This document shows, piece after piece, positions 1 to 64,000 of a DNA stretch of 64,000 nucleotides (the stretch's first letter is position 1; each line of letters starts with the position of its first letter). A program made the position numbers and the translations under genes. This stretch comes from Saururus chinensis (lineage: Eukaryota > Streptophyta > Magnoliopsida > Piperales > Saururaceae): assembly GCA_035235625.1 (NCBI GenBank), contig CP141145.1:23190563-23254562 (forward strand), read 5' to 3'. The notes beneath the pieces are model-generated. The model was not told the DNA's origin, searched no databases, and worked only from the letters and a program-made list of their open reading frames with translations.

Positions 1-821
1 ACGTAGAAGATGAGCTGGCCAGCTCCCAGTGAATGGGCCAATTTGACTAGACCATGGCCTGATGGGCCAATTTAACTAGCCCATGTCCTGATGGGCCAAT
101 TCATTGAGAAATGGAGACTTTCTTCAATGCTGCTATTCCTCCCCCATCAAGTACCTCCTCAGTGTTTTTTTACTCTCATTTCTATTTGTCCCCCTCTATT
201 CTCTCTCTATTACCCCATGTATATTCTTTTTCTTCTATATTCTTCCTTTGGCACCAATTGCGCATTGGTGGCCACGCCAACAATGATAGCATCGACACTA
301 TTATGACAAGTTTTGGAGTAATTTTGGAAATCTACACACTTCTGTTATTTCTCTTTTGATCATTAGCATGACCACCAACACGTCAATGATGATGTTAGTG
401 AAAGATAAAAAATGTAAAAAATAATAGTGCTCACATTAACAAAGATTAATACATTGGTGTTTATATAGTCAATTACTGGTAATGAAGTTGGCATGTTGGT
501 GTGACATCGATGAGTGGTGTTTATTTATAACCTACACACTATTGGTGGGGGTTCGATGTGCTAGTGGGATACCGATGAGCATTGATGACTGAGTCGACAC
601 ATTAGTGTGCTTAACAATGATATGTTAATAATAAGTATGAATCATGATATTGTTTATGTCCTTAATGACATAGTTTTCAATGTATTCAAATGCATGTGTG
701 GATGATGTTGAGCATGCTTGAGTTTGGGTAAATGATCTATTTGTGTGTACGAATCCTTGTAGTGTTGGATTGTACCAAGATTGATGATACTTGACACTTT
801 AGGACAAAAGATCCTAGTGTC
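1..821. repeat. Segmental duplication, left copy (partner 15242-16054)
   Basis: The block can be followed base by base against 15242-16054 with scattered substitutions and small indels. Landmarks shared by both include the GGGCCAATT boxes, the 'catcgacactnttatgacaag' region near 290 and 15510, and the run-up to the MITE at 822. The duplication starts at or before the window edge. The homology ends at the right end of the MITE at 1543, because the flanks beyond that point differ. No coding sequence is recognised in it; the short open frames are AT-rich chance frames. Confidence 0.9.
15..105 (-). promoter_or_regulatory. Promoter-like module with three TGGGCC boxes (partial leader copy L4)
   Basis: Three TGGGCC boxes and two GCCCA/GACCA relatives sit within about 80 bp. 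They match the promoter side of the leader upstream of the U5-40K gene at 15265-15330. TGGGCY (site II) boxes are known from promoters of plant housekeeping and mitochondrial-protein genes. By homology the transcript would run leftward, out of the window. Activity is inferred from homology only. Confidence 0.5.
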
Positions 822-1543
822 TAGGGATGCTCATGGATGTCTGTTATCCATATGCATATCTGTGTCCGCATCCATTATATTGTAGAACGAACAATTTTTT
901 GGTATGGGGTAAACACAGATATGGACACAGATCAAGTTTTTTTTTTTGTACTAATAGGGAGCTACATGCACGGACATACCCTTGTCCATGTCTGTGTACG
1001 CTCGTGTCTACCACCTTTACTTAACACTCCCTTCAATATAGTAGTAATTATTACTTCCTATTAAAAAAAATAGAATTTAGTTCCTATGTAGTATCTTAGG
1101 AAGGTCCTAACATACTACATAGACACTTAACAACTTAAAAACATGAATTCAATACTTATGTAGCATGTTAGGACAGTCCTAACATGCTACATAGGTAAGC
1201 TTGAAAATATGAATCCATAACTTATGTAGCATGTTAGGACAATCTTAACATGCTACATAAGTATTAGACAACTTGAAAATATGGATTTAGTACCTATGTA
1301 ACATGTTAGGACAATTTTAACATGCTATAAAAGTATTAAAAAATTTGAATTGGGATAAAAATTTAAGCATTGAAATATTTGTCCAAGTCCGTCTGTGTCT
1401 ACCGTGTTTGTAACAGACGGACTTGGACAAAGTATGATATAGACTAGGGCAGACATAGACGGATACAGATAAGGGATATTCAAATGGCGGACAGATAAAG
1501 ACAACCCTTTGTCCATGTCCATTTATGTCTGTGAACACCCCTA
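822..1543. mobile_element. Non-autonomous hAT-type MITE with palindrome array, copy 1
   Basis: The termini are imperfect inverted repeats, TAGGGATGCTCATGG on the left and the complement of TAGGGGTGTTCAC on the right. The left end is preceded by CTAGTGTC, the same octamer that flanks the second copy as an 8-bp target duplication. The interior has no coding potential and is rich in inverted repeats. The length of about 720 bp, the TAGGG-type ends and the 8-bp duplication point to hAT. The right target duplication of this copy is not recognisable. Confidence 0.7.
1081..1335. repeat. Tandem array of about 41-bp palindromes
   Basis: Four near-copies of a palindrome, with arms like ATGTAGCATGTTAGGAC facing GTCCTAACATGCTACAT, are spaced by 20-30 bp linkers resembling 'acttgaaaatatggattnagtac'. 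Each unit can fold into a stem of about 18 bp. The same array is present in the second MITE copy, where a solo LTR splits it. Confidence 0.9.
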
Positions 1544-1886
1544 CAAAAAATAAGGGGCATTTATCTTGGACAGAAGGAGAGTGGGAAGTCAGAGGAGGTG
1601 GAGCCAGGTCGGGTGGAGTGGCCATCCATCGTTGTTGGGCTATAAAGGAGCCAGACAAATGTCTGGTTGGCCATGGCTCACCAACAGCGACTGTCTCATA
1701 AGCAAAATGGGGAAAACAAGAAAAACAAACACTGCAAGGTGATGTGTCGGTAGGCAACATGGGTATAGAGGCGGCAGGGCTAGACTAGTGTGGTGGCCAT
1801 ACCTTGGCCAACCTGTGGATGACTAAAAGGTGGTGGTATGGAGGTGGTAATCATTCTCAAGCAAAACAATTATGTATAATAAGCAA
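1544..1886. other. Intergenic, no gene recognised
   Basis: No protein family, RNA gene or repeat end was recognised. The stretch is moderately GC-rich near 1560-1680, where a 147-residue minus-strand open frame (1317-1760) starts. That frame runs through the MITE end and looks fortuitous. The part near 1850-1886 may be the 3' UTR of the COA3-like gene. Confidence 0.5.
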
Positions 1887-2094
1887 TTATGCATTTAGCT
1901 GAGAGCTCTTTTCATCTTCCTGCTTGTGCTTTTGCTCCTCAAACTTGTCAATGGCAACTTGTAACTCATCTGAGCCTCCAACTGCCTTCATAGTGTAAAA
2001 ATAAACTCCAAAAACAAAGCCCGTCAAGCCTCCAGCTACTATCAATTTTTTTTATCTTGGGCGCAAGGTTGGCAAATGCAGGTAATGATGACAT
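1887..2094 (-). pseudogene. COA3-like cytochrome c oxidase assembly factor, one-base frameshift
   Basis: Read on the minus strand, the frame opens with MSSLPAFANLAPKIKK. After a one-base shift it continues LIVAGGLTGFVFGVYFYTMK, AVGGSDELQVAIDKFEE and a charged tail ending QLNA and stop. That gives about 68 residues, the size I expect for plant COA3/CCDC56-type proteins. COA3 is a one-pass mitochondrial inner-membrane protein that helps early COX1 assembly. The segment from LIVAGG to YFYTM is the membrane span and the following EEQKHKQEDEK is the soluble tail. The shift lies in a run of eight A residues (eight T at 2046-2053 on the plus strand), where seven would keep the frame. It may therefore be a recent mutation or a homopolymer sequencing error. 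Everything else is well kept. A leader copy lies upstream at 3715-3975, so this may be an expressed gene. The family call is by recognition, not by search. Confidence 0.7.
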
Positions 2095-3714
2095 GATGCA
2101 AACCGTTGATTGTAGCACGAGCTTTAAAGCCGGTAGGCACAGGGAATCAAAGTATTACAGCTACTCAGAAAATAAACGAAAATTTCAGAAGCAATAGCTT
2201 ATAACCATCTTTGTATCAACTAAAATTCATCTACAAAAACTTACCAATCCAAGATCGTAACTTCTTTGCATAGACTGATTAAGGGTAGTATATTTCATTG
2301 TCCACAACTTTTTTAGACAACAAAAAACATTAATTGATTTTATTGTTTGGGTGGCTTCTACATTTCCTATGCCTTCTTTCAAAATAGTATGAACAAAAGA
2401 AATTTACAGTCCACAAGAATCAGTAATCACAACACATGCCACATTTTAAAGCAAACAAAGTATGAACAAAATTCTGATTTTCTACCGGAAGATATTTCAT
2501 AGGAAATAATTACAGTTAGATGTCACAAGGACTTGACCCTAGAATCACTCTCATTGGCCGTAATTAATGTACATATGTACCATTACTTCTATTTGTTTAA
2601 GAGAACCGTAGCTGAATATCACAATATTTTCAAGGTCATTTTAAAAAACAAAATGGAAACAGACTATTGGAAAGACATGGCAGGTATAGGAATAGTAAGT
2701 GTTATTTGGGTATGACAGTACGTAATTGACAAGGTGGAGTTTGAGAAAATGGATGCAAGAAAACTATACCCTCTGCTAAGTCGAAAACAACAACATGTGT
2801 GTGATGCTTTTGCAATTTGTTTAATGGTCATCCCAAGGTGGGAGACTTGCTTTTTTAGATATAACTTGTTTTGGTCCACTAGTAATGCATGAAATGAGCA
2901 ATTATTGCCTATCATTTTTGAGTGCCACAATAATATACTACTATGCTCTCTTAAGCTTGTTTATGAAGGCATAGACATGAAATTTTTTTATGTTACGGCT
3001 GTAACATGATGTAGTCAAATATAGAAGTAGTAGCAAGATTAACTACTGATTTTTTGTTCTTGCCAACAAAAGCATTTTGGTTTACTTTTAAAAACCAAAA
3101 GGGATTCTATACAATTGGAATTTTGATAGGATTTTTTAAAGTAGTCAATAAGGCCGAATCGCCCTACAAAGGTTTTTATTTCCAAATGCTTAGATTTAGT
3201 TTTTGCCTTTGGGAATAACATTTAGAGGGCGCTAGGACTTGATCTTAAAATCACTTGCATTGGCACAACAAACCCAACCATATGACTTTTGGCGAAGCCA
3301 ATATAATATATCTATAACAGGCCAGCAAAATATCAAACCAATTAAAGAAAAAACTTGAAAAAGAAAAATAAATCCTTCCACATTTTCAATGGAAAAATTT
3401 CCCAAATGCCTAATAATACAAAATGAAATATACAACTCCAACAAATACTATCAACATCCACACTAGCAACATAAAACAAGGAATCTATGAACATCCATAA
3501 GTCAACTTCAAAGGTTAAGAAGTTGCAAAGTTAGTTGATTATCTGACAACAATTATTCAAAACCTTCACTATTTTTAAATCTGAAACATGCATTTGTCTT
3601 CATTGATATAAATAAAAGATATATGCCCGAAGAAGATCTCAAATATAAAACCCATTTGGAACCCAAAAAGCTCAATATATTGGAATTGATCGATTCCTGA
3701 TCTAAAGTTTGAGA
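2095..3714 (-). other. Probable leader intron of the COA3-like gene
   Basis: This AT-rich stretch without a gene lies between the COA3-like start codon and leader copy L3. On the minus strand a possible acceptor (pyrimidine-rich tract then TAG) lies near 2170. A possible donor, CTCAA|GTATTTG, lies near 3750. The part from 3230 to 3700 is a diverged copy of the module that fills the U5-40K leader intron, including 'ctagcaacataaaacaaggaat'. The splicing is inferred. Confidence 0.4.
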
Positions 3715-3975
3715 AATTCTAAAACAAGAAGAGACATTGAATGCAAATACTTGAGTACACACCGGTCAATCAATGTCCCATTCTTCTTATTTGTGATGTT
3801 TTGTGCTCTCATGTTCTTATCCGAAGGGCAAATCGGCAAAGGCCGAAGTACATTATGGGACATGGGCTCTTGTAGTGACTCATGGGTTTAACCAAAGTTG
3901 AAGTCTCAACATACATGAGCCAATGGAGGTTACCATTGATGGGCCAAATGTGGCACTAATGCTTTGCCCAAACCC
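3715..3975 (-). promoter_or_regulatory. Leader/promoter module copy L3
   Basis: It aligns with the U5-40K leader at 15010-15290. Both have 'aaacaagaagagacattgaatgcaaatac' versus 'aaacgaaaagagacagcgacttccaagtac', then the 'tgtcccattcttc' versus 'tgtcccggttcttc' stretch, 'gactcatgggttt' versus 'gactcgtggatct', and a GGGCCAA box at 3941. On the minus strand it would supply the promoter and first noncoding exon for the COA3-like gene. Confidence 0.6.
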
Positions 3976-6784
3976 GGTTGTATATTTAAAAATAGTGCAA
4001 AAAAACAATGGTCCGACAATCATCACAAATTCACACTTAAAACAATGCCAAATAATTGTATGTTTAGAAATTCCAATATACCAATCTCTTCTCCAAATTA
4101 CACTTCATCAACAAAAATGTCACTTTATATGCCTAATCCAAGGGGAAAGACATTACTTGGAATTATATATAGCCTGTATAAAAGAGAAATCCTATAGCTA
4201 CGGAGAACCGATTCAAACCAAACCACTGAAAGACCATGCAATCTAGTGGTTTTCAAAGGGCCATACATAAGACAATTCAGATCAGCTTCAGAACCAATGC
4301 AATAACTAGTATTGCAAAAGCTACAAATATGAAAGATGCACAGTGGACTCGCACCAGGAACCCTTGCCGCCATGATGAACGCATGTTGCATGCTCATTAT
4401 TCCTATTAATAAGCCCTTCTAGCTCTAACGATAAAGCGAAAACAAAGCAAGCATCTAAGCATAGATCCAAATTAATGCTGACATATCACATCATTTAAAA
4501 TAATATAAACAATGGCATTGAACTTGTTTCTATTGTTTAACTGAAAACTTTGACTAATGACGCTCACCATGTTCCTAAATCCTGACTGTGGTTACAAAAT
4601 CAATGCATGTAAAATTTTCAAGGTCGGCGAATCGGATAGACTGATTGAGAACATATAACAGGTATGAGAAAAGATAAAAAAAACTTAAGGAAAGGAAAAG
4701 GCCTATAGATGACCAACCCACCCTCCATCCATAGAAGAGCTTAATTATGATTTTATCCATTCCACGTATTAAATATACAATCAAAAACCTCATTCATCTC
4801 TAGCATTCAGAGCTCAGATTTTCAAAACCAATCAAACAAGTTTTGTGTTGATTGTTTATTTTTTTTTGAAACAACATTGCCCACTATGTAACACATATGA
4901 GACAATAAATATAAACCCTACAAACAATGTGAACGGCCACACGAGCAACATAAAGGAACTCACAAACTAAGTAAAAAGGAAGCAAAAATTAGCTGCTTAT
5001 CTTGCACCATATAATCAAAACCCTCACTATTTTACCCCTCACAATTTAGGTTTATCATCTTAAACCCTGAAGATGACCCCTTTATGAGTTTTATCCATTC
5101 CAAGTATTACATATACAATCAACAATCTCATGCGTCTCTATCATTTAGAATGCAGCTTTTCAAATCAAATCACACAAGTTTCATTTTGATTGTTTATTTC
5201 CGTTGAAAGAAAAGGCTTTCCTATTGCCTAAGAATACAAAACAAGAAATACAATCCCTACGAACAATATGAACAACCCGAATTGCAACATAAAACAAGGA
5301 ATTCACATACTATGAAAAAAAATAGCAATTATCTTACACCATACAATCAGTTTCAAAAAATAGCACTATGCACATAAGTATGATCCTTCTACAAAACAAA
5401 GGAGGTAAGATAAAAGACACAAAGACATGATATTGCTCTTATAAGTTCAAAATGTGATACCACTTAAAAAATGATAAGAATTCCCACTTCAACAAATAGC
5501 ATTATGCATCAAGTCATTACAAAAACAAGAGTATGTTTACCAGAACAATCAATATCCTTTCAATGATCAACTATTCAACAAGGACGTAAAATAAAGAATT
5601 AGATCATGCTCTTATACAAATACATTACATAACAAACCAAAATCCATTTATCGAGCAAGAATAAAAATTAGCAGTGTGAGTGAACAATTATGACCTCCAA
5701 CTAGCACACTTCAAAATTTTAACTCCATACAATTACAACCATTGATAGGATAAAATTTTCACGTCTATATCATTTAAAATAAGCCTAAGACCATAAATAA
5801 ACCATTTCTCTATGGTCAACACCAGGCATCACTTTTGGATCAAAACGAGTCACTATAACGGAAAAGTAAGTCTGCCTTACGATGACCATCAAAAAATGAT
5901 AAAAGACCTTATGCAATTCTGCAAGTGTGCCCACCACTGCCATGCACACACACAATTGCAGATGTTCACACCCCCACATACACTATGTATTTTTTTAGAA
6001 CCAACAGAATTTTGATAAGCAATCAATAAAGATGAATTTTCCAACAGAAGTCTCTTAATGAAAACGTTTTGTTAAGATTTTTCTTTGAAAAATATAATTA
6101 TATTTAGAGTGCACAGGGACTTAAGCTGAAAACCATTCGCACTGCTACAAATGACCTAAGCATATGACTGTTGACTAAACCATTGCAGTATGAATTTCCC
6201 TCTAATATATATAACAGGTGTGAACAAAGATCATAAAAAATTGAAGGAATGGATTGCAAAAAAAAGGAGCTACACCAACGAATAGGACTTCTTGATGGCC
6301 CTGCATCCATAGCATGGCTAAATTACTATTTCACCAATTCCAAGTTTACATTTACAATCAACAACCTCATTCGTCTCTAACATTCCGAATTCAGTTTCTT
6401 TCCTACTGCCAAAAAACATGAAACAAGAAATATAATCCCTACAAACAATGTGAATAACCCAACCAGCAACATAAGAAAATAATGATTTCATGCTTAGGAT
6501 ACCTTGATAACATTGCAAATCTTAAGCAAAGCTTTCCATTTCCAACAAAGAACAAACACCACATCTAATTTTCCCTAACATAAAGCTCTAATTAATAACG
6601 CTCACCATATTCCTAAGTCCTGACAAGTTGGGCTAATAGGTTCGGTTAAGGGGGAACATTTACTAGGTCTGAACAAATATAACAAAAAATGTATCAACAA
6701 CCTCACCCATCTCTAGCATTCAAAACTTAGTTTTTCATAACCAATTAACAAGTTTCAGTTTGCTTGATTAAACCCTGAATATAT
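3976..6784 (-). repeat. Repeated leader-intron modules (copies of the U5-40K leader intron)
   Basis: Segments at about 4560-4840, 5090-5350, 5640-5900, 6100-6520 and 6595-6790 are diverged copies of sequence in the U5-40K leader intron at 12800-15000. A typical unit reads: 'tcaccatgttcctaa.tcctgac', then a '..acataacaggt' stretch, 'ccaagtattacatatacaatca', 'ctcattcatctctagcattcag', a 'caagtttcgttttgattgtttatt' relative, 'aatataatccctacaaacaa', and 'aaaccctcactattttacccc'. The order is only partly kept. No coding sequence is recognised. This is a local amplification of noncoding host DNA. Confidence 0.75.
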
Positions 6785-7050
6785 CTAGAAAAGATAAAGA
6801 AACTGAAACGAGAAGACACAAGGACTTTCAAATACTTGAGATACGCTTGGTTGATGGGTGTCCTATTCTTCAGCTTCTCACTGGTGAACCGGCGAGACGG
6901 TCAACACAGAGGCTTGTTATGGAACATGGGCTCCCGTATTTGGGCAAGGTGACTCGTGGGTTCAATTGAGGTAGAAGATGGATAGGCCGGGCTCAAGCCT
7001 CTGAGTTCATGGACCTATGGAGCCAATTTTGATAGGCCAATTTAGCAAAA
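6785..7050 (-). promoter_or_regulatory. Leader/promoter module copy L2 (orphan)
   Basis: It aligns with 15055-15300 and with 3715-3960, including 'tgtcctattcttcagcttct', 'gactcgtgggttcaa' and a weakened 'ataggccaattt' box. The minus-strand donor candidate CTCAA|GTATTTG is present near 6830. No coding sequence of its own lies downstream before copy L3, so it looks like an orphan duplicate. Confidence 0.6.
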
Positions 7051-7699
7051 AAATTTGAAAATTAGTGGATTGATGCCCGAGGCCCTGAGCACATCCCTTA
7101 AATTTAAAATAGCACTTTTAGTGTTCCCCACTCTTATTAAGCCCGGTGTGAGTGGTATTGAGTCTGCTGGCAATGCTAATATGTCTTAATATGTGCATTA
7201 TTGATATCATGGATAAAAGACTCTCATGTATTCCTTACTCTAGTTAGGAGCATTGTTAGCGGGAATATAGAAAATGCTTCTATGTATAAAGGAGGAGCAT
7301 AGAAAATGCTTATGTGCGTAAAAGGGTGCTATGAAAAGAGTAATGTGACAAGCCCCATGCACAATTGATGTAAATTGGAAAAATTTTATATGAGCCTGGG
7401 TTAATACGTATTTGAGTGAGCTCAGGCAACATGATCCATCAGATCTCTATTCAAGCATAAACTAATCAACCCCTTAAATTATATGTGATGTCGGATCAAA
7501 ATCTGATAGCATGCAATGCTCAGGCTCATGTAAATGGGACTTATGCAATGTGTGAGCTCGGACTCATATAAATGAGACTCCTGCATTTATGTAGAAAAGG
7601 GCATTCTGAAAAAAGTAATGCAAATTTCTATAAGGACAAGGACAGAGCTAGGTAACCAACCTCAAGGGGGACGAAGAGAAAGAAGTTCATATTTGAAAG
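7051..7699. other. Intergenic, no gene recognised
   Basis: The sequence contains short internal repetitions such as 'agaaaatgcttctatg/agaaaatgcttatgtg' near 7270-7310 and 'caggctcatgtaaatgggactt/cggactcatataaatgagact' near 7530-7580. No open frame or family was recognised. Confidence 0.5.
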
Positions 7700-8059
7700 T
7701 AGGGGTGGCAATGAGTTAGGCCGAACCTGCTCGATGGGGGATAGGGGGAGCCTGACCCAACCCAGACCCCTTTAGAGGGGCCGACCCGCCCGGCTTGCTC
7801 CTCCATTTTTTTCTCAAAAAAATAAAAAAAAAGTATTATAATTTTTTAATCTTACAAAATAAATGCTAGAATTACATCATTATAGAATGAGCTATCCAAA
7901 CTAGGTTGACACCCACTCACCTATCTATCATATATAATTATAATCTAAATTATCAAATATAAAAATAAATAAAAATTACATTATTGACTAATTTATTATC
8001 AAGTCTTATAAATCTTCACTAATTTCCTCTTTAAACTTGGGAGTTTGTGCCTTTTCTTT

Positions 8060-10321
8060 TTCATCTAACTAATTCTTTAAGCAAATACATGCTTCCATCA
8101 TATCAAACTTTAGTCGACTTCGCTTATCGTCCATCACCTTACCTCTTGTACTAAAAGCATATTTCAATGTAATTATAGACATAAGGGGAGTTAATAAATC
8201 ACGAGCTAATGCAGACAACATAAGATAGTTATTTCTATGTACCTGCCACCAAGTTAAAACATTGAAATAAGAAAAAATACAAAATCGATTTGTAAATAGA
8301 TAGCTAATTCATTAGTATTAGAAATATATTTTTGTTTAGTTTTTAAGTAACATCTAAGACTTAATTTTTTGTAGAGGAGGATGCATAGCAGTAAAAGAAG
8401 AAGAAATTGATTCATTTCGTTGTGACTTATAGGTTACTTTATATATATTATATAAAAAAGACAGTAATTTCTACATATTTATATAGAGTATCATTATAAT
8501 CAACATAGGGATTCATGTTTTCACATATATCATTTATTAAAATTTGTATATCATATAATATAACCCTAGGATCCATTACAACCCCTACACAATAAATTAA
8601 AGGAATAGGAGACCAATATTTATTTAATTTTATTTCTATTTTTATTACAAAATATGAAAAAAATTCATTATTTCAATAACTTTCAAATGCATATGTTATA
8701 TTATATAAGAGGTTTAGAATTGAACAAGAAATATGATAGTAAACTCCACATAAATCTTATTAACAGTATAAAAAATAGATAGAACTTGTGATCACACTTT
8801 ATGATCACACTTTCTAATCCTTCACAAGATTTCCATATGAAATATGTGTTATTCCACCTATGACAAATATCTAATTGAAACTTTCTATATTTCTTACTAT
8901 GCAATTGAACAAATCTCAAAATTCTTATATGCTAAAGGGTAAAGAAGGGATATGTAACAAAGTATTTTTAATTAATAAAAAATAAGGTTTAACAACATTT
9001 AAAATATCTTGAATAAATAAATTAATTATGTGACATACACATCTAATATGAAATGTTTGGGACTATAGTACACCAATGTTATCATAATGAGACTCTAAAA
9101 GTTTTATAATTAAATTATTATTAGAAATATTATCTAAAGCAATAGTCATAATTTTATCTTTATTGTTATATTAATTTAAAACATAAATATATAATTTTTT
9201 AATAATTGAGGTAGAATTAGGATTTTATATCATGTTAAAATAAATAATTCTCTTATTTATTCTTCATGATTCATCAATAAATGAGTTGTAATACATGCAT
9301 ATCAGATATCTTAGTTACTAGTCTAAATATCGGAAATTAAAGAAATATTACCCAAAATTATATGTAGGGTATTAATAAGTTATACCTTGTACTCCTTATA
9401 TAGTTTGAAAATATCTTTCTTTAAAGTGTTGTGTGATATTTTGTGAAATGCTGGGTTGATAGCTTGTCTCACATGTCTCGAACAATTCTCATTGGCGAAG
9501 GAGAAGGGTTGCTTAGCGTGCACAATGTACTTCATGATGTGCTACACATAGAAAGATGATGAGTGCCAAAGCAAAAATGAACTTTGAACGGAACTGAGAG
9601 GAAAGGTAAGAAAGATTACGATGACTTCCTTATGCTTGAGGTATCTAAGCTTGAGGGCATATGAAGCTAAGTCTTCAAGGAGAGATAGCTAGGGAAGATA
9701 GGTTCTGAGAAATACTGATACTCCAGACACACAATTTGTAGATGAATAAGCCAAAAAATTCTCAGAACCTATCTTCCCTGGCTATCTCTCCTTGGACACT
9801 TAGTTTTAGATGCCCTCAAGCTTAAGAAAGTCATCATAATCCATGTGATCTTTTCTCTTATCGAGTTTTGTTTAGAGTTCATTTTTTGCTTTGGCACTCA
9901 TCTTCTTTCTCTGCACTGCACATCACTTCATGAGCTCCTTCATATTTATATCTTGATTAAAATTGAAAGTGCTAAGAGGTGGAAGAGCATTCATGACACT
10001 TAGTTGTGCTTGTTTGGCGTCCTTCGGGCTATGCTTTGTGGAGCATATTCTAATACGTCAGAGAAGATATCCAATACCTCCCCCCCCCCTCCCAATTCTA
10101 AAGCTTAGAATTACTTTGCAATAATTGCATTCGACTCTTATGAGGAACATTCTAGGCTTGTTAGGGTTGTCCGCCTTAACTTTTTTCATATGGCTCCATA
10201 CGATGGAGGGTTTTCCTTTTTTCCCCTTTGACCACCGAATAAATTGGTAGAATATTTCTTTCATAATCGATTTCAACCATTTCAAAAATTCTTTATTTGA
10301 AAACAATAGATAATGATTCAT
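8060..10321 (-). pseudogene. hAT (Ac-like) transposase relic: BED finger to hATC domain
   Basis: The minus strand carries, in order, a BED-type zinc finger (10058-10321) with SIVWSHMKKV and CNYC. Next comes the helical lead-in ending NMKELMK near 9935. After a nested insertion it resumes YIVHAKQPFSF and then SRHVRQAINPAFHKISHNTL near 9350-9510. The catalytic-core region follows with TIALDNISNNN and FHIRCVCHIINL (8990-9160). Last is the C-terminal hATC dimerisation block with WQVHRNNYLMLSALARD, LLTPLMSIITL and STRGKVMDDKRSRLKF (about 8085-8245). These are diagnostic for plant hAT transposases, which cut and paste DNA with 8-bp target duplications. The frame is broken by several stops and shifts and by the 387-bp foldback, so no active enzyme is expected. 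Confidence 0.8.
9538..9924. mobile_element. Foldback (long-TIR) MITE inside the transposase relic
   Basis: Two arms of about 170 bp (9538-9715 and about 9758-9924) are inverted copies of each other. Examples are 'gatgagtgccaaagcaaaaatgaac' against 'gttcattttttgctttggcactcat', and 'gagatagctagggaagatag' against 'ctatcttccctggctatctc'. They surround a loop of about 40 bp. ACTTCATGA occurs on both outer sides (9529-9537 and 9925-9933), giving a 7-9 bp target duplication. Removing the insert rejoins the transposase reading KELMK to YIVHAK. Length, lack of coding sequence and duplication size suggest a Mutator-like or other foldback MITE. Confidence 0.8.
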
Positions 10322-11024
10322 TGTTCGTTAGGGCGACCGTGGAGGAGGAAACATTGTAGTTGGAGTAGGATGTCAAATTATTAAAAAGAAAAAAATTAAA
10401 TTAAATTAAAATAATAATTAAAATCACTTAGCATACATTTTAAATTATAAAATCAAAATTACCTACCTTAGACCTTGATACTTGAGTTGCCCACTTAATA
10501 CTTCAATAAAAATAGAAAGGAGGAGGAGCTTTTAAAATTGATATCTTGTTCTTGAATCTTAAGGTTTGAGATTGTGAGGGATTAATCTTAAATCTTAATT
10601 AAAAATAAAAATTAGAGTGATTGAGAGTATAGAGGAGATGATGGTTAGAGTTTTTGAAAGTAAAAGAAAGGGCAAAGAGAAGGATAAACTTTCCCCTTAT
10701 TTATAAATTTTTAAATATAATAACTACCCCCCTTGCCCTTGAAAATGATCGTTATTTTACTATTAATATGATCAAAAATAACTTTTTAAGGGGGTGACAA
10801 TTTTGTAATTCCCCCTCAAAATTAATTTTTTATTTAAAAATAAAAAAAAGTGGGTAGGTGGGTGAGAGCCTCAACAATTGGCTAAGGCCTGGCTAAACCA
10901 ACTTTTGTAAATAGTGGGCCGTGAGGCTTAGAGCCCAACCCGCACTCCCTGTGGGCCAGGCCAGGCTAGGCTTGTTGATGAACAATGCAAGTCACCTACA
11001 CAACTCCTTGATAAAGGCATGCGT

Positions 11025-11126
11025 GTCGTTTGCACAAATGTCACCCCTATTCAAGAGGGGAAGTGAATACATGGGGTCGTTTGCACAAATGTTACCCCTA
11101 TTCAAGAGGGGAAGTGAATACATGGT
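11025..11126. repeat. 51-bp tandem duplication containing the hAT right end
   Basis: Two copies of a 51-bp unit begin 'gtcgtttgcacaaatgt(c/t)acccctattc' and differ at a few positions. Each contains an ACCCCTA terminus and the flank 'ttcaagaggggaagtgaata'. The period is a multiple of three, so an open frame (10921-11193) crosses both, but it has no recognised homology. Confidence 0.85.
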
Positions 11127-11698
11127 CCTAACTGTAATGAAAAATCAGGGCCAGGAGGGCCATGGGCCCTGCCAGCTCCCTGACAAAATATAGAAACTTT
11201 GTTGCCATGGAGAATCCTTTCAAGCCACAATTGCAAAAGACATGTAAATATTAATAAAAAAGAAAAAAAAATACAAAAGGTAACCTAAAGGTCCATGGTA
11301 CTTAATATTCACAAGGGAAGCATTTTTAAAAAGCTCCACTATAAGAATGAGCCGTGCACCCATAAAATATTGTTAATTAAGATTGACACCGCACACGCTA
11401 ACATATGTTAACACTAAGAGTAATGGTACCAGATAAATGCTAGCAAATCCCATCAGTTAAAAAAAGTTAAGATTTCCATGCGCCAAAATGACTTAGACAG
11501 CAGCGTTGAACTCTTTTTCTAATGTTCTAGAGTAATGAACCACGCATAAAAGATATAAAAAAAGCCATTCTGATACAATAGTTAATCGTACAAGGCTCCA
11601 ACTATGCCAATCACCTTTCATTAACAATTTAGTTTAACCAAACACCTGCCACATGGAATCAACATCCTGTGGTTCTAACATTCCCCGCAATATACTCT
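11127..11698. other. Intergenic and 3' UTR of the U5-40K gene
   Basis: No gene was recognised. The sequence nearest 11698 should be the 3' UTR of the minus-strand U5-40K gene. No clear AATAAA signal is seen for that strand in the first 300 bp. Confidence 0.45.
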
Positions 11699-12721
11699 TT
11701 AAAGCTCTCCAAGATAAATTTGTTTGTCACTACTGCAAGATCCAAGAATAGGTTCAGTGGGATGGAAAACACACTCGTTCACAGAACCTGTATGACCTGG
11801 AAGTTTATACAATATGCGCCTTGAGGTCGTGTCCCATATGTAAACCATTCGATCTGCACTTCCTGCTGTAACTTTGCTTCCATCAGGGGACCAAGCACAT
11901 TTCAACAAGTTCTTCTCAAAGTTATGCTGATGTCCAGTCAAAATCTTAACACACCGGTTTTGTGGGGCATAGGGACGCATGTCCCAAATTCGAAGAGAAC
12001 AATCCATTGAGTTGGTCAAGAGATAAGAACCATCAGGACTTAACTGCATGCTAGTTATCATGTCTGCATGGCCCTGCAGAGTCATTATAACCTCTTTCCG
12101 CCTCACATCCCACACTTTCACGTCATTGTCTATTCCTCCAGTGAAGATTTTATCTGATGCATCAGAAAAACTGACAGCTGTGACTTGATACTTATCAGGG
12201 AATGTCTGGACAGCACCTCGTAGGCGAAGATCCCATTGCTTTGCCGTTCCATCATCGGACCCACTGACAACAAATGGTTGACCCCGTCGTGAAAGGCAGC
12301 AGGAGTTAACGAATGATGAGTGCTCTGCCATTTTTTTAATTTGCTTTCCTGTTTCAACATCCCATGCCCTTAAGGTCTTGTCCGGACTGGCTGACACTAT
12401 CTGGGTTCCATCAGGCGTCCATTGCAAGTCCAAGATAGCATTTTTGTGCCCTTTTAGCACCATAAAATTTTTGCACTCTCCATGAACGTACCAGAGAAAT
12501 ATTTCTTTGTCATGGGAGCCAGATGCAACGATTGTCCCTGCTGGATTGAATTTCATGGTGTAAATAGAACTTTGGTGGCCAGTCAGTAGCATGATTGGTG
12601 CTTCCAGGCTAGATGTCCGCTGTTTTCCATTTGGTCCAGGTTGACCAAAATAAGAAAAATTAGACAACTCCATTCCTGGCCTTGGACCAGTTGCAACACC
12701 TTCCCTTGACACAGAAAGCAT
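11699..12721 (-). CDS. SNRNP40: U5 snRNP 40 kDa protein (WD40 repeat, SNRNP40 homologue)
   Basis: An uninterrupted 340-residue frame in the family's usual size range of about 340-360 residues. A charged N-terminal tail (about residues 1-40, with PGMELSNF) is followed by seven WD40 repeats: LLTGHQSSIYTMKF (residue 45 on), VLKGHKNAILDLQW, MAEHSSFVNSCCL, QVTAVSFSDASDK, LQGHADMITSMQLS, LTGHQHNFEKNLLKCAW, and LPGHTGSVNECVFH. The repeats mostly end in the usual WD/IWD positions, and the last ends SSDKQIYLGEL and stop, as is typical of this family. In known spliceosomes this propeller sits in the U5 snRNP with PRP8 and the BRR2 and SNU114 homologues in the nucleus. The start is the first methionine and lies 58 bp after a strong minus-strand acceptor, so the coding part is a single exon preceded by a leader intron. 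The intact frame and the leader intron argue against a processed pseudogene. Confidence 0.95.
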   Translation of the reverse strand: MLSVSREGVATGPRPGMELSNFSYFGQPGPNGKQRTSSLEAPIMLLTGHQSSIYTMKFNPAGTIVASGSHDKEIFLWYVHGECKNFMVLKGHKNAILDLQWTPDGTQIVSASPDKTLRAWDVETGKQIKKMAEHSSFVNSCCLSRRGQPFVVSGSDDGTAKQWDLRLRGAVQTFPDKYQVTAVSFSDASDKIFTGGIDNDVKVWDVRRKEVIMTLQGHADMITSMQLSPDGSYLLTNSMDCSLRIWDMRPYAPQNRCVKILTGHQHNFEKNLLKCAWSPDGSKVTAGSADRMVYIWDTTSRRILYKLPGHTGSVNECVFHPTEPILGSCSSDKQIYLGEL

Positions 12722-12779
12722 CTTTGCACTGCACCTTAATGCTCACAGATAGATGCAGCAATTTATCTTGTTCAATGAT
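12722..12779 (-). other. 5' UTR of the U5-40K gene, exon 2 part
   Basis: On the minus strand a T-rich tract ends GGTTTTAG at 12780, a canonical acceptor. The 58 bases between it and the ATG contain no in-frame upstream ATG. The site is inferred from sequence only. Confidence 0.6.
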
Positions 12780-15092
12780 CTAAAACCAAAAAAAAAAGGT
12801 GGTAAAATAAAAGACACAAAGACATGCTAAAAGTTTCAGAATGTGATACCAATTAAAAAATGATAAGAATCCGCACAGCAAGCAGTTTAACTCCCAAACA
12901 GTGCAGAAGTATCAGCTTCAACAAATAGCATTATGGATCAAGTCATTATAAAACGAAAGTATGGTCAGAAGAACAATCAATATCCTTTTAATGGTTGAAT
13001 AGTGATCAGCTAGGACGTAAATAATGCATTGGATCGAACTCTTATACAAATATATTACAAAATAAACCAAAATCAATTTATCTAGCAAGAATAAAAATCA
13101 GCAGTGTAAGTGAACAATCATGACCTCCAACTAACATGCTTCCAAATTTAACCACACAAAATTACAGTCATTGATAAAATATAATTTCCATATCTACATC
13201 TTTTGAAAGAAGCCTAAGACCAGAAATTAACTACTTCTCTGTGGTGCTCAAAAACTATAAACAACAGTGGCCAACACCAGGTATCACTTTTGAACCAAAA
13301 CAACTCACTACAACTGTTGGGACGACCGTTCACAAAATGACAAAAAACCTTGCACAGTTCAGCAAGTGTGTTCCATTAAGCAGAGCCTATAATCTTCTTG
13401 CACCTCCTTCTCTCAACACCTTACACTCACACACAATTACAGATGTTCACACCCCTACGTACACAGCTTATTTTTGAAAACCAACAGGATTTTGAAAAGA
13501 AAACAATAAGGCCAAATTGCCAACATAAGTCTTCAAATGAAACTGTTCAGGTAAAAATTTTCTTCGAGAAATAACTATATTTACAGGGTGCAGAGACTTA
13601 ACCCAAAAACCGCTCGCACTGCCCAACCATGCGACTGTCGGCTAAACCAATGCGACATGAATTTCCTTCTAATATATAAATCTCTGAGCAAATATAAAAA
13701 AAATTGAAGGAAAGGATTGCCAAAAGAAGTAGCTACGCTAACGAATGAATAAGACTTATAGATGGCCCTGCATACATAGAATAGCTAAATTGCAATTTCA
13801 TCAATTCCAAGTACTACATATACAATCAACAACCTCATTCATCTCTAGCATTCAGAATTCAGTTTTTCAGAACCACTCACATATGTTTAGTTTTGATTGT
13901 TTATTTCCAGTGAAAAATAGAAACTTTCCCACAGCCTAAAAAACGCAACGAGAAATATAATCCCTACAAACAATGTGAACAACCAGACTAGAAGCATAAG
14001 AAAATACTGATTTTATGATTGAGATACATTGATAACATTGCAAATTTTAAGCAAAGTTTTCCATATCAGACAAAGAACAGTTGCCTCATATAATTCCCCC
14101 TAACAGAAAACTCTGACCTAATAATGCTCACCATGTTCCTAAGTCCTGACCGTGCCTATAAAATCTATTTATACAAAGTTTGCAAGTTGGGTTAATAGGT
14201 CAAGTTGGTTGGGGAGCATATAACAGGTCTACACAATAAATAAAAAATTCAGGAATAATAAAATTGAATGCTTTTATTTATTCCGAGTATTACATATACA
14301 ATCAAGAACCAATCAACAAGTTTCGTTTTGCTTGTTTATGTCCATTTCCGGTGACAAAAGAAACTTTCACACTAACGACACGAAACAAGGAATATAATCC
14401 TGACAAACAAAATGAACAGCCCATCTAGCTAGCGACACAATACAAGGAATTCACAAACTAAGTCAAAACGGAGCAAAAATCAGCAGTTATCTTACACCGT
14501 ATAACCAAAACCCTCACTATTTTATCCCTTGTAATTTAGGCTTTATTGTTTTAAACCCTGAACACAGCATTGTAAGATAAAATCTAAGGATCTCTCAAAT
14601 CTCCATTAGGGAAATAAATAACTACGCTAAAGAATAAAGCCTATAGATAACCCTGTATCCATAGAATGGCTAAATCATGATTTTATCAATTCCACATATT
14701 ACATATACAACGAACAACCTCATTCATCTCTAGCAATCAGAATTCATTTTTTTTCAGAAACAATGACACAAGTTTCGTTTTGATTAAAGAAACTTTCCCT
14801 GCCTAACAATACGCAACCTGCAACCAATGTACACAATCCGACTAGCAACACAAAACAAGGAATTCATAAACCCTGTCAAAATGAGCAAATACAGCAGTTA
14901 TCTTACAACATATAATCAAAACCCTTTGCCATTTTACCCCGTACAATTTAGGGTTTATTGCTTTAAACCCTGAATACAGACTGAAGAGATAAGCCCTAAG
15001 AACGTCTCATGTCCAAGAACCATGTGCAAAACAACAGATTGGGGTCGTTACTTGTAAATCAGAAACGAAAAGAGACAGCGACTTCCAAGTAC
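12780..15092 (-). other. Leader intron of the U5-40K gene, built of repeated modules
   Basis: Predicted from the donor TATTCAG|GTACTTGG (15093/15092) and the acceptor at 12780, about 2.3 kb. It contains at least three copies of a 300-550 bp module (about 13790-14060, 14280-14570, 14690-14990), plus sequence matching 5400-5900. Shared strings are 'caattccaagtattacatatacaatca', 'ctagcattcagaattca' and 'aaccctcactattttatccc'. The sequence is AT-rich, without coding potential. Confidence 0.6.
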
Positions 15093-15260
15093 CTGAATAT
15101 GCGCCGGGTTGATGTGTGTCCCGGTTCTTCAGCTTCTTGGTGGTGGCGCTCTAAGTCACACAGTCCCCCCGACGGTCGAACCAGCAAGGAGGCCAAGGCC
15201 GAAAAGCTTTGTGTCTGGGTGCTCGCACTGACTCGTGGATCTAAAGTTGAAGATGAACTG
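15093..15260 (-). other. Noncoding first exon (leader copy L1) of the U5-40K gene
   Basis: On the minus strand this GC-richer block ends with a good donor and lies just below the TGGGCC boxes. Copies L2 and L3 at 6785-7050 and 3715-3975 conserve its outline. The exact transcription start cannot be read from sequence. Confidence 0.5.
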
Positions 15261-16054
15261 GCCTGGCTCCGAGCGAATGGGCCAATTTAACTAGCCCATG
15301 GCCTGATGGGCCAATTCATTGAGACAAATGGAGACTTTCTTCCACGCTGCTCTTCCTTCCCCGTCTAAATACCTCCTTAGTGGGGTTTTTTACTCTCTTT
15401 TCTATTTGTCCCCCTTTATTCTTTCTCTATTACCCAATGCATATTCTTTTTCTTCTTTATTCTTCCTTTGGCACCAGCTGTGTATTAGTGGCCATGCTAA
15501 TGATGATAGCATCGACACTGTTATGACAAGTTTTTGAGTGATTTGGGAAACCAAAGCAATTTTTGTTATTTCTCTCTTAATCATCAGCATGACCACTAAC
15601 ACGTCAGTGATGATGTTAGTGGAAGGTAAAAAATAACAGTGTTGACATTAACAAGGATTAATATATTGGTGTTTATATGGTCAGTCACGGGTAGTGAAGT
15701 TGAAATGTTAGTGTGGCATCAACGAGGGAGGTTTATTCATAACCTACACACTATTAGTGGGGGTTCGACGTGTTAGTGGGATGTCGATGAGCATCGGTGA
15801 TTGGGTTGACACATTGGTGTGCTTAACAATGATATGTCAATAATAAGTAAACTTAAGCATGAATCATGATATTGTTTATGTTGTTTGAGTACTATAATGA
15901 CATAGTTTTTAATGTATTCAAATGCATGTGTGGATGATGTTGAGCATGTTTGAGTTTGGGTAAATGATCTATTTGTATGTACGAATCTTTGTAGTGTTGG
16001 ATTGTACACAAATTGATGATATTCGACACTTTGAGGATAAGAGATCCTAGCGTC
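15242..16054. repeat. Segmental duplication, right copy (partner 1-821)
   Basis: It is colinear with 1-821, with scattered substitutions and short indels such as the 'taaacttaag' insertion near 15850. The duplication carries the promoter boxes and 0.7 kb of noncoding flank and runs into the palindrome MITE. Confidence 0.9.
15265..15330 (-). promoter_or_regulatory. Site II-like promoter boxes upstream of U5-40K
   Basis: TGGGCC occurs at 15278-15283 and 15307-15312, with an inverted GCCCA at 15295-15299, all within about 45 bp. TGGGCY boxes in this arrangement are known TCP-binding promoter elements of plant housekeeping genes. The same cluster is duplicated at 15-105. Confidence 0.55.
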
Positions 16055-16360
16055 TACAAGTGCTCATGGATATCCATTATCCATATATCCGTTCATATTC
16101 ACATCCATTTTAATGTAGAACAAATAATTTTTTGGTCTGGGGTAGACACAGATGTAGAAATGGATCAAGCTTTTTGTTCGCCATAATAGGGGGCTATGAA
16201 TGTAGACATACCCTTACCCTACACTCCCTTAAATATTAGTAGTAATGATTACTAACTACTAAAAAATATGAAATTCAGTACTTATGTAACATCTTAAGAT
16301 AGTCCTAACATGCTACATAGGTACTTAACATGCTACATAGCAATCCTAACATGTTACATA

Positions 16361-17647
16361 TGTCAAGCCCTGACACATACACACTTGACCCAAACCCGGT
16401 CTAAGAGAGCGAGATAAGATGCGACGAAGCAAAAGATTAACCCAAAAGGGATCTTATCAATGTATACAGAATGTGACCTTTGTGGAAAAGTAAATAACAG
16501 AAGGAAAAATAGATAAAAATTAAATCTCACTTAATCATAATTGAACTTACATCAACACATAAAGCAAATAGTTATAAGCCATAAGGCTACATCAAGTCTA
16601 AAGTCAACATGACCAAAAGTCTAAGCCTTCACAAGGTTATCCAAGGTATGAACCAAAGTCAAGTCTAATATTAACATAACATGTAATATAAGTCTAAAAG
16701 AACCCAAGCATCTAGCCCCTCTCATGGCGCATGCCCATCCTCAAGTTTGACATATAATCCATCTAGAGCATTTATATGATACAACATACAACTCTAAAAC
16801 AAAATTACAAAACAAAGAGGGGTGAGCTTAGCTCAGTAAGGGTTTTAAAACGAAACATAAGCTCATGATAACACCACATATATTCTTCCCATAGAATTAT
16901 TTAAACATGTATCACATATTATCTACACTTGTGCATCACGATTTAAATCACATTTCATATTCACATACACACCACCTATGCATATAATTGGCTCATTCAT
17001 AATTCATAACACACATGCACAACCTTTGTAATCATTTAAGTTTTATAGTTTTCACATCCTGAATGATCAAGTATCAACATTCACATTCACCCTGCATAAT
17101 GAAGTGGATCAAACTATATTCTATCTTGCATGTTCAAGTGTAATTATTTTGTATACATCTTGTGTAGACATAAGCATCATTGTTCTTATACAACTTGTAT
17201 CAATGAATATTATAATCCATATACATGCATAAATAATCCAGTAAATATCACACAATAAAGAAAACAATTCTGTTTATTATAACCGAAGCACAAGTAGACC
17301 TGCTCACCTTAAAAATCCTAAAAGAAATTTCTAACTTCTAGAAATGAAAAGTAGAGCAGTTTAGGTAAATCCTTAACAAGGAAATTACTCATTGGTAAGC
17401 GAGTGCACACAAACAAACCAACCTAGATTTTCAAGTCCAGAAAGACTCATTAATTTAACTCATTATAGCATTATGCACATCTCACCCAAGGAGGAAACTT
17501 GTCCTCAAAAGGATGTAAAACCTCTTCCAATGGATGAAAAACCACATCATTTGGATGTAAAACCAATTTAATAAACCTCTGATGTGGCTAATCTGAAAAA
17601 CTATGACACTCAATTGATTAATCACAGTTAAACACGAATAATCTTCA

Positions 17648-17686
<39 letters not shown>

Positions 17687-19376
17687 GTGTGTGTGTTATT
17701 TTCATAATGCATGCGACATAATACATACATGGGCAATGTTTAATAGATATAAGCTTAGGTAAACATACCTCAATCAATCTTAAATGTACAGAACATAATC
17801 CATTTATGACAAATAAAAATTATATAAGCATGAGTAAGAGATTCATGGTCATGTACTTAATTGAGGTAAACATAATTGAAACATAACTCATTTGTAATTA
17901 AATTGATAAGTGCAAGCATTCATATACTCGCATAAGCTATTGGAATCATGAAGTAAAGAAGAAGAAATAACCAAATTACATATTTAATCAAGTAGAACAT
18001 CATACTAAGCTTAAACATACATACTCATATCTATAATTAAGCTAAAACACATATGTCATACTCCATATAATATTAATATGACATGTGTAAAAAATTCTAG
18101 CTCATTATGGTTATAATATATGAAATCATGAGAAAGGATGAAGAAACAATCAAAATTTACAAAAATAAACATGTACTAAAATGATTGTGTAGCCATTCGA
18201 ATGACAATACACAAATTCAATTTCTTGTATGGCCGTTCGAATGACCAAATAGCCCGTTCAAATGGCCAGCTATTTGAATGGCCTATTAGCTTGTTTGAAC
18301 TATCAGAATAGTTCACTTTTCTAGTTCATCTTTTCTCTCTCAAAAACCGTAGCAAAAGCATTATGAAATTTTATATAAATTCCTAAAATATTATATAATT
18401 AATACTTAAGCCTAAAATATGATGGATCTAACAATTTTCATACTTAAACATACAAAATAATAATAAATAACATATTTTGAAGGAATCACCATGACCCATC
18501 AAGATGCTTCAAAAGCTAAAATAAAGCCACAATAGTGGTATAATAAGCAAGAAAACCTCTTAAGGTAATAAGCCCTTACCTCTATTCAACTTTTGAATCC
18601 CTTGAATAGACTTCAACTTCAAGAGATACTACCCAAAAATTAAGGCTTTTGGTTAGTCCTAATCAAAGCCTAGTTAATAGACTCAAATCAATATCGAAAT
18701 AATAGATTAAACACTTCCTTAGGTTAAAATTGAAAATCACATAGATTAGGGTTCTAATTCGAAATTAAAAAAAAAAACTTAAAGAAAAAAGCTAAGAATC
18801 CAAATAGGAGAAGTGAAAGATGAGATGATTAAGACAAAAGTCGAAAGGATTAATGTGTGATTAGGGAAAAATCTTACCATAAGATGGGTTTCTCCTTTGG
18901 AAAATGAGGGGAGAGCCCTAGCCTTCCTCTTAATCCTCAGCCCTTCCCCAATTGGGAGTGGGATAGGATTTTTCCTTTTATAATAAGTGGATCGTGGGTT
19001 AGGAATTAAATTATTGGGTTAAAAAATAGGTAAATAGACCTTAAGTGACCCTTTAAGTGCACATTTGACCTAAAAATAAATTTAATCGCACCCAAACCCA
19101 CTAGAAGGTTAGCGGCTAAAAAGGGTAGCACGCCATCTGATATAGACATGGGTCCCACGGTAGGGCTTGCTACTTTGATCAAGGAAAATATAAAATACCC
19201 TTAAATAGGTGAAAATTTTAGTGGATCAAGCTTGACATTAATATTCTAGACTAAAATAAAATTAAAACTTTAAGAAATTTATAATTTAACTAACCTATTA
19301 CAGGAAAAAAAATCAATTCAAACCAAAATAAACAATTTTACACAAATCAAAAGGTAATAAATTAGAAGATTTTACA
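16361..19376 (-). mobile_element. Solo LTR, Ty3/Gypsy (Tekay/Del-like), 3.0 kb
   Basis: It begins TGTCAAGCCCTGACA and ends GAAGATTTTACA, flanked by the perfect 5-bp duplication ACATA (16356-16360, 19377-19381). Related LTRs in this window end GGGGCGTGACA before a primer site, so this copy lies in minus orientation. No internal region is present, so it is a solo LTR left by LTR-LTR recombination. It contains the repeated GTTCGAAT boxes near 18190-18300 and a (TA)n run. It is younger than the MITE it splits. Confidence 0.9.
17650..17685. repeat. (TA)n microsatellite
   Basis: An uninterrupted run of about 36 bases of alternating TA, followed by a short GT run. Confidence 0.95.
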
Positions 19377-19735
19377 ACATAGGTATTGGACAACTTGAAA
19401 ACATGAATCTAGAACCTATGTAGTATGTTAGGATAGTTTTAGCATGCTACATAGGTATTGGACATCTTAAAAACATGGATCCAGTACCTATGTAGCATGT
19501 TAGGACAATTTTAACATACTACAAAGCTACTAAATTTTTTGAATTGAGATAAAATTTAGGTGTTGAAATATTTGTCTAAGTTTGACTGTATCCACAGCGA
19601 ACGGACTTAGATAAAGTATGATACAAACTAGGGCAGACACGGATGCACATGAACAAGGGATATGCAAATGGCAAACTAACACAGACAAACCTCTATTTGT
19701 GTCCATTTTTGTGTGTGAGCACTTCTACTAGTGTC

Positions 19736-20052
19736 TAGTTGGCTCCTCAAGTGAGTCATTTAGTCACAGAGATAAAATTATATGATATGAAAAAGGACCA
19801 TAATCTTTCAGTTCTGCTCCCCAAGGGTAGGAGTTATATAGAACTACTCTCTTGGCTTAGGAGTTAGGTTCGAATGGTCTAAAACATTATAAGATGATTG
19901 GTTTTGCGCAATGCAATGTAGGAGGTTTCAATCGTTATGATGGTTGAGATCTCAACTCCTTCGCTAGCGGGCAACATTTAGAAAAATTGAAGTCGATTTA
20001 TGAGTAGTCGATGGTTTGGTGAGGGAGAAAGACTCCTAGATGTAGCTACTAT
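19736..20052. other. Intergenic, no feature recognised
   Basis: It lies between the MITE target duplication and the putative LTR start. It may be part of another repeat; no open frame or known end is seen. Confidence 0.4.
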
Positions 20053-20625
20053 TGTAACAAATTACAATTTTCTAAAGTTTTGAAAATATAACCTTTTGGG
20101 CCCATGACGAGTTTTAGAGCCCAATAACTCTTTTTTATTTAAATTATTTGAGCTTTATTCTTTTAAAGTAACTTTAAGGTCTTTGATAGTGTTTTGAGAA
20201 ATGAGTATGTCGAGCCCAAGAACGTGCCAATCAGATATTGGGATCATAGACTACGACCTTGTAAAGAGAATTGCGGGTAGGTCCTACCTTAAAATACAAG
20301 ATTACATATCAATGTGGTCTTATTTCATAGGGCTCATCAATATAAGTCCATAAGTACCAAGAATGTACAAATCCGAGTCTAGGATAGGGAGTTATAATAA
20401 TTTAAATTCGTTTTAAAAAATAAATAACATACTTTTGAAATAAAATTGACATCAACAACTAATGCTAATTACTGGCATCAGTAGTTGGTGCTTGTGAAAA
20501 GGTGTCAGCATAATTGGCATTAGCAATTGATGCATGTGAACAAGTGACAATGTGCCATATAGTGCATGCCATGTGGTGCATACAGAAGATAGGCACATGG
20601 ATATGCGCCACATGGTGTGCATATG

Positions 20626-21777
20626 TGATAAGTATAATATATATGTTATTTTATTCCCATTTAATTTATTTTCTAGTATTGTTTAGAAGTTAATAAAGCT
20701 TAAATAATTAGAAATTAGTGTTAATAATGTTAGAAAATCTTGTGTGAAGTTTTGAATAATTGGCTAACATTGAAAATTTTAATGTAGGAATAGTATAGGT
20801 GATCGATCGGTCTGACAGGGTGATCAATCGGCTATGAAGAAGACATAAATCAATAGCTTTGCCTGATCAATTGGCCAAGGAGGGTGATCGATTGGTTGAA
20901 TGGCCAATTGTCAAGTTTAAGGTAGTTTTAAGTCATTTTTTAACAAAAACTCTTCCACCGACTCTTGGGTTTATATAAACACCTATGGGGATTGAAATTA
21001 AATGATTACAACCTATTTTCTAAAGAGCAAAAGAGAAAATATGGAGGAGGAGAAATCAAACACTGTCACAAAGATTCAAGAATTCAACTATGTAAAGCTA
21101 GATTTCTTATACTTAGGAGTTGATGAAGCTAGATGAATTTTAATTCTTTTTTTTAGATCTCAGTTATGAAGTATGACAATTGTATAACAAGGGTTCCTTT
21201 TTAATAAAAGGATTTTCATGTTACTTTAATTATGTGTTCATTTATTTGTCTTGTAGATGATAAATCTATGTAGTTTAAATATTTACATCAATTCTAATTT
21301 CTATGATTTAGATTAGATGGTTATGCAATAGGTTTGAATGTACAAGTGATTAATGAATTGGATGATTTAGCTAAGATAAGACAAGTCAGGTCTATAATTT
21401 GGTTTTGTGTAGATAATTTGTTCCATGTTGAATATATATTCATGCCATGAAGTTAATTATTGATTTACTCTAAGTAATTATAGCTTATAGTTGAGAATAC
21501 TTGTTCATACTCATGCTTGATTGAGATTATAGATTAAGTAGTTGCTAAGATTCTATTTGTAGATTTGATTTCTTAAGTTATTGTCATCATATTTCTCTTT
21601 CGTTTGGTTTAAGTTGGTTTACTAGATAACTTCCTTGTTTAATATTTTAAGTTTTAAGTTCTTTTAGTTTTCAATCGTCAATAAATTCTCCTCTTAGATT
21701 TAGTAATAATTTAATATGTTCTTGAGGTTTAATAACCCTTAATGCTCATCCTAGTACAATTGCCTTGTATACTTACA
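20626..21777 (+). mobile_element. Solo LTR, TGATAAGTATAAT family (Athila/Tat-type ends)
   Basis: It starts TGATAAGTATAAT and ends CTTGTATACTTACA, terminal sequences typical of Athila/Tat-class Ty3/Gypsy LTRs. A TATA box (TATATAAAC) at 20972 marks the U3/R region. A second copy is at 44097-48245. The target duplication is not clear (ATATG before, AATGG after). Confidence 0.65.
20972..20980 (+). promoter_or_regulatory. LTR TATA box
   Basis: TATATAAAC followed by 'acctatgggg' is conserved in the second copy at about 47273, which fits the promoter of this LTR family. Confidence 0.5.
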
Positions 21778-22294
21778 AATGGTGTAATTATAAACAATCA
21801 ATCTACTGGACGTCCTCCCCTTTAAAAATGGGAAGGGCTTCTTCATATTTTTTCACTCCCATTTTTATTTTGGAGTGTTTCCCCATCTTTAAACATTCTT
21901 TTCTCTATTTCAGAGCCTTTTTAAACCAGTTTAGCCCATTTAAAAAGTGATCCTAGTTAAATCGAGGGTACTCTATGTTGCGGGACAGTCAAATTTGTGA
22001 GATAACTATCATATAGAGGGGAACATCCTAGGGTAAGGGGAGACTACTTCGCTTCCTCTTACTTATGTCTCCATCTCGAAGCCTTATTTTCTTTGTTAAT
22101 TGAGGGTGCTCTACATACTGAGAAAGTGAGTTTTGAGAGATAACTACCCTAGAGAAGAAAAAGTCCTAGAGTGAGGAATGTTTTGTTTGTCACCTAATAG
22201 CTTCAATGAGAGAAAGTTTTATGGCGAGGGGAGGCTCTGCCCACAGCCTCTAAGCCTTCAAGGAAACAAAATTCCGAGGCTAGGGGAGACTATG

Positions 22295-25200
22295 TGTCAT
22301 GCCCCGACGATGCCCGACCCGAGCCGAACCCGGTCCAAGGGCCGGTCAAGTGCGCGGGGGCGACGAAGGAAAATTGAGAAACGATTTAGCGGAAGACTTA
22401 ACCCTAACCACGGGCGATTTAACTGAATTACGGAGTACACACAATCCTTTGAGCAAGAGTAAATAAGAAGAAAAGAAAGAGAGTTGCTTATCACAAAGTA
22501 AACAACTAATCTCAAACCCACATGCTTAGTTAACTAAAGTCCACACTGGCTCAAAATAAGTCTTAAGCAACACAACTGTAAAATGTGACATAAACCCAAA
22601 ACAAAGAACCCTACACAAAGGTTCTGAACATAAAGTATAAACCAAGGAAAATAAGTCACACAAAGATCCCCACGATCACATCCAAGTCATCTCCGACCTT
22701 TCCTCAAAGAGGAGATCCTGTCCATCTACGTGTCGCACCACGCAGCCCCAAAACAAAACACAAGAAAGAGGGGTGAGTTTAACAAACTCAGCAATGGTTT
22801 TAATACAACTATCATCATCAAAAAATACGATAGCATAGCAATATAATCATTCAAATCAAAGATTTACATGGTGCATCATTTTCTGATCACGCCTACACAT
22901 CACCTAAAACTGCATCATAGTACATAATCCACATAATTTCATTCTCATCATAATACCCTACATGAAATGTATATCTAACATATATATTCCATCATGTATC
23001 ATACCATAATCAACCTGCATGAATGTATCTCTAATATACATTATTAATCAACCTGCATGAATGTATCTCTAACATACATATTCCATCATGTACCATATCA
23101 TAACAACCTGCATGAATGTATCTCTAACATACATATTCCATCATGCAACAACATTCTCATTCATCATGCATGTATAAGTGTCACACATGCACACTAGTCT
23201 AACATGCAAGTCCATACCCATAGAGAATAAACCCGCTCTTCAAGGCCGGAGCCCTTGAGTAGACACTTATGAAACAGACATGCTCCTCAAGGCCAACGCC
23301 TTCGAGCAACTCCTGCCCATCAAGTCTAAACTCCCGGGCAACCCTGCTTGTCAAGACTAAAGTCCCAAGCAACAACACCTAGTAAGCAGGTGCACTTGGA
23401 CAAACCAGCTAGATTCTCAGGGTCCATCAAATCATAAATAATCTCAATCCGCAAGACAAGTACACAACTCATCCATACTTAACTCCATTTAACTAGACTC
23501 AACCCAGGGAGTGCACTAGTTCCACACAGGAACTCAAATCAAAGCATGTCCTTTTGGACCAATCAACTTTCGATTAATCCACGACCGATCAATTCGGCAC
23601 ACAATTTCACCACATTGCATCCAATAGGTCAAATTCGATTAACCTCGATGAAACCTCAATTGGAAATCCATTTTCATGATGCATGTAGCATGGTACATAC
23701 GTGGGCAAGGCATACATGAATTCTAATCCATGATAAGTGCTCTCATCGGCCCCTAATGCACCATTCATAATCACAATATCAAGCTTCAACATCATCATTT
23801 AACCCCCACATGTGTGTGTAACTAGTAGAAGTACTTCACTCAATGCATTTCAACATGCTTGAAATTAACTTACTACTACACTACACATGTGAATTAACAT
23901 CAAATCATGAATTTCAGTGGAAATCATAGGAGAAGAATAGTTGAAATCATAACTCACTTGAAAACTCAACCATAAAGGCTAAACACATATAAGATCATTC
24001 ATTTCATCCTTGAGTCATGGCATTCACCAACATCCACACATCAACTAACTACATTCTATCATGACAAATCAATCCAATAATACGTTGTAGTTCTACCAAA
24101 GGGAATCAACCATTCATAATTTCAAGATGACAATTCCAACATCATGCCACAAAACATAAGTCATTCCACAAATCTCTAATCATATATCCCAACTTCACAA
24201 CCTCAATAGCATGCCTTTCCAGTAGCATAATACAACTCAAAACACTCCACATTCACATAAAATTAGCAAGTTAAAGTGGAACCATCGAAACAACATCATG
24301 CATTAGAACACAATCCTGCTGTGTAGCCGTTCGAACGCCTTTCAGGCCGTTCGATCGGCTAAAAGGGAAAATTCAAAATTCACAGTTTGGCCGTTCGAAT
24401 GCCCAATAGGCCATTCAATCGGCTAAACTGGAAAATTGTCATTCCGACAGTGTTGCCGTTCGAACGCCCAGAAGGGCCGTTCGAACGCCAACAAGGCAGA
24501 ACTGAACCATCTTCTTCCTTTTGCAATTTCAAACCGAAACATCATTGATAACACTTCAAATCCACATCTAACACCCTAATCATCATCAAAAGTCCTTCAT
24601 GACTTCCAGAATGTTAAACCATATCATAATAATACAAAACCCTAAGAAATTGGGATTAAAGAATTCCATTTTCTAATCATGCCATTAACACACCAAATCA
24701 AGTAACTCTATTCGAAATAAGCCAAAAATCAAGAGTTTTACCATGGATAAACTGAAATCTCGAAGATCTATTACCTTATCACTTGATTAAGCTCGGCAAT
24801 GAGGGTCACCCATCTTGAAAACCTTACAAAAACATAGAGTTTGAATTAAACTCCATTAAAAATTGATTTACCAAAGAAATCCCTAATTAAAACTTAGATA
24901 TAGGGCTTGTTGATCATAAAAATCAAAATTTGAAAGCTAGGGTTTGTAGTAAAATCCAAATCAGTAGTTTTTGACGTCCAAAAATGAATTGAAACAAAGG
25001 GTAAATGGTAGATTTAGAAGAGATTAAGAAGAAAGCTAGGGTTTAGTTCTTAATTAGAGTAGGCTTACCTTAAACACCTTCTAATTCGGGCCTAATTGGG
25101 GATTAAGCCTGACCTTTCCTCCTCAGCCTATTCCCAAAAATAGAAATGGCTCAGGTTTGGCCTTTTATAGTAAGGGTTAGGGTATATATGGGTAAGTTAT

Positions 25201-25591
25201 GGGGTGTAAATAGGAAAAATAGGCTAAAAATGAGTATTTTACAAATTTAAGCACTAATTAAGTCCAAAAAAATTCTTAAAATTTTTGTATGACCTTAAGT
25301 AGATGTCTGGGTTCATTTGACCCAAAAACCCAAATTTTGACGGTGGGGCCCACAGGGGTTCCGCCAAAACCCTAATTTTTGGAAAAATAGTGAAAATTCA
25401 AAAAAATCCCAAAAATTCACATTTGTTTTAAAATCACTTAAAACCACTAATATCAAATTTAATTTTGGTTAAAACCATCACAAACGCCACTTATTCATGA
25501 AACCACCGAATAAATCAGGAAACGCGTTAATCTCACGTTAACCGACAATTAAAGAAAACCAAAAACCGGTTTAGAGATGAGGGTCCTTATA
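22295..25591 (-). mobile_element. Solo LTR, Ty3/Gypsy (Tekay/Del-like), 3.3 kb
   Basis: It begins TGTCATGCCCCGACG and is flanked by a perfect 5-bp duplication CTATG (22290-22294, 25592-25596). Inside, 'aaagaggggtgagtttaacaaactcag' corresponds to the same block in the LTRs at 16361 and 58645. It has GTTCGAAC boxes at about 24325-24495 and tandem 'cctgcatgaatgtatctct' repeats at 23010-23140. It is nested in the older LTR around it. Confidence 0.9.
23005..23145. repeat. Short tandem repeat inside an LTR
   Basis: Three units of about 45-60 bp each carry 'caacctgcatgaatgtatctctaacatacat' followed by 'attccatcatg'. They correspond in position to the CATG-rich repeat region of related LTRs, which is expanded at 63255-63810. 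Confidence 0.75.
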
Positions 25592-27141
25592 CTATGTCCA
25601 CCACCTCCATGACTTAAAGGGAGAACGTCTTTAAGAAATGGGAGGCTCCAATTGTCACTAAATCTAAAAATCTCAAGGGAGTAAACATGTATAGCTTTAT
25701 CACTTTGATGCATGCTTAATGTCATAAATGCGTGTTTAAAATACATATTTTCCTAAATCATAGTAGACTTATTATGCATAAATGCATGTTATGAATGTTT
25801 TGAAATAGTTACGATTTGCTTGTGATTGATTATTTGATGTGTTTTCGAATGTTTTGGGTCTTTGGACTTTCTGAGTAGTTATTTGTATAAAGCCCAAAGC
25901 TATCAATTTTGGATTATGATCTTTTAGCTCTTTAAACTCTCTCGGTAGTTATTTAGTATAATGCTTAAAAGCTATTTATTATGGATACTTGCCTATTAAG
26001 GCATACAACAAGCTCATAAAATGGGATATCGTGGCAATATCTATTTCATTATGATCTCATTAGCCCATAGCACAGATGTATGTCGCTTTAGCATCAACAA
26101 CTTTAACTAAATGAATGATTTATCCAACTTTGTGAATGATTGTCATATTATGTGATTTGCCGGTGATTATATATGGTGCATCTTTAGCTAAAAATACTTA
26201 AACATTGTATGCATGATGTTATGCTTTATAAAATGAGCTTAGTTGTTAGGCAGAACTATGTTTATATCTAATTTTATTGGAATAACATTGGAGATGTTAT
26301 CCAATAAGTACGTAGGCAACCAACACCATGATAATGTTGACCTAATCCAATAAATGATTATAATTAATCTTTTAATCTTTTTGAAACTAGTGCCAGAGGA
26401 TCATTATAGCTCTTACACATAGATGAGGATGTTGGTTATTGAAAAGAATTTTTATTACAATAATTTTGACCCCTGGGTTGGGTTTTGCTCTTGTATTTGA
26501 GGTGCATGCAGAACTAAGGCGTTAAAACTTTATCGTAGAGAAATTTTGTGACTTGCACGTAGGGAAGGAGATGAACTCCTGAGTGCTGTCATGGTATGGA
26601 AATGATGATGTTCTTATGCTAGTGATTATGCTCTTATTTACTATTCATCTCTACCATTATTCTCTTGATGATATGCATGTGTTCTTAATTATGTTATATG
26701 TATACATTGTTACTAGTAAATTGTAAATTACTACCATTGTTATGGTTATTATTTAGCCATCCCACTAAGTATATTAGTATACTCAACATCCATATTATGC
26801 AATTCGCAATATGAGTAACCAGGTTGCGATCTTCGTGATTGGGAAACCAATGACTCCATAGATTAATGTAGGACTTATGACTTATAAACTAAACTTTTAG
26901 CATGTGTGTACTTAACTTTAGGCACATGAGTTCCAATTACTTACATTGTTGTATATTATGTATTTGTGACATGTACTTCTTCTAGACCCTATTGGATTGT
27001 AATGTGGTTGACCTTATTAAATATAGTATTCAAATTTGAATATGTGTAGGTATCTTGTCGAATGTTTGATAAAAAATTTTAAAAAATTTGTTTCCACTAT
27101 TTTACTTATGGAAATGAGTTTAAAAATCTCGAGGTGTGACA

Positions 27142-28500
27142 ACTTGGTATCAAAGACAAAGTTTAATCTATCTTCATGTCCAGAAATATAGTGTATTACA
27201 AATGTAATAGATTAGATAAGGTACAATAAGTAGCTTACTTAGCGAAACCTTTAACTTGAAAAACTTGATGACACCGAACACCTCAAATGATGTATGACAA
27301 GCGGTGGTTGAGCAAAATGGGGCAAGAGATCCCTCTACTTCTAATGTATCTACTACTATTGCTGAGACTCCTATTTTGGCTAGTGGTGTGCAACAAGGAA
27401 ACCATTGAAATAACTTTGATTCATCTTCACATGGAATCACTAAAAACACTTTGACCCCTACGGAGATGTTGACTATGTTTCACAATATGGATCAAACTAT
27501 GAAAGCTCAAATTCAGGCTATCCAAACTCAGCTTCAGACTCAAGTTGAATTGAATAACCTTAAGGAAAAAGAAAAGAATGAGGAGAATGTTAGCTCAATT
27601 TGGAAGCTGAAAAATGGATTGAAGAGGTTGAGAAAATATATGAAGCTATGTCGGTGAAGCCTAGTCATAAAGTGAGAATGACTTTTATTATAAATAAAAA
27701 GGCTTTCTTTTGGTAGAAGATGATGATGAATTTGTTTTTTCAATGACAAGGAGGTCAGGACATGGGAGGAATTTTAGGAAATTTCCATTAAGCAATATTT
27801 TCCTTCTCACATCAATGACATAAAGAGATGAAATTTCTTGATCTCCAGTAGAAAGTCTTATGAGTGATTCAGTATGAGAATAAGTTTGTTCAACTTTAGC
27901 AGTTCACCTAATATGTAGTTCCTACCAAAGAGAATAAGGTGGAACATTTTGTTTTGGTCTTCAATAGTGGACTTAGGTTCAAAATGTTAGCCTCAAGACC
28001 CACCTCCTTTGTAGACGTCATGGTTCAAGAGCCATCTTGGAAGAAGATTTTAATCGAAGTCAAGTGCCCATGAAGAACTCTGATCAAAATATGAATTTTG
28101 GTGGGGAAGGAGATAACAAGAGGGGTACTAGTGGTAACATGGGTGACAACCGACCCTTCAAGCAAATGAGGAATGTTGAACCTCTTATAAAATGTTTTGT
28201 CCCCTTTGAGAATAAAAGAGAGTGGATTGGAAGTATAAGATGAGCAGGTAGAATTGCCTAGGCAAGACTTGTGAAGGAGATATCCAACTATGTTACAATT
28301 GTAAACCACCAGGACATGTAGCATGTTTTTGTCCTCAAGAGACTCAAAGGGAATTTGAGTGATGAAGGAAGAAAGAGGACTGATGCATGAGTGTTTGCTT
28401 TGACCACTAATGATGCAAAGGATAATGTTGTTATGTAAGGTATATTCATTCAATCTTTAATCAGTTGCTAGAATTTTTTATGACAGTGAGAGTCTGATAT
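27142..28500 (+). mobile_element. Internal fragment of the Tekay-like fossil: primer site and gag
   Basis: Directly after the LTR comes TTGGTATCAAAGAC, a match to the initiator Met-tRNA primer site of plant Ty3/Gypsy elements. A gag-like coiled segment (FHNMDQTMKAQIQAI, near 27480) follows. A CCHC zinc knuckle CYNCKPPGHVACFC lies at 28291-28332, with the start of a protease-like segment near 28470. The fragment is broken and ends at the inserted sequence. Confidence 0.8.
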
Positions 28501-29400
28501 CCGTCTAATAACCTAACAGATCACTAGATTACTCTTAAAACTAGTACTTCGATAAGAAAGAATTTAGAGTTTTAGCCTCTTTGCACATAATTTTCTTATA
28601 TAGTGGAAACGATGAAAACTACTTTATGCGCAATCACGATTAATCAATCTATCAAACTATAAAACATTCAAACCACATGTGAGCACACATTAATTTAACA
28701 TAGAAAACCCAAACTCGGGTAAAAAATTACGACAATCCCAACAAAGAACCAAATCAATGCACTATTAGCAAGTAAGACAATTACATTAATATAAGAAAAC
28801 CACCAACCTTTGTTTTGACTATAACACAAACTCCTTTTATTTAGATCTCAACAAATACTTATCATTGTTGGCCTTCATATCTTCTCCCTTAAGCACTTGA
28901 AACTTTAATCTATCCCTACTTTGTATTGGCTTTTTCTAGCCTTCACCAAGCTCCTCTTGTTCTATTAACTTTGGACTTTGGGTTCTTCAATCTCTTATTA
29001 AAGAATTTCTGTAACTCCTCTTTGAAACTTATATATAAAATCTTTCTTTTAGTTGTGCATGAGCTTCATAAATTCACCATTGATCTTTTCTTGAAACTCT
29101 TTATGAATTCTTAAAGAAAACAATAAGCAAAGGTCTCTCCCTTCTTCTCCAATTTTTTTTTAAAGTTTTTCTCTCTTCAATTGTGTCGCTTCTTATCCTT
29201 TATATAGGTTTCCAAAATGATTTGGCACTTTGACTTCATCTAAAGGAAAAAATTCAATTCGGAATAACTTATTTAGGGCAACTAAAATTATTAGCGATTG
29301 ATCGTTCACTATTTTTTGAACATACAACTCCTTGAGCGATCAATCGGTCTACAAAATGATTGATTAATGAACTCTCAATTTGTTTTTTAAATCTAAATGT
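28500..29400 (-). mobile_element. Unclassified LTR-like insertion (weak)
   Basis: The stretch has no host-gene signal. On the minus strand there is a TATA-like CTATATAAAGGATAAG near 29195-29210 and an AT-rich, pyrimidine-rich body, as in an LTR. It contains CGATTGATCGCTC, close to strings in the TGATAAG LTR family. Ends and target duplication were not found. Confidence 0.3.
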
Positions 29401-29592
29401 TGTCAATAATAAAAATAAGAGATAGAAGAGAAGAGAAAGGAGAGAGGAGGGAGAGAAAGGAGAGAGAAGGTAGAGAAAGAGAGAAAGGGAGAGAGAAATA
29501 AGAGAGAGCAGAAGAGGGAGAGGAGAGAGAGGAGTGAGCAAAGAGAGAAAGGAGAGAGAGAAGAGAAGACAAGAGAAGAGAGAGAGAGGCAA
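29400..29592. repeat. GA-rich tract
   Basis: About 190 bp of almost pure purine (agag/gagg), the complement of the CT tract at 29845-30052. The two could pair as a large inverted repeat. The open frame across it on the other strand encodes only L/S-rich low complexity. Confidence 0.9.
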
Positions 29593-29844
29593 GAGAAAAA
29601 AATTTAAACTAAAAAAATTAATATTAGCGATGCTTGTACTTAAGCGTTGCTATTAGTAGTGAATTAATAAAAACAATTAGAACTAATTGTGACGCTCCGT
29701 AAGAAGCATTGCTAATTGATGTACAATTGCGACACTTCTCATGGAGCATCGCAAATAGTTCTAATTTTTTAAAATAATCATTATTAATAATGGTTCTTAT
29801 ATACCAACATCGCCATTATTATTTTTTAAATTAAAATATTTTAT

Positions 29845-30120
29845 ATCTCCTCTCTATCTCTCTCCACCCTCTCTTCTCTCCCACTCTCCCCTCTCTCTTC
29901 TCTCTTCTCTCTCACTCTCCTCTCCCCCTCTCCTCTCCTCCTCTCTCTCTTCTCTCTTCTCTTTTCTCTCCTCTCTCTCTCTTCTCACTCTCCTCCTTCT
30001 CTCTCTACCCTCTTGCCTCTCTCCTCTCTCTCTCTCCTCTCTTCTCTCTCACATGCGTTAGTGTGAGCCCTGGCTCTAAGGAGGAGAGGTGAAAAAGTAG
30101 GAGAATTTTAATTTTTTAGA
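29845..30120. repeat. CT tract plus GC-rich tail, duplicate unit 1
   Basis: A CT tract is followed by 'ttagtgtgagccctggctctaaggaggag...gtgaaaaagtag'. The same combination recurs at 30585-30845. Confidence 0.85.
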
Positions 30121-30584
30121 TTTTTATTATATATTATATTATAAAAATATAAAATAAAATATATTAGTGATACATAAGAATATGTGTTACTAATAGCTAA
30201 GGTATTAGTGACACATATGAGTTTGTGTCATCAATACAAAGGCTATTAGCGATACATAGGAGTATGTGTCGTTAATACAAAGGCTATTAACGATGAATAT
30301 TCTTATGTGTTAATAATACATTCTATTTTATTATTTTTTAAATATAATATATAATAAAAAATTCTCACAAATTAAAATACTCTCTCTCACTTCACTTTCT
30401 CTCTATATCTCTCTCTCTCCACTTTCTCTCTCTTCTCTTTATCTCTCTTTCTCACCTCCCTCTCTCTCATTTTTTTCATATTTCTAATTTTAATATTTTA
30501 ATATTATATATATTATTAAAAAATAAAAGAAAAGAAGTATTTGTGACACAAATATTTCCTTTTTATTTTTGATAATACATTCTC

Positions 30585-30845
30585 TTTGCTCTCTCTCTCC
30601 TCTCTCAGTTCTCTCATCTCTCGCTCTTCACTCTCTTCTATCTCCTCTCTCTTCTCACTCACTCTCTCTCTTCTCTCTCCTGTCTTTCTCTCTCTCCTCT
30701 TTCTCTTTGTTCTCTCTATCTCTCTCTCACCTCTCTTCTCTTTTCTCTCTCTATCTTCAGTCCTCTCCTTGTCTCTCTCTTTCTCTCACATTAGTGTGGG
30801 CTTTTACTCCGAGGAGTGGGAAAAAGTAGAGGAATTTAATTTAAT
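30585..30845. repeat. CT tract plus GC-rich tail, duplicate unit 2
   Basis: A CT tract is followed by 'ttagtgtgggcttttactccgaggag...gggaaaaagtag', a diverged copy of 30056-30115. Open frames here are low-complexity S/L strings and not genes. Confidence 0.85.
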
Positions 30846-30999
30846 TTAATTATTTATTTATTATATATTAAAATAATAAATATTATATAAAATATAATAT
30901 ATATAATGTGTATCCGAAGTTTTTTATTTAAATTTCTTTGTCTTTATTTATTATATATTTTAATATTAAATATTAAATAAAATAATACAAAATAAAAAA

Positions 31000-31270
31000 A
31001 ATTGAACTATTTGCGATGCTTTTTCAAAAGCATTGCAAATAGTAGTACTAATTACAATGCTTAGGAAAAAACATCGCAAATCAAATAAGTTTTATTTTAA
31101 TTTTTTTAAGACTGTTTACAATGCTTTTAAAAAAGCGTCGCATAGCCTTAATTTTTTTAAAATAAAACTTATTCTATTTGCAACACTTTTTCCTAAGCGT
31201 CACAAATAGTTCTATTTTTTTAAGAACTTAATTTATTTGCGACACTTATTTGTAAGTGTCGTAAATAGTT
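31000..31270. repeat. Palindromic subterminal repeats
   Basis: Five hairpins in a row, e.g. 'ttgcgatgctttttcaaaagcattgcaaa' and 'ttgcgacacttatttgtaagtgtcgtaaa', are separated by T/A-rich linkers. The pattern matches CACTA subterminal regions where transposase binds. Confidence 0.8.
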
Positions 31271-31358
31271 ATTTTTTGTGTAGCAAAATTTTTTTTTAAC
31301 GACGCTTTGTATTACATCACTAATAAAAGTTTTGCTAATACTCCTTTTTGTTGTAGTG

Positions 31359-31896
31359 TATTGTTAATCTACTATAATATTCCCTTGATTATATGCATGC
31401 GTTATTAATCATGTTATATGTATATATTATTACTCTTAAATTTTGAAATTTTTGTCATTGTTGTGGTTTTTGTTTAGCTATTCTATTGGGTAAATTAGTA
31501 TACTCAACATCCTTTATGATGCAGGTCTATATGACAAGTGATTGGGTTAGGATCTTGGTGATTGGGAAAGATGATAAGTGGCTCTATAGATTGATGTAGG
31601 ACTTTTGACTTATTTAACTAAATTTTAGTATATGTGTATTTGACTTTAGGCACGTGAGTGTTAATTATTTACATTATTGTATATTTATGTATATGTGACA
31701 TGTACTCAAGTTGGACCCTATTGGATTGTAGTGCAGTTTGACCTTGTTTAACTTAATATTCAAATTTATATGTATATTAAAAAATGAGTGGCTCATACCC
31801 CAAGATATCTTACCAAATGTTTGATAAAAAGTTTTAAAATTTTTATTTATGTTATTTTACTTATGAAAATGAGTTTAAAAATCTCAAGGTGTAACA
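31359..31896 (+). mobile_element. 3' LTR fragment of the Tekay-like fossil
   Basis: It aligns along its length with about 26634-27141 ('gtatactcaacatcc', 'gattgatgtaggactt', 'gaccctattggattgtagtg', 'gagtttaaaaatctc') and ends GTGTAACA. The upstream part of this LTR is missing at the CACTA junction. Confidence 0.85.
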
Positions 31897-33033
31897 TCAT
31901 GTGAGCTAGATATAAAGTTGAGGGTTGATACTTTAAATAACCAACCCTCCATCTTTTATTTTCCTTTGCAAGTTGTTTCAATGAAAAAATAACCACCCCT
32001 AGAAAAAATGTAGGACCCAATGTTCAAAATTTGAAATATAACCTTGAAAAAGATGACTGCTGCTTGAAAAATGTAGGACCCACATTCAAATTATGAAGTA
32101 GCAGAGGAACACATTCTTAATGTGATTCCAATTTATATAAACTCAGATGCATGCTCTTGCGAAAGTATCCAATAGGCATTTGTCTATGCAACACTTGCTG
32201 AGAAAATCAGCCAAACAAATCAAGCTTACTCATCAGGCCCTAACCTTGTGTCATACAAGTGTGCGTCTAGCCTACAAACCCAAGCCATGAACCTACCCCA
32301 AGGTGGATATGCAAACATGTAAGGATATTTACCAAATAAGTTAGCTAGAGGAGGGCACAACCTTGCAATGTACACATGAAAACTTAGGTAACTTGAGTAC
32401 AAAATGTTTGTTTCAGTAGCATCCATGCAAAGACTGTGAAGATTATGTTTCCAACATGGCCCCAAGGCTGGATGGTTGACACATAGGTTGGTGAACCACA
32501 TCATCCATTTGAGGGGTTCTAAGCATGATGACTAGTCAATCAACAAGCATGTGCCTTGTAGCCACTTACAAAGCTAGTCATCATACCATCAACACAATAT
32601 TTAAGCTAAATAAGTCTCCCCTATGTAGCATAAGAGACATATTACATTTTACTAGAGTAGCAACTAAAGTGGATATACGTGGATACTAAATGGTTCTAAA
32701 ACACTCCAAAAGGATCTTCAATACTATCTAGGGGAAGAGAACATGTTAAAAGCCTGAACAACATCATGGTTGACTAAATGTCCCAAAATAGCCAACCACG
32801 AGTGTGCAATGCTGTAGGCATTCCCGTTATGCTTGCACACATATGTGAGCAATGTTACGTGCAATCCCCCAAATGCATGCACACAAATATGTGCAATGCA
32901 TGCACATATATGTGCCTACCTACATATGTCACAAGTACTACTCCCTGCTTCTATGTGACAAAACAATTTTTAGATGAACCCTATTTATATGAACCAGGGG
33001 CTGATAGCCTGACACACAATTGTGTGAGCCGAA
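31897..33033. other. Intergenic, no gene recognised
   Basis: There is no recognisable protein or RNA. An approximate direct repeat 'aaaaatgtaggaccca' occurs at about 32005 and 32070. The open frames of 92 and 124 residues (32226-32504 minus, 32778-33152 plus) lack recognisable motifs. Confidence 0.5.
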
Positions 33034-33312
33034 GCATTACATGCTATTTGATTTTAATTGGATGGTACACATTTTCAAGGGGTCTCTTAATGCACATTAT
33101 TAGATTGAGATCTGATGGCTTGCAAAATCATGCACTATTAGATTTGATCTAATGGTACACATTACTCAAGGGGTACTTTAATGCGCATTGTTAGATCAAA
33201 TATAATGGCTTGTAAATTTGCACACTATTAGATTTTAATTTGATGGTACACATTACTCAAAGGGTCTTATAGTGCACAATGTTAGATTGAGATCTGATGG
33301 CTTGCAATGGCA
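33034..33312. repeat. Three-copy tandem repeat, 90-98 bp
   Basis: Three diverged units share 'gatggtacacattactcaaggggt', 'taatgcacattgttagatt' and 'gatctgatggcttgcaa'. Units begin near 33034, 33132 and 33222. Confidence 0.85.
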
Positions 33313-33453
33313 TCACATATATTATGGCTCATATTAACTTTTTTCTTTTAATTTAGATGCATGTCTTCATATTAGATGCATTTTGTGGAGCATGAGGGAT
33401 AGTGTTTTGATTGGTGTTCTCCACTATATGTACATGGGCTTAAGCCTAAGTAA

Positions 33454-33656
33454 TACTCCTTTCATCGTCCTAAATTAGTAGCTCTACATGGTAAAAAAGT
33501 TTATTTTATTTTAATATTTCTATTTTGTTCAATTTAAGCAGGTTAGATACTTAAACAAGAATATCATAAATTTATTTTCTCTTCTCTTGTAGGTTTCACC
33601 ATTAAATAAAATTAATTATTTTTTTAAATATAACTATTAATTTGGGACAAATAGTA
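33454..33656. mobile_element. Stowaway-type MITE
   Basis: TA|CTCCTTTCATCGTCC at the left and the inverted relative ATTAATTTGGGACAAATAG|TA at the right, with TA target sites, are typical of Tc1/mariner-derived Stowaway MITEs. Length is about 200 bp. Confidence 0.75.
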
Positions 33657-34205
33657 TAATTTTTTGTAGGAAGGTAAAATATTTAAATGTGTGACCCTAT
33701 GATGAGCTTAATAAGAGCCCGTAACAAGTAGGCTTTTGATATATCTTTGTGGGAAGCATTTTTTTACGCTTCACTTACAGGAGGTTAGTCAATCAAAATT
33801 TTAAATACTAGATTTAAAATATGAGATTTTAGAATATAATTTAAATTCTTGGATTTGAACTGCCATATTTTAAAATATTTGGATACCAAAATCTTGTATT
33901 ACTAGAATCCTGGGATTTGAGCTGTTGATTTCAAAATAATTAACTCCTAAAATTTTTTCATCTACAATTTTAAAATTTGACTAATTCATAATTTGAAAAA
34001 ATACAAAAGGTGGCCATGAGCGGAGTAGGCAATAGGGTAGGCAAAAGAAAAAAATCAAAACAGAAAACGGAAGACAACGATAGCTGGAGGGTGAGAGGAG
34101 ACGTGACCTGGCCACGATGGTTTCTCTAGCAAGGATGGTGGCCTCTGCCAAGCTCTAGTTGCCGCATGAAAATGCCAGCCTCCTCCAAGCCATGGAAAGC
34201 AGTAT
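33657..34205. other. Intergenic AT-rich, no gene recognised
   Basis: Repeated 'ttttaaaat' and 'gatttgaactg/gatttgagctg' strings near 33850-33930, and a short GC-richer stretch at 34010-34200 without a convincing frame. Confidence 0.45.
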
Positions 34206-34811
34206 CGATACGAATGATAATATTGATGATCATGGATATGGGTACGCGCCGATGATACGCACCAAAACGGTCGTTAACCCTTTAATATACATAAAAAATA
34301 TTATAACTAATAATACATCATTATAATACTTTATTTTAGAAGGTCGTATAAACTAATACGAGTGCTCTAAAATTATTTCATTTTAGAACCATATACTTTG
34401 CTCCCTCTGTCCTCTACAAACTATTATTCCCTCCGTCCCATATTAAGTGTTCTAAAATTAATTTATTTTAAAACCAAATAAGATATTTAATGAGTCATAT
34501 GAATATTATTGAGAAACTCATACGGTAGATGTTTAAGTAAATGCATAATTGTGAAGCACTATATTTTAAAAAAAATTATGTAAACTATATAGACCCACTT
34601 ATATTGATTTTATATAATTTTTTTAAAATATTTTTAATATAATAAAAACATAGTCATTAGAAGAGGTTAAATTAGAATTAAAATTTTATTTTAAGAAAAA
34701 AATATTTTTAAAAATAAAAAAAAATTAAAATATTAAAGTATCGATACATATCGGTCGTATCGATACCATATGTCCGATATGACCGGTACCGTATGAGTAT
34801 CAACCTCTAGT
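34206..34811. mobile_element. MITE-like element with ATCGATAC ends, carrying a nested MITE
   Basis: The left side reads 'agtatcgatacgaatgat' and the inverted right side 'gaggttgatactcatacggtacc'. Both subterminal parts are rich in ATCGATAC/GATATG strings. The ends are imperfect and no target duplication was fixed. The TAGAGG terminus hints at hAT. Confidence 0.45.
34428..34640. mobile_element. Stowaway-like MITE, copy a (relative at 41465-41690)
   Basis: It begins TTCCCTCCGTCCCATATTAAG, a terminus common to many plant mariner-type MITEs. It aligns over about 210 bp with 41465-41690 ('atattaagtgttttaaaattaatttatttt' core). Confidence 0.65.
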
Positions 34812-35159
34812 TGTGTCGGCCTCCATTTTCTAATACTTTTGTTATTTTATAATACCACCTTTAGAGGTAATATTGTAAAATCTCACTTATATGTTATAAG
34901 TTTCTAGCAAAATCCTTTTAAATTATAGTTCTAATATTTATAACTAACGCTATATTTTAAATGTAAGAATTAATTCTTTAACCACTAATACGGTATTTAA
35001 AATATTATATTTTAAATTTTAATATAATAATACTAAATTATAAATATGATATAAATAATTTTAAATAATTAACTAAAACTTTTAAAATATTAACATTTTA
35101 TTTCCAAATCCTAATTGACCCGTTAGGAGGCTCGGCTCATATTTATCGCGGAGCATAAA
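34812..35159. other. AT-rich upstream region of the NFD6-like gene
   Basis: About 350 bp of AT-rich sequence with no recognised gene. GC content rises sharply at about 35110, where the promoter/5' UTR of the NFD6-like gene begins. No single convincing TATA box was chosen. Confidence 0.4.
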
Positions 35160-35336
35160 AAAAACCTCTTCCCCTCGAACTCAGCTCAGCACAATTTAAG
35201 TGCGCATTTAAAAACACTTGAAAGGAACTCAGCGCTACAAATTGCTTCAACATTGCACGCCGGTTTGGAACTCTCGCTTCCCAAAACCCCCGACCGGCTC
35301 CTTTCTAACCTCATCCCAAATCTCCACCTCGCATCC

Positions 35337-36058
35337 ATGGCCGCCGCCGCTGCCCGGTCCGCTTTCCGCACGTCCTCCCTCCGCGGCATGGCGGCGAGAG
35401 TGACCGCGCAGGTCAAACCCGCTCGCTCCCCATTCCGTATATCAGATCAGAAGCCCCTCGCCCTTCGCATTTTCAGGTTCACGCCATTCGCTTTTTTATT
35501 TTCTTGTTCCTTCTGCATAAGGTGTCTGACTGCGTAACGGTTTCCTGTTTGTGGTGCTGTTTCGCGTTTCTTCCCAGGTCTCCCGTCTCCTTGAGCGCCT
35601 GCGTGGAGTCCCTACTGCCCCTGCACAGCGCCACCGCCTCCTGCCGGTTGACCTCGATGCTCTCCGCATCCCGTGGGGCTTATGGCTGGCTTTCCGAAGG
35701 TGTCTTTTTCTTTGTTTCGTTTTATTCGTGAGTTCATATTTCAGTTAGTAATTGACATTTCGTGGTTGATCGATGTTTGGAACTTTGATCAGCATGCAAA
35801 AAGTGCGGACTTGATTATTGATGATATTTCGGTCCATTGGAAGATTGATGTTGTTAAATTGAGGATTGTTCTTGTAATTGATATTGCCTGTTTACTGGAT
35901 TTACATTTACAATTATTATTATTTTTTGGATGCATTAGTACATAAGCTATGAACTTAACATTAATGGTGGGACTCGGAAGTTTCATCTCATTTCAATCTC
36001 ATTGAGTTCATTTCGGTTCAATTTGGGTACATTTTAGTGTCTCTATGCGTTAGCACTT

Positions 36059-36094
<36 letters not shown>

Positions 36095-37455
36095 GACTCA
36101 TATATGATGTACCTTCTATCTATATAGAAGCCATTGGTTTGAGAAAAAATGAATTGTGGCCTTTTGTTCGTTTTTTAATGAAACAGGATGTAGATCAACA
36201 TTTTAACGTTTCAAGGTTCGGAAGTTTCAGTTAACGTCTTGCAGCAGCAAGGCAAATATTATATACCCCTTAATTATTGATAGATAACTGAGCTATGTGT
36301 CTTGATAATATTAGTAAAACTTAGGGGCATTTCTGGATCTAGAAGAAGTTTCATATTACTTCTTTCTACAAACACTGCAGTTGCCAAGTTAGCTATGTTT
36401 CAGTGGTTAAACCTTATTTTGGATAAGTTATAAATTTTTGTCCTCGTTCTAAAGCATCAGAACCACAAAGCTCTTTTTCTTAACTTAGTAATTCATCAAT
36501 TCTTTGCTCTGGCTGGGTACATTTTTGAAATGGTTTTTTGTCAGCTAAGAATTCTCTTGGGACGTCTCACATTTTCCCTTTCTGCATAGACTATTAGATA
36601 CAGGTAAAGGGCTTCCTCATGGTTTGCTAAAATAAATGTCTAGCTACGTGGTTGATATTGTGGCATACTTGCAACTAAAAACATCATTTGGCCATGTTGA
36701 CCCATTTTTGGGCAATTCATTAATTTTTATATATTTTACTGGAACAGGCATGAAGAATGGGACTTCCTAACTGTCCATTTAGGTGATATATCAGATGCCA
36801 TTTTTGGTGTTGATTGAAGTTGATGGTATCTAGCGATGAAGTACTTGTACTTTAGTGCCAAGTTTGAATTTTTTCAGATTTATATGTTCTTCCCTATAAG
36901 TAAGCGCTCTGAAATGCGGTGCTTCAAAGTCATAGGACCTAGCTTTATTTCTTAGGTATCAAGCACTTGTTATACACAAAAGGTTGGAGAGACATTTATG
37001 TTTTGTAATTTGGGTTAAATCTTGAGATTTTTTTTATTGTTTAACTCTTTCTTTGGAAAGAGAATCTCCCAGATTAGCTACCTTTTTTTTATGTGTTTCA
37101 CATTTTGTTGATTTTATAGAGGGGGATCCTATTGGTTAGATGTTAGATAAGTTGGAAATTTTTTGGGCAAGATCTGAAATCTCATATATCAGTTGTGTCC
37201 TGATTGACAGAAAATAAGACATCCTGGAAATATTGGGAATCTTGTTGAAGATGTTGGAGAAGATTGGTTTTTATGGATGATATAAATATACATAACTATA
37301 ATGCTTACCTTGGTGAGGTCAATCGTGCATACATACATACACATGCAACTATATAAGGTTTTGAACGTTTATATTATATACTGAATAATTCCCTCATCGT
37401 GTTATTGCTCCTTTTCCTTTAATGGATCAGGGATAAGCTTCATCTTACCGAGCTA

Positions 37456-37493
<38 letters not shown>

Positions 37494-38255
37494 GTTGATT
37501 ATATAGTGCTGAATATGTGCATTAGAGGAGGACTTGAGTTGAATATACTCAAGAGTAGAAAAATAGCTGCCTTACATAAGGAGGTAAGGAATATGATAAC
37601 TACAAATATGTATATGTACATATACACATACATATGCATATACATATACTGATGGGGATTATGTAATTACAGGTGAGATCTGAGATGACTTTGAGATCTT
37701 CCTGAGAAATGAGAAGTAGACACGGGAAGATCTTTTTGAGTTTGAGCAATTCATCTGTTCTCCCAGCTTTTATTTTGGCCTCTTTGGGAAACAAAGATCT
37801 CAGTGAGATGTCTGGAGATGAAATTCCATAGTATATGGATATTGAGCTCATAGTTAATTAATGAGTCATTGGACTTCGGGGTTATTCTCACAAAGTTCTG
37901 GTTTAAATTTGATTGTCAAGTACATTAGATGCTTAAATGCAATATGAGATACAAACTTCATTTTCCCTGGTGACTTTTCATGACTTTTTCATCATGATTG
38001 GAGCTAATACATATACCATTGTTAAAAAATCAACTATTTTGGTCTCTACCATAATGGACTGTATTTTCTTAAACGGTTTTGTCAAGGAAAATTCTGAGGT
38101 TTGTTGATCATTTACGCTTCCACCTTTTTGAGTAGTGCTTGTAATAGTTGGACTTGGAAGTTGTAAGCCTTCTCCCTCATAGTTATGTATTATTCTTATG
38201 GCAATAGCATTAATTTTGTTTTTGCATTCAATCAGCTCGAAACGATGATGTGTGA
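35337..38255 (+). CDS. NFD6: NUCLEAR FUSION DEFECTIVE 6-like protein, main splice form (3 exons)
   Basis: The predicted coding exons are 35337-35476, 35578-35699 and 38236-38255, all with GT/AG borders and consistent phase. They give 93 residues. The N-terminus ([20 protein letters not shown]) is rich in A, R and S without acidic residues, as in a mitochondrial presequence. The conserved core is [17 protein letters not shown] (end of exon 1) and [20 protein letters not shown] plus LTSMLSAS and YGWLSE (exon 2). The last exon adds ARNDDV and stop. This architecture matches the plant NFD6 family, small mitochondrial proteins; the Arabidopsis gene is required for nuclear fusion in the female gametophyte and at fertilisation. 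The start is the first ATG with good context after a GC-rich 5' region. The 2.5 kb intron 2 carries other potential exons. Promoter and 5' UTR lie at about 35110-35336, and the transcript probably extends to about 40450. Confidence 0.85.
36061..36090. repeat. (CT)n microsatellite in intron 2 of the NFD6-like gene
   Basis: About 29 bases of uninterrupted CT. Confidence 0.95.
36748..36817 (+). other. Possible cassette exon in NFD6-like intron 2
   Basis: A pyrimidine-containing tract ends GGAACAG at 36747. The following 70 bases read, in the frame set by exon 1 (phase 2), [19 protein letters not shown], then GVD and stop. Joined to exon 2 (phase 1) it would instead give only a seven-residue tail. 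The 22-residue peptide looks protein-like, but neither its use nor its conservation can be shown here. Confidence 0.35.
37460..37490. repeat. (TA)n microsatellite in intron 2
   Basis: About 30 bases of TA. A related TACATA-rich stretch is at 37608-37650. Confidence 0.95.
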
Positions 38256-39346
38256 CGACTACATGGCAGACTGAAGCAAATTTTGGTATGAGACTGTCAA
38301 TCGTAGGGGTTGATCTCTAGGAAGACATTCCCGAGTCATGTTTGTTAAAGAACTAACAGTTAAGATTTTACTGGCCGTACTATTTGTTTTACCTGATTTG
38401 TTTACAGAGGAGACATGAGAGTACTGTATTTTGATTGATAAATAATTGACGATCCTTTGTATATTAAGTTCAAGAAATTTCATTTCTAAAATCCTATGAG
38501 GAAATCTTGTACATTTTTTGTCTTGAGAAATCTAAAGTTCTCCTGGAGGAGTCATAACATTCCCATTATTTAATCTCAATTATTTTACTGCAGATCCCTA
38601 GTTCTCTTAAATGAGGACTACGTCATATTCTATCCGTGCAGATGGCCGTTCTTTATTTGACCCTAGATAGATGTGGAAAATATGTTTGTCTTTGACCTTG
38701 TGGTTTAGGAGCTTCATTGTCTATGCGTATAACATTTAACACTATGTTGTAGCCATGTTATGGGAAATGTGCTCTGCAGCTGAAATCCTACTGTGCAGAG
38801 AGATTTGACTTTTAAGACAGAACATTGTGTTTTATCTTGCCAATAACTCCATCGTACATAGGAGTCGTGCTGGTTACATCCATCTTATCACATCAAGATC
38901 CTGATATTTGACTTTGTTATGAAAGATGCGTATAGAGCTTCTATCTTGCTGTTGTCACGTTTCTCATCTATCTTCCATCTTATCATTTTGAAAACTTGTT
39001 TGTGGAGCTTACTGGAAGGAACCTTATGGTCTTTGCACTTTTGATCCATTCGAGCTGTGCTTAGCTTTATATTGTTTATTATTATGAAAGTTGTTTCGGG
39101 GGTCCATCTATAAAAAACAAAGCCTTTATAATAACACTAATGGACTACACGTATTTTCTTATTGCTCCATTTACGAAAGATTTTCTACTTTGTTCTGTAT
39201 GGGTTTTTTTAATACGGAGTTTAGCACCAAATAATGGCATTAAACATGCTTTCTTTGTTCTATATATGACTCCTATTTAAGTGAATATTACTACTCAACT
39301 AATTATTTATTACTAGCAAAGATCCTAATTCTCTTCATTCAATCAG

Positions 39347-39366
39347 CTCGCACTGATGGTGTATGA
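39347..39366 (+). CDS. NFD6: Alternative terminal exon of the NFD6-like gene
   Basis: 'cattcaatcag|ctcg' precedes this exon exactly as it precedes exon 3 at 38236. In the same phase it encodes ARTDGV and stop, against ARNDDV for exon 3. The similarity continues into the 3' UTR (gatggtgtatgatgaag against gatgatgtgtgacgact). The two exons look like a tandem duplication of the terminal exon 1.1 kb apart. Either could end the protein. Confidence 0.65.
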
Positions 39367-40294
39367 TGAAGATCCAAAGGATACGGGTGAAGTTTGTGCA
39401 AAGAACTTACCCAGGTTTAGAAGTTGGTGGCCGACAGGATCTGCTTAGAACAAAAACTCAGTGAGCAACCTGATAATCATTTGTTATTGGATCTTTATGT
39501 CCTGAAACATGTTCATATCTATGATCAAACTGTTGAATGTGCATAAGTTGGGCACTGTTTTTTCTGTTCCGAAACGTGTTGAATCCTTGGAGCTTTTAAG
39601 TTGGTGGTCAATACATGAGGTGCTCAAGTCTGGTTGATGGGAGGGATCTTTTCTTGTTAGCCTTTCCTATGTTGTACATTCTTTCAGTCTTATTCATACA
39701 ATAAATTCTTTCCTAAGAATAAAATAGAACTTAATTTCTTGTTGTGGAAGTTTCACTTAGTCATCTTATTTATCATCACTTGTGAAAGGTGGACTGAAGC
39801 TTGTTTAGTACAAGCAGACATCACTTGGTGGTAAGAGAAATTAAACTAGATTAATTGATAGGAATTTCATCTCGGTTTCTCTGTTTATGCATTCACGGGC
39901 ATTCACTACCATATGGTTGGCGTTTAGCAAACCAGTGTAATGAATTGCCACTTGCTGTCAAATTCTAAATCTTGTACATAAGTTTGAATCGTTATTTATT
40001 TTGGTTATGCATTTTTTCCTGATTGAAGTAAAGAATGTGCACAAAGTTAAATGTGTTAGGTCAGTGATTCACCTTGAAATTAATGAGACAACTTTCTGAA
40101 AGCACGCATTGGTAAGGTAATAAACAACAAAATGAGAATAGATATTTATAAAATTGTCAAAGTTTTCTTAGTCATGGATCCAATTTATTAATTTTCCTGA
40201 TAAATAATTTATGAGGTGTGCCTGCTTTTTCTAGTTTAATTAACATTTTGTACCTGTGCCTGCTTTTTCTGCATCTTCTCTATTCCAGATGATC

Positions 40295-40450
40295 AACATG
40301 TCCAAGGCAATATTATTTTTCAATATTTGGATGGGGATATGGGAGTACCAACGTAATTTTGAAGATTTGAAGTTGCTCATTTATTGTGAATTAACATTTG
40401 TATGACGATTGTTTTGGATGTTTTGAACTAATAATGAGAAGAATTTGTTT
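40295..40450 (+). other. Probable final 3' UTR exon of the NFD6-like gene
   Basis: 'cttctctattccag|atgatcaac' is a good acceptor within the GC-richer end of the locus. The sequence after it has no long frame. The 3' end of the transcript is estimated, not read. Confidence 0.35.
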
Positions 40451-41033
40451 TCATACTTTTCGGTCATTTTCTTTTCACAATTTCGTCAAGATTACTGGAA
40501 CTTTGCATGACGTCTGACTTGCAATTAAATCTGTCACCCCCTGTTAATTGGTTGAGCTTGGGTGTCGTATTTGTGATTTTAGTTGTAGATGGATGATCTA
40601 AAATTTGCTAGAAGCTATGGGTGCTATGTACTTTGGATGATGAGCCGTTGGTACGGGATAGTTACTGCTGATGTCTTTTTTAATTAGAAAATATTAGTAG
40701 ATGGTGCTGAGAAATAAACTAGTTCATAGCAGTAGCACTAAAGACAGGCGCATCTTTACAAGTTCGAGTCTATTCCAATTACTTTCATGCCCCGAGGTAA
40801 AGTTAGCTTTTCCATGTGTTTTATTTTGCCCGGTACATGCTTTTTAAATACTAACACGGATACTAATGTAAGCTTGCCGGCTCTTTTGTGCCCGCCATTC
40901 TGGTATACAACATGACAAATAAAAGGGTAAATTTTATGGTAGGAGAGAGAATAATAAAGTGAATTGGATTAAACACAATCTTATTGAAAAAGTTAATTAA
41001 GGTATCACCTTTTTGCCTCTTTTTCAAGTCAAG
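40451..41033. other. Intergenic downstream of the NFD6-like gene
   Basis: No gene or repeat was recognised. Confidence 0.45.
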
Positions 41034-41213
41034 CATCTCATGTGCCCATGGAAGGTGGTATCGATATTTGTATCTGTATCAATGACTTTTGATAAGAGTA
41101 AGGGTCAAGGATACAATTGGTCTCATCTCATGTGCCCATGGAAGGTGGTATCGATATTTGTATATGTATCAATGACTTTTGATAGGAGTAAGGGTCAAGG
41201 ATGCAATTGGTCT
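41034..41213. repeat. 90-bp tandem duplication
   Basis: Two adjacent copies (41034-41123, 41124-41213) beginning 'catctcatgtgcccatgg' differ at only a few bases, so the duplication is recent. The period is 30 codons, so a 70-residue frame runs through it, with no recognised homology. Confidence 0.95.
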
Positions 41214-41464
41214 AATATATATTAAAAAAAATTAAAATTAAAAAGACAGCTATTCTCTTTGAAAGGCATGATACATGAATAAAGTTATAATTAAATATAG
41301 AACACTAACAATAGTAACACGTTGACTTGAGGAGGGGTGTGCGTGATTTTTAGATGAGGGCCTCTTTATAAGATTATTAGCTAAAAGGAACTAATGTTGG
41401 CTAATTTTTTGTGCAGTATATTAGGTTAATCATAATTACATATTGAAAATATGAGCCCTATAAA

Positions 41465-41690
41465 TGATTACTCTTGTCTTATATTAAGTGTTTTAAAATT
41501 AATTTATTTTAAAATAAAAAAGATACTTTATATGAGACTTGAATATTAAGTAGAAGCGGATAATATAGATGTGTAATTAAATGCATAGGCATGAAGTACT
41601 ATATTTATGAAATTTTTTTTATCTAAATTGTATGTATGTACCCTTGTTGATCTCATATAATTGTAAAAAAATAATAATAATAGAAATAAC
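41465..41690. mobile_element. Stowaway-like MITE, copy b (relative of 34428-34640)
   Basis: It shares the core 'tattaagtgttttaaaattaatttattttaaa', 'aaatgcataggcatgaagtactatatt' and '..cttgttgatctcatataatt' with copy a. The ends are diverged. Confidence 0.6.
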
Positions 41691-41843
41691 TGTACAATAA
41701 TACAATGAGAACATTGTCAATAAACTTCTAAAAATGTGCTGAGCCTTTTTTGGGCAATTTTTTATATGAAAATAGGTCAAATTTATTGTATATTGCTATG
41801 TATCTATTATATATACAATACAATTGATATGCTCAAAACATTT

Positions 41844-42115
41844 CCTTAATCGTTGTGGAAGGTGTTCAACCCCACTCTATCATATTAGTAATGACCGATA
41901 TGGGTATGTATCAATTGACATGCACCTCTATAGACATAACATTCTATGAATTTATTGTGCATCGATATGTATTGGTTTTATCGATACAATATATTCAATA
42001 TATTGCAAATGTATCCTTAATCCTTGTAGAAGGTGCTCCACTTTTCTGTACAATACCAGCAATGACTGATATAAGTATCTATTAGTCAATATGCACCTAT
42101 ATTGATTGGTAAGGT
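41844..42115. repeat. Diverged 171-bp tandem duplication
   Basis: 'ccttaatcgttgtggaaggtgttc...taatgaccgatatgggtatgtatc...acatgcacctctat' recurs as 'ccttaatccttgtagaaggtgctcc...caatgactgatataagtatctatt...atatgcacctatat'. Confidence 0.8.
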
Positions 42116-42289
42116 CTTCCATACATGTGTCACATAGTGTAGATAAACCCAAAAGTACCCTTATTTACCATGATTTTATGAGGTGATATTTCACACTCTT
42201 GAAGTCGAATTCGCGTGTTCTTATTGACATTGAATTCATCTCAATGAGCCTTATTAAATAAGTGGGGATGTGTGGACCCTTGTACTTTC

Positions 42290-42960
42290 ACCCGAGCATT
42301 GCAATTGATTATTGCATTTTATGCATTATCACAAGTTAGCCCCCTTGCAATTTTGACACTATATACTATTATAAATTTAATATCATTATATTATCATAAT
42401 TTTTACCCATCACAATTTAGACCTATCACATATTATAAACTTATATCATCACAATTTGGTCATTATATACCATCACAATTTAGGCACTATATGTTGTTGC
42501 ATTATCTACTATCATATATTATTGTAATTTAGGTATCATATATTGTCATAATCTACCCACCACAATTTAGACCCCATTGCATATCAAAGACTTGTACCAT
42601 CGCAATTTTAATACCATATACCATTACAATTTAAGTACCATATGCTATTGCAATATCTACAATCATAATTTAAACCCTATCACAATTTAGACACCATATA
42701 CATCATAATTTTGGCACCATATATTGTTACAATCTACTCATTGCAATACCTCCTACTTATTGCAATTTAGACCACATTGTCTATTAAATACGTATAACAT
42801 CACAATTTAGATACTATATACCATTGAAATTTAAGCACTATATGTTATTGTAATATCTACCATTGCGATTTAGACACCTATATTGTCATAATTTCGATGC
42901 CATGTACTATTGCAAACTACTAATCATAATATTTACCCATTGTAATTTAGACTCCATCCA
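42290..42960. repeat. AT-rich minisatellite, CACAATTTAG units
   Basis: About 670 bp are composed of degenerate 20-30 bp units around CACAATTTAGRC and ACYATATACCATT, with a higher-order alternation of 'atctac' spacers. At least fifteen 'caatttag'-type cores are visible. There is no coding sense. Confidence 0.85.
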
Positions 42961-43345
42961 ATCTAGATAGCGGTGCAATAGGGAGACGGGAGGGTGGTTC
43001 ATAGAGGGAGAGGAGCATGCAGAGGAGGCAAGAAGGGAGGAGGAGAAGGCAATGCCTCTTGGAGGAGGCAGTGCTGACAGGTAGAGGAGTAAGCGATAAC
43101 ATGCAAAGAAGCAAGTGGTGATGATGCCTAGAGGAGGAGGCAACGACAACAACCAGGGGAGAAAGGCATTGAAGGATGAACAAGAGGGAGGAAGAGGAGA
43201 GGGAGTAGGGGTTTAGCAACACATGGAGGAGGCAACAATATGTAGAGGAGAAAACAACAATGGGTGGAGGAGGAGGAGAGTGGCACAGAGAGTGAGTCGA
43301 TAGTGGTTGGAGAAGGCAAAAGATGAAGGAGGAAGGCATTTTGGT
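42961..43345. repeat. G/A-skewed GGAGG-rich tract
   Basis: About 380 bp of strongly purine-biased plus strand with many GGAGG and GGAGGAGG runs. The minus-strand open frames across it are S/P/L low-complexity and not supported as genes. Confidence 0.75.
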
Positions 43346-44096
43346 AAAAATGTCCCCACTTTCTTTATCTTTTCTTACCTAAAAATTACCAATAGCGTTG
43401 TTGTTTGATTTGGATAACTTGTTTGTCTCAAAGCCCACCCTATTAATCCTTCTAAAAAACAACAGAGTTTTACCCAATGGATGCCATTTCCACAAACTAC
43501 AAATTTTCTTGCATGAGTGAATCTTAGCAAGTAAGAATATAAAAATGAATAATTTACAAAAATGACTTTGAAATATAGAATATCACCAATTCTAGTGTAA
43601 TTCTAAAAGTGGGCCAGCACACATGTGAACTCCCATACATACGAGGAAATGTCTAAAGTATCCCTCTACTATTTTTTTCTTTTTTACTCCACCAACCCAC
43701 CATCTTTCCTTTTCTAGCGGCTCTAGGTGCATTGCCTCAACCACCGGATTTGATTTCAGCTCTGCTGCATTAGCCATCACCTCTGCTTGGTTGCATCAGC
43801 CACCGGCTCTTTTTCCTCCACCTCGGCTCTAAAAGTATTCCCTCCTCTCTTTCCTCCTCTTCTCGTCCTCCCCATCCTTCGTCGCCTCCTCTTCATCATT
43901 TTTGGAATCTAACAAGACCAACCACAAACTAGCCAATAGAGCCATTACTTTTTTTCTCTACAAGCTCAAATCTTAAAAATGAACCCATAAACATGTTCAA
44001 CTACTCAAACTAAGAGTGAGTTTTATTTTAAATTCATTCTAAGCTTTTTCCAACGTTGAACTAACCTATACTTCCATAAATAGAAGTGATAAGTAT
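43346..44096. other. Intergenic, no gene recognised
   Basis: It contains a TC-rich stretch at 43800-43900 and a short weak frame at 43592-43780. Nothing was recognised. Confidence 0.45.
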
Positions 44097-44214
44097 AATT
44101 TAGACATTATTTTATCCCTATTTACTTTAGTTTTTTGTCTTGTTTAGGAGTTAATATAACAAACAATTAAAAATTAAGGCTAATAAGGTTAGAAAGGACT
44201 TGTGTGACATTTTG

Positions 44215-47044
44215 TAATGACCATGAATTTTTGGTATGATTTCTTGACTCTAATAAAACTATTTTATGAGTTTTTAATTATTTTAAGTTATTCAGAGGTA
44301 TATTTTTGGAGATTTTTTATATGGGTATGATAGACTTAGTGAGACGAGCATAACAAGCCTAAGAATGCAAGAAACGGAGGTCGGGAGCGAAAGTTATGAC
44401 CTCAGAAAATGTGCCACATGGGCGAGACCCACTTTAAAAAGTGTGAGATAACCTACTCATGTTGGGTTTAGTTTCGAATGGCTTGTCAATACGAGTCCAT
44501 CGGCACTAAGAATGCGCGATTTCGACTTCGGGATAAAAAGTTATCGTATTTTAAAGTTAGATTAATATTTAATTAAAATAATATTAAAAAATAAGAAACA
44601 AACAAAATAGCTGGCTAGCAGCTTGCATCGAGCCGAGCCAAACCATGGCGTAAGTCGTGGCTTGTGAGCCGCGCCAAGTGGAATGACGTGCGTATGCACA
44701 ACATGTGTCGGATGCGTCGCAAGTCTATACAAACCGACGCGACACGCAAACAAACATGTGGCGTCGCCGTGCGGTTCGCATGCGCCGTGCCAATGCATGA
44801 GCCGCACACGCATTAAGTTTGGCAGTGCCACGGATTTAGCCAATAAACGCGTGATGCATGTTGTGCGCACTTATGCGCAATGCGTGTCGCTCGCACGTAT
44901 GCACGACGCTTGTGGCGCACATTATGCACGACATGTGTCATGCGCACGTGCATGTGCATGCGACATTCCGTCGGCTTGCGAGGTTTTCCTTGAAATTCTC
45001 ATTTCCATTCATTCTTCTGGATAAGTTTATTGGGTGATTCTAAGTCTATTTTCTTCCGTTCAAAAAGTGTTCTTAGCTAATTCCAAGGTGTTCTATGCAA
45101 TTGAAGCATTTATTCCTCGAGTTAGGGAACCTATATGGGGAAACACCTTAGCGAAAGGGGAGGTTCTGTCTGCCTCCTACAGGCGCGTGAAGTGTAAAGT
45201 GTCTCCGAGTAAGGGGAGATTTTGTCCGTCGCCTATGGGCGTATTGTGAGAAAAGTGTCCTGGGTTAAGGGGAGGTTCTATCCGTAGCCTACAAGCATGG
45301 AAAGAGAAAAGTGTTCCGGGTTAAGGGGAGGTTCTGTCCATAGCCTATGGGCACAAAAAGAGTTTCTGGAGTCGATCTGCGTCAGTTTTCTTACGTTCAA
45401 GAGGCTTTCTTACCTAAATTGAGCGTGTCGGACATCATAGTGGGGTTATTTTCCTGATTGGAGACCTCCAGAACCCTAGAAGTGGAAATCCAATTTTGTG
45501 GTATCCGGTTTATCGATTTTGAACTCACGCGGAGAGCGAGGTAGGGGCTTTTATCCTTTCTTATGGCATGAATATAAATTTGGTTGTGTTTTGAACTTAT
45601 TATTTATATGAGTCTCGTATGTTATGCATTAGAGATTACTTTCAAGGTATGATTTATGATTTCTGCACATATATTCGATTAGTCGAATGATTAGCCACTG
45701 GAAGCGGACATGTTTTATATACTACATGCTTTACGATTGGCTCATATATCATAGTTTGATCGAATGTTTATCCAAGGATTTTGATATAAATTATACACGT
45801 TGGAGCGTGTGAGATAGAGACAAACTAGCTTCTCCATTGTTTTCATTGCGAATGAATATAATATGTTTGAAAGATGGTATTAGAGGACTCATCCTTGTTG
45901 AAAGAAGGATTCTCAAAGTTATTTTTGAAATGACGTATAAGCATGGTGATTGAGTTACTAAAGTGGGACAAAGAAGGGGTAACTATCTCATTGGAATGAA
46001 TGATCAACCTTGCCTTTGTAGTCATTGATAGCGACGCTCCTATGGCTTGTAGAGGCGGAGCTAGGGTTTTTAAAAAAATAAACATTGGGATAGAATATTT
46101 TAAAAGAAAATAACTCTTTTTGATGTCTGGGAACTCTAGGATATTTTGATTGAGTCTGGGACTCAAGATAATGAGTCTGTGACTCAAGCATATGAGTCTG
46201 GGACTCAAGAGTGTTTTGGTTATCCAGAGCTATTGTTGGGCACCCCGATAGAGCTTTGTTGACTAGTTAAGGGCACAATTAATCCGGTTTGGAATCGGAT
46301 GCATGATACCTATTTTTGCTTGGTGAGCCCCTAACAAAAGGCAAGACCCCTGATTAGCCCCTAACAAAGGGCTCATATCAAGGCTACGTGCTCTATGGTA
46401 GAGAGTATCATGGGAAGACTCTCTACCCTCTAAATCCCGATGCTCAATGAGCACGGGTGGCTCTTATATCCACAAGCACAAATGTTTTGAGATGATGTGT
46501 AGAGGAGTAAGAGGTCATTGCTTTATACCCGCAAAAAATTCTTATTAATAATATATGTCTGGGACATTAGTAGTAAGCCGTGAGAGCTTACAAACCCCAG
46601 AAGCATCTTCGATATGTAGGAAGAAGAACTAGGGGTGGTTTTGGGTGAGAGGCACACCCTGTTTTTATGTAAAATATTATATATGATATGTGATGTGAAA
46701 CTGCCATGTGTTTATTCATGCCTGATAGTATAAATTCCCCTACTAAGTATTTTAAAATACTCACCACCCCCAGACTTTGTAGGACTCGACGAAGCTTAGT
46801 GTGCGGGTAGAAGAGCCTACTACAAGTTTTATTGATGTAATTTTGAGGATTTCAACCGCACCGAAACAAGTAAGAACTCTCCTTATTATTGTTTTCTTAT
46901 GTGTTTGTACACGGACCGTGGTTCCTGGGGAAATAATTATTATATTATCACATAAGGCGAGCAGCTCTAGTTGCGGGCCCGGGTAAACTCTGATATTTTT
47001 GTGAAAAGAAATTTTATATGCTTCTAAAATCCTGGGGCGTGACA
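44215..47044 (+). mobile_element. Solo LTR, Ty3/Gypsy (Tekay/Del-like), 2.8 kb
   Basis: It begins TGTAATGACCATGAATTTTTGG and ends CCTGGGGCGTGACA. It is flanked by a perfect 5-bp duplication CATTT (44210-44214, 47045-47049) inside an older LTR. It contains a CpG-dense block at 44600-44970 and three 'aaggggaggttctgtc' repeats at 45150-45350. No internal region remains. Confidence 0.92.
45150..45350. repeat. Tandem repeats inside the solo LTR
   Basis: Units of about 55 bp contain 'taaggggaggttctgtcc.tagcctatgggc...gtgttccggg'. A diverged form occurs in the older LTR at 22000-22290. Confidence 0.8.
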
Positions 47045-48259
47045 CATTTTAAATCAAATTGGCTAACATGTAAATTTTCTATGCAGTTGTAGTGTAGCTG
47101 ATCAATTGGCCTCCCACGACAATTGATCTACCATGAAGAAATAAAAAATCAAAGTCACTTTGCTTGATCTATCGGCCATGGAGGGTGATAAACCAGTTGA
47201 ACATGTAGTTTCCTAGTTGAAGCTGCTTTTGATTCATTTTTCAACTAGACCTCTTTGACCGGCTCTTATACTTATATAAACACCTATAGGATTCAAAATT
47301 AGAGGTTTCCAACCTATTTTCTAAAGAGAAAAAGAGAAGAGAAGGTGAAGGAACATTCAAGAACTTTCATGAAGATTCAGGAGCTTCTTTCAGCCATGCA
47401 AGGCAAGATTTATTATACTTTGGAATTGATGAAGCCATAGATGAGTTTCAATTTCTTTTTCTTTTGATTTAGATCTCAATTGTGAAGTATGACGATAGTA
47501 TAACAAGTGCTTCATTTTTAATGAAATGGTTTTTTATGTTAATTTAATGCTATGTTGATGTATTGGTCTTGTTGGATGATAGATCCATGTGGTTTTGATA
47601 CTCACGTCCATTATATTTTTTGCGATTTAGATGAGATCGTTATGTAATAGGCTTTGATGTTCATGTGATTAATGAATTAGATGATTTATGGTAGGAAATT
47701 GATATTCATACTCCACTTTCTTTACACCAAAAGCCTTACTGCACCTCTGATTGGATAGAGAAGGTAAGTCACACTTGATGACATGGAGATTCACTTTTCC
47801 CTATCCAATCAAAGGTGGAGTAAAGCTTTTGATGTAGAGAAAGTGGAGTAGGAATGTTAGCTTCTTTTATGCAAAGATTAGACAAGTCATGTCTATTGGT
47901 TGATTATGTGTAAATGATTTCTTCTATGTTAAAAATAATTCATGCCTTGGAGTTAATTACTGATTTTCTCTAAAGTAATTCTAGCTTGTAGATGAGAATA
48001 CTTGTCCATACTCATACTTGATTTTGAATAGAGATTAAGGGGTTATTATGATTCTATCGGTGGATTCAATTTCCTAAGTTGTTGTCATCATATTGCTCTT
48101 TTGCTTAGTTTAAGTTGGTTTACTAGGTTACTTCCTTGTTTAATTTCAATTTGAGCTCTTTTAGTTCTCAATCATCCACAAATCCTTCTCTTAGATTTGG
48201 TAATAATTTAATCTATCCTTGATGTTCGACAACCCTTAATACATTATAAACGATCAAGC

Positions 48260-49770
48260 ACTCGCAATAACTGGTAGACAATAGTCAACAGTTAACAACC
48301 GATAGTCAACAAAGAAATTTATAGTAGTAAAGTGGTAGTAAGACAACATTTTGAGTAGCAATATCTATCTCAATAAAGCAAATAGATAAAAAGAAAAATA
48401 AATGATAATTTAAACACACAACTGTTGGCTATCAACTTTTGACTATTGACTTTAGTTGTCATGTATTAGAAAGGGTTTGCCGGTGTTGGAGAAGGAGGTT
48501 TCTAGTGTTGAATAAGGAGGTCTTTGATAGGGCTTTCAATGGGTATCCGGAATTCGTGTTCGGGTATTTTATAAACTAGTAACATGTAAAATATGAGGGT
48601 AATTTTACCTGCCCATTTATTAAGAGGGTAGGGCATGAGTAACCCATTGTCCATACCCATTACTCATCACTTGTTACCTTGCTCATATACATAGCATGCT
48701 CATTACCCAAATTTAATATGCAATTACCCATATGATCCATTTAGCCCATCTGCTCTCATTTGACCCATGACGCCCATCTTATGAACAAATATTCTTGTGA
48801 TAAAATTTATGTAAGTATTTTCTATCAAATTCTAATTCTTATTGCTCATTGGTAGTAGGGTTTGACCTAATGCTACAAACATTTAAATTTTCAGTAATTA
48901 TTTCATTTATGTGTTATAATTCCTTGGTCATAGACCAAAGTCGGCCATGTATTGGTTGTTGTTAATCCTTCCAAAGAGGTCTCTTTATATGGAAGTGACA
49001 TAGTTGTTGCTTACATGCAGAAGCTTATGGACAACCCTCATGTTTATGCAGTTGCATATGCACCCTTGCCTTCAATGAGAATGTCTTGCATATAGAAGAA
49101 TTTGTATTTTCATTGGATAAGATTCATAATTAGTTGACTTTGGCATAGTTAAGAAATGCTGTGTTATGAATCATTATACATTTGGATTAAACATGTTATC
49201 ATAATATGCTTGTATAGATATACATTGGATAGACTTTTGTTTACAGTAGGTTATTTCTTCATTTATGTTTTATTGTTTAGTATTTTCTTTGTTTATTATT
49301 TGTTTGCCATTTACCTACTACCCACCCATTTTCCCGATGGGTAATGGGTAGGATAAGGGTAATGAATGGGGAAATGGGTAATGGGTAGGGTACGCATAAA
49401 GTTTTAGGAAACAAGTATGGTTGCGGGTAAAGCTTTACCTGACCCATACCCTACCCATCAACAACCCTAGTCTTTGGTGCCAGAGAAGTGATAGGTCACC
49501 AATGGAAGACTCTATATCATCCAACGCCAATGACAACCATCTTCTTTGATGTCAACGACCCCTTTTACTAATATGTGACTACTAATAGTCGACAATTGCA
49601 TGCTCAAATTTTTTTATTTTACTATTTATATATTTGGTTTGTTGAGATAGTTCAATGTAAATTTTGAGGGGATATCTCCACTTGGAATGTTATCTTACTG
49701 CCCCTTTACTACAATAAATATGCATGTCGACTGCCAATTATCAATTGACAGTTACTGTAAGCGCCATTTA
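48260..49770. mobile_element. Long-TIR (Mutator-like or foldback) element, split by a hAT MITE
   Basis: About 130 bp at 48265-48400 pairs in inverted orientation with 49625-49760. For example, 'tagtagtaaagtggtagtaagacaacatt' pairs with the complement of 'aatgttatcttactgcccctttactacaat'. There is no transposase. The outer ends and target duplication could not be fixed. Confidence 0.6.
48528..49469. mobile_element. Non-autonomous hAT element
   Basis: The ends TAGGGCTTTCAATGGGTA and TACCCATCAACAACCCTA are inverted relatives. They are flanked by GTCTTTGA and GTCTTTGG, an 8-bp target duplication with one mismatch. Subterminal 'ATGGGTA' strings are repeated in opposite orientation at both ends (48600-48730, 49320-49460). 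The AT-rich 0.9 kb body has no transposase. Confidence 0.85.
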
Positions 49771-49916
49771 TGGAAGTACAAAGTTTGTTCGGCATTGGAA
49801 CAAACATAGAATGAAGTTAAAATAAATCTCACTCTTGGTTTTGTGTAGTTGAACATGTCTATGGGTCCATGTTTTAAGATTTGAACTTATAGAGAAAAAA
49901 TGGCTATGCTAGCTAG

Positions 49917-52395
49917 TTTATAAGATCTCTTAATTCTTTCCTTATAATTATGTGTTGCTTGTTTGCTGGTTTGATTTAATTATTGAGTTTATGGGATAGT
50001 TAATTATCAATTTCTTAAAGTTTAATTTCGTTTTTAAAATTTTTAGTGTCAAACTTGATTTACCCAATTTTTTATCAATTTAATGACATTTTCTCTTAAT
50101 TAAGGGTGTAGATCCCACTATGGGCCCCATGTCCGTTTGTGAGAGTGTGTAACCTATTTTGAACCTGAAGCTTTTAGTACTTTGTTCAAGTGGGTTTGGG
50201 TATGGTTAAATTCATTTTTAAATAAAAAATACCCTTAATTAGCCACTTAGGGTATTTACCCTATTTTTCAGCCCAACAATTATTATTTCTAGCCCAAAAC
50301 CCTTACTATATAAAGAAAAATGCTAGCCATTTTCCAAATGGGGAAGGGCTATGTATAAGGGAGGAAGTGCTATGTAGAAAGGAGGAAGTGCTCTACCCCT
50401 ATTTCCCAATGGAGAAACTTTTATTAAGGTGTGTTTTCTTCTCTTAATCACTCATAATATTTTGATTTTGGTCTTAATCACTTCTATCTTCATTTCTCCT
50501 AATTAATTCTTGATTTTATTTTATCAAAATTTTATTTTTAATTTTGATTTAGAACCCTAATTAGGTGATTTTTTGTTTTTAACCTAAGGATGACCTAGAT
50601 CTACCTTCTTTCAAGTTGATTTCTATTAGCTAATTTTAATTTGGTTTAACTAAAACCCTAATTTTTGGGCAGGATTTCTGGAGGTTGAGGATCGTTCCAA
50701 GGATTGAAAGACTTCTTAGAGGTAAGAGTCTTTTACCTTGAGTGTTTTTTCTTCATTGGAATGCATGATTATAGGTGTATTTGAATTCTTACTTCATTTT
50801 GATGTTTAATGGTGATTTGTTGAAAGCATAAGATTTATGGTTATTTTCATACAATTAAGCATGAAAATGATTAGATCCATCATGTTCTAGTCTTAGATTT
50901 TGATTATATCATGTTCTATTATCATTTTTGAATTTATATGAAATTTGGTATAAATTTTGAGAGGTTGAAGACGAACCAAAAAAGTGGACTATTCCGACCG
51001 ATCAAATGGGCTAACAGCCATTCAAATAACAAGCCAGTCGAATAGGCTGTATGGTCATTCGAATGGCTAGGTGTTCAAATGGCTTGCTAGGGCATTCGAA
51101 GGGCCAAATAGCATAATGGTGTTTTAAGCTATTTTTGTGGATTTTTGGCCATTTCATGTTCTTTTCTCTTGATTTTAATTTTCTATGACTATGATGAGTT
51201 ATGATTAACTATAAATGCCACTTAATTTCATGCGAATTTTTTTTAAATTATGATTTAACTTAAGCATGATGATGATCATACTTGTCTAGGGTTAGCATGA
51301 TGTTCTACTTGTTTTAAATTTGTATTTCGATCAAGCCCTTCTTCAGCAGTGAGATCGGGGTCGTTCGGACTTGGTAAAGGTTGTCGCGGCACCTGTAGTA
51401 GGACATAGGACTTATCGCGAGTGATTAATGTTCTACATGTTTTAGCTTAAGTATGAACACTACTACATATATACACTCTTACATATGCTTATATGATTTT
51501 ATTTGTCATAAATAGACCATGTTTCATATACATAAGGATTGATTAGAGTATGTTTACATAAACTTGTACTCATTTAATATTTTCTCACATATGTATCATG
51601 TCACATGCATCATAAAAATGCCTTATAAGTAATGATTAATCGATTGGATGTCATTGGTTACTAGATTAACTGCCCGAGGTTTATCGAATTGATTTTATGT
51701 CTAGAAGGATAGGATTTTTGTTTTACATCCCTTTGAGTATGAGGTGGCTCCCTAAGTTGAGAAGAGCGGATTTGCTATGTGAGAAATTGACGTATTTTCT
51801 GGACCATGAGAATTGAGGCTAGTATGTGTGTGTGCACTGGCTTACCAAGGGCTGCTCAAATTTTTCCTTTTTAGGAATTCAGACTTTCCCCACAAGGGAT
51901 TGTCCCGGGTGAGCAGGGGGGTACCTTCTGAGTTATTGAACTTACCCAAACCACTCTAGTTTTCCTTGTTAGGAATTCGAACCTTCTCTGCAAGGGATTG
52001 TCTGGGGTAAGCAGGTTAACTTGTTTTCCTCAATTGTGAGATATTCACCTAGTAGTTGATGCAACTGTATGGATGATAATGTTCATTGACACAAGTTGTG
52101 TAAGGACAATGATGCTTATGTTACACATGGTGTGTATAACATGATTATACTTGAACATGCAGGATGAAATATGATTTGATATAATTTATTATGTAGAGTG
52201 TGTGTATATTGAGATATGATTATACAGGATGTGAATATTAATACTTAATTCATGCAGGATGTGAATGCTATAATGAGATTCATATGATTACATATGATGT
52301 GTATGTGTTATGAACTATGGATGAACGTCTGATGCACATATGGTATAAAAATGTGTTTATGAAATGTTCTTTACATCGTGATGCATAAGTGGCAT
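49917..52395 (+). mobile_element. Truncated LTR of the 16361-type Tekay-like family
   Basis: Read forward it follows the complement of 16930-19376: 'tataagatctcttaattc' at the start, 'gatcccactatgggccccatgt' near 50115, 'agccattttccaaatggggaaggg' near 50325, GTTCGAA-type boxes at 50995-51115, and 'catcgtgatgcataagtg' at the right. About 0.57 kb of the LTR end is missing at the junction with the next element. Confidence 0.75.
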
Positions 52396-53960
52396 GAATA
52401 AAGAAAAGATGTGCATAAAGAACTCTAGAAGAACAGTATCATAGGGAGATGACTCATCAACTTCAATGGAAATATCATCCTTTTTGGCCTCCTCAATGAG
52501 CAGGCTTCCCTGAATGGAGCAACGATGTTTGGGCATGAACTTCTCATTACATATGAAGCACAATCCATTAAACCTTCACTCTTCCATTTGGGTGGGGGTA
52601 AGATAGCGAACTAGGGGGGCAACTCAGGTGGAGGGTTGGCTAGCCCGACCAGAAGATAGGCCTAGCATTGAAGGGGAGATGGATGCTGGGTAGATGCTAG
52701 AAGGATCTAGGCTGGCCTCCTTGCCTATGCTGGGCAAGCTTCTCCTCCTCGATATGGGCATGGCGTAACACCTTCCACATTAAAGTGCAATGGAAGTGGC
52801 ACATCTAATCTGAAATCTCTATTTTGAGCCCCCTTTTGAAGGTACCCACCAAGGTTGCCATTGGCCAATCCTAGAGGCAATTGGCGATCTTCATGAACTC
52901 ATAATAATAGTAGGAATGTATAGTGGTGGTTTGACGGAGTGTGAAAAACATCTCATTAAAATCTTAGAACTCATTGAGGCTGAATTGAATATGGAGTACA
53001 TCGGCAAAGGAAAGCCATGTCGGAAAGTAGACCTCCTCATAGCTCTGGAAATGGAAGGATGCATAGCTGTCTAAGTGAAAGGCATCTATGTTTAGACATT
53101 CAACATTAGAATGAGTCATTTGGTAGGTGAAAAACTTCTCCGCCTTATAGAGCCACTCTATTGGGTCCTTGTTCTCATTGTAGTGAGGGAAGCATAGCCT
53201 AGCCAAACGGGGTTCAACACCACCCCTTGGTCCTCCACGAGGCCCAGAGAAGTCCTCTCAATCTTCCTTTTACTCTGAGGATAAGTTTCTATGGTTTTGG
53301 GTCATTGCAGTATTTACCCAAACACTTGAGGGGCCTCGTTCTCCTAGGCCTAAACGACCTCCTTCTTTGATATGATCAATGGTAACAAATCGAATAGAGG
53401 TAGGAGGAGGTTGCACAATTCTTTCAAATGCCACTTGGAGACTAGGAGCGCAAGAAATGAAGAGCTAGGAAGGCTCACCCACCTTAGCACTGACTGGTTG
53501 TGGCGTGGGCAGTATGGGAGCCACATAGGTTGTCTGAAGCTGGGTGAAGGCCACCGTCAGTTGTTGAATATGTGCATTCATTGTCTCAAACATGGAGAGC
53601 ACTATGGTTATGTCTAAGCTTGAAGTTGGGGGTGGGCGGTCCTCCATGGTTTTAGTCAATTTCTCGGCCTATGCCTTCAAAATCAACACTACTTGCTTGC
53701 CTCAAGCCATTGTAGATCGTTGAGGCTTTGATATCAATGTTGTGTCTCGGACCGGAATACAAGTGGTACCTAGCTTCAATCGCTAGAAAGGGGAGAAGAT
53801 GATAAAGGGAATAAGAAATTCTACTCTCTTTTCCTAAAAAAACAAAAGGAAGAAGACCCCCTTATAAGGGAGGGCATGACTCCCAAGGAGGGGCGTGCTA
53901 GTTGTGGGATGATAGCCAACTGGGCGGGCCTATAGTAAGACTGTTACTATTCGAACCAAT
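52396..53960 (-). mobile_element. Ty3/Gypsy element fragment: gag, primer site and short LTR
   Basis: On the minus strand there is a short LTR (about 53741-53960, ending in a TGTGTC-type terminus on the plus strand). Next come a Met-tRNA-like primer site (53722-53737), a gag start near 53659, and a retrotransposon gag core (ARLCFPHYNENKDPIEWLYK, 53140-53206). A zinc knuckle of the CFICNEKFMPKHRC type (52515-52560) follows. The pol part is absent. It is an old fragment, broken in several places. Confidence 0.75.
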
Positions 53961-53964
53961 TACC

Positions 53965-56900
53965 CTCCTTGATTACAACTTATCAAAATGTTAAAAAAAG
54001 TATTGTAAAGCAAAGTCCTAAATATATTAAGTCATATAAATGGAAATTAGTTCAAAGGAGGGCAGAGTTGTCTCTAAGTAGGCGTACACAACACGTAATC
54101 TATATTACTTTCTCATTCTGCATCAACCCATATCATAGGCCATTTCTAGAAGCATCACTATACACAACAAATCCTTCGTTTCTAGATAGTAAAATTAAGA
54201 TTCGTGTGGTTGTTAGCTTCCTTTTTAATTATTGACAACCATTTTCACATGCCTCATCCCAAATAAAATTTACCCTTTACTTATTAATTTTGTCAAGGGC
54301 GAAGTGATACTTGAAAATCAATGAATGAATCTTCAGTAATATTTTGCAAGACCAAGAAAACTTCTAATTTTCATGATTGCTATGGGCCTTTCCCACCTCA
54401 TGACTACTTCTATCTTGGTGTGGTCGACTAATACTCTATCCTTTGAAATAACATGATCCAGAAAAACAACTCGCTCTAGTTGGAATTCACACTTACCCAA
54501 TTTAGCATATAACTGATGGGTTCTTAAAGTTTGTAAAACTATTTGTAAGTGTTCTTGATGCTCTTCTGAACTAGTAGAGTAGACCAAAAGATATCATAAA
54601 AAATAATCACAAATTTATCTAAATAAACTTGAAGAACTCAATTAATGAAATCCATAAAAGCTAAAGGAGCATTTGTCAGTCCAAATGGCATTACTAAACA
54701 TTCATAGTGTCCATATTGGGTACAAAAGTTTGTCTTTGAGATATCTTTGTCCCATATTCTCAATTGATGATAATCATACCATAAATCTATTTTAGAGTTT
54801 ACTTTGGCCTCTTGTAACTTATCATCAATATGTGGTAAAGGATATTTATTCTCTATGGTAACAGAGTTAAGCATCCGATAATCTATACATAATATTAATG
54901 ATATGTCTTTCTTCCTTATGAACAAAATAAGAACTCCCTAAGGTGAGACACTCGGTCAAATAAATTCTTTATCCAATAACTCTAATAATTGACACTTTAA
55001 TTTTTGTAGTTCTGCAAGAGCCATGCAGTAAGGTACCTTAGATTATAGAACTTATTCTTGATATTAAATATATTAAAGTTTATCTTTCTTCTTGGCAGTA
55101 CCTTCAGGAGATAATCAGGAGAAACATAAGGGAAATCTCTTATCATTTAAATATCTTCTATCTTAATACATGAAGGCTTTTTAGTGACCACACTAGCTAA
55201 ATATGCTTGACATCCCTAACATATTAATCGTGAAGCCTTAATTGCTAAAATGATGCATGATCGTGAAGGAATTATATTTCCATGAAAGGTAAAGTTCTTC
55301 TCTCCCTGTTTATTGAATATAATTTTCTTCTATTTACCGTCTACTAAGGCCTCAATATCAGTTAACCAATCCATTCCTATTATGACATCAAAGTCTATCA
55401 TACTTATGAGTATAAGATTAGCTACCATATTTTATTTTTTATAGACATAGACACATCTTAAAGAAACTTCTCAGCTAGAAACTTTTTTCCATAGGAGTTG
55501 ACACTTCTTATATATATCCTAGTTCTGTAACATGATAATTAGTACTAAAAGAAAAATCATATGATATAAAGGAATAAATATATGTGCCTTGGGCTTCTCC
55601 TCTATTTTGATCTCATCTTAGCTTTTCTTCTTAGCTAAAATTTTAATTCGATGTCCCTATTCACAATAAGAAAAACATCACCCTTCAATGTAAAAACACA
55701 CTTCATGTGAATGGAATCAGTTACACTTGAAATAATTTTCTAATTTTTTTTCTCCCCTTGAGATTGTGTATGTAGTTCTAAAGGCTTCTGAAATTTTTGA
55801 TTACTATTCTGATTATTAAATGTAACTTTTCTCTTTCTTTCTATAGCCTTAAAATTGCTACTCTGCCCTTGGTCCTTACATTCCGCTAAGAACTCTTGAT
55901 TTCTTGTTCCTATAGAGAAGCCAATCCACTACTTCGGCAAAGTTAGTAGGTTGAAAATCTACAATTCTACTTCAAAGTCCATTATTCATGCCTATGATAA
56001 ACTTGCAAGCCTCCTTTAACTATGTAGTGCAATGATTAGAAGCAAAGCACTGGAACTATACAAATTTATTTTCATATTGAACTACCATCATACTTCCTTG
56101 CTTAAGATTTAAAATTCTTTTTCTTTCTTTCCTTGAACATTGGAATGAAAATACTTATCATATAATACCTCCCTAAACTCCTCCCACTTGATATTTTCCT
56201 TATTAGAAAAGAAGTTCCTTCTACTAACAGCCACTAAAAAGTATCCTCCCCATCATGGAAAACGTGGCTACATCAACTTTTCCATCCTCTAAAACTTTCA
56301 TTGCGTTAAAAATTATTTTCACTTCAAAAGTCCACTTCTTGGCTGCCTTGGGACTGCCTTCTCCTATCAAAGATGGAGTAAATTTTCTTGAATCACTCAA
56401 ACATATTATCCTTCTAATTTTGATTATTTTTAACTAAACTATTGGAATTACTTGCCTGATTGCAACTAAGCTGGAACCCGTGTGCTTGAAGATGCTGATT
56501 CATTTTCTGTATCATCAAGTCAAAGAAATTTTTCATAGGGTCCTCTAGTGCCACTAATTCTTGAGATGATATTTCAATAGGAGCCATGTCATTAGACTAT
56601 GACACATCTCTACCACTATTAGAAGTCATCTATGAGGGTGCTAATAGATTGTAATAACCTTGAATTAATAGTTTGATACACACATGCAAGTTCTTTTTTT
56701 ATTACAACAAGAGGTGAGTTTTAAACACCCCACTCCAATGTTCACATAACCAAACCACATAAAATCATTCAGATCATGAGAAAATACCATATGACATATC
56801 ATATAAACAAAATACTAATTATCTATGTTGACTGATTAAATTACCCCTCTATGGATAGTATATCCCTGTGCTCCCATACCAATTGTGACCTCCTTCACAT

Positions 56901-58411
56901 GTCAAATCATTTTAACGTTTGAAAATTCAATACTCAAACTATGATGGCCCATAAAATCCATACTTAGTAAAATTAACACATCCAAAATAAGATAATAAAT
57001 TGGTGTCAAGGTTTCATGTACATAGAGCTAGTAATTTATACAAAATTTTAACTCCAGACATCTTGTACCATTAAACATCAGTCAACATAAATGATTATAG
57101 AGCTTTTATTGCAGCAGAATACAAATAAATCATTCAAAAAAAAAAATCTTCTTTCACCTCCGTTTTTGCTACAACTCCTGCAGAATCTAGGGTAGGTGAC
57201 TATATTTATACTAAGTAGGTTTAACTATATTATATAAGCATGCTATTCAAGAGTCTTTGTAAAACAATCATAATCTTAACATAAAATGTTTTGAAAAATA
57301 AATCATCTTATAACAAATCAACCCTGGATCAATCTAGGATCAATCTTGTATATCAATCTCAATCTTAACAAAAAATCTCTTAGAAAATACATCATTAGTT
57401 AACAAATCAATCTTTTCACAAAAAATAGATTTTAGAGGCATGATACCTAATGGCTCACTCTATCACTCATGGGACCACGAAAGCCAGAAGGATAAGAGTC
57501 TTTACATAATACTCCACATTTTGTGCGCACCAAAGCCTAGTATTCAGAACATCATCATAATTTCTAGTTTATTTAACAAGGAATCATCCAGAGATTGCAA
57601 GCACCCAAAACATATCATGACATAAATTAACCATTTCACAGACAAAATTTCTTTATAGAAAACAAAGCCATAAAGCTCATAGTAGCATGATATTTCAAGA
57701 TAAGTAAACTCCTCTAGCACAACATAGGTTTAGAAGTTAAAATTACCTACCTTAACATTTGATGATAATTTTCTTGGTTATAGAGCTCTGTAGTCACAAA
57801 ACCAACCTAGCTACAATGTCTGGCACATGCTTTTATGTAAAATTGCCTCTTGAATGACCCAAATCGGACTTAGAATGACTTATAAATAGAGAAATGAAGT
57901 TTGAGGAGTGTGAGAGTGGTAAAAATTGGAAGAAAAACCCTCCCCGCATTATTTATAGGCCATCTTGCACATCACTGAGCAATGTAGCGATGCAACCCGG
58001 CACAGCCTCGCATCCTGCATGGTTCATGCACTATCACGCATCTGCCCTATTATTTTTTTAATAATTTGTTCATAATACCTAAAATTTTAAAATATTTTTT
58101 CACGCCGAAGTCCGATTCGTTCGTTCTTGGTACTGTTGAGCTTAGATCAATGAGCTCTATAAAACTAGACCACATAAGTAGGTTATTCCACACTGTCCAA
58201 GTGGGTCCTGCCTATGTGGCATGCTTCTTGTAGTCATAACTTACAACCCCGATGTCTGTTTTGAGATATTTAAGACTCATTGCACTCATTTTTCAGAGCT
58301 CTACCATAATATTAAGAAAACTCAATGAGTAAAAAATTTTGAATAAATAAAATTTACTAAAAACTCATTATTAAATTGAGATAATCTTACCAAAAATTCA
58401 AAGTCGTTACA
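53965..58411 (-). mobile_element. Ty3/Gypsy (chromovirus-like) fossil: 5' LTR, gag, protease, RT, RNase H part
   Basis: On the minus strand the LTR occupies 56650-58411, beginning TGTAACGACTTTGAATTTTTGG. Then come gag (start near 56630, with NFFDLMIQKMNQHLQAHG), a protease region, reverse transcriptase (54333-54925, with [16 protein letters not shown] and MPFGLTNAP), and an RNase H segment (to about 53965). The element ends there against another fragment, and no 3' LTR is seen. It is old and broken in many places. Possible target site after the LTR: TTTGT. Confidence 0.85.
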
Positions 58412-58644
58412 TTTGTACCATCGTATTTTGAAAATCCTTCTCCCAACAATTAGCCTTGCCAATCCTTTTCTTTTTAACTTAGTACTGACGGAGTACATTT
58501 GTATTTGATAGTAGAGAGAACATACAAAAGATGTACCTCATTGTTCAAGGGTCTAACGTCAAGCATCTGAGCGAGCTTCAAGTTCCTTTTTGAAATGAGA
58601 GAGTAGTGAGATCCTTTAGCCATGACAGGGAGGTGGAGACAACA
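58412..58644. other. Short unassigned stretch between two LTRs
   Basis: A 62-residue minus-strand frame (58474-58662) crosses into the next LTR. It has no recognised homology. Confidence 0.4.
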
Positions 58645-61417
58645 TGTCACGCACCAGTACACGCTACCCCTGAGCCAAACCCAATTGAAGGAGGAAGCGG
58701 AAAGCGGTGCGATGAGGTGAAGATGAATTGTAGAAAACTTAACCTATCCATGGGTAGAACACTACGGAGTTGCACACGAATACTTTGTACAAAAGCAAAA
58801 TGAGCAAAGAAATGACTACTAATTAAAGATTAGTCCACTCATACCCATATACTAGTCATAAACAAGTCCACACATGGCTAAAATAAGTCTAAGCCAACAA
58901 TGGCTAACATAAAAGTGTTAAGTAGAGTCAAGTGTATATATCTCAACATGACATAGTATCAAAGCTAATATAGCAACCCAAAATCTCTAAAAATTCCCTC
59001 GCAATGATCAGCGCCATCCACATGCTCAACATAGAGCCCATCCGAATAACCTACATGGCACGACATATAGCCCTAAAACAAAACACAAAACAAAGAGGGG
59101 TAAGCCAAAGCTCAACAAGGGTTTTAATACAAAAAGTAAATTCATAATGACAATATAGGCATAATCAATATAACATTCACCACATAATCAATTACCATGC
59201 CCATTCATTATGGAATAGTCACATAAACATGTGGCACCTGTATAACATGTCATACTTTACATTCCATAACATATACTCGTGCCAACTGCATGTCATGCTA
59301 TCTATAACATATCTCATCAATACATAGTCATGCTACCTACATATCATGCTATATATAACATATTTCATCAACTCATAGTCAAGCCACATGCATATCTTGC
59401 TATATATAATATTTCATCATCATGTAGTCATGACACCTGCATATCATGCTATAACCCACATTTCATAAGCACATATCATGCCACCTGTGTATCATAGTTC
59501 AATATAGCTCATAACACATATACACCTCATGTGTGAACATATGAAACTCATTATCATAATCACACCTTGCATGAATCATTCTCAATATAAAATCATGCAT
59601 AAACATTTATCAATAAAAATATTCACCATGCAACATCAAGTGTATTAACTACACACCATCCTACATATCCATCCAAATCATAAAATAAGCTTCATTGTTC
59701 CTACACAACCTGTGTCAATGAGCATTATCTATCATACACATACAACAAATCAATGGTGCATGTCTCACAATTGAGAAAAATAATCAACCCATGCTCCCAG
59801 GACAATCCCTAGTAGGGAAGGTCCGAGTTCATATAAAAGGAAAATTAGAGTGGTTGCATAGGTTCCCTAATTGGGAATGTACCACTTGCTCACTCAGGAC
59901 AATCCTTAGAAAAGGAAGGTCCAAATTCCAAGAAAGAAACTAGAGCAACCTACTAGTCCAGGACTAACCTTGCAAGGGAAAGTCCGAATTCCCCAAAAGG
60001 AAAACTAGAGTAGCATGGTAAGCTAGTGCACACAGACAAGTCATCCTGGATTCTCAAGGTCTAGATAACATATCAAATAAACTCACATAGCAATCTGCTC
60101 CATCTCAACCCAGGGAGGCACCACGTTCTCGAAAGAACGCAAAACAAAATCATGTCCCTTCAAACCCAAAAATGATTTGATAAGCCTCCGAACGATGAAT
60201 CCAATATCTAATTACATCTAATCGATCAACCACAACTAATCATGTTTAATCTTATTTGTAAATTATTTTGATAATGCATACAACATGGTACATATGTGAG
60301 CAAATAATAAATGAGTCCACACATAAGTAAACATGCTCAAATCAATTCCCATGTGCATGAAACATGGTCCATTTGTATTAAATAAAATCATATAGGTCCA
60401 TGGAAGAGTGTACATAAGTGATAGTGCTCAAACCTAAGCTAAAACATGTGAAACATGAACAAGCTATAATCAATGGTATATATGCAAGCACCCCTAATTT
60501 ATCATAGTCCTATCTAACTAAAATCTTGGAGTAAATGTGTAGAAAACATCAAAATATGAGTTCAAGCCAAATATATCACCATGCTAGTCCTAGACAAGTA
60601 TAAATGTATCTATAGTTAAGCTAAAACATGTAAAACATAATTTGCCCTAAATCAATATAACATGTGCAAACATATATTCATAATCAAGGTTAAAAATCTA
60701 CTAGAATCATCAAGTAAATTATGAAGAAGTCATCAAACATGGATTTAAAGCAAGTAAAATATCATACTAAAACTAAACAAGTATAGTCCTAATCATGTTT
60801 GACCTAAATCTTAATTTAAAGATGGTTCTCATACAATCACAGTAGCAATCTAAGTAATACTAATATATTCTAGTCATAAGGAATTAAATTTATGAGAAGA
60901 GAACAAGAAATGACTAAAATATACAAAGATAGGCCATGACATAAATCTGTTGCATTGGCCTTCAATCGGCTTGGCAGGCCGTTTGAACACTGAGTCGTTT
61001 GATCGACCAGACAGGCTGTTCGAACGGCTAGCCATTTGAATGCCCGTTGGGTTGTTTTACGCCCTTAATAAGTCACTTTTTACCCATTTTCTAGTTTGTC
61101 TTCAACCTTCCGAAATTCAAATCGAAAACAATTTAAATGTTAAGATAAATTCCAAAATCATCATAGAACATCATAATATCAAAATATAACCCTATAACAT
61201 GATAGATTTAATCATTCTCATACTTAATCACAAGAAAATAGTTATGAATAACATATTTTTTATAAGTCACCATTAAAGCTCAAAATGAACCAAGAACCCA
61301 CATAAACCTACTCCACGCAATCCAATAGATAAAACCACATGAGATGAAATTTTCTTACCTCTATGAAGCTCTTGGATCGACGAAGAAGCTTCAATCCTCA
61401 AGAAATCCTACCCATAA
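58645..61417 (-). mobile_element. Ty3/Gypsy LTR (Tekay/Del-like), cut at the right by another LTR
   Basis: It starts TGTCACGCACCAGTACACG and shares blocks with the LTRs at 16361 and 22295 ('aaacaaagaggggtaagc', 'ctcaacaagggttttaatac', GTTCGAA-type boxes at 60955-61050). It runs until TGTAAGGTCCC at 61418. Its missing end may lie beyond the inserted element, outside the window. Confidence 0.75.
59255..59500. repeat. Short tandem repeats inside an LTR
   Basis: Four units of about 55-60 bp share 'catcatgctatntataacatatttcatca' and 'tagtcatgccacctgcat', in the same relative place as the repeat regions of related LTRs. Confidence 0.75.
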
Positions 61418-64000
61418 TGTAAGGTCCCTGATTTTCTATGATTTTCTTGCTATTTTTTTGGTCATTTTCGGCAGGAAAATGTGACACTACGATGTATTCA
61501 TATTTATGTATTTTCCCCATATTTATACCCGTAGAGTCGGGTGTGGGGCTTAGTCACAGGCCACAGGCCTTGCTGCGCGCTTACAGCGCGAATTTTGGAG
61601 GTACAACACGTAACCGGGAGGTGAACGTGTATTGGAGACATGGATGTAAAAATTAAAAAGATTAACTATATAAGAAATCCATTTCATGGATTCCAGAACG
61701 AGTCCAGTAACATTTTTGATGTCCAGTAGTTTTTGGAGAAACTCGAGCCCATTTTCGGTTGCTCCGTTCTCCCTCCTCCGTCATCGGATTCCGATGGTTC
61801 TTGTCAGGATCTGCTTTGCCTCACCGTCATGAGTCCGTAGGTATCGGCTATGACCACCGCCACAGCCTCTTCGCTCCTCCACGAGGTGCCAAACTTCGCT
61901 TCGGGTTTTTCTCTCCTTCAATCCCGTTTTTGAGCTGTGGGGGTACGATTTTGATGTCGTTTGTGGCCGCCCTCAACTAGACTTATGTTTAGTTGGCCAC
62001 TAGAAACCCATAGGCACTGGCTAGAGCCACTGCCATGCTTTCTTTGCTCCGCTGTGAGCTACCGACACTTTGGTCGGGTTTTGGTCATATTTTCCATCTC
62101 GTTGTCCATGGGTTTGTTTGAGACGCCGGTGTGTTTCCGGTCGTCGTCTGGCCACCGGACGGACTCCGTCCAGCCTACCTCGACCTAGTATCGATAGGGG
62201 GTTACCGTTTCCGACCCCGCTTCACCCGATTAGATGCTTTGGGTGCGTCTCGGGTTGTTGCCATTGGCGAGTTGTGGGCCATTTTGCCATCGTGGGCTCT
62301 GCCCCAGCTTAGTGACAGTGAGGGTCAGCCCCACTTGGCCCGATTATACCTCTGCTTGGAATAAGCCGCTTAACTTTGCCCTATACCGCGCGAGATGCTT
62401 ACTCGCCCGCACCACGTGTTTTGGTTGTGGGTGGCGATTGGTGATGTCTCCGCTTCGATTGGCCACTACCTCCTGGCCATAGCTCAGTTGCCCTTTTGTG
62501 GGCCTTGGGCCACTACTGTCTTACCCATCTCCCCCTAGAGAGGTCCTTTTGGCCGTGTGTACATGTGGTCATGCGTGTGCGTTTGGGTTTAGGCGCTACA
62601 TTCGTGCCGCCTGACCATCGGTTGGCTTTGCCACCGAGTGGAGTTAACACATAGCCCTGCTCCACCTCTCCTTTGTCCTCGAGCATTGCCCCACGCTCTT
62701 CATCCGTATGTGGGCCCTTGTTGAAGCGAAATCGTCGCCGTTGGGTGCTGTCTACGGCCGATTTTGATGTCTTGCGGATGTCCGAGTACGTCTTAACCAC
62801 CGGCCATCTTCAGTGAGTACATCATTGACTTCTGGTCGCACCGCCACTTATGTTGACACGACATTTCTCCCGGCCGCCCTAGTGTGCCGCCGTGGATTGC
62901 GGATTTTACCGCATTGACTTCTGACACCTAGTTTGGCCGTGATTGTTTCCAGCACTTCCTAAAATCCTCGGGACAACAACTCTCTCCACTTGGCAAAGCT
63001 TTTGGCCGCCAACTCCACCACCGACGCCGCCATCATCATGTGCTCGCCATCAAACGTCATGATTACGAGGTAGGGGAACTTTGAACAGGTAATTTTATGA
63101 TAGCATGCTTTGAATGAGTAGCAGCATGCTAGGATTGTATGATTCCATGCTTTGGATGTTAAGTAACGATACGATTGCATGATGTGCATGTAAGCATGAT
63201 TATATGGTATGTTGAAATGTATATGATATGCATGTTGGCTATAAGTACGTTGGATGTATGTATGAGCTAGTGATGGCTAGCGTGTATGTTTGACGTATGT
63301 ATGCATGTGCTAGTGATGGCTAGCGTGTATGTTTGATGTATGTATAAATGTGTATGTATGCACTAGTGATGGCTAGCGTGTATGTTTGACGTATATATGC
63401 ATGTGCTAGTGATGGCTAGCGTGCATGTTTGAAGTATGTTTGGATTATGCATGTGCTAGTGATGGCTAGCGTGCATGTTTGGAGTATGTATGGATTATGC
63501 ATGTGCTAGTGATGGCTAGCGTGTATGTTTGATATATGTATGCATGTGCTAGTGATGGCTAGCATGTATGTTTGACATATGTATGCATGTGCTAGTGATG
63601 GCTAGCGTGTATATTTGACATATGTATGCATGTGCTAGTGATGGCTAGCGTGCATGTTTGGAGTATGTATGGATTATGCATGTGCTAGTGATGGCTAGTG
63701 TGTATGTTTGACGTATGTATGCATGTGCTAGTGATGGCTAGCGTGTATGTTTGACGTATGTATAAATGTGTATGTATGCACTAGTGATGGCTAGTGAGCA
63801 TGTTTGTAAGTTACGTATGTATGACAGTATGCATATGTTATACATATGTGTGATAGACATACGTATGTATGATGGCTATTTACCTATGCTATGGATATGC
63901 GTATGTGTATGTGGGCAGAGGTATGATCTATGGATGGTAAGAAGTGCCAGTGTTTGGTATGGATTTGGAATATGGATGTGTAAGCGTATGAGGGATGACA
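61418..64000 (+). mobile_element. Ty3/Gypsy-type LTR, partial at window edge
   Basis: It begins TGTAAGGTCCCTGATTTTCTATG, the start type of plus-oriented LTRs here. The body contains a GC-rich, CpG-dense part (61740-62960) and a tandem repeat (63255-63810). The end and target duplication are outside the window. The open frames at 61759-62482 are unsupported. Confidence 0.6.
63255..63810. repeat. Minisatellite, 43-53 bp unit, about 12 copies
   Basis: Every unit contains GCTAGTGATGGCTAGC followed by 'gtgtatgtttgacgtatgtatgcatgt'. The core GCTAG...CTAGC can pair as a small hairpin. Units vary by insertion of a 'gtatggattatg' or 'aaatgtgtatgta' segment, giving a higher-order pattern. Confidence 0.95.

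Follow-up and report, generated by a model that had tools for sequence, protein, structure and literature searches.

A six-codon terminal exon, apparently duplicated long ago, in a presumed NFD6-like gene of Saururus chinensis

Some of the NFD6-like proteins of plants end in A-x-NDDV, and alternative C-termini are found in the family. The gene from which the family takes its name, NUCLEAR FUSION DEFECTIVE 6 (NFD6, AT2G20585), appears in a table of PMC3553062 with three transcript models (.1 to.3). The splicing events reported for Musa beccarii include 103 of the alternative last exon type, 830 that use alternative 3' splice sites and 8 that involve mutually exclusive exons (PMC9941839). Tandem duplication of an exon, leading to mutually exclusive exons, is among the subjects of PMC6071210. 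A duplicated terminal exon was not the subject of any title or abstract retrieved with NFD6, its locus numbers or the C-terminal strings, and papers listed for duplicated or alternative last exons had nothing on the exon described here.

Here, the starting point is a gene with two possible last exons. It lies in a window of 64,000 nucleotides, the whole stretch of DNA that was analysed (contig C6, positions 23190563 to 23254562); unless a contig is named, positions are those of the window. Exons 1 and 2, joined to either terminal exon, encode a 93-residue protein that ends in WLSEARNDDV or in WLSEARTDGV (Table 1). Exon 1 is rich in GC, and its product has a basic N-terminus that looks, by eye, like an organelle presequence. 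The gene is small and nuclear, and its product is probably mitochondrial. The name NFD6-like is that of the initial annotation and is putative: the likeness lies in small size and in the presequence-like N-terminus, and no sequence match obtained here links the protein to NFD6.

Searches place the gene in a family within its own genome. When the genome (11 contigs, 516 Mb) was searched with the protein, 11 rows were returned, two of them the window gene itself and eight of them belonging to seven paralogous loci, with one row (E 8.8) dropped. The loci kept (two on C1, one on C3, two on C8 and two on C10) have E values between 5e-13 and 0.044; for five of these loci the value is 0.001 or worse, and their matches rest on a common C..S..PLHS core. 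This core, encoded by exon 2, is common to a multigene family, with 8 invariant columns when aligned with peptides from the seven loci. A Pfam search with the window protein found no families, a PDB sequence search gave one match at E 0.73 (mevalonate kinase) and nothing meaningful, and a PDB search with a profile of the family core gave none. In two of the paralogues, translation continued past the donor of exon 2 yields short tails that are similar by eye (TLFCRTCPDR and SLCCTSPGL, each followed by a stop), possibly a retained-intron ending.

Table 1. Features of the gene and of the segment shared with contig C3 (window coordinates; a slash marks a splice junction).
Feature	Position	Strand	Basis
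Exon 1, coding part	35337..35476	+	read from sequence; spliced translation open
Exon 2, family core	35578..35699	+	aligned with paralogue peptides; spliced translation open
Candidate further terminal exon, GMKNGTS-stop, in phase	36748..36770	+	site-to-site match with C1 paralogue
Proximal terminal exon, coding part, ARNDDV-stop	38236..38255	+	read from sequence; spliced translation
Donor-like site TTTTG/gtatga; its use would turn the proximal exon into a cassette of 50 nt	38286..38291	+	simple donor pattern
Segment common to C6 and C3	38790..51805	+ (C3:5179703-5190202, minus)	colinear matches, gaps on both sides
Distal terminal exon, coding part, ARTDGV-stop	39347..39366	+	read from sequence; C3 copy AHTDDV-stop
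AATAAA pair (39700, 39718), first downstream of both exons	39700..39723	+	motif scan

The initial annotation had proposed that the last exon was duplicated in tandem, and the core of this proposal stands. Both exons lie where it had placed them, each behind the acceptor cattcaatcag/ctcg, each continuing in phase 1 from exon 2 (which ends at 35699), and with equal coding lengths. Spliced translation confirms the endings ARNDDV and ARTDGV, and the gap it gave as about 1.1 kb is 1111 bp from start to start. Duplication of the terminal exon is thus supported by two similar exons with shared phase and two intact acceptors. The resemblance does not, however, continue into the 3' UTR as had been thought; it stops about 3 nt past the stop codon. 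In register, identity per 20 nt falls from 17/20 (38220) to 13/20 (38240) and 5/20 (38260), with 9/20 (38280) and 4/20 (38300) beyond. The clear part is an ungapped repeat of 34 nt (38225-38258 and 39336-39369) that is 82% identical, with weak gapped similarity across some 50-60 nt upstream of the acceptors. By a crude pyrimidine score, the two acceptors rank high, fifth and ninth of the 14 in-phase short-ORF acceptors on the list for this gene, each level with its neighbours in the ranking. What was duplicated is small; the duplication itself looks real and old.

A 29-base pattern, itself derived from the two exons, occurs with at most three mismatches at three places in the 516-Mb genome (its reversed control matches nowhere): the two exons, and a copy of the distal exon on C3. 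The C3 copy belongs to a colinear, high-identity, non-coding segment, that is, an interchromosomal segmental duplication present in two copies, with substitution divergence of about 4-10% depending on the stretch. The left edge of the segment, at 38790, falls between the two terminal exons. The C3 copy holds the distal exon and the poly(A) region, and is without exons 1 and 2 and the proximal exon; nothing matching exon 1 or 2 lies beside it in the 30 kb of C3 compared, the only such matches elsewhere on C3 being at 2.87 Mb. Identity is 95% over window positions 38974-39500, and the distal acceptor is identical in the two copies. Outside C3, the genome has no match to the full length of window positions 39500-41060, and just one fragment of about 130 bp, on C4, resembles part of them at 74%. 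As the distal exon is present in both segments, it is older than the split between them.

The direction of copying was probably from C6 to C3. At the right end, a dispersed repeat continues across 51805 without a break in C6, as it does in no fewer than 27 of the other matches listed, whereas in C3 it ends at that point. C6 is therefore the likelier donor, although later loss on C3 could leave a break that looks alike. Movement of the distal exon from C3 into C6 was considered, but the continuity of the repeat in C6 speaks against it, as does the fact that neither exon 1 nor exon 2 has a match beside the C3 copy in the 30 kb compared. The left flank on C3 resembles locally repeated C3 sequence, and all four of the copies fetched end at the junction. 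None of these four shows similarity to the initial 2.7 kb of the right flank, as an empty site would; matches farther out on that flank are scattered and lie within a repeat present on the left side too.

Other rearrangements mark the two segments. Window positions 44214-47047 hold a 2.8-kb insertion that is missing from the C3 copy, and pieces of it match other repeats in the C3 stretch. The C3 copy has an insertion of its own of about 0.67 kb (C3:5189472-5190143), which appears by eye to be flanked by repeated CAATAACT and apparently resembles a small transposon with its target-site duplication. Adjoining it, C3 lacks about 0.12 kb that the window has at 38860-38973. Direct repeats of 0.7 kb, 90% identical, flank the C3 copy (C3:5195700-5196393 and C3:5178743-5179451).

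A copy without its upstream exons is useful, of course, in that it lets changes after the split be assigned to one lineage. The initial annotation had looked to conservation of the ARTDGV frame; on the C3 copy alone, where this could be checked, the frame is open but reads AHTDDV. Parsimony, with the proximal exon as outgroup, gives ARTDDV as the distal exon at the C6/C3 split, followed by D to G in the window and R to H on C3. Between the proximal exon and this ancestral distal exon lie three silent changes and one replacement, against 4.5 silent and 13.5 replacement sites (P about 0.05 under neutrality, in a tiny sample). Since the split, the distal codons of the window have undergone a single change, the replacement of D by G, and none that is silent; this gives no indication of strong constraint on ARTDGV. 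Compared directly with C3, they differ at 2/17 positions, both replacements, and so show no special conservation.

The region around these codons has diverged less from C3 than its surroundings. From 38974 to 39730, a stretch that ends with the poly(A) signals, 31 of 755 positions differ (4.1%). The figure is 92/1314 (7.0%) just downstream of 39730 (P 0.007), and 736/8516 (8.6%) when this downstream stretch is taken together with 41176-42243, 42637-44214 and 47047-51805 (P 3e-6). The zone of low divergence takes in the 373 bp upstream of the distal acceptor (38974-39346; 13/373, P 0.011), which points to a 3' region that is transcribed or constrained throughout rather than to constraint on the distal codons. 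Taken alone, the part that starts at the distal exon and ends at the signals (18/382 against 92/1314, P 0.12) is not significantly lower. Low divergence would be expected if the 3' region were constrained on C6; transcribed DNA that mutates more slowly would have the same effect.

The two endings had also been credited with two different 3' UTRs, which the motifs leave unsupported as stated. A scan of 35700-44000 for AATAAA finds the first one past both exons at 39700, the next at 39718 and more beyond, with no exact match between 38256 and 39700. As the first signal lies past both exons, the two forms may end at a common poly(A) site, which is likelier than a separate 3' UTR for each. Because poly(A) signals in plants are weak and degenerate, a proximal site is conceivable too.

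The explanation favoured here, with about even confidence, is that the last exon was duplicated locally, that exon 2 is spliced to either copy, and that one poly(A) region serves both, with ARNDDV as the main ending and the distal one as minor. A short stretch, made of the 3' splice region and a six-codon last exon, would have been duplicated at the end of the gene long ago, and C6 would later have served as donor of the C3 copy. Exon 2 would be joined to one or the other terminal exon, as alternative acceptors or as alternative last exons, and both forms would probably be polyadenylated in the single region around 39.7 kb. ARNDDV, the proximal ending, is probably ancestral, and the C-terminus of the distal form would have drifted from ARTDDV to ARTDGV. 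Selection would not be needed for so short a duplication to persist at 82% identity.

Other explanations must be weighed against this one. The resemblance might arise by chance, or merely because the two sites share splice signals; the clear likeness does cover only about 34 nt, and 23 of 197 arbitrary pairs of window segments, with repeats unfiltered, reach the same alignment score of 40 or more. Yet none of 1000 Markov shuffles reaches the score of 40 that is the best local alignment of 38100-38400 with 38400-40400. The pair also stands first among 6786 acceptor pairs (117 YAG sites, 35700-41000), with 30/42 bases identical against 24 for the next best, and the identity takes in codons as well as intronic bases beyond the splice signal. 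Chance is thus highly improbable. A greater, though still doubtful, likelihood attaches to the distal copy being a relic. Here, the sole protein would end in ARNDDV, and the 3' UTR would run unspliced from 38256 to about 39.72 kb with a fossil exon inside it. The lack of AATAAA before 39700 fits such a transcript, as does the low divergence of 38974-39346, which would be UTR, and the only change in the window's distal codons since the split from C3 is a replacement. Against a relic stand the distal acceptor, identical in the C6 and C3 copies, and the silent-biased difference from the proximal exon that arose before the split.

The proximal exon might instead be a cassette of 50 nt (38236-38285), joined to a 3' UTR exon that begins at 39347. 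Its inclusion would give ARNDDV and its skipping ARTDGV, with a single 3' end, as the position of the first AATAAA beyond both exons would allow. The donor-like site at 38286 is the only match to a simple donor pattern in 38241-39346, but judged by that pattern it is only moderate, and a cassette seems unlikely. Its stop codon, 30 nt upstream of the junction, would by the usual rule be too near to it to trigger nonsense-mediated decay. The reading in which exon 2 is spliced to either of two duplicated last exons is favoured because the pair is an outlier among acceptor pairs, because both acceptors rank high by the pyrimidine score, because early change between the exons was silent-biased, and because the 3' region has diverged little from C3. 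It is weakened because the distal codons are not specially conserved relative to C3, and because no exon like ARNDDV is found at the seven paralogous loci. When 10 kb of each of these (20 kb for one) was searched for counterparts of ARNDDV and ARTDGV, the best agreed at 17/28 bases, with no outlier, and none was found by motif.

The gene may have still other endings. One of the paralogues on C1 has two candidates for a last exon in phase, GQDDR and GLDSGTI. Of the 117 YAG sites compared from the window, that of GMKNGTS is the best match to GLDSGTI (20/31 identical, next 15); in the reverse ranking, among 472 sites, it is 20 against 18. Alignment of the region with the C1 paralogue is not significant, with 112 of 300 shuffles equally good, and aligning the window intron with this paralogue gives no signal. 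An EGDPIG exon at 37120 was rejected, as its match to GQDDR is weak (17/31, next 15) and does not agree in order with the other pair. Several alternative endings may therefore be a habit of the family, with which the known NFD6-like isoforms and the three AT2G20585 models would fit without proving it. A bolder idea, speculative and rather improbable, is that three or more in-phase mini-exons (GMKNGTS, ARNDDV and ARTDGV) serve a single mitochondrial protein as exchangeable tags at its C-terminus. One of them would have been born by local duplication and would have changed in sequence since the C3 copy, making the birth of a new C-terminus datable.

The isoform that ends in ARTDGV is putative, and the isoform-specific regulation of a mitochondrial fertility factor that the initial annotation proposed is hypothetical. 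Should the distal ending be unused, the locus would be an example of a fossil exon within a 3' UTR that mimics an isoform. What is new here is that C3:5.18-5.19 Mb carries a counterpart of the distal exon and its poly(A) region, as well as of much of the 12 kb that follow. With the alternative last exons and alternative 3' splice sites of plants, the locus shares alternative endings on one upstream donor; it differs from them in that its endings are sequence duplicates of each other, and in that their use is a prediction. With the duplicated exons that become mutually exclusive, it shares local, in-phase duplication of a single exon; those exons are internal, whereas the pair described here is terminal. 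If both endings are used, the locus would be a clean case in which duplication of a six-codon terminal exon gives a small organelle protein two C-termini.
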